Virus record (IMG/VR): IMGVR_UViG_3300004151_000024
Location: 1 to 34,082 of that record
Reading direction: 5' to 3' (one strand)
DNA: 34,082 nucleotides
Source of the DNA: a virus
Both the position numbers and the translations under genes were made by a program. Positions 1 through 34,082 of the stretch are shown here, in pieces. The notes beneath the pieces are model-generated. The model did not search any database and was not told where the DNA came from. It was given only the letters and a program-made list of their open reading frames with translations. The first letter of the stretch is position 1, and the number at the start of each line of letters is the position of its first letter.

Positions 1-3000
1 GCCACACGCTCAAGCGCCGCCGCGTGAACAGCTTCCGCTTCCGCCGCCGCTTTGGCAGCCGCCGCCTGTTCAACCGCCGCCGCCGCCGCATCGCGGGCAG
101 CGTCCGCCGCCGCCCCGATTTCCGGGGACATGTCGCCAAACGCCGCAACCACCTCTGAAACCTGATCCGGCCCCAAGCCATCAAACAGGCCTTTCAGCCG
201 GGCAGACAGCAATTCCGCCGCCTGCCCCGGCTCATCACCAGCGGCAGCCAGTTCCGCCATGTTGGACTGATATTCCGCCACCATGGCGGAAACCTCATTC
301 AGATACCCCTTGCCGCTCGCCTCATTTATCTGACTGGCCAGACTATCGCGCAGGGTCTGGCGTACCCGCTCTTTCGCGGCCGCGAATGCGCCCTCTACAT
401 CCGCACCCATTTCCACGCCGCTCTCGCGGGCAGCAACAAGCGCCCTGTCCAAGTCTGCCAAGGCAGCCGCGAACGGCCCTACCGCCTTTTGCGGCTCCAC
501 CAGCCGGGCAATCGCGCCCCGGAAATCATCGGTCAATTCGACCGTATCCAGCCCCAGCCGCGCCGCCTGTTCACCGGCTGATTTGAAGGTGGCGACCATG
601 CTGGATACCTGCGCCTCCACCTCCCCAACCGCTTCCGCCGGATCAAAAATCTTGCGAAACGTCGCGGCGAAATTCAGATCAGCCAAGGCGCTTTCCATGT
701 CAGAAAAATCGACATTGGCAATTGCGGTGGACATATCCGCCGGTAGCTGATCCTGCACAGCGGTGCGGAATTGGTCCGCAAACCACTTCACAAGATCAGC
801 CGCCCCGGCTTCATCCGCGCTGAAATTGGCGGCAGCCCCATTATATTCCGCCCTCACCCCCTCTCTGTTGCCCACCCGCACCACGGCAGACCCGCCGACA
901 CTCACCCCATCCGCCAAACCATTGAACAGGGCCGCCAGCTGCTTGACGCCATCCGCCAAGCTTCCGGCCGTGTCCCGGTTCTCTTGGCTGAACTTTTTCC
1001 CGGTCATGCCGCCGATGGTGACGCCGCCGGTAGACAGATCAATCGTTGCATTGCCTTCCTTGTCGGAAGGCTTTTTCTTGAACAGGCCCGCGACAGCGGA
1101 GCCCGCAAAGCCGCCCAGGATCGCACCCACGGGACCGCCAGCCATACCCAGGATAGTACCAATCGCAGAACCGCCGATGCCGCCAGCGACAGACCCCAGA
1201 AGCCCGGTAATCTGCCCCGTCTTACCACCACCCAACCCCAGCAAGGACGCGGCACCCATGCCGACCGCGCCCCACGGGGCCGAACCAAGACCCCCGGCAA
1301 TGGCGTCCGACATGCCGGAAGATAGCCCCAAGTCGTTAAACGCGACTTCCCATATTTTGTCCTGAATTCCCTGTCCTAACGACAAGGAAGACCAGTTGAG
1401 CCCCGACAAGCCGCCAAGGCCCCCGATACCCGCCTGACCACCTGGGGCAGTACCGACACCCGCGAGGGACAGGACGCTAGACGCCGAACCACCACCCGCC
1501 GCCGGCAGGGCCGACGCAGGGGCAAACATCGGACGGATAACCGCCTCAGCCGCCAGCCGGGCAAAGGTCTTACGACCCCATGACAGGATATCGTCAAAGA
1601 AACTCTTGATACCGCCGCCGTCGAAGATCTTATCGAAGGCATCCGCGCCGATATCAACCATGTCATCGGCCAATTCCTGCGCCGCCCGGCGGGTTTCATC
1701 CGCCGCTTCTTTCTCCACCTCCGCCCGCGCCTCTACCGCGTCCTTATTGTCCTGTATCGCCTTTTCGCGGTCATACAGCGCACCAGCCTCCCGCCGGATC
1801 GCCGCCGCCTGTTCATCCGTAACCTTAATGCCAGCCTGCCGGGCGGTTTCTTCCGCCCGCAACAAAGCCGTGTGAATGGTGCGCTCCCGCGCCGTCAAAC
1901 CCAGGCTTTCGCGCTCATCCGTCAGGCTGGCAATTTGCCGGTCAATGGCTGCCGTGGCTTCACGCTGCTTTTCGGTCGCCCGTTCGGTTTCAGCCGCCAC
2001 GCGCTTTACCTCTTGCGCCTTTGCCTTTGCCGCCGCCGTCGCAGCCTTCTCCGCCGCCGCCGCTGCTTCCGTGGCCTGCTTTGCCTCGACCACAGCAACA
2101 GCCTTTGCACGCTCCGCCGCTATTTCGTCGTCGGTGGCCTTCATCCCGGCCGCCGTCAGCTTCTTTTTTAGCTCCGCTTCCGCCTTATCAGCGGCTTCCT
2201 GTTGCTCCCGTATGTCCTGCTTCGTCTGCGCAAGCTCAAGCTCCCGCTTCCGCTCCGCATCAAGGCCGGCGAAGATCGCCGCCCGCCGCTTCGCATCCGC
2301 CGCCGCCTTTTCTTCCGCCGCCTTCTTGCGGGCTTCATCATCCTTGACGGCTTGCGCCGCATCGGCCTTTTCGCGGTCTGCAATGTCCTTGCGCAAGGCA
2401 AGGATTTCATTTGCCTTGATCCGCAACCCAGGCACATCCAGCGACGCCGCCAGTTGTTCCGTGACGACCTTACCACCGGTCCAATCCGCGAAAGTCTTCT
2501 CAAGCTCCGCCAAGTCTGCTTTGAGCGCGCCCAAATCCAGCCGGGCACCGCTCAACGCATCCAGGTTTTTCGCGGCAATGCCCAATCTCTCGGCGATAAA
2601 GCCCGTAGCACCTACAGCACCATCGAGCTTCGCAAGGAAATTATCCCACGCATTGCCAAGCGTCGCCCCAGCCGCGCCGATGGATTTTGGCGCTTCCGCC
2701 GCCCGCTTGGCGATTTCATCAGATTGCTTCATCAAGGATGCATAAACATCCTGCGATAAAACCTTGCCTTCCAGCACGGCCGCCCGCAATTCACCGGGCA
2801 ACATCCCCATGCCGTCCGCAATCGCGTTCGCAACCGCCGGTATGTTTTCCAGCAGGCTGTTCAGTTCTTCCGCCCGCAAGACACCGGAATTCATGCCCTG
2901 CGCAAATTGCGTTAAGCCATATTTCATAGCTTCCGTTGACGCGCCCGAAAGGCGACCAAGCTGCATCACCGTGGTTTCCAGCTTGATCAGGTCGCTATTA

Positions 3001-3488
3001 ATGACGCCCAACGATTTGGCCGTCAGCACCAGACGGCCGAACACATCAACCGTTTCCTTCATGGCAACGCCTTGGCGTTGCGCAAGCGCATAAAGCTCTT
3101 GCTGTACCGCCACCGCATCGCCAGAGGCGCGCGTCATATCCTTGATCCTGGCAGAAATCAGCCGCATGTCATCGGCGCGCGTGACGGCATCCTTCAGGAC
3201 CGCCGCCAGCCCACCGATACCGCCGATTGCCACAGCAGCGGCGGGGGCAATCCCCAGCAAGCTGGACCCCACGCCACCAAAAGACCCGCCAGCAGAGGCA
3301 GCAGAAGCGGCACCACGGCGCAGAGCGCCGTCTAACTCTGACGTACCAGCGGCCGCCGAATGCATGGACCTTTCGATACGCTTCGCGGCCGCCTCACCAT
3401 CCGCCCCGATACCACGCAGCGCGGCCGCCGCCTTCTCTGCATCCTTCACGCCCAAGCGGACATATACGGCGCGTTCGGCTGCTGCCAT
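1..3488 (-). CDS. Tail tape measure protein, N-terminal part (gene runs off left end)
   Basis: Sets tail length and is thought to assist DNA ejection in long-tailed phages. The ATG at 3488 follows an AGGAG site and starts just after the tail chaperone stop. The 1162 visible codons show an N-terminal region typical of tape measures (residues about 1-260), a long Ala/Glu/Lys-rich coiled-coil stretch (about 330-600), and a Gly/Ala-rich hydrophobic segment (about 730-803) that could insert in the host membrane. No stop is reached before base 1. The last ~100 residues resemble the piece that enters at 34082, so the gene carries an internal duplication and most likely continues there on a circular map. 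The whole protein would be near 1590 residues. The family call is strong; the circular continuation is inference. Confidence 0.88.
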   Translation of the reverse strand, partial: MAAAERAVYVRLGVKDAEKAAAALRGIGADGEAAAKRIERSMHSAAAGTSELDGALRRGAASAASAGGSFGGVGSSLLGIAPAAAVAIGGIGGLAAVLKDAVTRADDMRLISARIKDMTRASGDAVAVQQELYALAQRQGVAMKETVDVFGRLVLTAKSLGVINSDLIKLETTVMQLGRLSGASTEAMKYGLTQFAQGMNSGVLRAEELNSLLENIPAVANAIADGMGMLPGELRAAVLEGKVLSQDVYASLMKQSDEIAKRAAEAPKSIGAAGATLGNAWDNFLAKLDGAVGATGFIAERLGIAAKNLDALSGARLDLGALKADLAELEKTFADWTGGKVVTEQLAASLDVPGLRIKANEILALRKDIADREKADAAQAVKDDEARKKAAEEKAAADAKRRAAIFAGLDAERKRELELAQTKQDIREQQEAADKAEAELKKKLTAAGMKATDDEIAAERAKAVAVVEAKQATEAAAAAEKAATAAAKAKAQEVKRVAAETERATEKQREATAAIDRQIASLTDERESLGLTARERTIHTALLRAEETARQAGIKVTDEQAAAIRREAGALYDREKAIQDNKDAVEARAEVEKEAADETRRAAQELADDMVDIGADAFDKIFDGGGIKSFFDDILSWGRKTFARLAAEAVIRPMFAPASALPAAGGGSASSVLSLAGVGTAPGGQAGIGGLGGLSGLNWSSLSLGQGIQDKIWEVAFNDLGLSSGMSDAIAGGLGSAPWGAVGMGAASLLGLGGGKTGQITGLLGSVAGGIGGSAIGTILGMAGGPVGAILGGFAGSAVAGLFKKKPSDKEGNATIDLSTGGVTIGGMTGKKFSQENRDTAGSLADGVKQLAALFNGLADGVSVGGSAVVRVGNREGVRAEYNGAAANFSADEAGAADLVKWFADQFRTAVQDQLPADMSTAIANVDFSDMESALADLNFAATFRKIFDPAEAVGEVEAQVSSMVATFKSAGEQAARLGLDTVELTDDFRGAIARLVEPQKAVGPFAAALADLDRALVAARESGVEMGADVEGAFAAAKERVRQTLRDSLASQINEASGKGYLNEVSAMVAEYQSNMAELAAAGDEPGQAAELLSARLKGLFDGLGPDQVSEVVAAFGDMSPEIGAAADAARDAAAAAVEQAAAAKAAAEAEAVHAAALERV

Positions 3489-3499
3489 CTCTCACACTC

Positions 3500-3763
3500 C
3501 TATTGTCTCTTGGGGCGCATCTCCGCCGCTATCGCCTCCATCTGGCGGAGCGCATCAAAAAGCGCGGCCGGCTGATCCGCCGGCCCGCCAGCAAAGGGCA
3601 GGGTGCGCCCGCCCCCCATGCCATCGCCCCACCAAGCGCGGAACAGCGACAGCGCGGCCAAATCATCGGCCGTCAAAACGTGCATGGGGTGGACCCTCAG
3701 CACGGACCACCCGTATTCGGGAAACGACCATGGATCATGGGTTGGGTTATCTGGCGTATGCAC
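3500..3763 (-). CDS. Tail assembly chaperone, downstream (T-like) part
   Basis: An 87-residue frame lies between the main tail chaperone and the tape measure, the position of lambda T or the small downstream chaperone of gene transfer agents. It can start at GTG 3763, but the frame stays open upstream to 3841, after a TGA at 3844-3842. It overlaps the end of the preceding gene in the -1 frame. It may therefore be made wholly or partly as a frameshift extension of that gene. Visible features are a Trp-rich middle and a helical C-terminus ending in basic residues. It stops with TAG at 3502-3500, showing that amber works as a stop in this phage. The AGGAG next to that stop serves the tape-measure start. 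Confidence 0.7.
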   Translation of the reverse strand: MHTPDNPTHDPWSFPEYGWSVLRVHPMHVLTADDLAALSLFRAWWGDGMGGGRTLPFAGGPADQPAALFDALRQMEAIAAEMRPKRQ

Positions 3764-3813
3764 CTCCCCCCCGGCGAAATGATCCTCAAACGCCGACCAG
3801 ATCAGGGAGAGGG

Positions 3814-4479
3814 TTAGCGCTTTACTTTTGCGGGGGACGGCTCAATCAGACCCGCAATCAGGCCGCCGAACTCCGCCAAATGCTCTGTGCGGACGTGCGA
3901 CAGCAGGCTATCGGGCACGGTGCCATCCGGCCGCCGCCGGAACTTCACCGGCTCCCCGCCACCATCGCTCAACCCTTCCCAGCCGGTGATAAACATCCGG
4001 GCAGCCACAAGGCCACGCTTTGCAACGTAGGCCGCCCGATCCGCGCACATGTCCGCATATTGCGGCCAATGGTCCGCAATCACCGATTCAACCGCCCGGA
4101 TTTCCGGCACCGGGGCAAAGGCTTTCAGATAGGCCGCCAAAAAATCATCTTCCGACCCGGCGAATTCACCGCCGCGCACCTGTTCATAAAAAGCTTCTAT
4201 CCCGGCCACATGCTGGGCAATCAACGCCAGCAGGTAATCACGACGCTCCGCATCGTCCGCATCGGACAGGATCGCCCGCACCCCAGACGCCAGCGCGCCC
4301 AACAGGTCAATTTCGGAATGCTGGCGGGCACCCACACGGGCCAGCGCCCGCTTGAATTCCACCCGGTCCGACACCGTGGGGACCCGGTAAAAATAGGTGG
4401 TGCGCGCATCTTCCGGCAGCGCCTTATGGCCCGCCGGGACGAAGGACAGCCCCCGCTTCGGATCATGCACGATATCCAT
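3814..4479 (-). CDS. Tail assembly chaperone (lambda G-like)
   Basis: A 221-residue protein between the tail tube and the tape measure, where G-type chaperones bind and stabilise the tape measure during tail assembly. The ATG at 4479 was chosen because it lies one base after the tail tube stop (4483-4481), behind a G-rich site. The sequence is mostly helical and acidic. It has a central helix-rich region (residues about 60-150) and a basic C-terminus. Near the end the frame passes through a five-C run (3836-3832) and an A-rich stretch, where slippage by -1 would enter the downstream reading frame. Assignment rests on position, size and the overlapping frame rather than on a clear motif. Confidence 0.72.
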   Translation of the reverse strand: MDIVHDPKRGLSFVPAGHKALPEDARTTYFYRVPTVSDRVEFKRALARVGARQHSEIDLLGALASGVRAILSDADDAERRDYLLALIAQHVAGIEAFYEQVRGGEFAGSEDDFLAAYLKAFAPVPEIRAVESVIADHWPQYADMCADRAAYVAKRGLVAARMFITGWEGLSDGGGEPVKFRRRPDGTVPDSLLSHVRTEHLAEFGGLIAGLIEPSPAKVKR

Positions 4480-4480
4480 A

Positions 4481-5629
4481 TCAACCCACCCAGAGGAAAA
4501 GACCGGCATTGCGCTCCGACGCTTGCAGCGTCAGACCCTCATGCATCACGCCCTTGATATCGGTTTCTTCAGGCCCGACTTTGGAAACCAGATTGGGGCA
4601 ATAGATGCTGATCATCTGCCCCGGTGTATCACCCCACGCCGTCCAAAAATCACGCGGCGCACGGGAAAGCCACGTCCCGAATTCGTCGCGCTCGCTCAAG
4701 CGCCCAAGGCGCGGGTTAACTTTGATTTCAAGCAAACGCTCCGTCACGCGGCTGAAATCGTACCCGCTCGCGGACTGCGGGTTATCCAAGGTCTGAACAG
4801 AGCCCCCAAAGGCAACATCCAGCTTGGTAACGGGCGTTGCCCGACCGGCGAAATAAACCGCCGCTCCCAGCCAGGGCAGGGGCGTGCCCGGCTGGAATGT
4901 CGGTTCACCCGGATCAGCCACCTCTGTTTCAGGCAGCAGTCCGCCCACCAGGTCGAAATTCAGCCGACCGGGGCCGCGCACCGGCAGTTCGATAGCGACC
5001 GTGCCAGCAACACCCGGAATGATATCCAGTTTTGCCGAACCCGCCAGCGCCCGCCGCCAGCGCGCGAGCGTGATGGTGCGCGCACCCGTGGATATCGGCC
5101 GGTAGACATTGCCAGCCGGCACCGCGAAAGCGGCATTGGCCGCCGGGACGGGATCGAATGCCGGATAGACCGTCACCACCGACGCCGCCACCGCCGCCAC
5201 TACGCGCCGTTGCCCGGCCACGGTGATCGGCATCCCGCGCACGATGCCGGCCACATCGGACAGCGTGGCCGCGGTGGCGGTCAAAGCCGTCACCGTGCCT
5301 GTTTTGGCCGCCGTCAGACCAGTACGGCCAAAGGCGCACGCCTCAAGCAGCGGCCCCCATGCGGGGGGCGTGCCCGTCGCAGCCGCCGCCGCACCCACAC
5401 CCTTCAAAAGCGCCGTACCCTTGAACGGCCGCGTGCCGCCGGCCGGAAGGTCGGGGGACTTATCCAGGCCGCCGGTATATTCATTGGTCGACACCGTTTC
5501 AAAATTGCCAGGGGCCTGGACATCCTCCAGCGCCACCAGGGCGGTAGCATAGGCTGGCGGGACAGCGACGCCGGCCGTCGTTTCAAAGGCCGCGCCCACC
5601 ACTTGGTTGCGCGTCAAGTAATCAGACAT
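4481..5629 (-). CDS. Major tail tube protein
   Basis: A 382-residue protein directly upstream of the tail chaperones, the conserved site of the tail tube subunit in long non-contractile tails. It opens with a typical 'MSDYLTRNQVVGAAFET' start and has a Gly/Ala/Thr/Val-rich beta pattern throughout. An inserted stretch at about residues 130-170 has several Ala/Val/Thr repeats and may be an Ig-like outer domain. The ATG at 5629 follows a GGAGGGG site; a longer frame to 5665 has no better site. A terminator-like hairpin lies immediately upstream (5639-5676), which may separate or attenuate expression of this abundant structural protein. Confidence 0.75.
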   Translation of the reverse strand: MSDYLTRNQVVGAAFETTAGVAVPPAYATALVALEDVQAPGNFETVSTNEYTGGLDKSPDLPAGGTRPFKGTALLKGVGAAAAATGTPPAWGPLLEACAFGRTGLTAAKTGTVTALTATAATLSDVAGIVRGMPITVAGQRRVVAAVAASVVTVYPAFDPVPAANAAFAVPAGNVYRPISTGARTITLARWRRALAGSAKLDIIPGVAGTVAIELPVRGPGRLNFDLVGGLLPETEVADPGEPTFQPGTPLPWLGAAVYFAGRATPVTKLDVAFGGSVQTLDNPQSASGYDFSRVTERLLEIKVNPRLGRLSERDEFGTWLSRAPRDFWTAWGDTPGQMISIYCPNLVSKVGPEETDIKGVMHEGLTLQASERNAGLFLWVG

Positions 5630-5638
5630 GACCCCTCC

Positions 5639-5676
5639 AAAAAACAAAAAGGGCGCACCCGCCACCGGGGACGCCC
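5639..5676 (-). terminator. Terminator or attenuator before the tail tube gene
   Basis: Read on the minus strand, a GC-rich imperfect hairpin (5676-5651) is followed by a T-rich run with one interrupting G (5650-5639). This is a good intrinsic terminator shape. It sits inside the late gene order, only about 10 bp before the tail tube start codon, so it would act as a partial terminator or as an RNA processing and stability element. Confidence 0.6.
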
Positions 5677-5708
5677 CACCATTTCAAAACCCAGGCGGCA
5701 CTTACCGC

Positions 5709-6134
5709 CTACACCGGCTCATAAACCCGGATGCGGAAATCCAGCACCCAAACGGAATAGAGCCTCCCGTCATTCAATGTGACCTCGACCGGATCAGCCG
5801 ATCCGGCATAGCGCACATCAACCGCAGCGCCGCCCAAGGTCGGATCACCCCCGGCACCACGCGCGAACAGGGACCGCACACGCCAGCGCAGCGCCCGCCG
5901 GGCCTCACCCACCGCGACGCCATCACCGCCCGCCACGAACAAGCCCACGCTTACGCGGATATCGACAGCATCCGCGCCGGTATCGGCAAGGTCGATATCG
6001 TCACCGCCATCAACCTGCACCACCGCCGGCATTTCCTCCGGCTGCAGTTCGAAATCAGGATTGCGGAACGCCTTCACCGCCCCCGTCAGCCGGTCAAAAA
6101 AAGCGGCAAGCGCCAATTCCTGCGGATCATCCAT
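5709..6134 (-). CDS. Phage minor tail / tail completion protein
   Basis: A 141-residue acidic protein in the slot of lambda U or tail terminator proteins, between head-tail connector genes and the tail tube. The ATG at 6134 overlaps the end of the upstream gene by 8 bp. An N-terminal helix is followed by alternating beta strands and ends in 'YSVWVLDFRIRVYEPV', a pattern common in tail terminator folds. No catalytic motif is present. The role is inferred from order and fold pattern. Confidence 0.6.
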   Translation of the reverse strand: MDDPQELALAAFFDRLTGAVKAFRNPDFELQPEEMPAVVQVDGGDDIDLADTGADAVDIRVSVGLFVAGGDGVAVGEARRALRWRVRSLFARGAGGDPTLGGAAVDVRYAGSADPVEVTLNDGRLYSVWVLDFRIRVYEPV

Positions 6135-6786
6135 CAGCACCCCCCAACGCGCGCGAAAGGGAGCGGACAAGGGCGGCCGCCCCACGATCCGGCACCCCGG
6201 CCATATCCACCCGCCGCCGCATCGTCACGCGACGAACCAATATGGCAATGATCGTGGCACGAGCACCGGCCCTGTAACCGCCGCTCTTGTTCGCCTTACC
6301 TTCCCGCCGCACAAACAGGTATCGCCCCCCGGTGATGGGGATCAGTTCCAGGCGCGGATCAGTGCCCAGCCCCCCAAGCGCCCGCTTGTCCTTTGCCAAG
6401 CGACGGGAAACACCCTTAACCGGCATGACCATGTATTTACCCAGGTCATCACCCCCGCCAGCCTTGGGGCGCATGACCGCCCCCGCGACGTGGGGCGCAA
6501 GGTAGTCAACAAAGTCATCACCCTTGCCCCGCCCCAAGACGGAATAGACGATGGACCGAAAACCAGTGCGCCGCCCCTCGTTTTCATAATCCTTGGACCG
6601 GATCGCCTTGACGTGACGGGCACCACCCTTACCGGGCAGCCCCGCCCGCACCCGCGCCCGCACTTCCGTTTTGACCAGGCCGATAGCGTCTTTGGTGGCG
6701 ACGACTTGCGCACGCACAATGGCCCGCGCTTCCGCCTCCATTTGCTCGCCAAGCCGCCCCTCCCGCGTCGCCGTCAGTGCTGTCAT
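6127..6786 (-). CDS. Phage protein of the DUF6441 type (head-tail connector region)
   Basis: A basic 219-residue protein between the small head-tail joining protein and the tail completion protein. The region around residues 65-130 (YSVLGRGKGDDFVDYLAPH) and the later 'RYLFVRREGKANKSGG' resemble the DUF6441 family found at this place in alphaproteobacterial siphophages; this is from memory, without a search. Its position matches that of minor tail protein Z of lambda. The start ATG (6786) overlaps the preceding stop as ATGA, indicating translational coupling. Confidence 0.6.
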   Translation of the reverse strand: MTALTATREGRLGEQMEAEARAIVRAQVVATKDAIGLVKTEVRARVRAGLPGKGGARHVKAIRSKDYENEGRRTGFRSIVYSVLGRGKGDDFVDYLAPHVAGAVMRPKAGGGDDLGKYMVMPVKGVSRRLAKDKRALGGLGTDPRLELIPITGGRYLFVRREGKANKSGGYRAGARATIIAILVRRVTMRRRVDMAGVPDRGAAALVRSLSRALGGADG

Positions 6787-7112
6787 TGCCGCGCCCCAAA
6801 CGTGGCCAGCACCTCCAAGCCGTCACCGGACGGACGGACGGCGTTCACCGCCCACCGCCCGGCCCACGGCCCCGCCATGATTTCCAGCACGTCACCCCGC
6901 GCCCACGGCCGCATCCCCGGCACAGCCGGCCATTGCGCCGTCAACCCCCGCGACGGCGCCCCCATACCAGGGGCACCACCCGGCCGGTTTTCTTCCTCCG
7001 TCACCAACACCAAGGGCAGCGCCGTGACGCCGCCGCCGCCGTGCCGATACTCACCCTCCACCGCGCCGGACGACCGGTACAGCGGAACCAGATCAGACGG
7101 CGCAAACATCAT
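6783..7112 (-). CDS. Small head-tail joining protein
   Basis: A 109-residue protein coupled to its neighbours by overlaps at both ends (ATGATG at 7112-7107, and TGA/ATG at 6786-6783). Its size, beta-rich character and place right after the capsid genes match lambda FII-like or gp6-type connectors that close the head and receive the tail. The middle is Gly/Pro-rich and probably a loop. The C-terminal part, 'MAGPWAGRWAVNAVRPSG', has the strand-turn-strand look of such connectors. Function is inferred from position. Confidence 0.5.
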   Translation of the reverse strand: MMFAPSDLVPLYRSSGAVEGEYRHGGGGVTALPLVLVTEEENRPGGAPGMGAPSRGLTAQWPAVPGMRPWARGDVLEIMAGPWAGRWAVNAVRPSGDGLEVLATFGARQ

Positions 7113-7369
7113 GACGCCTTCGCACCCTTGGCGCGACCAGCCGCCAGATCAGACGGCAGAGCATCACCCGCCACCGTTTCAGACGGCGGGGCATCACCCG
7201 CCACAACCTCCACGCCGTGGTATTTATTCCATTCAGCTTCCGTGGGCTGGCCCACCTGCCCACGGTGCCAGAATGCCCTCGCAACGTTTTCCGGCATTTC
7301 CAGCATCTGGCCAGCTTCTAACGCGACACCGCCCGGCCCGACACAACCAGACACCACAATCACCAGCAT
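7109..7369 (-). CDS. Small phage protein downstream of the capsid gene
   Basis: An 86-residue acidic protein between the capsid gene and the head-tail joining protein. The N-terminus is hydrophobic. It contains 'MLEMPENVARAFWHRGQV', like the short capsid-adjacent proteins of many siphophages, followed by a low-complexity tail in which a GDAPPS/GDALPS motif is nearly repeated. The end overlaps the next start. No function is known to me; involvement in head completion is only a positional guess. Confidence 0.5.
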   Translation of the reverse strand: MLVIVVSGCVGPGGVALEAGQMLEMPENVARAFWHRGQVGQPTEAEWNKYHGVEVVAGDAPPSETVAGDALPSDLAAGRAKGAKAS

Positions 7370-7384
7370 GATACCCCCTTAAAA

Positions 7385-7411
7385 TGGCGAAAGCCGGCCA
7401 CAAGGCCGGCT
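7385..7411 (-). terminator. Weak terminator after the capsid gene
   Basis: A perfect 8-bp stem (AGCCGGCC/GGCCGGCT at 7392-7399 and 7404-7411, 4-nt loop) follows the capsid stop. On the minus strand it leads into a mixed T-rich stretch. It probably reduces transcription into the connector genes relative to capsid. Confidence 0.45.
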
Positions 7412-7436
7412 CGCAGACAACCACAGCGCCGCCAGA

Positions 7437-9446
7437 TCAGCGGCGCATATCGCGCACAACGGAGAAAGATTGCTCGTGTCGCGCGCCGACGTCGATATCT
7501 TGGAAAACGCGCAGGATCAGGCCGCCGGCCGCCGCGTCCCCCGCTTCATCCGGCTTGATATCCAGTACCCCCCATTCACCGATCAGCACGTCGGACCAAT
7601 TACCGAATGCCAGCCCCACCAGACCCGTACCCGTACCCTTCGCAAAATCAGCGCGAATTTGGTTTGACGCCACAGCCCGGTATCCGTTGACCTCTGCGCC
7701 CTCCCAAATGGCCCGCTCCGAACCCGCCCAACGCGGGGTTTTCTTCATCGTCCCCCGGCCATATGCATGGGTGACATAGGCCAGATTACCGATATCCGCG
7801 TTGGCCGCCGATACCATGGTTTCCATATCCACCACGGCATCATGGGTAATCACAGCGCCATCCGCGCCAAGCGTCACCAACCCAACGCCCGGCAAATTGA
7901 ATACGCCACGCGGCTGCCCATCGGCACCCGTACCATTGAACACTGCCCAGTCAATCCCCAACGCCGTTGACGTAATCAAATCTTGGCGAACCAGGGTTTC
8001 CACATTGGGCGAGGATTGCAGCAACAACCGGCGCGTCATGTGCATTTCAGCCGCGATGGTGCGAGGCTTCATCACCAGATTTTCAACCGTCAACCCAGAC
8101 CGGTCAGGGGCCTGCCCCTCATTCAGCCAATAGGTGCGGGCACCGCCGGACAGCTTGGGAATATCAACATCACCAACCAGACCCGACAGGACACGGGCAC
8201 CCAACTGCCCCGCCACCGTGCGGGAGCGCAGAAGCTCAATGAATTCATCCTCACGCCGATCAACGGGCACCAAATTGCCCGTGTTCATCGTCGTCATTTC
8301 ACCAGCCCGGACCCCGGCCGGCAGGAAACCCCGAGACAGGACATCGGCCGGAACAAAGAAGCCGCGCGCATCACGGCCCAACCGCTTCGCAACCGCCTCC
8401 GACGCCTCCCGCTCAAAGCCAGCGCGCGACCAATCCTTGTTGATCGCCGCCCGAATGGCACTGAACAGGCTGTAACGCTCAACCTCCCGCGTCCCCATGC
8501 CGATTTCCGTATTGGGGCGCAGGGGCGATGCCTGATTACGCTCCGCCGCCCGCTCCACAATCCAGCCCTGAAATTCCGCCAGCGAACGACCCTCAAAGGC
8601 CATGCGCTCCGCCTGTTCACGGCAGTTGGTGCGCGCACCCAGGTCAATGATTGCGCGGATACGCTCCCGCTCCGTCGCGGCCGGATCAGCCGCCGGGGGA
8701 GCCGCCGCAGGGTCCGCGTGACGGGCAGCCGGTTCCGGCTGGGGAAGAACAGGGGCAGGGGAAGGGGCCGAGCGCTGGCCAAAGGCCGGCGGATTGAAGG
8801 CAGTACGCATATTTTCCGCTCCATAGATCGTGATTTCATGCGTGGGCACCGCCGGAGCCGCACGCTCTACCTGTGCCGCCATGTCCGCCGGGACAGTGAC
8901 CAGGCTGATTTCATAAGGCTCCCACGACAGGACGCGGTATGTGTCCACACCATCGCGGGAGCCCTCCCACTGGACTTCATAAATCCAGTACCCAACCGAA
9001 ACATTCGGCCGGAACCCGTCGCGCGCTTCCGCGTAAATCTCCGCCGCCCGTGCGGAATTGGAAAAGCGCACCCGCGCACGGGCCTTCCTGTCCGCACCGA
9101 TCTTCACGGACCCCGCGACGACGACACCCACGCTGTCCCGCCGGTCATGTTCCATCAAAAGATGGGCACGCCCGGAATTCAGCCATTCCAGCCAGACCGC
9201 GCCGGGAGAATGATCCAGAATTTCCGCGCCGTAGTAGCGCGTCACCGGTGTTTCCGACGAGAAAACCACGTCGATTTCACGGGCATCGTCCGCCGCCGTG
9301 CCCGCGTCGAATTCAGCCGAACGGTATGTTTCCGCCCCCGGCATCGTTCCCAGCGGAACCAGATCAGACCGCCGCACGCCCGATGGACGCACGACAGGGG
9401 CGGGGCCTGCATGACGCAGCCCGCCCCCAATAGGGATGAAAGACAT
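7437..9446 (-). CDS. Prohead protease fused to HK97-type major capsid protein
   Basis: A single 669-residue frame carries two functions that are separate genes in many phages. Residues about 45-200 look like an HK97-type (U35/S78) prohead protease: the likely catalytic His is in 'LLMEH' (H100), the Ser in 'NVSVGYW' (S150), and the typical 'YEISLVTVPAD' follows. A Pro/Ala-rich linker and a charged helical region (about 215-300) resemble the scaffold or delta domain. From about residue 300 the HK97 capsid fold follows, with 'EVERYSLFSAIRAAI' and later 'GDVDIPKLSGG'. The fused protease presumably cleaves itself from the capsid during head maturation. The start ATG overlaps the portal stop (TAATG). 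Confidence 0.88.
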   Translation of the reverse strand: MSFIPIGGGLRHAGPAPVVRPSGVRRSDLVPLGTMPGAETYRSAEFDAGTAADDAREIDVVFSSETPVTRYYGAEILDHSPGAVWLEWLNSGRAHLLMEHDRRDSVGVVVAGSVKIGADRKARARVRFSNSARAAEIYAEARDGFRPNVSVGYWIYEVQWEGSRDGVDTYRVLSWEPYEISLVTVPADMAAQVERAAPAVPTHEITIYGAENMRTAFNPPAFGQRSAPSPAPVLPQPEPAARHADPAAAPPAADPAATERERIRAIIDLGARTNCREQAERMAFEGRSLAEFQGWIVERAAERNQASPLRPNTEIGMGTREVERYSLFSAIRAAINKDWSRAGFEREASEAVAKRLGRDARGFFVPADVLSRGFLPAGVRAGEMTTMNTGNLVPVDRREDEFIELLRSRTVAGQLGARVLSGLVGDVDIPKLSGGARTYWLNEGQAPDRSGLTVENLVMKPRTIAAEMHMTRRLLLQSSPNVETLVRQDLITSTALGIDWAVFNGTGADGQPRGVFNLPGVGLVTLGADGAVITHDAVVDMETMVSAANADIGNLAYVTHAYGRGTMKKTPRWAGSERAIWEGAEVNGYRAVASNQIRADFAKGTGTGLVGLAFGNWSDVLIGEWGVLDIKPDEAGDAAAGGLILRVFQDIDVGARHEQSFSVVRDMRR

Positions 9447-11086
9447 TACCCCTCCACATTATCCAGGCTATCAGCCGCATCCGCATCATGCGGCGGGGCT
9501 GGCGGATCAGCCGGACCAGACGCCGGCCCCGCCATCGCCGCATCCGCATCCGCCAAAGACACCCCGTAACGCTCCCGCAACTCAGCCTCTGCGGCCAGCT
9601 CCGCAAGCACATCCTCGTAATCGCCGCCCTGATCCGCACAGATCGCGGTTCGGCTTGTAGTGTGCATATCCAGCGCGATTTTATTCGCCTCACTTTCGCG
9701 CTTTGGGTCGACCCACTTCCACCCCCGCGCCCGGAAGACAGGGGCGTAAAGACGGTCAAAATCCGCGATTTGCAGGCCCGGCAACTGCCCCGTTAACAGC
9801 ACCCACCGAAACCACCGCAGATGCACGCGGGTTTCAAAATGTTCAATAAGGTGCTGCTGCCGTCCCTGCCATCCGTCGCGCTCATCCAAGGCCCCCCAGC
9901 GCAGGCCCGAATAACTCACCCCATTCAGGTCATTGGCAACGGAATGGTATCCAGCGGCACCGGTAGATGAGGCAAAGCCCCGCAATGCCGCCTTAACGAA
10001 CGCATCAAAACCCGCGTTGGGGTGCTGCGGATCGAAGGCTTGCACCTCATAGCCTTCTGGAAGCTCATGCATGGTGCCGGGCAGCATTTCGTCTATCAGG
10101 TGGCCACGCGCGCCGACACCATCCCCCGCGCCGCCGCCCTCACCATCACCAGCAAAATCAGGATCAGCGACAGGGGCGGAATAAGGGTCCGCCTTTTCCG
10201 TCCGCTTGTAGAACGCCATCTTCGAAGCCGCGACACGCGCCGCAATCAACTCCGCCTCGATATAGCCATCCAGCATTTTCAGTTCCGACATGCCGGAAAC
10301 ATACGAAGGCACGCCGCGAAGCTGGATATCATCCATGAAATAGCCATGGATGATATCATCCGCCGGGATGCGGACATACCGCCGCTCCCGCGCTTCAAAC
10401 GCATCCCCATTCGGGTTTGCGGTCAAGAACCAGTACGCCACCACCCGGTCATATACAGGCTCAATTTCCAGCCCCATATAAATCCGGTTGCCGTTCGGCA
10501 GATCGCGGCACAGCTGGTAATCCAGGCACTCAGGCGGAATGAACCGGACACCAAAGCGGTAGCGACCGGGGGCGCCCTCGACAATCTGGACGAAACATTC
10601 CCCGTCCCGCTCCACCATCTTCGCCCATAGCTTTTCTGCGTCCGTCGCCGTCATCCGACCGCAGACGGTAAAATTACCCTTCTGCCTCTGGACCCGCCAC
10701 GCGGCTTCAATCGCATCGTTCGCAACCCAATCCAGTTTCCCGGCCCGCTTCATCATGGCGCGAGACTGGAACTTTATGCCGTAAGGGCCGACAACGTTGT
10801 TTTCAACCAAGGCCAGATAACGGCGCACAAAGCCGTTATTGCGCGCCAAGGCCCGCGACCGCTGCACCACCACCGCCAATTGCTGGCGAAGATAAGCATC
10901 GGCCGATTTACCATGACGCACCCAATCACCATAGAGATTGCCGCCCGCCGCCGCCGCAAAGCCGGCACCACCACCAGCCGCAGAACGCGACGCCGAACGG
11001 CCAAAGTGCGGCACCCGCCGGGACGGGGGCACAGCACCCCGCCCACCCGCCGAAAAGCGGCGGGATAACCATGCCCCGATACCCAT
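9446..11086 (-). CDS. Portal protein (lambda gpB family)
   Basis: A 546-residue protein that forms the dodecameric ring through which DNA enters and leaves the head. The N-terminal part has 'RALARNNGFVRRYLALVENN' and 'VVGPYGIKFQ', characteristic of the lambda-type portal family that accompanies GpA-type terminases. The middle contains 'RFGVRFIPPECLDY' and the conserved region around 'DIIHGYFMDDIQLRGVPS'. The start at 11086 has the neighbouring gpW-like gene ending 11 bp upstream, and the stop overlaps the protease-capsid start. Family, length and neighbourhood agree. Confidence 0.92.
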   Translation of the reverse strand: MGIGAWLSRRFSAGGRGAVPPSRRVPHFGRSASRSAAGGGAGFAAAAGGNLYGDWVRHGKSADAYLRQQLAVVVQRSRALARNNGFVRRYLALVENNVVGPYGIKFQSRAMMKRAGKLDWVANDAIEAAWRVQRQKGNFTVCGRMTATDAEKLWAKMVERDGECFVQIVEGAPGRYRFGVRFIPPECLDYQLCRDLPNGNRIYMGLEIEPVYDRVVAYWFLTANPNGDAFEARERRYVRIPADDIIHGYFMDDIQLRGVPSYVSGMSELKMLDGYIEAELIAARVAASKMAFYKRTEKADPYSAPVADPDFAGDGEGGGAGDGVGARGHLIDEMLPGTMHELPEGYEVQAFDPQHPNAGFDAFVKAALRGFASSTGAAGYHSVANDLNGVSYSGLRWGALDERDGWQGRQQHLIEHFETRVHLRWFRWVLLTGQLPGLQIADFDRLYAPVFRARGWKWVDPKRESEANKIALDMHTTSRTAICADQGGDYEDVLAELAAEAELRERYGVSLADADAAMAGPASGPADPPAPPHDADAADSLDNVEG

Positions 11087-11096
11087 GATCCGCCCC

Positions 11097-11627
11097 TTAA
11101 TACCGCCCGAAGCGCGTCAATACGATCCGACCGCCACGCTGCCCCCGCCGCCGCCGATCTTCCTGCGCAATTTGGCGCTCACACTCACGAACCAGCGCCG
11201 TTAATTCCGCCATGCTGTACCGGGACAGCTTCCGCCCCTGGAACTCCATTGACGCCTGATCATCGGTCGCCTTGCGCAACAAGGACGCCTCGCAGGCCGC
11301 CCGCAAACGCCGCCAAAAGCCTTCCCCGCCGCCGCTGGCGACAGAAGCCGGATCAGGCAAAATCCGCAGCCGGCCGGATGCCAGCGTAAGCCGCTCCCCC
11401 GGCCGGCTGGCCAGCACCGACCAATCATAAAAGCCGGGCACCATGCCGCCCGTCTCCCCCGCCGCCAGCCGCCACCGCCATTCACCAGACACCGGCACCA
11501 AATCGAACGACCGACCGCCCGCCGCCCCCACCAGCCGACAGACCACACCCCACCCATCACCCTGCGGATAGCCGGTGATAATGCAGATATCAGCGCTATC
11601 ACCACTGACCAGCGTTTCAGGGATCAT
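11097..11627 (-). CDS. gpW-like head-tail joining protein with extra N-terminal domain
   Basis: A 176-residue protein between the large terminase and the portal, where lambda W sits. The C-terminal ~55 residues (GRKLSRYSMAELTALVRECE, then an Arg-rich end) look like the gpW family, which plugs the filled head and helps join the tail. The first ~105 residues are a separate, Trp/Gly-rich beta domain that lambda W (68 residues) lacks. The start ATG overlaps the terminase stop by 4 bp. The gpW assignment is moderately sure; the N-terminal domain is not recognised. Confidence 0.68.
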   Translation of the reverse strand: MIPETLVSGDSADICIITGYPQGDGWGVVCRLVGAAGGRSFDLVPVSGEWRWRLAAGETGGMVPGFYDWSVLASRPGERLTLASGRLRILPDPASVASGGGEGFWRRLRAACEASLLRKATDDQASMEFQGRKLSRYSMAELTALVRECERQIAQEDRRRRGQRGGRIVLTRFGRY

Positions 11628-13819
11628 TTCAGACCTTTCATCACAAAGCCCGCCGCCCTTGGGGCTGGACGGGACGGGAACCTTGACGGCGGGGCGGGCT
11701 GAGCAAAGCCAGCCGGCTTAAAGGCACGATCAGGGGCCTTCCCCGGCACCGGGGAAGGCTTGACCCCAACCGCAGACCGGACAGGGGCGGCACCATCGCC
11801 GCCGTAACCGGTTCGCGCCACCCCTATGCGCGCCAATTCCACCGGCACCGCCGCCACCGGGCGGGGCACAGCCCAGCCCGGTGGAGTGCGCCAATCAAAC
11901 CGCAATGGACGAATGCGCAGCGACATAGCCACCGCATAGACCAGGATATCCAGCGTCTCATTCAGCCGCCGTTTTTTCTTCCATCGCCCGTCCGGCTGCT
12001 TTTCTTCCGCCAAGATTTCATCAATGAAATTCTCAGCCAGATCATGGGGCAGGTAGATACTGCCCGGCCCTGCATCCTCACGGCGCAACCGCGCCGCGAC
12101 AACATCCTTCAGGCCATGGGAACCCACCATCCATTTTCGGAAGCCGGCGACGACGGGTTTTCCGTCCGGCCCGATCTCAGGCTTTGGCCGCGCCAACATC
12201 GGCGCGGCCGGGTTTGAAGATCCTTTGATCATGGTCAGATAGGCATCTGGCCAGCCGCGACGCCGCGCCCAAAAATAGAATTGACGCGCCGCTTCCTCTG
12301 TCCCCGGCTCACCGCCGGTATCGATAGCCGTGGTGGCAATCCCCAGCGTCAAGCCCGGCCGCCCCTCCACCGGATACCGCGCCTCCAACACGCGGGGGAA
12401 CAACACGCCCCAATCTTCCGGCCGGGAAGGGGGCTTTATCGGCACATCCTCCCAGGTCAGGATATCGAAGCGGTCGATAAGCCACATGGAGCCGCGTTCA
12501 TCGTGGGCGATAACGCCCACAGCAAAGCGATTACCCTGCACATCAACCGACGCCGTGAGATAACGCGCCGCCGCCGGCACCACCCCCAACGACACATCAG
12601 GCCGCCGCCGCCGCCGCAAATCGTCCGCGTGCAAGGGCGGCAAGGCCGCATGTTTGGAGACGTAGGGGATACCCAGCGACGTGTTATAGACCGTCCGCAA
12701 CGGCTTTTCGTTGCCGGTCGCCTGGAATTCCTGTTCTGCCAGCACCAGGGCGGCCGCGATATCACCCCAACATTCATAGGGGTTACACAGCCCGTGAAAG
12801 ATCGCCGCCCGGTCCCGACCGGCTGGCGGTTCCCCTACCATAGTGCCATCCGGCAGGATTGCGCAGCCGGGCGGCAACAGGCGGGAGCGGGACAGCAAGC
12901 GCCGCCGCTCCCCCTTCTCGTGCGGGTGGCCGCACGAAGGGCAGACCAGGCAGGCCCCCGCCCGCGCCGCCTCTGCATCTTCCAAACTGGCAATATGCAG
13001 ATGCTTATCCGTCGGCCGCCCATCCTGATAGCCGGGCGTGAAGAAATCACCGCAGCCATCGCAGGGAACGGCGACCAGCCATGCCGGCACCCCAGACACC
13101 AGCGCCGCTATACCCGTGCCATCCAACCGGGAAGGCGAACAGGCAACCAGCAACTTGCCATCCTTGCCGAACCGCTTGATGCGGTTCCGCAACATGCGCA
13201 CCGGATCGCCTTCACCGGGACGTTTAACAGAACCGCCAACGTCATCGGTCATGCGGTCGCGTTCGTCCAACAGGCCATATTTGACCGTCCGGCCCGACAG
13301 GCTGTTGATGGTGGGCCACACCACATCAATAACCATGCCCGAACGCGCCGTTTTCTTTGTCGCCGTGTCCGCGCCCCGGCCATTGGCCAACAGACGGCGC
13401 AGGGGCCGCCCCTCTGCGTCAACCGATGCATCAAGCATTCGGTCCAATTTCTGCTGTACGAACGCCTCTGCTGCGTCCTCAGTCGGCTGAACAATCAACA
13501 CGTCCGCCGGATCGTACATCAGCGCATAGGCGGAAACGTTCAACATCAGTTCGGACTTGCCGAACTGCGCCGGCCCCATGATGTAGATCGCCGTTACAGC
13601 CCGGCTTTCCAGCCAAGCCATAATTTCCGCCATGGGCGGGAAAGCGTCCGCATCCCATTTTTTATAGCCGCCGCCCGGCACCTTGAACCGCCGATGCAGA
13701 CGGGCACATTCCGCGACGGTGGCTTTACGCGGGGGGCGGATAGCCTCCGCCACCACCCCATGCAATTCCCAGCCACGACGTAGCCCACCAACAGCGGCGG
13801 GCATTGTCGCACCCGTCAT
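11624..13819 (-). CDS. Terminase large subunit (GpA type)
   Basis: A 731-residue packaging motor with ATPase and DNA-cutting activity. The Walker A motif is 'GPAQFGKS' at residues 82-89, and 'YGLLDERDRM' lies in the region expected for the ATPase acidic residues. 'ACLVCPSCGHPHEKGE' contains a Cys pair typical of GpA proteins. The C-terminal nuclease half has acidic positions in 'TASVDVQGN' and 'TAIDTGG'. GpA-type enzymes cut at cos sites in lambda and relatives, which suggests cohesive-end packaging. It overlaps both neighbours by 4 bp, so the packaging and portal genes are tightly coupled. Confidence 0.95.
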   Translation of the reverse strand: MTGATMPAAVGGLRRGWELHGVVAEAIRPPRKATVAECARLHRRFKVPGGGYKKWDADAFPPMAEIMAWLESRAVTAIYIMGPAQFGKSELMLNVSAYALMYDPADVLIVQPTEDAAEAFVQQKLDRMLDASVDAEGRPLRRLLANGRGADTATKKTARSGMVIDVVWPTINSLSGRTVKYGLLDERDRMTDDVGGSVKRPGEGDPVRMLRNRIKRFGKDGKLLVACSPSRLDGTGIAALVSGVPAWLVAVPCDGCGDFFTPGYQDGRPTDKHLHIASLEDAEAARAGACLVCPSCGHPHEKGERRRLLSRSRLLPPGCAILPDGTMVGEPPAGRDRAAIFHGLCNPYECWGDIAAALVLAEQEFQATGNEKPLRTVYNTSLGIPYVSKHAALPPLHADDLRRRRRPDVSLGVVPAAARYLTASVDVQGNRFAVGVIAHDERGSMWLIDRFDILTWEDVPIKPPSRPEDWGVLFPRVLEARYPVEGRPGLTLGIATTAIDTGGEPGTEEAARQFYFWARRRGWPDAYLTMIKGSSNPAAPMLARPKPEIGPDGKPVVAGFRKWMVGSHGLKDVVAARLRREDAGPGSIYLPHDLAENFIDEILAEEKQPDGRWKKKRRLNETLDILVYAVAMSLRIRPLRFDWRTPPGWAVPRPVAAVPVELARIGVARTGYGGDGAAPVRSAVGVKPSPVPGKAPDRAFKPAGFAQPAPPSRFPSRPAPRAAGFVMKGLK

Positions 13820-14409
13820 CCCGCCTCACCCCTTGCCACGCTCAACAGCTTCTCGAATGCTTCAGACAGGTCAGACAGCCGCGCCGTCAACAGGCTGCGA
13901 ATGGACAGGATCACATCATCATCCAAGCCCAATTCTTCGCCCACTTCCTCCGCTGCCGTCCCCAGCCCCGCCCGGAACGTCTGGATAGCCACAGCCAAGG
14001 CTGTTTCGACTTCCGCATATGGGATCAGGGTGCGCAGCTCTTTCGCCAGCCGCACCCGCTCATATTCGATTTGGATCGCCTGTCGCCGGGCAGAACCACC
14101 GCCGGCAGTCTCTGCCCCTATATCGGACAGGCCATCTGTCCCCAGCTCAAGCCGCAACTGATTATCCGCTTGCGCCTTGCGCTCACGCTCCGCCACCTCT
14201 TGTGCGGCCACGTCACCGCGCCACCGCGCCACCTCACGCGCCGAAAGCATGTAGGGCACGCCGTTGCCGCCCACTTGGCGCACCGGGCACCCGTCATCAA
14301 TCCAGCGCCGCACCGTCGGCAGGCTCACATCAAAGATGCGGGCAATCTCATTCAGGTTGCGGATATCATCATCCCCGGCACCGGCCGGCACCTCTACCGC
14401 GTCCGTCAC
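13816..14409 (-). CDS. Terminase small subunit (Nu1 type)
   Basis: A 197-residue DNA-binding partner of the large terminase. Residues about 15-60 form a winged helix-turn-helix: 'NLNEIARIFDVSLPTVRRWI' followed by a wing and 'YMLSAREVARW', as in Nu1 and DUF1441 proteins. The rest is helical, for assembly and contact with the large subunit. GTG at 14409 was chosen because it follows a GGGGGTGG site and starts just before the domain; an upstream extension to 14436 is hydrophobic and lacks a ribosome site. The stop overlaps the large subunit start. Confidence 0.88.
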   Translation of the reverse strand: MTDAVEVPAGAGDDDIRNLNEIARIFDVSLPTVRRWIDDGCPVRQVGGNGVPYMLSAREVARWRGDVAAQEVAERERKAQADNQLRLELGTDGLSDIGAETAGGGSARRQAIQIEYERVRLAKELRTLIPYAEVETALAVAIQTFRAGLGTAAEEVGEELGLDDDVILSIRSLLTARLSDLSEAFEKLLSVARGEAG

Positions 14410-14671
14410 CGCCACCCCCGACAACAAAAACAACAATAAAAACAGAACACTATTGCAGCGCTCGCAACCTCCCGCGCACTGCGCTGCCGCACCGCACTAC
14501 CCCTCCACCCCCTCCCGGAAGGACCCGCCCCCCCGTCCCAAATGTCGGGACAGGGGCCGGCCCCGCCGCCGGCCCCCGCCCCCACGGGCAGGGGGAGGCG
14601 CACCCCGCGCCGTCAACCCCCGCCCATCGGCGCGTCAGCAGCCCCACCGCAGGCCGCCCGCGCCGATCCCG
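14410..14671. other. GC-rich gap upstream of terminase; candidate cos/packaging region
   Basis: 262 bp without a convincing gene. In lambda-type phages cos lies just upstream of the small terminase gene, so this is where a packaging site would be expected. It contains a 7-bp inverted repeat (GCAGCGC near 14454 and GCGCTGC near 14480), a GTCCC/GGGAC dyad near 14535-14555, long C/G runs, and the first copy of the 90-bp duplicated element. No cos cut site can be defined from the sequence alone. Confidence 0.3.
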
Positions 14672-14675
14672 TTAC
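14586..14675. repeat. 90-bp duplicated element, copy A
   Basis: Shares its overall layout with 15191-15280: a GGGC(A/G)GGGG block, TCAACCCCCGCCC about 25-30 bp later, and a GCCCGCrCCGrTCCCGTTA block at the far end. The G-rich and C-rich blocks can pair as a strong hairpin. It overlaps the stop of the gene ending at 14672. Confidence 0.6.
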
Positions 14676-14902
14676 GAGCCAGCCGCCCTTTCCGGCACCA
14701 ACTCCAAACCCAGCGCCAAAGCCAACGCCCGCGCAAACTTCGCACCACGCAGCAGCACAACCCCACCCGGAAACGAAACCCGGTTATAGCCATTTGCATC
14801 AAGGATCACCGCCACCCCCGTCGAAAATTCCTTGACCGTGAACGGGGGCTTTGCAAACCGATGAACTTCCGCCGATGCCACCAAATCAGGATCAATTTCC
14901 AT
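14672..14902 (-). CDS. Small hypothetical phage protein
   Basis: A 76-residue protein, second of two genes between the duplicated 90-bp elements. It overlaps the end of the upstream RMF-like gene by 11 bp and starts at ATG 14902 after a G-rich site (a GTG at 14905 is also possible). It has an amphipathic N-terminus, a beta-hairpin-like middle (GVAVILDANGYNRVSFPGG) and a helical Ala/Leu-rich end. I do not recognise a family. The stop lies inside the duplicated element. Confidence 0.6.
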   Translation of the reverse strand: MEIDPDLVASAEVHRFAKPPFTVKEFSTGVAVILDANGYNRVSFPGGVVLLRGAKFARALALALGLELVPERAAGS

Positions 14903-15170
14903 CACCCGGCCCTTTCCCTGTCAGCCATTCATCACTGTCTTCCCGGCTGGCATCCCAGCCGGCAAGCCACGCATCCCGCGCCCCATCACCCGCCGGATAA
15001 GGGCAGGTGCAACGCCTATCGCCGTCTGAGTACGCCTCATACCCTTGGGCATATGCCACCTGCCCCACATGCTCGACCCATGCAGCCCGATTACAGCGCG
15101 AACACGGCACACTCTTGCCGTCCGCCCCCCTCACAAAGCCGTCACGACAAGCAGCAACGCCCTCACACAT
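14892..15170 (-). CDS. Zn-ribbon-like protein with RMF-like segment
   Basis: A 92-residue protein. Its N-terminal half has Cys residues spaced as in small zinc ribbons ('VPCSRCNRAAW' and an upstream Cys). Its C-terminal half carries 'GYEAYSDGDRRCTCPYP' followed by 'DAWLAGWDASRE', close to the pattern of ribosome modulation factor (Gly-Tyr-x-Ala, Cys-Pro-Tyr, Trp-Leu-x-Gly-Trp). RMF makes 70S ribosomes dimerise and hibernate; whether this protein does so is unknown. ATG 15170 follows GGGGGTGGGG; GTG 15185 lacks a site. A second RMF-like protein is encoded at 23205. Confidence 0.62.
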   Translation of the reverse strand: MCEGVAACRDGFVRGADGKSVPCSRCNRAAWVEHVGQVAYAQGYEAYSDGDRRCTCPYPAGDGARDAWLAGWDASREDSDEWLTGKGPGDGN

Positions 15171-15190
15171 CCCCACCCCCAACACAACAA

Positions 15191-15280
15191 GGGCGGGGGG
15201 AGGCGTCGCCGCACCTCAACCCCCGCCCGCCGCACGGCACAGGCGGCACCCGTCTGGCCAGCCCGCACCGGTCCCGTTAT
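15191..15280. repeat. 90-bp duplicated element, copy B
   Basis: Partner of 14586-14675 in the same orientation and of the same length. On the minus strand the paired G-rich and C-rich blocks form a hairpin followed by TTGTTGTGTT, a weak terminator. The two copies bracket the genes 14672-14902 and 14892-15170. Confidence 0.6.
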
Positions 15281-15290
15281 TCCGATAGCC

Positions 15291-15527
15291 TCAGGCCCGC
15301 CGCAGCGTCGCCCCGCCCTTGCGGGGGCGCAGCGCCACCGCGTCCGCACCAGGCGGCAAGCCCGGCCCTTCCAGGTGGAAGCGGACACCACCACCCACAT
15401 AGTCCGCGACCACGCCCACCAGCCGAACCCCCGCCGGCAACAGCAGCCAAGCCGCAAGCTGATCCAGCGACACCGCCGCCACCGCTTGGCGCTCCGCCGT
15501 GTCCGTGCGCCTGCCCAGCACCGTCAT
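15291..15527 (-). CDS. Small hypothetical phage protein
   Basis: A 78-residue protein starting at an ATG that overlaps the upstream stop (ATGA at 15527-15524), so it is translationally coupled. It has a helical N-terminus and a beta-rich C-terminal half (GVVADYVGGGVRFHLEGPG). No motif is recognised. It lies among small accessory genes between the tandem terminators and the terminase genes. Confidence 0.55.
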   Translation of the reverse strand: MTVLGRRTDTAERQAVAAVSLDQLAAWLLLPAGVRLVGVVADYVGGGVRFHLEGPGLPPGADAVALRPRKGGATLRRA

Positions 15528-15880
15528 TCCGCCACCCGCACGGGCATCAAGGGCGCAAGCTGGACAAGCACGGACTGCAACATCTCCGCAGCACCCGCCA
15601 GCCCGTCAAACTCCGCCCGCCTGCACATCACCTCACAGGCAGCCGTCACCAGCGCACCCGCCCGTTCCAGGTCGCGCCGCCGCCCCTTGGGCTTGTAATA
15701 CTCTGCATCCCAGGGCCAAAGGTCCGGCCGTTCTTCGATATAGGCCCGTGCCGCCAGTACGAGCGGCAGCGCCCCGCCCGCGTCATCGCCCGATGGATAC
15801 CTGTGTTCCACCGCGATTTGCCGGTGACGCTCCGCCCGCACAGCGGCAAGGGCCGCTTCCATCCGTCCCTGATCCGTCAT
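15524..15880 (-). CDS. Conserved small phage protein with WPW...KPKxRRRDLxRAGAL motif
   Basis: A 118-residue protein. The opening 'AAVRAERHRQIAVEH' and the central 'LWPWDAEYYKPKGRRRDLER' then 'AGALVTAA' match a small protein widespread in phages of Gram-negative bacteria. Its helical pattern recalls MazG-like or dNTP pyrophosphohydrolase helpers, but I cannot assign an activity. ATG 15880 lies 12 bp downstream of the second minus-strand terminator, with a GGGGTG site. It is therefore the first gene of the transcription unit leading to the terminase. Confidence 0.68.
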   Translation of the reverse strand: MTDQGRMEAALAAVRAERHRQIAVEHRYPSGDDAGGALPLVLAARAYIEERPDLWPWDAEYYKPKGRRRDLERAGALVTAACEVMCRRAEFDGLAGAAEMLQSVLVQLAPLMPVRVAE

Positions 15881-15892
15881 GCCACACCCCGG

Positions 15893-15932
15893 AAAAAGCA
15901 ACAGCCCGGCGGGATTGCTCCCGCCGGGCTGT
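15893..15932 (-). terminator. Intrinsic terminator 2 of a tandem pair
   Basis: A perfect 14-bp stem with 4-nt loop (15901-15914 / 15919-15932). On the minus strand it is followed by TGC and five T (15897-15893). Very strong intrinsic terminator for transcripts coming from the 16025-16699 gene. Confidence 0.88.
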
Positions 15933-15941
15933 TGTAAGGCT

Positions 15942-15982
15942 GAAAACAGAAAGGCCCGGAGGGATCACTCCCGCCGGGCCTT
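15942..15982 (-). terminator. Intrinsic terminator 1 of a tandem pair
   Basis: A nearly perfect 14-bp stem with 4-nt loop (15951-15964 / 15969-15982). On the minus strand it is followed by a T-rich stretch (TCTGTTTTC). It lies 42 bp after the stop of the upstream gene and 18 bp before the second terminator. The two hairpins share a core but are not identical. Confidence 0.83.
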
Positions 15983-16024
15983 CTGACCATCCTGCAAGGG
16001 CACAGGAATGGCACCCCCAAAGTG

Positions 16025-16699
16025 TCAAGAGCACGCGCGAACGTCAAGCCCCTTTTTTTCCCATGGCGCAATCGGAAGGGTTGGCTGCACCACAATATGG
16101 TCACGCAGCTTGCCGGGGTGTGCCATGAAATGGCGGGCAACCTCATAAATACCTGTCACCCACATCAACCATTCTGCGCGGCATTGCTGCACATAGGACA
16201 GACCAGGCCCCACCCGCCTAACCATGCACCCCACCCGCTGGCCCCGTTCATCCTTCACCATGCGGTAACGCCCCCGCTTCGGGTGCCCGCCCTCATATGC
16301 AGGCTCACCCAACCAATCCGGCTCAAACCATTGAGCCGCCCCAGGGTGCCAATCGGGACACTCCCCCGCCCGCGCGTAGCGGATCAGCAACGCCTGGATA
16401 GGCACATCCAGCCGGGAGACGAATTCATGCGCCACCTCTGCGTCAGGGTGCAGCCGCCCGCCGGTCGCCATACCGAAGCTATCCACCGCGACACCCAAAG
16501 TCGCAGCATCGCGCAGGCGGTCGCACAGCACCCCCGTTGCCGCCCTCCCCACCCTCACCGCCCCATCCGCCTGCGCCTCCAGGGCCTGCAACCCTGAGGA
16601 AAAAGCATAGTCCGCGCACTCCACCGTATAGACCCATCCCAAAAATGCCTCGACCGTCACGCGCCGCAGCACGGGGGCCGCCCTCGCCACCGCCATCAT
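16025..16699 (-). CDS. Hypothetical protein in antiterminator (Q-like) position
   Basis: A 224-residue protein starting at ATG 16699 with an AAGGA site 7 bp upstream. It has a helical N-terminus, Gly-rich and charged middle sections, and conserved-looking 'ARAGECPDWHPGAAQW' and 'RYRMVKDERGQRVG'. I do not recognise its family. It is the last gene before two strong terminators, beyond which lie small genes and then the packaging operon. This is the arrangement in which lambda-like phages place antiterminator Q or a late activator. That role is inference from position only. Confidence 0.55.
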   Translation of the reverse strand: MMAVARAAPVLRRVTVEAFLGWVYTVECADYAFSSGLQALEAQADGAVRVGRAATGVLCDRLRDAATLGVAVDSFGMATGGRLHPDAEVAHEFVSRLDVPIQALLIRYARAGECPDWHPGAAQWFEPDWLGEPAYEGGHPKRGRYRMVKDERGQRVGCMVRRVGPGLSYVQQCRAEWLMWVTGIYEVARHFMAHPGKLRDHIVVQPTLPIAPWEKKGLDVRACS

Positions 16700-16781
16700 T
16701 TTTTATCCTTCCGCCTTCACTAATCCGGCATAACGCACGGCTTTTATTGCCGAAAATTAAAACTTGAGTATGTGAATGACT
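16700..16781. promoter_or_regulatory. AT-rich spacer with operator-like half-sites
   Basis: An AT-rich stretch, unlike most of the window, between two minus-strand genes. A GGCATA half-site lies at 16727-16732. Two more TATGCC half-sites 19 bp apart (16809 and 16828) lie within the 3' end of the upstream gene. The same half-site occurs in the repressor operator region at 17.8 kb. No clear -35/-10 pair was found. Confidence 0.3.
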
Positions 16782-17159
16782 TCATAACAAGAGACGCTGA
16801 TCTTGTGCTATGCCAACAACACCAGCATATGCCTCTTGTTTGTTAAGCGTTTTACTTTTCCCTAAATCACTTGTCTTTGGCGATACCAATTGCGAGCCGA
16901 CACCAGCCCCGCAAGCAGGACGCGGCCCCACTACTAGCGGCGGTTGGTGTGGGACGACATAGCCGGTCGGCTCCACCCGCCCCGGAGTGGGTGCATTTAT
17001 TTCCGCCGCCGCCCGCCATTGGTCCTTATGGGCGACGCACCACCAACGCCCCACCTCTCCCCGTGCCAGCCGGGGACCATAGCCGTACGTCGCATATGCC
17101 GCGCAGACCTCACAGCGATATACATACGGGAGCAAGCCCTTAGCGGCCCGCCCGATCAT
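16782..17159 (-). CDS. Cysteine-containing small phage protein
   Basis: A 125-residue protein whose ATG overlaps the stop of the upstream gene (ATGA at 17159-17156). The first half has 'YRCEVCAAYATYGYG' and 'RWWCVAHKDQW', a CxxC...CxxH arrangement that could bind zinc, as in small phage proteins near replication genes. The C-terminal third is AT-richer in DNA and Ser/Lys/Gln-rich in protein, unlike the rest, and may be a later addition or carry regulatory DNA. No function is assigned. Confidence 0.6.
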   Translation of the reverse strand: MIGRAAKGLLPYVYRCEVCAAYATYGYGPRLARGEVGRWWCVAHKDQWRAAAEINAPTPGRVEPTGYVVPHQPPLVVGPRPACGAGVGSQLVSPKTSDLGKSKTLNKQEAYAGVVGIAQDQRLLL

Positions 17160-17707
17160 GGCGCACCTACCACGGCGAACGGCGCAACTACTGTCGCCAC
17201 ACCATACCGCCCCCACACCGCCGCCACATGGTCCGCCATCGCCAGACCCGCCCGCCGACCGAAGGCCGGGTTATCAATCACCCGCCCCCGCCGCCGCAGC
17301 CGCGCCCGCGTATCAACGCCAGCATGCGGCCACAGCCGCACCGACCGCACCCCAGGGGGCAAAATGAGCCGGGGCAAATCATCGCTACGCAGGCACAACC
17401 CCACCGGCACCCCAGCCGGAACCTCTGCCATCACGCGCAAAGCGGTCGCAAACCCCACCACCAGCGCCATTTCTTCCGCCACGCGCCCCACCAACGCATA
17501 AGCCCCGAGGGGCAGCCGCCCCACCGGCTCCGCCCGCAACTCAGGCAGCCGGATTACCGCGCCGCCCACCACCTCCCCAGCCACCTGCATCGGCAACAAC
17601 CAGCCGCCCCCGATTCTCTCCCGTACCACACCAGACAGGCCGTAAATTTGCTCTGGCGGCACCCCATCCGCCGCTCGCTCCCATTGAGCGAAAAACTCCA
17701 CCGACAC
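17156..17707 (-). CDS. Toprim-like protein, probably degenerate (primase related)
   Basis: A 183-residue protein, first gene leftward from the repressor operators; GTG at 17707 after AGGGGGC. Residues about 35-100 follow the pattern of the Toprim segment in phage and plasmid primases: 'GGWLLPMQVAGEVVGGA', then 'GAYALVGR', then 'MALVVGFATALRV', which corresponds to the usual 'EGYATA' but lacks the catalytic Glu. Asp-rich 'LRSDDLP' and 'LWPHAGVD' follow. The loss of the Glu suggests it may not prime DNA. An alternative is an unrelated regulatory protein with chance similarity. Confidence 0.45.
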   Translation of the reverse strand: MSVEFFAQWERAADGVPPEQIYGLSGVVRERIGGGWLLPMQVAGEVVGGAVIRLPELRAEPVGRLPLGAYALVGRVAEEMALVVGFATALRVMAEVPAGVPVGLCLRSDDLPRLILPPGVRSVRLWPHAGVDTRARLRRRGRVIDNPAFGRRAGLAMADHVAAVWGRYGVATVVAPFAVVGAP

Positions 17708-17809
17708 GCGCGCCCCCTATATTTTGAGTGTGACGAAATTTCGACCACAGAATACGGGGCATCCGGCCCAGTCGCCAGCTTGATTTTTTCGCCATACTAA
17801 ACTTTTGCA

Positions 17810-17840
17810 CAATATGCCTTTGCACTTGCGAGGCATATTG
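17810..17840. promoter_or_regulatory. Operator dyad between repressor and leftward genes
   Basis: A perfect 10-bp inverted repeat, CAATATGCCT and AGGCATATTG, separated by 11 bp, in the AT-rich divergent region. TGCAC is repeated within and beside it. It is the likely binding site for the adjacent repressor and sits between the two divergent transcription units. Confidence 0.65.
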
Positions 17841-17870
17841 CACAGTCTCATTTTCGCAAGACAAAATTCC

Positions 17871-17887
17871 ATGCCGTTACAAGGCAT
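17871..17887. promoter_or_regulatory. Second operator-like dyad before the repressor
   Basis: ATGCC-N7-GGCAT shares its half-site with the dyad at 17810-17840 and lies just before the repressor ribosome site (GAGGG at 17891-17895). Placement suggests repressor autoregulation. Confidence 0.5.
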
Positions 17888-17899
17888 AGCGAGGGCAAA

Positions 17900-18580
17900 T
17901 TGAACCAGAATTCCAGCACCACAAACCCGCCCCCAACCTCTACAGTCGGGGCTGGATTTTGGCTGACTGACGGCTCTTACGTGACGCTCCGAGAATTTGT
18001 GCGCCGCCGCTTGGCAGAAGCCGGCCACGATCAGAATTGGCTTGCCGCACAGATGGGTGTTTCTTCCGGGACGCTATCGACAATCCTAAACGCCGGCAGA
18101 GAAGCCAAAATTAGCCAGCTTGACACCATGGCGTCAGCGCTTGGCGTCAACATCGTCATCCTGCTACGCCTCTGCGGCTACGGCTCCGCCACCACCAAAG
18201 CCAGCACAGCCCCGACAGGGGAAATTATCGGAGATGGCGCAGTACGGTTCTATGACGACGCCGAACGGATCAGCGCCCCAAGGGTGCAAGGCCCCGTTGA
18301 CTTACTGGACGGCTGCGGCTTCGTGGTACGGACAAACTCCACAGGCCCCCGCTACTTGCCGGGGGAAGTGGTATGGACCGAAACGCCACTGACCACCCAC
18401 CCAGACCAGCTATTAGCTCGCCCCTGCATCATCACCCTTTGCGATGGGCAACATGTGTTGCGCACCCCGCTCCTATCAGCAATGCCCAACCGCTACACCC
18501 TACTAGCGCCCCACGGTGCCCTGACCACCGACGTAGAGGTATTAAGCGGGGCCGCTATTGTCCGCATCACCGCAGCGTGA
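17900..18580 (+). CDS. Prophage repressor, HTH plus S24-like C-terminal domain
   Basis: A 226-residue CI/LexA-like repressor. An HTH spans residues about 46-70 (NWLAAQMGVSSGTLSTILNA), followed by a helical extension. The C-terminal half has the S24 peptidase outline: S147 in 'NSTGPRYLPGEVV' matches the catalytic Ser of the usual GDSM.P motif, but the position of the catalytic Lys, in 'DGQHVLRT', holds Leu (L187). No Ala-Gly cleavage site is evident. It may therefore resist RecA-stimulated self-cleavage. The start is taken as TTG 17900, because GAGGG lies at the right distance and no ATG or GTG is available before the HTH. It is divergent from the leftward genes with operators between. Confidence 0.8.
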   Translation: MNQNSSTTNPPPTSTVGAGFWLTDGSYVTLREFVRRRLAEAGHDQNWLAAQMGVSSGTLSTILNAGREAKISQLDTMASALGVNIVILLRLCGYGSATTKASTAPTGEIIGDGAVRFYDDAERISAPRVQGPVDLLDGCGFVVRTNSTGPRYLPGEVVWTETPLTTHPDQLLARPCIITLCDGQHVLRTPLLSAMPNRYTLLAPHGALTTDVEVLSGAAIVRITAA

Positions 18581-18651
18581 CTATTTTGACACACACGCGC
18601 CGCGCCATGAACCGCCACAGTTTCGCGGCACAGCATCGCCACACCCTCCAA

Positions 18652-18672
18652 GGATTTCGCCCAACGAAATCC
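18652..18672. other. Hairpin between repressor and parA
   Basis: A perfect 8-bp stem, GGATTTCG/CGAAATCC, with a 5-nt loop. It has no T-run, so it is at best a weak terminator for the repressor transcript. It ends just before the CATG array. Confidence 0.35.
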
Positions 18673-18677
18673 GCCGT

Positions 18678-18733
18678 CATGGCAGCATGACACCATGGCG
18701 TCATGACAGCATGTTGTCATGACGCCATGACGG
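18678..18733. repeat. CATG 8-bp phased array A (parA operator / candidate centromere)
   Basis: Seven consecutive 8-bp units, each beginning CATG: CATGGCAG, CATGACAC, CATGGCGT, CATGACAG, CATGTTGT, CATGACGC, CATGACGG. Units 3-6 also form a perfect 12-bp inverted repeat with 6-bp centre. The last units cover the -35 element and spacer of the parA promoter, so a bound protein would repress it. Tandem 8-bp sites are typical of ribbon-helix-helix proteins (MetJ boxes are 8 bp, omega sites 7 bp). Confidence 0.85.
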
Positions 18734-18742
18734 CAGTATAGT
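18714..18742 (+). promoter_or_regulatory. parA promoter
   Basis: TTGTCA (18714-18719), 17-bp spacer, TATAGT (18737-18742): 5/6 matches to both sigma-70 hexamers. The predicted transcript starts near 18749, about 20 bp before the parA ATG. It is overlapped by CATG array A. Confidence 0.8.
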
Positions 18743-18769
18743 GCAGCCACCACCACCAAGGGCCGCACC

Positions 18770-19396
18770 ATGAAAACACTCGCCCTCATCTGCCAAAAGG
18801 GCGGCACGGGAAAAACAACCCTGGCCATCCATTTATCAGTCGCCGCAACAGTTGATAAACGCTTTACCGTGCTATGGGATGCAGACCCGCAAGGGTCCGC
18901 CCTGCACTGGCGAGCCGCCCGCCAAGCAGACGCCCCGCCGCCGGTACTACCGGGGCCACCCACCACAGCCGATATCGCCACCACCGCGCAAAAGGGTGCG
19001 AAGCTCTGCATCATCGACAGCCCACCCGCCGCCGATTTCAGAGCGTCCGGCATCATCACCGCCGCAGACTTCGCGCTGATCCCGGTACGCCCGAGCCCGC
19101 TTGACGTGACAGCCGCCGCCTCCACCGCCAAAATCGTGGCAGCCACCGGCAAACGTGCCGCTTTTGTGCTGACAGCCTGCCCCACTCATTCAGGGGGCAA
19201 TGCGCTGGCACTCGATGCAGCGGCCACCTTGACCGCCTACGGCCTGCCTGTCTGCCCTGTCCGCATCTACCAGCGGCAAGCATACGTCTCCGCCCTCACT
19301 GGCGGGCTAGCCGTATCCGAGATTGACCAAAACTCACTCGCCACCGCCGAAATCAAAGCACTGTGGAAGTGGATCAAGAAGGAAATCCAGGCATGA
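18770..19396 (+). CDS. parA: ParA partition ATPase (type Ib, ParF-like)
   Basis: A 208-residue deviant-Walker ATPase that segregates low-copy plasmids on the nucleoid. The Walker A motif is 'KGGTGKTTL' (residues 10-18), 'LWDADPQGSALHW' is at 35-47 (motif A'), and 'KLCIIDSPP' near 78-86 is Walker B. It has no N-terminal HTH and its short length matches ParF/type Ib ATPases rather than P1 ParA. The promoter lies inside CATG array A. The stop overlaps the next start (ATGA), forming a two-gene par operon with a small RHH protein, the normal type Ib organisation. Its presence implies that the prophage replicates as a plasmid. Confidence 0.9.
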   Translation: MKTLALICQKGGTGKTTLAIHLSVAATVDKRFTVLWDADPQGSALHWRAARQADAPPPVLPGPPTTADIATTAQKGAKLCIIDSPPAADFRASGIITAADFALIPVRPSPLDVTAAASTAKIVAATGKRAAFVLTACPTHSGGNALALDAAATLTAYGLPVCPVRIYQRQAYVSALTGGLAVSEIDQNSLATAEIKALWKWIKKEIQA

Positions 19397-19632
19397 GCCG
19401 TAAACCCAGCATGGCCGATTTTGCCCGCCCCACCGCCCACACTCCACCCCCCACCCCAACACCCAGCCCGTCAAAAGACCGTAAAAATGTTGCCTTCCGG
19501 GTGACAGAGCCCCAACGACTGGCCCTAATTATGGCCGCCTCACACATGGGCCTGCCCAGCATTCAGGCCCTGCTGGAACGAGGGGTTGCGGCCCTTTTTG
19601 AACAACACGGACTGAAATACCCAACCGAATAA
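19393..19632 (+). CDS. ParG/omega-like ribbon-helix-helix partner of ParA
   Basis: A 79-residue protein coupled to parA by a 4-bp overlap. Residues 1-30 are a Pro/Thr/Ser-rich, probably flexible tail, like the mobile N-terminus of ParG. Residues about 31-38 (KNVAFRVT) would be the DNA-contacting beta strand, followed by two helices (about 39-51 and 55-70, ending 'ALLERGVAALF'), the RHH fold. In type Ib systems this protein binds the centromere and represses its own promoter. The CATG arrays at A and elsewhere in the module are the obvious candidate sites. Family call is from pattern and context. Confidence 0.72.
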   Translation: MSRKPSMADFARPTAHTPPPTPTPSPSKDRKNVAFRVTEPQRLALIMAASHMGLPSIQALLERGVAALFEQHGLKYPTE

Positions 19633-19655
19633 CCATGTTCCGCCGTAGCGCCGCA

Positions 19656-20363
19656 TCATCGCGGCGCTACCACAACGGACAGACCGCGCAAACCGGGCCA
19701 GACCAGCGCCGCCGCACGGCGCAACTCTATCCCCGCCGTGCCGTCAAGATAATCACGCACCATACGAGACGGGGCCGATAGGCACACGCGCCCCCCTTCT
19801 GCACTGAGAAGACCGAGAGCCGAGAGCCACCGGGCAACCCAGGCGCGCCCCTTCATCCGCTCCAATGCTGCTCGTAGCGCCCCGAGCGCCCCACACTCCT
19901 TTTCCTGCCCAGCAATCCCTTGCGCGGGCGTGCCCGCGCTATGGTTCTTAGGGTTATTAAAGGGTTTGGACGAACGCGGTTCGTATTGGGCGGAACAATG
20001 TTCGTCATCACCATGCGCTTCGTTCGTATCCGCCGGGCGTTCAGAACGAACGTCGTTCGTATTGACGCCAGCCAGGATATAGCCATTCGACCCGCGCCGC
20101 CCGCGTGCGGACATAACCACAACCGCCCCAGCCGCTGCCAACGCGGCCAGACCCTTCTGCACCCCGCGCACCGTCAAGCCGATGCGCACCGCCAGCGTTG
20201 CCGCCGCCGGGTTGCACTGCCCGGTTTTTTCATTGTGGAAACTGACGAGCCCCCATGCGCAGAGCTTTGCACCCGGCGATAGGTCAGCACGGGCCATTTG
20301 CGCCGAAAGCCATTGATCCTTAGCAAAACGCGGCATCGGCTGGAAAGCGAGAACAGCACCCAT
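19656..20363 (-). CDS. Replication initiation protein (HTH plus DnaA-like C-terminal region)
   Basis: A 235-residue protein convergent with the par operon (stop 24 bp apart). Residues about 25-95 form a winged helix: 'LSPGAKLCAWGLVSFHNE', 'CNPAAATLAVRIGLTVRGVQ', 'GLAALAAAGAVVV', as in phage and plasmid replication proteins. A charged linker follows, then 'WLSALGLLSAEGGRVCLSAP' and 'MVRDYLDGTAGIELRRA', which resembles the region of Rep and DnaA-associated proteins that recruits host replication factors. ATG 20363 has a GAGGGGG site. It is the only replication initiator candidate in the window. A ~430-nt leader with an antisense RNA is predicted. Confidence 0.68.
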   Translation of the reverse strand: MGAVLAFQPMPRFAKDQWLSAQMARADLSPGAKLCAWGLVSFHNEKTGQCNPAAATLAVRIGLTVRGVQKGLAALAAAGAVVVMSARGRRGSNGYILAGVNTNDVRSERPADTNEAHGDDEHCSAQYEPRSSKPFNNPKNHSAGTPAQGIAGQEKECGALGALRAALERMKGRAWVARWLSALGLLSAEGGRVCLSAPSRMVRDYLDGTAGIELRRAAALVWPGLRGLSVVVAPR

Positions 20364-20405
20364 CAAAACCCCCTCTTGGTTAGGTCAGACGGATGGCGCA
20401 GAAAG

Positions 20406-20465
20406 CCTTGCCGCACAGGGGACGGAATGCTATATTCCGGCCTGTAACGGTCGTGTGCGGCAAGG
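20406..20465. repeat. 12-bp perfect inverted repeat around the antisense promoter
   Basis: CCTTGCCGCACA (20406-20417) and TGTGCGGCAAGG (20454-20465), with a second small dyad (CGGAAT/ATTCCG) between. The left arm contains the -35 box of the plus-strand promoter and the right arm lies in its transcript. In the minus-strand rep leader both arms are present and would form a long hairpin. Confidence 0.75.
20408..20436 (+). promoter_or_regulatory. Promoter for a small plus-strand RNA
   Basis: TTGCCG (20408-20413), 17-bp spacer, TATATT (20431-20436). The -10 matches 5/6 and the -35 matches 4/6. Predicted start near 20444. Confidence 0.68.
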
Positions 20466-20526
20466 TCTCTCTACACCTCCCATCGACCGAAGGCCCTCCC
20501 GCTCCAACGGGGGGGCCTTCGTTTTT
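20444..20526 (+). ncRNA. Candidate antisense/small RNA opposite the rep leader
   Basis: About 83 nt from a good sigma-70 promoter to a strong intrinsic terminator. It has no convincing coding capacity. It lies on the strand opposite the rep transcript, about 80-160 bp before the rep start, so it would pair fully with the rep leader if rep starts upstream, as predicted at about 20795. This is the layout of counter-transcribed RNAs that set plasmid copy number. An unpaired CACCTCCC section between the two stems also looks like an anti-Shine-Dalgarno sequence, so action in trans is possible. Confidence 0.58.
20488..20526 (+). terminator. Strong intrinsic terminator of the small RNA
   Basis: A 13-14 bp stem (20488-20501 / 20508-20521) with one C-rich/G-rich core and a short loop, followed by TTTTT (20522-20526) on the plus strand. 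Confidence 0.88.
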
Positions 20527-20747
20527 CTGCACCATCGGTAAATCGAAACAGGCCCCGCGCGCAAGCAGTTTCGCCGCGCGCCGTTTCTGCCCGACAAAAA
20601 CGCAAGCATTTCCGCGCCCCTGCATGATCCTCAACAGGATGTAGCAAGGGGCGCAGCAACCCACAAAACCTATGCGTATCGAGTCGCAAAGCCAAAACGG
20701 CCCGCGACGAGGGACGACTCAGCCCGATTTAGTCGGGCTAAAAATGT
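20527..20747. other. Non-coding rep leader region with dyads
   Basis: About 220 bp without a convincing gene. It holds a GAGTCG/CGACTC dyad (20681-20686 / 20715-20720) and a 7-bp hairpin, AGCCCGA/TCGGGCT (20721-20727 / 20733-20739). On the predicted minus-strand rep transcript these would be leader structures. An origin of replication could lie here, but no iteron set other than the CATG units was seen. Confidence 0.4.
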
Positions 20748-20835
20748 CTTGCTGTCATGGCGTCATGCTGTCATGCTGCCTAAGCATCAAGACGCTATGA
20801 CAGCATAGCGCCTTGACAGCAAGACAGCAAAAAGC
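20748..20835. repeat. CATG 8-bp phased array B1 (partly degenerate)
   Basis: Eleven 8-bp units in phase, the middle ones degenerate: CTTGCTGT, CATGGCGT, CATGCTGT, CATGCTGC, CTAAGCAT, CAAGACGC, TATGACAG, CATAGCGC, CTTGACAG, CAAGACAG, CAAAAAGC. It includes the palindrome GCTATGACAGCATAGC. A minus-strand promoter for rep can be read within it. Confidence 0.72.
20802..20830 (-). promoter_or_regulatory. Possible rep promoter inside array B1
   Basis: On the minus strand: TTGCTG (20830-20825), 17-bp spacer, TATGCT (20807-20802), 4/6 matches at the -10. It would give a leader of about 430 nt for rep. Like the parA promoter it is covered by CATG-type units. Confidence 0.45.
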
Positions 20836-20909
20836 AAGAGCGCAACGATGCTGCAACACCCGCAACAAAGCCACGCGCTGGCGACCTATTGGCACCTTTG
20901 CCGCGCCGC

Positions 20910-20933
20910 CATGACAGCATGACGGCATGACAG
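20910..20933. repeat. CATG 8-bp phased array B2
   Basis: Three exact units (CATGACAG, CATGACGG, CATGACAG) immediately before the methyltransferase ribosome site. The start codon region, CATGACCA at 20948, has the same beginning. Confidence 0.75.
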
Positions 20934-20948
20934 CAGAAAGACGACAGC

Positions 20949-22049
20949 ATGACCAAAAAGACGATTGACCTATTTTGCGGGGCTGGCGGCATGTCCGCCG
21001 GCTTTGAAGCCGCCGGTTTCCGCTCCGCCGCAGCGGTGGACAATTTTGACGCTGCCACCAAGACATACGCGCACGCCCACCCACACAGCGCCGTCATCAA
21101 CGCCAGCATAGAGAGCATTGATGCCGAAACGCTGGCCGCAGCGGCTGGCGTAGCACGCGGGGAACTGGCGGTCCTGACCGGCGGACCACCGTGTCAAGCC
21201 TATTCCGTCTATAACCACCAGCGGGGCACGCACGACGCCCGCGCCGGCCTGTTCCGCGAATATCTGCGGATCGTGGACGGGCTCCGCCCCGAATGGATCG
21301 TGATGGAAAACGTCACAGGTATCCATTCCATCAACGGCGGGAGCGTGGTGCGCGACATTTACAGCGCCCTCGCAGAGCTTGGCTATGCCGTCGAACACCA
21401 GACCCTAAAGGCCGAAGATTTTGGCGTCGCGCAAGAGCGTCGCCGCGTCGTGTTCGTCGGCACCCGCACCGGCAGCGCCATCCGCTTCCCCAGCCCCACG
21501 CACGGGACAGGCAGCGGGTTGCAGCCTTATACGACCGTGCGGGATGCGATAAGCGACCTACCCGCCATCCGCAACGGCGGCACCGGGACAGAATACGCAG
21601 CCCCGCCCCGTAGCGCCTTCCAGCGCTACGCCCGCGCCGCCGCGCCGGCACTGACCAGCCATAAGGCCCCCCGGCTGGGCGAGATAAACCTACGCCGGAT
21701 GCAGCACATCCCCCAAGGGGGCAGCTGGCGGGATATCCCCCACGACCTGCTGCCCGAAGGCATGCAGCGCGCCAAAAGGTCAGACCACACCAAGCGATAC
21801 GGACGGCTCCACCCGGAAGGGCTATCCAGCACGATCCTAACCAAATGCGACCCGCATTGGAGCGCCTGCATACACCCATGGGAAGACCGGTCCTTGACCG
21901 TGCGCGAAGCCGCCCGGCTACAGTCGTTCCCGGATCACTTCACATTCCACGGCTCTACCACCGAGCAATACACCCAAGTTGGCAACGCCGTTCCGCCGCT
22001 TTTGGCCCGCGCCGTGGCGTCATGCATTCATGACGGCATGACGGCATGA
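20949..22049 (+). CDS. C5-cytosine DNA methyltransferase (orphan)
   Basis: A 366-residue enzyme that transfers a methyl group to C5 of cytosine. Motif I 'IDLFCGAGGMSAGF' is at residues 6-19, motif IV with catalytic Cys 'GGPPCQAYS' has C82, motif VI 'MENVTG' is at 119-124, motif VIII 'QERRRVVFVG' at 162-171, and motifs IX-X 'REAARLQSFPDHF' and 'YTQVGNAVPPLLARAVA' close the protein. No restriction endonuclease is adjacent, so it probably protects phage DNA from host restriction or has a regulatory role. Start ATG is preceded by AGAAAGACGA and array B2. The C-terminus runs into array C. Confidence 0.94.
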   Translation: MTKKTIDLFCGAGGMSAGFEAAGFRSAAAVDNFDAATKTYAHAHPHSAVINASIESIDAETLAAAAGVARGELAVLTGGPPCQAYSVYNHQRGTHDARAGLFREYLRIVDGLRPEWIVMENVTGIHSINGGSVVRDIYSALAELGYAVEHQTLKAEDFGVAQERRRVVFVGTRTGSAIRFPSPTHGTGSGLQPYTTVRDAISDLPAIRNGGTGTEYAAPPRSAFQRYARAAAPALTSHKAPRLGEINLRRMQHIPQGGSWRDIPHDLLPEGMQRAKRSDHTKRYGRLHPEGLSSTILTKCDPHWSACIHPWEDRSLTVREAARLQSFPDHFTFHGSTTEQYTQVGNAVPPLLARAVASCIHDGMTA

Positions 22050-22084
22050 CGGCATGACGGCATGACGGCATGACGGCATGACGC
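22021..22084. repeat. CATG 8-bp tandem array C
   Basis: Eight perfectly phased units: CATGCATT, then six identical CATGACGG, then CATGACGC. The first part codes for the last residues of the methyltransferase; the rest fills the gap before the next gene. It is the most regular array in the window. Confidence 0.92.
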
Positions 22085-22107
22085 TACGACAGCAAAGAGG
22101 CAACAGC

Positions 22108-22521
22108 ATGACCAGCATCACCGACATAGCCAAGGCGATACACGCCGGCACCGTCCGCCGTTCCAGCCCGGTCGGCTGGCACCCGATCCCGGAATGGGAT
22201 GCACTGCCCCCGGCTTCACAGGCAGAATTCCACCACATGGCCAGCGACGCCGCCCGCGCCCTGGCACTCTTGCCGGCAACAGAGCGATACGACACCAGCC
22301 GACAGGCAGACCGGCCGCCGCTGGTACTCAGCGCCAATGCCTATGAGGCAAGCCGCGACCTTAACGCCCACATGGATCTTCTGACCCTGCGCCACCGCCT
22401 GACAGGCGGGCAGCAGCTAGAGGCGCTTTTACTCACTCACGCCCTGTTTATGCGCGTTAACGCAAAGCCGGGCATGGCGGAAATCGCCGCCGGCCGCGAA
22501 GCGACCGCCAACAGACACTGA
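22108..22521 (+). CDS. Hypothetical phage protein downstream of the methyltransferase
   Basis: A 137-residue protein starting at ATG 22108 after AAGAGG. The N-terminal part 'IAKAIHAG...W' and 'FHHMASDAARALALL' follows a motif seen in short proteins of phage early regions (AxxIH, then FRxxAxAAIxAL). The C-terminal half is helical. No catalytic residues are apparent. Array C directly upstream suggests control by the CATG-binding factor. Confidence 0.65.
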   Translation: MTSITDIAKAIHAGTVRRSSPVGWHPIPEWDALPPASQAEFHHMASDAARALALLPATERYDTSRQADRPPLVLSANAYEASRDLNAHMDLLTLRHRLTGGQQLEALLLTHALFMRVNAKPGMAEIAAGREATANRH

Positions 22522-22532
22522 CCAGGCAGAGC

Positions 22533-23198
22533 ATGATTGCAGCACTTTTCGTTGATCCGGCTGGGCACTATGCCGGCATCCCCGGCATAGACCTATGGGG
22601 AGAAACCCGCGATGCAAGGCGCTACGCCGGCCCCCACCCCGTTGTTGCTCACCCACCATGCAAGCGATGGGGGCGCATGGCAGCAGGCGGCACCGCAGCG
22701 CCAGGCAGCGCCATACCAGGCGACGATAACGGGTGCTTTGCCGCCGCCCTCAAGGCGGTTCGGACATGGGGCGGGGTGCTGGAACACCCGGCGGATAGCC
22801 TGGCCTAGAAATTCTTCCACCTGCACCCGCCCCCGCGCTCTGGCGGATGGGTGGTTGCCGATTGGGAAGGAGGATGGACCTGTTATGTTGAACAGGGACA
22901 TTACGGGCACATGGGCCGAAAGCCCACCTTCCTTTACGCCGCCCGCGCTGAACTGCCGTCATTGGTCTGGGGACAATCACCCCAGCGCCTGGACCCCGCC
23001 GCCGTGGCAAGGCATGGGTACGAGAAAGCCCGCCGCATGGGCGTAATGGCATCGATAGGCGGCAGCCAAAAGACCAAAATCCGAGAAGCCACCCCGCCGG
23101 CATTCCGCGACCTGTTGATATCCATCGCCCGCACGGCGGCACCGCCGCTTGACGCCCGCGCCCCGCTCTGGCAGCAAGCCGCCAGCTATGGGGCATAA
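22533..23198 (+). pseudogene. Conserved phage protein interrupted by an in-frame amber codon
   Basis: Two halves lie in the same frame and are split by TAG at 22806-22808. The first half (MIAALFVDPAGHYAGIPGID, HPPCKRWGRMAAGG, WGGVLEHPADSLA) and the second (PPPRSGGWVVADWEGGWTCY, VEQGHYGH, RKPTFLYA, ATPPAFRDLL) together make one well-conserved phage protein of about 220 residues. In relatives I recall, the interrupted spot is a Trp, so a TGG to TAG change explains it. No second ribosome site was seen for the 3' half. Function of the family is unknown. It could be a true inactivation, a sequencing error, or a gene rescued by suppression. Confidence 0.72.
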
Positions 23199-23204
23199 TA
23201 GATA

Positions 23205-23495
23205 ATGACAGACACCAGCACCGCACACCTTGCCGGGCTTGCGGCCGGCATCAAGGGGCAAGCCGCCAGCCAATGCCCACACAGCAGCGGACAGGACAGG
23301 ACGGACTGGATAGCCGGGCACACAGAGGGGAGCGAGCTTGCCGCCGGCATCGCTGCCGACCGCGCCAATATCGCCGCCATGGAACAGGCCCGCGCCAACA
23401 TCGCCCAAAGCACACCAGGGCAGCCATTACCCGCCAGCAACACGATAGCGCCCCCATGGGCACAGACCTTGCCGCAACGCGGTAGCGTCAAATAA
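23205..23495 (+). CDS. RMF-like domain protein
   Basis: A 96-residue protein. Residues about 9-42 (LAGLAAGIKGQAASQCPHSS, then DRTDWIAGHTEG) follow the ribosome modulation factor pattern: Gly-x3-Gly repeats, Cys-Pro, then Arg...Trp-x2-Gly. The rest is a helical Ala-rich extension with a Pro-rich end, absent from RMF itself. It could bind host ribosomes, or the motif may be used for another RNA or protein contact. It follows the amber-broken gene by 6 bp and precedes a terminator. A second protein with the motif is at 14892. Confidence 0.58.
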   Translation: MTDTSTAHLAGLAAGIKGQAASQCPHSSGQDRTDWIAGHTEGSELAAGIAADRANIAAMEQARANIAQSTPGQPLPASNTIAPPWAQTLPQRGSVK

Positions 23496-23515
23496 TCCGC
23501 CCATGCTGCACTGCC

Positions 23516-23558
23516 GAAAGAACCCCGGTCCCGCAAGTCGCGGCCGGGGTTCTTTCTT
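23516..23558 (+). terminator. Intrinsic terminator after the RMF-like gene
   Basis: A perfect 13-bp stem, GAAAGAACCCCGG / CCGGGGTTCTTTC (23516-23528 and 23544-23556), with a further small dyad in the loop. The plus strand ends T-rich (TTCTTTCTT). It closes the plus-strand module that begins at array B. Confidence 0.8.
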
Positions 23559-23787
23559 GCCGTACCACCCCGGCCACGCATCGGCACTTTCGAAATACTC
23601 TAAACGAATTTCCATATTGGGCATTACCGCCAAAGCGCCGCCGCACCAGCCCGGCCAAAATCCCATAAAAAGAAAATTCCGCAACTCATAAGCTGAAACC
23701 TTCTATGTTTCATTTTTCACCGGCAAGCGCCCACCGACGCGGGCACCCATAACCTTATCCTCAACATCTACCCGGAACAGACAGCAA
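23559..23787. other. AT-rich non-coding stretch before array D
   Basis: About 230 bp that are clearly AT-richer than the surroundings, with a weak GAAAC/GTTTC hairpin followed by ATTTTT (about 23694-23718) and one DnaA-box-like TTATCCTCA (23755-23763). No gene was found. Its composition and the array next to it make it a candidate for an origin or for early promoters, but no clear -35/-10 pair was seen. Confidence 0.35.
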
Positions 23788-23827
23788 AATGACGCCATGG
23801 CGGCATGACAACATGCCGCCATGGCAG
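23788..23827. repeat. CATG 8-bp phased array D
   Basis: Five phased units: AATGACGC, CATGGCGG, CATGACAA, CATGCCGC, CATGGCAG. The central 32 bp form a perfect 14-bp inverted repeat (23794-23807 / 23812-23825) with a 4-bp centre. It lies just upstream of the gene at 23851. Confidence 0.8.
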
Positions 23828-23850
23828 CAAAAAAGAACAGGACAACCGCG

Positions 23851-24138
23851 ATGAATGCCCTATTCATACCGCTCAAAACGGAACATTTCCGCGCCTTCCA
23901 GGACGGCACAAAACAGGAAGAATTCCGCCCCTACGGCGCGCGATGGAACGAAACCACCTGCCCGCCAGGGCGGAAAGCCACGCTGTCAAAAGGGTACGGA
24001 AAATACGAACGGCTTAACGGCACCATCACCGGCTTCCGCCGCTGCGGTCCCGAAGCACACCCAGCCATCCGCACCATTTACCCAGACGGCAACGACTTTT
24101 GCGCCATCGCCATAGCCATAGAAGCACCACCCACCTAA
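23851..24138 (+). CDS. Small ASCH-like or basic phage protein
   Basis: A 95-residue protein, mostly beta-rich, with 'FIPLKTEHFRAFQDGTKQEE' and 'FRPYGARWNE' near the start and 'GTITGFRRC' further on. This strand-turn order recalls small ASCH/PUA-like RNA-binding proteins in phages, where 'K...F..i..G.K..E.R' opens the fold. ATG 23851 follows AGGAC; an upstream ATG at 23821 lies within array D and has no site. It is preceded by array D and converges with the minus-strand gene ending at 24139. Confidence 0.58.
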   Translation: MNALFIPLKTEHFRAFQDGTKQEEFRPYGARWNETTCPPGRKATLSKGYGKYERLNGTITGFRRCGPEAHPAIRTIYPDGNDFCAIAIAIEAPPT

Positions 24139-24399
24139 TCACCCCGCCACGGGCGGGGCAACCAGCGACACCGCCAGCGCTTGCCCCGCCGCCAGATCAG
24201 CCGCCCGCCCCACCCCCTCGAAATCGTCAGTTCCGGGAGGTGCCAGATAGACGACATAGCACCCCGCCGCCGGGACATAGCCGACCATGGCCCTATGCCC
24301 CGTGCTGGCCTCCCCCTTGCGGTCCCGCTTGTTCACCCGCCTCCACCGCCAGCGAGGGGCGGTTTCTGCGTCTGCGCTTTCGCCGTCGTTCGCGGTCAT
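24139..24399 (-). CDS. Small hypothetical phage protein
   Basis: An 86-residue protein, last of four coupled minus-strand genes. The start ATG overlaps the previous stop (ATGA). A charged N-terminus rich in Arg/Trp/Lys (PRWRWRRVNKRDRKG) is followed by 'YVPAAGCYVVYLAPPGTDDF' and an Ala-rich end. No family recognised. A GC hairpin (24142-24158) lies in its 3' end. Confidence 0.5.
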   Translation of the reverse strand: MTANDGESADAETAPRWRWRRVNKRDRKGEASTGHRAMVGYVPAAGCYVVYLAPPGTDDFEGVGRAADLAAGQALAVSLVAPPVAG

Positions 24400-24635
24400 G
24401 GCCCCGCCTCCACATCGCCGCCGTCCCGCCACGACAGCAGGAAGGACGCCACGCGCTCCACCGCCCGCGCCCGCGCATCGTGCGCGGCCAAATCGTCCGC
24501 CCGGCCGGCATCGGCAAGCGAGCGGCGATAAGCCAGGAAATAGCGGTGGCAAGCCTCACGGGCGGAAAGCCCATGCGCGCCTGCCAAGTCGATAACCGTT
24601 GCAGCAGCCGATAGAACATAAGACACCGAGCGCAT
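24396..24635 (-). CDS. Small helical phage protein
   Basis: A 79-residue, entirely helical protein beginning 3 bp after the upstream stop and overlapping the next gene. Contains 'AREACHRYFLAYRRSLADAG' and 'RAVERVASFLLSWRDGG'. The pattern is that of a small DNA- or protein-binding helper; no family is recognised. Confidence 0.5.
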   Translation of the reverse strand: MRSVSYVLSAAATVIDLAGAHGLSAREACHRYFLAYRRSLADAGRADDLAAHDARARAVERVASFLLSWRDGGDVEAGP

Positions 24636-24637
24636 GA

Positions 24638-25021
24638 TCAGGCCCGCCCCGGTGGGTGCATGGGAATCACCGCAGCCCCACCACCATCATGGGGCGGGTT
24701 GGCAGGACCAGCCGCCGCACGGGCGATCAGCTTTTCAATAGGCGTCATGCGCGCTCGCGCGACTTCAAGGTAATGCTCGCGCTCCCGCCGGTCATTGTCT
24801 TCATCTTCCCGCAAGCTGGCGATAAGGTCCGGCTTAGCCGCGCGATGCTTCAGCGCATACGCGACCGCCCCCTCTGACAGCCCCACATTCTTCATATATT
24901 CTTTGGCCGCTTTCTTCATATCAGCGGCTTGCTTTGCCACCTGTTCAGCGCGCAACAGGTATCCCATTGCCAAATCCAGCTTGTCGGCCGCTTCATCGTC
25001 CGTTTCCCGGTACTTCACCAT
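24638..25021 (-). CDS. Coiled-coil phage protein, GapR-like in shape
   Basis: A 127-residue charged helical protein; ATG 25021 follows GGGAG. The central region (LLRAEQVAKQAADMKKAAKE, then YMKNVGLSEGAVAYALKHRA) has the same helix-short turn-helix layout and charge pattern as GapR/DUF2312, a nucleoid-associated protein common in alphaproteobacteria and their phages. The key residues are not close enough to be sure. The C-terminus is flexible and Pro/Gly-rich. It is the second gene after the late terminator. Confidence 0.48.
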   Translation of the reverse strand: MVKYRETDDEAADKLDLAMGYLLRAEQVAKQAADMKKAAKEYMKNVGLSEGAVAYALKHRAAKPDLIASLREDEDNDRREREHYLEVARARMTPIEKLIARAAAGPANPPHDGGGAAVIPMHPPGRA

Positions 25022-25068
25022 CTTTTCTCCCACAGAGTAAGGACCGGCCGTTTCCGGCCGGCCACCAT

Positions 25069-25269
25069 TCAGCGCTTTGCGTTGCGCGCGTTGCCCACAT
25101 TCAGGGCCAGCACATCAAGGAAACGGCGCAGGCCCGCCAGCACCCCGGCCGCCTTGTCGCCACGCGGCAACACAGCCGCCAGCGCCGCCGCCACCGCCAC
25201 CACATCGGGGCCATATGTCACCGCCGCATCGATGGCGGTGGCCGCACTTCCGAGCATTTCCAGCATCAT
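25069..25269 (-). CDS. Small hydrophobic lysis-region protein
   Basis: A 66-residue protein with one Ala/Val-rich hydrophobic stretch (GPDVVAVAAALAAVL) and a C-terminus 'FLDVLALNVGNARNAK', which is a recurring ending of small phage proteins near lysis genes. It could be a holin-type or membrane-associated protein; a single weak segment makes this uncertain. It follows the terminator at 25278. Confidence 0.5.
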   Translation of the reverse strand: MMLEMLGSAATAIDAAVTYGPDVVAVAAALAAVLPRGDKAAGVLAGLRRFLDVLALNVGNARNAKR

Positions 25270-25277
25270 TCACCCAT

Positions 25278-25301
25278 AAAAAAAGCCGCCCGAAAGGCGG
25301 C
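25278..25301 (-). terminator. Intrinsic terminator after the endolysin gene
   Basis: On the minus strand GCCGCC-TTTCG-GGCGGC is followed by seven T (25284-25278). It marks the end of the late transcript coming from the structural and lysis genes. Confidence 0.87.
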
Positions 25302-25349
25302 ATGATCAGCGCCCGGCCGATGCCAGACGCGAGGGAAGGGGAAGGACAC

Positions 25350-26012
25350 TCAGTCCGTCACCCGGTAGAAATCATGGTCGCCAATGCGCCGCAGCCGCTG
25401 GCGTCCCCGTACCCATTTCGGCGCGGCCACCACCGCAGGGGCGTAATAGTGCGTCGCCCCACCCAGACGGGACACAGCGATATTGCGCGTGGGATCAGGC
25501 ACCAACCCATCAAACGCCGCCCGCACCGCCGCTTGGCAGCGCACCGCCACCGGATCAGCCGCCGACACCGCCAGCAGCTTTTCCCGGTTGGGGTCGCCCG
25601 GATGCCAGCAAGTAAATTGCAGGCGCGCAAGACAGACCGCCTTGACGCCCTCACCCCACCAATCCGCGTGGCCGTCGTTACCCAGGTCGATTTCCACGCG
25701 GTTGCGGATCACCCAGGCTACAGCCACCATGCCGGCATCACCTTGGTTGCGCGCCTCCCCCCAGACCGTCCGCCACGCGGTTTCAAAATCATCAGGGCTA
25801 TAGACCAGGGGCGGGGCCGCCCGATCACCAGACAAGGGGACAAGAACCGGAACAGGGGCCGTCACAATCTCCACCGGCTGGGGAGGTGACGGCGCGACCA
25901 TATCGGTCGCCGCCGTCACCACTTGCCCCGCCGCCTGCCCCTTCCGGGACGGCAGCAGCAAAGACAGCAGGGCACCGCCCAGCCGCAAAATAGGCTGCAG
26001 ATGCATTTTCAC
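25350..26012 (-). CDS. Endolysin, cell wall hydrolase of the SleB/Hydrolase_2 type
   Basis: A 220-residue enzyme that cuts peptidoglycan glycan strands at the end of infection. The hydrophobic N-terminus (residues about 5-20, then SRKGQAAG) looks like a signal or signal-anchor sequence, so export could be by Sec. The catalytic domain begins near residue 75: 'WGEARNQGDAGMVAVAWVI' with the likely catalytic Glu E86, 'RNRVE', then 'QFTCWHPGDPN', and near the end 'ATHYYAP' and 'PKWVRG', all typical of SleB-type hydrolases in alphaproteobacterial phages. Upstream are two small lysis-region genes, downstream a terminator. Confidence 0.88.
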   Translation of the reverse strand: MKMHLQPILRLGGALLSLLLPSRKGQAAGQVVTAATDMVAPSPPQPVEIVTAPVPVLVPLSGDRAAPPLVYSPDDFETAWRTVWGEARNQGDAGMVAVAWVIRNRVEIDLGNDGHADWWGEGVKAVCLARLQFTCWHPGDPNREKLLAVSAADPVAVRCQAAVRAAFDGLVPDPTRNIAVSRLGGATHYYAPAVVAAPKWVRGRQRLRRIGDHDFYRVTD

Positions 26013-26033
26013 AGATCCCTTTAGATTAGGCGC

Positions 26034-26348
26034 TCACTCCGCCGACGGCGGTACGCCAGAGAGAATTTCCAGCCGCGCCAAGCGCCCGGCCAATAGGCCA
26101 TTTTCGCGCATGACCGCCAGATAGCGGGCTTCACACTCAGCATTACCTTGCTGTAGGCCCGCGATGATTTGCGACTGTTCACCTAGCCGCTTTTCTAAGT
26201 GCGCAAGCTGTGCCAGCAAGCGGGAAACAAACTCACCCGCCCGCCCATCGGCCGATTGCCGCCGCTGCCCCCAGACATTGACGATAGCGATTAGCACCGC
26301 CCCACCGCCGGCCGCCGTCAACAGGGACACGTAATCCGCGACGATCAA
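26034..26348 (-). CDS. Membrane-anchored coiled-coil protein (holin or i-spanin candidate)
   Basis: A 104-residue protein with one N-terminal transmembrane segment (residues about 7-26, SLLTAAGGGAVLIAIVNVWG) and a long amphipathic coiled coil (about 40-95). This topology is typical of i-spanins (Rz) and of some single-pass lysis proteins. The TTG start at 26348 overlaps the previous stop. It is directly upstream of the endolysin gene. Confidence 0.58.
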   Translation of the reverse strand: MIVADYVSLLTAAGGGAVLIAIVNVWGQRRQSADGRAGEFVSRLLAQLAHLEKRLGEQSQIIAGLQQGNAECEARYLAVMRENGLLAGRLARLEILSGVPPSAE

Positions 26349-26599
26349 TCCGCCGCGACCTTAAGCCAGATCGGGCCATGGTCCCGCCACGCACTTTCAC
26401 AATGCCCAGCCACCCCCGCCAGCCGCCAACCGCCATCAATGGCGGCAACCAGCACCCGGCCCCGCCACAACCCCCGCCGGCTCAACTCCCAACTGCCCGC
26501 CGAAAGGGTAATCTCCCTGTCTCCCGTGCCAATCAGCACGTTGAGAAGGCACGAGGCGAGCGACAGCAATTCCGCCGCCCGCCGCACGATCTCTCGCAT
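26345..26599 (-). CDS. Conserved small phage protein next to lysis genes
   Basis: An 84-residue protein. 'LLSLASCLLNVLIGTGDREI' with 'TLSAGSW' and, later, 'AGHCESAW' follow a motif I recall from small conserved proteins beside endolysin genes in many phages (LLNxLxGG...LSAR...HC..A). The ATG at 26599 has a GGAG site; the stop overlaps the next start. Function unknown. Confidence 0.6.
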   Translation of the reverse strand: MREIVRRAAELLSLASCLLNVLIGTGDREITLSAGSWELSRRGLWRGRVLVAAIDGGWRLAGVAGHCESAWRDHGPIWLKVAAD

Positions 26600-26601
26600 A
26601 G

Positions 26602-27003
26602 TCACTCCACCGGCCATGCCGCCATGATGGCGGCAACATCTGCATCCGTCAGATGCCCCCGCGCCACACCCGCCGCCAGCGCGGCCGGCATGTCCGCCGG
26701 ATCAACCTCGGATGCAAGGTTAAGCTGGTCATTGACGAGAAATAGCGCCGGATCACCCCGGAAACCCTCATAGGCCGCCAGCCCCGCAACACTCACCACA
26801 AGGTCACGAAACGCCAGCTTGCCCAGCATCCGCCGCACCGGGACGGGCGCATCCGGGGCACGAAACACCCCCTCCACCACCCGCCAGCCCGGCCCCACAG
26901 GGCTATCATCAGGCAGCGCCACCCAATCGGGCGGCACCTCCCCGGCATCGCCGCCGCGAACCACATTGACGACGACGCCAGCGGCCACAACTGCATAACG
27001 CAT
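26602..27003 (-). CDS. Probable fibre-associated or tail fibre assembly protein
   Basis: A 133-residue protein whose ATG overlaps the stop of the glycine-rich adhesin (TGATG), so the two are made together. The N-terminal ~45 residues are beta-rich (MRYAVVAAGVVVNVVRGG, then PDDSPVGPGWRVVEG), like the start of tail fibre assembly proteins. The rest is helical with an acidic end. A chaperone or accessory role for the adhesin is inferred from the coupling and the N-terminal pattern. Confidence 0.52.
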   Translation of the reverse strand: MRYAVVAAGVVVNVVRGGDAGEVPPDWVALPDDSPVGPGWRVVEGVFRAPDAPVPVRRMLGKLAFRDLVVSVAGLAAYEGFRGDPALFLVNDQLNLASEVDPADMPAALAAGVARGHLTDADVAAIMAAWPVE

Positions 27004-28295
27004 CACACGATTCCCCATATCTCAAACCAGCCATCGCCGCCGCGCCCGCCCGCGCCTGACAGGTAGCCATTAAAAGACCCGCCGCCCCCGCCACCGCCAG
27101 CGCCAAGACCACCATTGCCGCCATTACCGGCCGCCCCGGCATCACCGCCGCCGCCACCGCCGCCGCCATAGCCAGGGAGGAGGGCGCTACCCCCAGCATT
27201 ACCAGCGGCACCACCACCATTGCCGCCAGATGCGGCCCCATCTGACGCTCGGATACCGCCAGCAGCGCCGGCAACATTTGTGGCGGTCGCCACCCCAGCG
27301 CGGCCGCCACCGCCGCCGCCGCCATTACCGACAAGCACCGATTCCCCCGCAGTAACCCCCTGAGTGCTACTCCCACCATAGCCACCAAGACCGCCAGGGA
27401 TACCAACTCCACTAGCCCACCCCGAGCGGCCTACGCCCGAATAATAGGGGTACCCACCCCGCCCACCAGGAATTATCAGTCCGCCGAACGACGTATTACC
27501 ACCCGCCCCCCCCAAACCGCCTTCCGTGGCGTCCGTGGTCACACCAGCGGCACCCAGCCCCCCTGCGCCCACCAGCACCGACACGGTAGCGGGCAGATCA
27601 GCCGCCGAAACAATGGACAATGCAGCCGGCAACGTTTCGCCGCCCACGCCGCCGCCACCGCCAGCCCCCGAACTGGCCCGACCGCCGCTTGCACCACCAC
27701 CACCAGCCCCCGAACCGGCCCGACCAAACAGCAGATAGCCGGGGGGCTTTACAAACGGCCCGCTGACAAGCCAACGCCGCCGGAAGGGGCGCAGCACCAC
27801 CGACCGCAGCACCCCGCTATTCTGATAGAATAGCCGCCGCTCCCCCGGATACATCAGCCAGTTCTGGAGCCCGTCCGAGGCGGCAATGACGATATCGCCC
27901 ACACCAACATTACCGATGTGGCACCACCAGCCTTCCGGCAGCCAGCTAACGGATAGAGTGATATTCCCAGAGCAATCGACCACAGCCCCGCAATCCGCCG
28001 CCGCCAGCGTGGCGGAACTGGCCAGCTCACGCCGCCCCATGGGGGGCTGCGGCCTGTGCGTGGCCAACCGCCCCGCCAGCGTCGCAGGCGTTACCACTCG
28101 GTTAGCATCCTGCCCTGAATCTGTTTCAGCTTGCGTAGCAAGCTCCACCAACCCCGCCGCACTCAGCGTCGCAGCTGACACCATGAGAGTCGACAAGGAC
28201 AGGCGGAAATTACCGCCGCCCTGCATCACCTCCACCTGCATATCAGCCGCCGCCGCCGTCACGAGCGGCAAATCAGAAATTTTCACATCTGGCAT
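27003..28295 (-). CDS. Glycine-rich tail fibre / adhesin
   Basis: A 430-residue protein. The N-terminus (residues about 1-110) has a typical phage fibre start, 'MPDVKISDLPLVTAAAADMQ', with 'QAETDSGQDANRVVTPATLA', which occurs in many tail fibres. A beta-rich middle follows (about 110-190). From about 190 to 420 the protein is dominated by Gly (GGGGASGG, GAGGGGGVGG, GGNGGGGAAG-like runs), as in adhesins whose receptor-binding tip is a polyglycine-helix sandwich. It probably binds the host surface. Several Gly stretches are imperfect repeats and could vary by recombination. Confidence 0.75.
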   Translation of the reverse strand: MPDVKISDLPLVTAAAADMQVEVMQGGGNFRLSLSTLMVSAATLSAAGLVELATQAETDSGQDANRVVTPATLAGRLATHRPQPPMGRRELASSATLAAADCGAVVDCSGNITLSVSWLPEGWWCHIGNVGVGDIVIAASDGLQNWLMYPGERRLFYQNSGVLRSVVLRPFRRRWLVSGPFVKPPGYLLFGRAGSGAGGGGASGGRASSGAGGGGGVGGETLPAALSIVSAADLPATVSVLVGAGGLGAAGVTTDATEGGLGGAGGNTSFGGLIIPGGRGGYPYYSGVGRSGWASGVGIPGGLGGYGGSSTQGVTAGESVLVGNGGGGGGGRAGVATATNVAGAAGGIRASDGAASGGNGGGAAGNAGGSALLPGYGGGGGGGGDAGAAGNGGNGGLGAGGGGGGGSFNGYLSGAGGRGGDGWFEIWGIV

Positions 28296-28304
28296 ATCGC
28301 CCCC

Positions 28305-29678
28305 TTAGAAACATCGCCGCCAAACGCCAGCAACCCGCACGAAGACACGGCGCGGCTCTACCCAGACCCCAGCCACCCGCACGCGGGGCAGCACCGTTTT
28401 CCAGGCCCCGCTATCATTGATTGCCATCCGCCCCGCATAGGGCAGGTAAGTGACGGCCGCCGTCATGGCAGAGACCCCAGGCACAGAGATGCGGCTCTCA
28501 CCCGCCTCTGTGACCCGCCGCGCGCCACCCTCTGCGATCCGCGACATGGGCGCACCAATATGCACCCGCCCCGCCATCCGGTGACGAGATGCGGCAGCTA
28601 TGCCGCCCGTCGCCGCAAAAGCGGCGGAGACTTGATATTGCATCCGCGCCCCCGCGTTGATTTGCCCCGCCGCCGCCAGCGCCGCCGCACCAGGCCGCAA
28701 GGTCCGCCCATCGGCCGCCAGCCCGCCGGTCGCCGTCCAATAGGCAGCCCATGACGCCATGATGGCGGTAGCGGTCGCCGTGCCCCCGCCCCCCGCAAGT
28801 GCCGCCGCCGCAGGGCGATAGGCCCGCCCATCGGCCGCCAGCACGCCAGCCACCACCAAGGCAGACCCCGCCGCAATCCGCACCGCCGGCACAGCGCTGG
28901 CGGCACCGCCAGCCGACAACGCCGCCGCCGCCGACCACAGATAACCGCCCCGCGCCTGCACATTGCCGCCAGCCGCCAGCGCCGCCGCCGCCGACCGGAT
29001 TACCCGCCCATCAGCCGCCAGATCGCCCGCCGCCGGCAGCCCAACGACAGCCCACCGCGTCACTTGGGCGATGGTGATTTCCCCACCACCACCCGCCAGC
29101 ATCGCCGCACCAGGCCGGAAGGCCCGCCCATCAGCCGCCAGCACGCCAGACACCGCCAGCGCCGCCGCACCAGGCCGCAAGGCCCGCCCATCAGCCGCCA
29201 AACCACCGACTGCCACGAAAGCCGCATCACCCGGCCGGACAATCAGCCCGCCAACCGCCGCCAGCGCTCCCGCCGCCGCAAATGCCGCCGCCGCTGGCCG
29301 CAAGGCCCGCCCATCGGGCGACAGCACCCCAGCCGCCGCCAGCGCCACAGATGCGGGCCGGATCACCCACCCATCGGCAGCAACCCCGCCCGCCGCCAGC
29401 ATAGCCGCCGCACCGGGGCGATAGGCCAGCCCAGCAATCGCCAAGCTACCCGCCGCCAGCAGACCAGCCGCACCGGGACGATAAGCCAATCCCGCCGCCG
29501 CCAGCGATCCAGCCGCCGCAAACGCCGCCGCACCAGGGCGATAAGCCCGCCCATTGGCCGCCAGCACACCGGCCGCCGTCAAAGCCGCATCGGCAGATGC
29601 AAAGCGCTCTGTTATCCGCTGCCCGCCGGCCTCTGTTATGCGCAGCCCGCCGGCCTCTGTTATGCGCCGGCCGTCCAT
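28305..29678 (-). CDS. Tail protein with about 17 copies of a 20-residue repeat
   Basis: A 457-residue protein. The first 27 residues contain 'RITEAGG' three times in tandem; a similar 'RRVTEAGESRIS' recurs near residue 390. Residues about 28-375 are about 17 copies of a 20-residue unit with the pattern (Y/L/F)RPGAAALAAAGxLAADGRA, which gives 60-bp DNA repeats. The C-terminal ~80 residues are different, with Trp and Arg (VWVEPRRVFVRVAGVWRR). This looks like an extended beta fibre or tail-spike stalk with a capping end. Position between tail tip genes and adhesin fits. Confidence 0.72.
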   Translation of the reverse strand: MDGRRITEAGGLRITEAGGQRITERFASADAALTAAGVLAANGRAYRPGAAAFAAAGSLAAAGLAYRPGAAGLLAAGSLAIAGLAYRPGAAAMLAAGGVAADGWVIRPASVALAAAGVLSPDGRALRPAAAAFAAAGALAAVGGLIVRPGDAAFVAVGGLAADGRALRPGAAALAVSGVLAADGRAFRPGAAMLAGGGGEITIAQVTRWAVVGLPAAGDLAADGRVIRSAAAALAAGGNVQARGGYLWSAAAALSAGGAASAVPAVRIAAGSALVVAGVLAADGRAYRPAAAALAGGGGTATATAIMASWAAYWTATGGLAADGRTLRPGAAALAAAGQINAGARMQYQVSAAFAATGGIAAASRHRMAGRVHIGAPMSRIAEGGARRVTEAGESRISVPGVSAMTAAVTYLPYAGRMAINDSGAWKTVLPRVRVAGVWVEPRRVFVRVAGVWRRCF

Positions 29679-29681
29679 GGC

Positions 29682-30074
29682 TTAGGCCATGGTCAGGACA
29701 AACGCGCCGGCAGCAAAGGACAGCGTGTCCCCGTCATTCACGACACGTTGCGATGTCATAGGACCATGCCAAAGCATCGTGCCGCCACTGGCTGCGGTCC
29801 ATATGGCGACGTGCGTGACAGTCCCCCAATTGCCGCCCGCTGCCGTAAAGGACACAGCGCCAGTGTTCGCCGTTGTGCCGCCGGGACTGGCGGCAGCCGA
29901 AAAGACAACCGATTGCCGGGCATACCCGGCCCCACTGACTTCGGTTCCGCCGCCGGCATCCGTCGTAGCACTGGTATAGAGCGCCAAAAACCACGCCGTG
30001 GGCCGCGCGGCCGTGCCCGTGGTCATCAAAAAGTCAAGCACCAGCTTTTCCGCCGCATCAGAGAGCGCAGACAT
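29682..30074 (-). CDS. Small tail fibre / tail-associated protein
   Basis: A 130-residue beta-rich protein: 'MSALSDAAEKLVLDFLMTTG' at the start, then 'PTAWFLALYTSATTDAGGGT', 'SFTAAGGNWGTVTHVAIW', 'DTLSFAAG'. This is a common small phage tail protein, which I recall from the fibre regions of phages from Proteobacteria. It forms an independent domain that probably decorates the tail tip or fibre. It lies 24 bp downstream of the previous gene's stop. Confidence 0.65.
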   Translation of the reverse strand: MSALSDAAEKLVLDFLMTTGTAARPTAWFLALYTSATTDAGGGTEVSGAGYARQSVVFSAAASPGGTTANTGAVSFTAAGGNWGTVTHVAIWTAASGGTMLWHGPMTSQRVVNDGDTLSFAAGAFVLTMA

Positions 30075-30093
30075 TCAAAACCCCATTGCAGTT

Positions 30094-30125
30094 AAAAATC
30101 AGGCGATTTGAAGCCACAAATCGCC
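30094..30125 (-). terminator. Terminator-like hairpin at the end of the 30099-30398 gene
   Basis: On the minus strand a perfect 9-bp stem, GGCGATTTG/CAAATCGCC (30125-30117 and 30110-30102), is followed by TGATTTTTAA. The stem covers the last codons of the gene. It would reduce transcription into the fibre genes. Confidence 0.68.
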
Positions 30126-30398
30126 GTCAGCCCCGCCAGACGGTGCCGAAGTCGAAACGGTAACGCGGGGCATCGCCGCCGCCTTTTCCGTCGCCCCCCC
30201 CGCCGCCGCCGCCGCCAACCTTGCTACCGCGCCGGCATACGCCGCCACCGTCCCCACATCCGCCAGTGCCGCCGGGAAATTGGCAAAATGCCCATCAGCC
30301 GAAAAGCCGCCGGGATTGGCTTCCGAAACCGAGCCCGAGTTGTAATAGCCCCCCGCCAGCCGGGCAGCCGCTGGCGGGGCATCAGGAATGCTTGTCAT
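30099..30398 (-). CDS. Small hypothetical tail-region protein
   Basis: A 99-residue protein whose start overlaps the previous stop (ATGA). N-terminal Pro/Ala-rich segment, then 'GGYYNSGSVSEANPGGFSAD' and a helical Ala-rich stretch, ending with 'GGADGDLWLQIA', like the 'GDLWI' endings of fibre proteins. No function is assigned; a fibre or adaptor subunit is likely from context. Confidence 0.58.
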   Translation of the reverse strand: MTSIPDAPPAAARLAGGYYNSGSVSEANPGGFSADGHFANFPAALADVGTVAAYAGAVARLAAAAAGGATEKAAAMPRVTVSTSAPSGGADGDLWLQIA

Positions 30399-31282
30399 GC
30401 GATGATTTCCGTTATGGTGATTTCGGTTGATCGCCAGCCATCCGGCCCGATCAGCCGGCCGGCTGGCGGAGCCGTCATCCGACCGAGAAAGGCTTCCCGG
30501 AACTGGTGACGCGGATCGTTAAGCGTGGGCAGCCATAAAACGGGGTGCTGCGGACCATTCAGGACAGCGATATCGTAAAGCTGTGCCCAGCCGTCTTTCG
30601 CGGTCGCGTTAAACGGGATGGTGTGGGTGCGCGCCGATTTGCGCGCGTCGAAAATCTGGTGTCCGCTTGGCGCTTCATCAACCACCGTGCGATAGACCAG
30701 ACCCTGCGACGCCCCCCGGCTAAACTGGTAAGGGGGCAACAGCAGATCACCCACAAACAGATAACCCAGGTCGAAAAACCCCCGGCTATTGGCCACGTCG
30801 TCTATCTCACATTTCAGATATCGACATGACCAGGGGGCAGACAGGGGTATGATGATATCGCGGCCATAAGCCTCCAATTCTTGGGGGGACGGCTCCCCAC
30901 CCCAAAAATTACCCCCCTCCCATTTCAGCCCCGCCGATGCATGGGCACGCGAAAGGCTGGATACCCAGCCGGTGGACGTCACCCCCTCCGAATACCCAGG
31001 ATCAGCCGCCCCGGTGATGCGCACGCGGGCAGACACCCCACCCATAAGGCTGTGCCGCATCAGGGCGATGATTGACACCGGCCGCCGCGCGCCCAAATCC
31101 AAATCAAACCGCGACGCCTCCAAATCCCCCGGCCGGGTGCAGCGGGCGGGATGCGACACCAAGCGGATATCCGCCAGCGCCGCCGGCCCCGGCTCCCACG
31201 CCCCCGGCACCGGAGCCGAATAGACAGCAGAGGCAGCCCAATTCGTGGCGGCAATCCGGCCGCGCTCAACCCCTGTAGTCAT
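30395..31282 (-). CDS. Tail tip / fibre protein with carbohydrate-binding-like fold
   Basis: A 295-residue protein, beta-rich. The N-terminal 140 residues (NWAASAVYSAPVPGAW, LGARRPVSIIALMRHSLMGG, VRITGAADPGYSEG) have the spacing of a jelly-roll or discoidin-like domain. The C-terminal half has a second beta domain (FSRGASQGLVYRTVVDEAPS). Found between the tail hub protein and fibres, it is probably a receptor-binding or baseplate component. The family is not certain. Confidence 0.55.
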   Translation of the reverse strand: MTTGVERGRIAATNWAASAVYSAPVPGAWEPGPAALADIRLVSHPARCTRPGDLEASRFDLDLGARRPVSIIALMRHSLMGGVSARVRITGAADPGYSEGVTSTGWVSSLSRAHASAGLKWEGGNFWGGEPSPQELEAYGRDIIIPLSAPWSCRYLKCEIDDVANSRGFFDLGYLFVGDLLLPPYQFSRGASQGLVYRTVVDEAPSGHQIFDARKSARTHTIPFNATAKDGWAQLYDIAVLNGPQHPVLWLPTLNDPRHQFREAFLGRMTAPPAGRLIGPDGWRSTEITITEIIA

Positions 31283-31285
31283 GAA

Positions 31286-32827
31286 TCACCCCCAAAGGGT
31301 CAAAGTCATCGTATGCAAGGACGGGGCAGTCAGACGACGCCGCACCACGCGGTAAAGGCCCGCCAGTGAGCGGGCGGGATAATCCACCCGCACCACATCC
31401 CCCAACCCCAAGGACCAAAACGGCGGGGCCATGGGCACCACCGCTTGAAAGGACAGGCGGGGCACGCCAAAGCAGGCACCCCAGCGCGCCGCCAGCGCTT
31501 CCGCATCCGCGCGATACCGCAAGGCCGTGTCGATTTCGACCGCCGGGGCATAGTCACCCCACCGCGCCGCGTTGTCGGCACTTTCCCAGGCAGCTACCCG
31601 CCATTCATTGGTCAGGAAAGCCACCCTTTCAGCATCCGCCCCCTCTTTCAGGGAACCCGGCACATCGTCCGCCCCCATGGGGGCATAGTTGCGTCCCCAT
31701 CGGACACGCACCGACGACAGCGGCGCAGGATAGCCAAAGCTATCAGGCACCAGAGACAGGATATCATCCGGCCCCAAGGCCGCCGCCGGCTCCCCGGACG
31801 GGGCATCCAACAACCCGAATTGCCACCGGCCCGCACCATCGGGCACGCACCAGCCCAGACAGGACCGGCACAGCATATCGACCGCATCCGCCGCCGCATC
31901 CTCTGCCTGCCCCAACCAAAGCCCCGCCCGCGCCCCCGGCTGGTCAAAGCCACCTCCGAACAGGGCCGCCGGGTGTCGCCTGGATATGATCCGCCGCAAC
32001 AGGGCGGGGATGGTGTCAACATACCCGCCCGTGGCATCACCCCGGACATCCGCCGTCAGCGCGCCGCCAAGGCTGCCACCGGCCCGGATCAATCCACGAT
32101 CCCGGCCGGTGGCATATTGCGCCGCCGCCAGCCCCACCCCATCCAGGGCAGCGCCGGCATAATCCCCCCGCGCCGCCAGCCCCGCAGGCCCACCCCGCAC
32201 ATACAGCGCCGTCACCGCGTCAATCGGCCCATCATGCGCCTGATAGGCACCACCCCGGCCATTGACGACGACAAGCGGCACATTGCCCCCGGTCAAATCG
32301 CCAAAGGCCAGCGGTCGCCGCGCGCCCGCCGCCGCCGCCTCCCCGTCATAGCCAGCCGCCCCGGCATTGGTGCCACCCAACAGCCCCGCCGGCAGCGCCT
32401 TATCCAGCACCGCCCGCGCGTCGGCCGCCGGGAACAGGATGCGGGGGGCACCGTCCGTACCAAACTGGAACTCAGGCACCCCACCACCACCGGACAGCAG
32501 AGGCACCAAGTCAGCCCACCGCTGTTCTGTCCCCGCCCCGCACCGGATATCGATACGGCGCACGGCATAGCCACGCAGGAAGCTATAAGCCCCGTCCGCA
32601 TCGGATATCACGACAGCACCGCCGCCAACCTCCCCCACCCCCCGCGTCATATCGCTGTAAAGACCCGCCTCAACATTGGCCGGCTCAATCAAGCGTGGAT
32701 CATAGGACACCCCCGCCCGATCAGGATCGGACGGGGGCCACGGCAGCACAGCCGGATAAGAAAACCGCAACACGCTTTCCACCCCGGCAGGGGATACCAC
32801 CGTGATTTCAACGTAGTACGCCGTCAT
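31286..32827 (-). CDS. Tail hub / tip attachment protein
   Basis: A 513-residue protein directly downstream of the tape measure, starting at ATG 32827, 1 bp after the tape measure stop. It opens with 'TAYYVEITVVSPAGVESVLR' and contains 'RRIDIRCGAGTEQRWADLVP', 'RRPLAFGDLTGGNVPLVV' and 'FWSLGLGDVVRVDYP', a succession of beta domains typical of tail hub and tip proteins of siphophages and gene transfer agents. It would link the tape measure end to the fibres. Catalytic residues were not seen. Confidence 0.65.
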   Translation of the reverse strand: MTAYYVEITVVSPAGVESVLRFSYPAVLPWPPSDPDRAGVSYDPRLIEPANVEAGLYSDMTRGVGEVGGGAVVISDADGAYSFLRGYAVRRIDIRCGAGTEQRWADLVPLLSGGGGVPEFQFGTDGAPRILFPAADARAVLDKALPAGLLGGTNAGAAGYDGEAAAAGARRPLAFGDLTGGNVPLVVVNGRGGAYQAHDGPIDAVTALYVRGGPAGLAARGDYAGAALDGVGLAAAQYATGRDRGLIRAGGSLGGALTADVRGDATGGYVDTIPALLRRIISRRHPAALFGGGFDQPGARAGLWLGQAEDAAADAVDMLCRSCLGWCVPDGAGRWQFGLLDAPSGEPAAALGPDDILSLVPDSFGYPAPLSSVRVRWGRNYAPMGADDVPGSLKEGADAERVAFLTNEWRVAAWESADNAARWGDYAPAVEIDTALRYRADAEALAARWGACFGVPRLSFQAVVPMAPPFWSLGLGDVVRVDYPARSLAGLYRVVRRRLTAPSLHTMTLTLWG

Positions 32828-32828
32828 A

Positions 32829-34082
32829 TTACCCCCGCTTGCGTGCCAACATTTCCAGGTCGCGGCGCAACCCCCTGATATCGGCAGCCATCGCCACCAG
32901 CGCCGCCGCCGTGGCAGCAGCCCCGCCACCCGCCGCCGCCTCCACCCGGCCAGACATTGAGTTAATGGCCGCCAGAAGGTCAGCATCCCCCCGGCCAAGG
33001 CCCATCATGGCCGCCGTTACATCGGGGTTAGCGACATAGGCGGGCCCGACCGAAAAGACCGTTTCCGGCCGCCCCGTCTCCCCCGCCATGAAGGCTTGAC
33101 CCGGCGGCACCCACCCACCGCGCGCCATGCGCCGGGCAGTCACAGGCGTGAAGTAGCGGCGGAGATTTTCCGCCGCCACTTCATCAACCGTGATGGTAGA
33201 GCCGTCCTGCAGTTGATAGCGACCGGGGGAACCCCACTCACCCGCCGCCGGGACCGAAGCGGCAACGGCGGGAACCTCAATATCCAGCCCCACAGCCGCC
33301 GCCAAAGCGTCCTGATAGGCCGCCATAGCATCGGCTACGGACAGCACTGCGGTTTTGACTTCCCCCAGCGCCGTCAACTGACTTTCGAGAACCGAAAGCT
33401 GTTGCTCCCCGATATCCACCTGATCCGCCGCGACCTTTTCCGCCGCCGCCGCATCCGCCATCACGGCATCAAAAATGGATGCGTATTCATCTTCCCGCGT
33501 GCCGAAGGCACGCAGGGCAGACAGATACGCCCGCGCCGCATCAGGCAATGCCGCCGCCGCGTCAGGGTCCGTTTGTGCCTTATCCCGCAACGCCTCATAG
33601 GCTTTGCGGGCTTCGTCCAACTGCCCCCCTTGCGACAAGGGCGAAAGGGTAGCGTCCTGCAACAGCGACGCCCGGAAATCCGCCAGTGACTTGCCTGCCG
33701 ATTTCCAGGCAGAGACGACAGAAGACAGCGCGTCGCGCTCTGCCTCCACCGCCTCCACCGCCCGCGACCGCGCCGCCGTCAACGCATCTTCCGCCGCCGC
33801 CCTTTCATCCGCCGCCGCTTTGGCCGCCTCACTTGCCGCCAGCACATCCGCCGCCGTCGCCGCCAGCGCCGGGGACAAACCCCCGATCAAAGCCAGCGCA
33901 TCCGCTGCCTGATCAGGATCAAGCCCATCAAACAGGGTCCGCAGACTACCGGACAGAATATCCATCGCCTGCCCGGCCGGCTGCCCAGCCTCAACCAAGG
34001 CCGCAACATCCGCCTCATAATTGGACACCAAAGACCGGATGTTGTTGCGGTATCCCTTGCCGCCGGCTTCATCCGCCCGGCC
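32829..34082 (-). CDS. Tail tape measure protein, C-terminal part (enters at right end)
   Basis: 417 codons, open to the right end of the window, so no start is needed here; a TTG at 34031 is only the first internal start-like codon. The opening residues (DEAGGKGYRNN..., FDGLDPDQAADALALIGG) match the last part of the frame at 1-330 (EASGKGYLNE..., FDGLGPDQVSEVVAAFGD). A coiled-coil Ala/Glu-rich region follows. The C-terminus (RRMARGGWVPPGQAFMAGET, then ETVFSVGPAYVANPDVTA) is the usual phage tape measure ending. The frame is off by one base relative to a direct join with base 1. Confidence 0.85.
   Translation of the reverse strand, partial: GRADEAGGKGYRNNIRSLVSNYEADVAALVEAGQPAGQAMDILSGSLRTLFDGLDPDQAADALALIGGLSPALAATAADVLAASEAAKAAADERAAAEDALTAARSRAVEAVEAERDALSSVVSAWKSAGKSLADFRASLLQDATLSPLSQGGQLDEARKAYEALRDKAQTDPDAAAALPDAARAYLSALRAFGTREDEYASIFDAVMADAAAAEKVAADQVDIGEQQLSVLESQLTALGEVKTAVLSVADAMAAYQDALAAAVGLDIEVPAVAASVPAAGEWGSPGRYQLQDGSTITVDEVAAENLRRYFTPVTARRMARGGWVPPGQAFMAGETGRPETVFSVGPAYVANPDVTAAMMGLGRGDADLLAAINSMSGRVEAAAGGGAAATAAALVAMAADIRGLRRDLEMLARKRG

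Follow-up and report, generated by a model that had tools for sequence, protein, structure and literature searches.

Low and steady copy number in phage-plasmids with O-like initiators rests on a mechanism that, to our knowledge, has been little explored. The closest working model for the locus described here is the counter-transcribed RNA (ctRNA) of the repABC plasmids of alphaproteobacteria, known as RepE, IncA or inc-alpha, as in Agrobacterium pTiR10 and Rhizobium p42d. When this RNA is absent, the leader folds into a large stem-loop and the Shine-Dalgarno (SD) sequence and start codon are open, whereas in its presence the downstream part of the leader refolds (PMC6090056, PMC3155836). CopA/CopT of plasmid R1 (IncFII) and RNAI of the IncB/IncI plasmids are antisense to the rep mRNA leader as well and lower the synthesis of Rep (PMC5415839). 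In pSM19035 the RHH protein Omega binds arrays of short repeats, which overlap the promoters for partition and copy control (PMC9499535). Among phages, OOP RNA of lambda acts on cII and by itself contributes little to replication (PMC3985674), and extrachromosomal mycobacteriophage prophages of the RedRock type possess 8-bp par repeats and employ a non-coding RNA in replication (PMC7157519).

In the present study the virus record IMGVR_UViG_3300004151_000024 was analyzed over its full length of 34,082 bases, hereafter the window. Its minus strand carries the structural genes, namely terminase, portal, capsid and tape measure. The tape-measure gene is split across the record ends (regions 1-3491 and 32829-34082, minus strand), with open frames from 3491 to 2 and from 34082 to 32829 and a frame at the junction that is off by one or two bases; this frame continues past either end of the record, so that we appear to be dealing with a circular genome that was opened within this gene. 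The genes around the locus are:

17900-18580, plus strand: cI-like repressor
18770-19396, plus strand: ParA
19393-19632, plus strand: small RHH-like protein
19656-20363, minus strand: rep, 235 aa from ATG (listed start TTG 20366), with N-terminal HTH_36 and a C-terminal part like DnaA domain I
20949-22049, plus strand: C5 methyltransferase

Here rep, on the minus strand, stands alone and is convergent with parA, which lies together with the RHH-like gene on the other strand. No integrase was found among the proteins scanned, nor any unassigned ORF of integrase size, and with phage structural genes, rep and par, and without a detected integrase, the record seems by its gene content to follow the pattern of a phage-plasmid.

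The N-terminus of Rep matches Pfam HTH_36 (E 6e-6), the sole Pfam domain found, the protein matches PHROG replication initiation families including O-like ones (phrog_270, E 6.5e-10; phrog_391, E 2e-7), and its residues 163-233 are similar to the N-termini of DnaA-like ORFs. Based on these three similarities the rep product is probably a replication initiator, O-like and unrelated to RepC. Its structure prediction is of low confidence (mean pLDDT 39). Relatives were sought by pattern scans of viral and genome contigs and by tblastn in plasmids and phages, as well as in 385 alphaproteobacterial genomes, and all these searches returned similarity to the DnaA domain only.

Opposite the leader of rep, a preliminary description of this DNA had placed a plus-strand promoter (TTGCCG-N17-TATATT), an RNA of ~83 nt and a strong terminator, all of which were confirmed at the level of sequence:

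20408-20436, plus strand: antisense promoter, -35 TTGCCG (20408-20413), 17-bp spacer, TG-extended -10 TATATT (20431-20436)
20444-20526, plus strand: predicted antisense RNA, ~83 nt, with hairpin 1 (about 20449-20488, loop UCUCUCUA) followed by the terminator hairpin
20488-20526, plus strand: intrinsic terminator, 14-pair stem with 6-nt loop (20488-20521), then TTTTT

The promoter, TTGCCG-N17-TGCTATATT, in which TG sits one base ahead of the -10 element, is the sole 9/12 match within 2.5 kb, where 0.6 would be expected, and once the extended -10 is counted in its full score, only 0.03 such sites would be expected per 590 bp. The terminator has 11 G-C pairs among its 14, and the 34-kb window contains no other strong plus-strand terminator. 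A promoter and a terminator within 200 nt of each other occurred at the antisense locus alone when both strands of the window were considered, and in none of 40 whole-window shuffles. The predicted 83-nt RNA folds into two hairpins with a minimum free energy (MFE) of -43.2 kcal/mol (z -5.7). With its own promoter and terminator opposite the rep leader, the element thus has the build of a counter-transcribed RNA. No ctRNA or other model of Rfam matched at gathering score; below threshold only miRNA-type matches appeared, which are regarded as chance and put down to the hairpins. Homologues of the leader were found neither as DNA nor as RNA, and a single match (L003) was discarded as a chance hit, as it falls inside a coding region.

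An ORF of 81 aa extends over the RNA, yet it matched no family and its codon statistics did not rise above background, so that the sequence appears to hold no convincing gene covering the antisense RNA. This bears on the alternative that the element resembles OOP, the promoter acting by transcriptional interference or the RNA on another transcript, and not on rep translation. In placement and size class the element is like OOP, its neighbour being an initiator with matches to O-like PHROGs, and in lambda the activity of pO affects replication though OOP RNA itself hardly does (PMC3985674). However, OOP in lambda is directed against the 3' end of an upstream regulator gene, cII, and at the present locus no cII-like gene was found and the 81-aa ORF over the RNA has no family match; moreover, the leader stem and the switch at the ribosome-binding site (RBS) presented below would be unexpected for an OOP-type element. 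An action of this kind is considered unlikely.

The preliminary description had further reported a perfect 12-bp inverted repeat that would form a long hairpin in the leader. The repeat is indeed perfect, and its extent had been understated, since it is the core of a stem of ~34 pairs reaching 20488 and 20383:

20406-20465, no strand: perfect 12-bp inverted repeat, CCTTGCCGCACA (20406-20417) / TGTGCGGCAAGG (20454-20465), core of the long stem
20452-20488, minus strand: 5' arm of the rep-leader stem, with which the antisense RNA could pair; it contains GAUGGGAGGUG, which is similar to the rep start site
20383-20419, minus strand: 3' arm of the rep-leader stem, holding CAUCCGUC (20395-20388) and GACCU (20386-20382)

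On the minus strand this stem, 20488-20452 with 20419-20383, reaches -64.9 kcal/mol (z -8.7) vs -51.3 kcal/mol (z -4.9) for the plus-strand fold of the same stretch, a difference that does not stem from base composition, because the shuffle means are equal for both strands. It is explained by the five transitions between the arms, which without exception become G.U pairs in an RNA of the minus strand (5/5) and A.C mismatches in one of the plus strand (0/5 compatible). This bias concerns five positions only and is modest (one-sided p about 0.03); it suggests selection on a minus-strand RNA spanning 20488-20383 and hence argues indirectly for a rep mRNA begun upstream of the antisense gene, that is, upstream of 20488. 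The inverted repeat could instead be a DNA element, either a protein-binding dyad or an origin structure, with the folding of the RNA as a by-product. It adjoins the initiator gene, and its left arm overlaps the -35 hexamer of the antisense promoter. Against this stand the differences between the arms, which are of the RNA (G.U) kind and on one strand only, and the RBS switch, which a dyad would not predict; we therefore give this explanation hardly any credence.

The start site of rep and a short reading frame ahead of it are located as follows:

20361-20376, minus strand: rep ribosome-binding site, SD AGAGGGGG (20376-20369) and ATG (20363-20361), read from the sequence
20380-20463, minus strand: possible leader ORF of 27 codons, TTG 20463 to TAA 20380, with GGGAGG upstream (about 20481-20476), speculative

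The leader was folded from 20526 to 20330, and the cost of opening the SD-AUG stretch (20378-20358) was calculated for the free leader and for a blocked state, in which the stretch that the small RNA could pair with, 20526-20444, was made unavailable. Opening the rep SD and AUG is predicted to cost 7.6 kcal/mol in the free leader and 17.7 kcal/mol in the blocked one, a difference of +10.1. The blocked leader is predicted to pair GAUGGGUG, around the start codon (20364-20357), with CAUCCGUC (20395-20388), and the SD (20373-20367) with GACCU..CC (GACCU 20386-20382), while in the free state the 5' arm holds the same bases of the 3' arm that otherwise mask SD and AUG. Shuffling the 3' arm region 200 times (mean -0.4, sd 2.2) or the RBS part 200 times (mean 1.3, sd 3.5) never produced a difference this large, nor did any of 350 minus-strand places with the same geometry (maximum 8.5). 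When the 5' part was shuffled, all 200 resulting leaders were harder to open than the actual free leader. Calculated with one folding program, the size of the switch varies between 3 and 10.6 kcal/mol with the start and end chosen for the leader; some longer leaders retain only 3-7 kcal/mol, so that it is important where the mRNA begins. With alternative energy parameters, a single result departed from these values, at 6.1 to 13.8 kcal/mol. As modelled, the rep leader would be a switch whose sign fits a repressor, as copy control requires. This predicted switch is first described here; the preliminary description had noted the antisense anatomy and not the switch.

A control as in IncFII or IncB plasmids would take another route, in that translation of a leader ORF opens the rep start and the antisense RNA blocks this ORF. 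The 27-codon frame ends 16 nt ahead of the rep ATG, its start region is covered by the antisense RNA, and GGGAGGTG lies upstream, with GGGAGG inside the covered stretch. But its start codon is poor, the spacing is ~12 nt and the codon usage is uninformative; furthermore, the free leader leaves the rep start site fairly accessible already, so that a coupling ribosome is not required, and we regard such coupling as improbable. Transcription attenuation of the pT181/pIP501 type was rejected, since the rep leader is without an intrinsic terminator: between the antisense gene and rep no minus-strand terminator was found, only UUUU after GGGGG.

One element of the preliminary description was not confirmed, namely a possible rep promoter at 20830-20802. 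It matches at 7 of 12 positions, and five sites on the minus strand are at least as good, where 4.25 +/- 2.2 are expected; in a search of the minus strand of the region, no rep promoter stood out above chance. The rep promoter is expected in or below the second of the following CATG arrays:

18676-18731: CATG array of 8-bp units before parA
20745-20827, no strand: inverted CATG repeat array between the rep leader and the methyltransferase gene, possible operator or centromere of the RHH-like protein
20908-20954: CATG array of 8-bp units before the methyltransferase gene
22019-22113: CATG array of 8-bp units before the gene following the methyltransferase gene

By analogy, these arrays are probably the binding sites of the RHH-like protein (19393-19632) and would serve partition and regulation. 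A hairpin, AGCCCGA-TTTAG-TCGGGCT, is situated at 20715-20743 between the array and the antisense gene and has an A/T run on one side only. An unrelated plasmid-like contig from a Betaproteobacteria MAG encodes a ParA with 42% identity, an RHH-like protein and a RepA_C plasmid initiator, and displays similar GTCATGRC-type repeats before parA and before repA (1440-1500 and 2700-2752). From these similar arrays and the analogy with Omega of pSM19035, a second, transcriptional layer of control via the CATG arrays is plausible.

The position of the arrays also touches on the alternative that the plus-strand promoter serves the methyltransferase operon (20949 onwards), with the terminator as an attenuator and the overlap with rep as incidental. 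The methyltransferase gene is the next one on the plus strand, and no further plus-strand terminator lies in between. However, a non-coding stretch of 420 bp, CATG arrays included, separates the terminator from that gene, no alternative antiterminator was seen, and the minus-strand stem and the RBS switch would be left unexplained, which makes an attenuated methyltransferase leader very improbable.

We consider it rather likely that the product of 20444-20526 on the plus strand is a short counter-transcribed RNA, ended by a terminator, and that this RNA represses rep through a switch in the rep leader. The antisense reading of the preliminary description is thus upheld in its anatomy and strengthened by the stem on the rep-sense strand and the predicted masking of the start site, while the rep promoter proposed with it is no better than a chance match. 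Under the repressor reading, the rep mRNA would begin, on the minus strand, at a point upstream of 20488, and its leader would fold into the long stem 20488-20452 with 20419-20383, which would keep SD and AUG of rep fairly accessible. The antisense RNA would pair with the 5' arm, before or instead of the 3' arm, whereupon the freed 3' arm would refold onto SD and AUG and rep translation would be turned off. Because it would be made from every copy, the RNA would register how many copies there are and feed back negatively on their number in a phage maintained as a plasmid. That both RNAs are transcribed, that they pair in the cell and that this affects translation and copy number is what we infer. 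If true, a phage initiator family has taken over, or invented anew, the ctRNA type of control known from plasmids.

A wider reading combines a phage-plasmid whose initiator is O-like with DnaA domain I, a direct RNA switch for copy number in which the antisense RNA sets free the arm that masks the start codon, a 5' arm that imitates the start site and serves as a decoy for it, and centromere-like arrays at the rep promoter bound by the RHH-like protein; we put this combination forward tentatively and would not yet bet on it as a whole. If true, an initiator unrelated to RepC would have acquired control of the repABC type independently, and one other locus might be a second case. In a comparison of 30 loci with phrog_270 reps from alphaproteobacterial genomes, a convincing antisense promoter and terminator opposite the rep leader was seen in only one (L040), a count that weighs against the repressor reading. 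On this AT-rich contig, at about 1380-1503, a TTGACA-N17 promoter and an 11-pair terminator lie opposite the leader of a phrog_270 HTH initiator. The predicted change at its RBS is +7 kcal/mol, with a minimum-energy fold of the start site that is identical in both states. L040 may thus hold a second antisense RNA, about 59 nt long, and, as a product of screening, is regarded as a lead only. A further antisense candidate (L046) was dismissed, its terminator belonging to the upstream gene.

Set against the known systems, the locus shares with lambda OOP a short, terminated phage RNA, here predicted, which is transcribed away from an O-like initiator gene; unlike OOP, it is complementary to the leader of the initiator itself. 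Prophages of the RedRock type are without rep and use their RNA for initiation, whereas the present locus has a rep gene, which its RNA would repress. In pIP501, RNAIII and CopR make up two layers, an antisense RNA and a DNA-binding protein. Two such layers are candidates here too, like RNAIII/CopR and like Omega of pSM19035. Those systems, however, are Gram-positive, RNAIII acts by transcription attenuation, and the repeat unit and the proteins differ. CopA/CopT and RNAI act through a leader ORF or a pseudoknot, whereas the present locus offers a doubtful leader ORF and a direct, predicted RBS switch. An assignment to the repABC ctRNA family is contradicted by the initiator, which is HTH_36 and DnaA domain I-like and not RepC, by the gene order, with rep alone and convergent with parA and not between repB and repC, and by the RNA, which at 83 nt vs about 50 nt is longer and has no Rfam match; nor was a canonical intrinsic terminator found in the refolded rep leader. 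Common to the locus and the repABC ctRNA are an antisense RNA that ends at a terminator and lies opposite the initiator gene's leader, and the same, here predicted, switch logic; it is probable that the locus adds a counter-transcribed RNA of a known type to a phage with an unrelated initiator.
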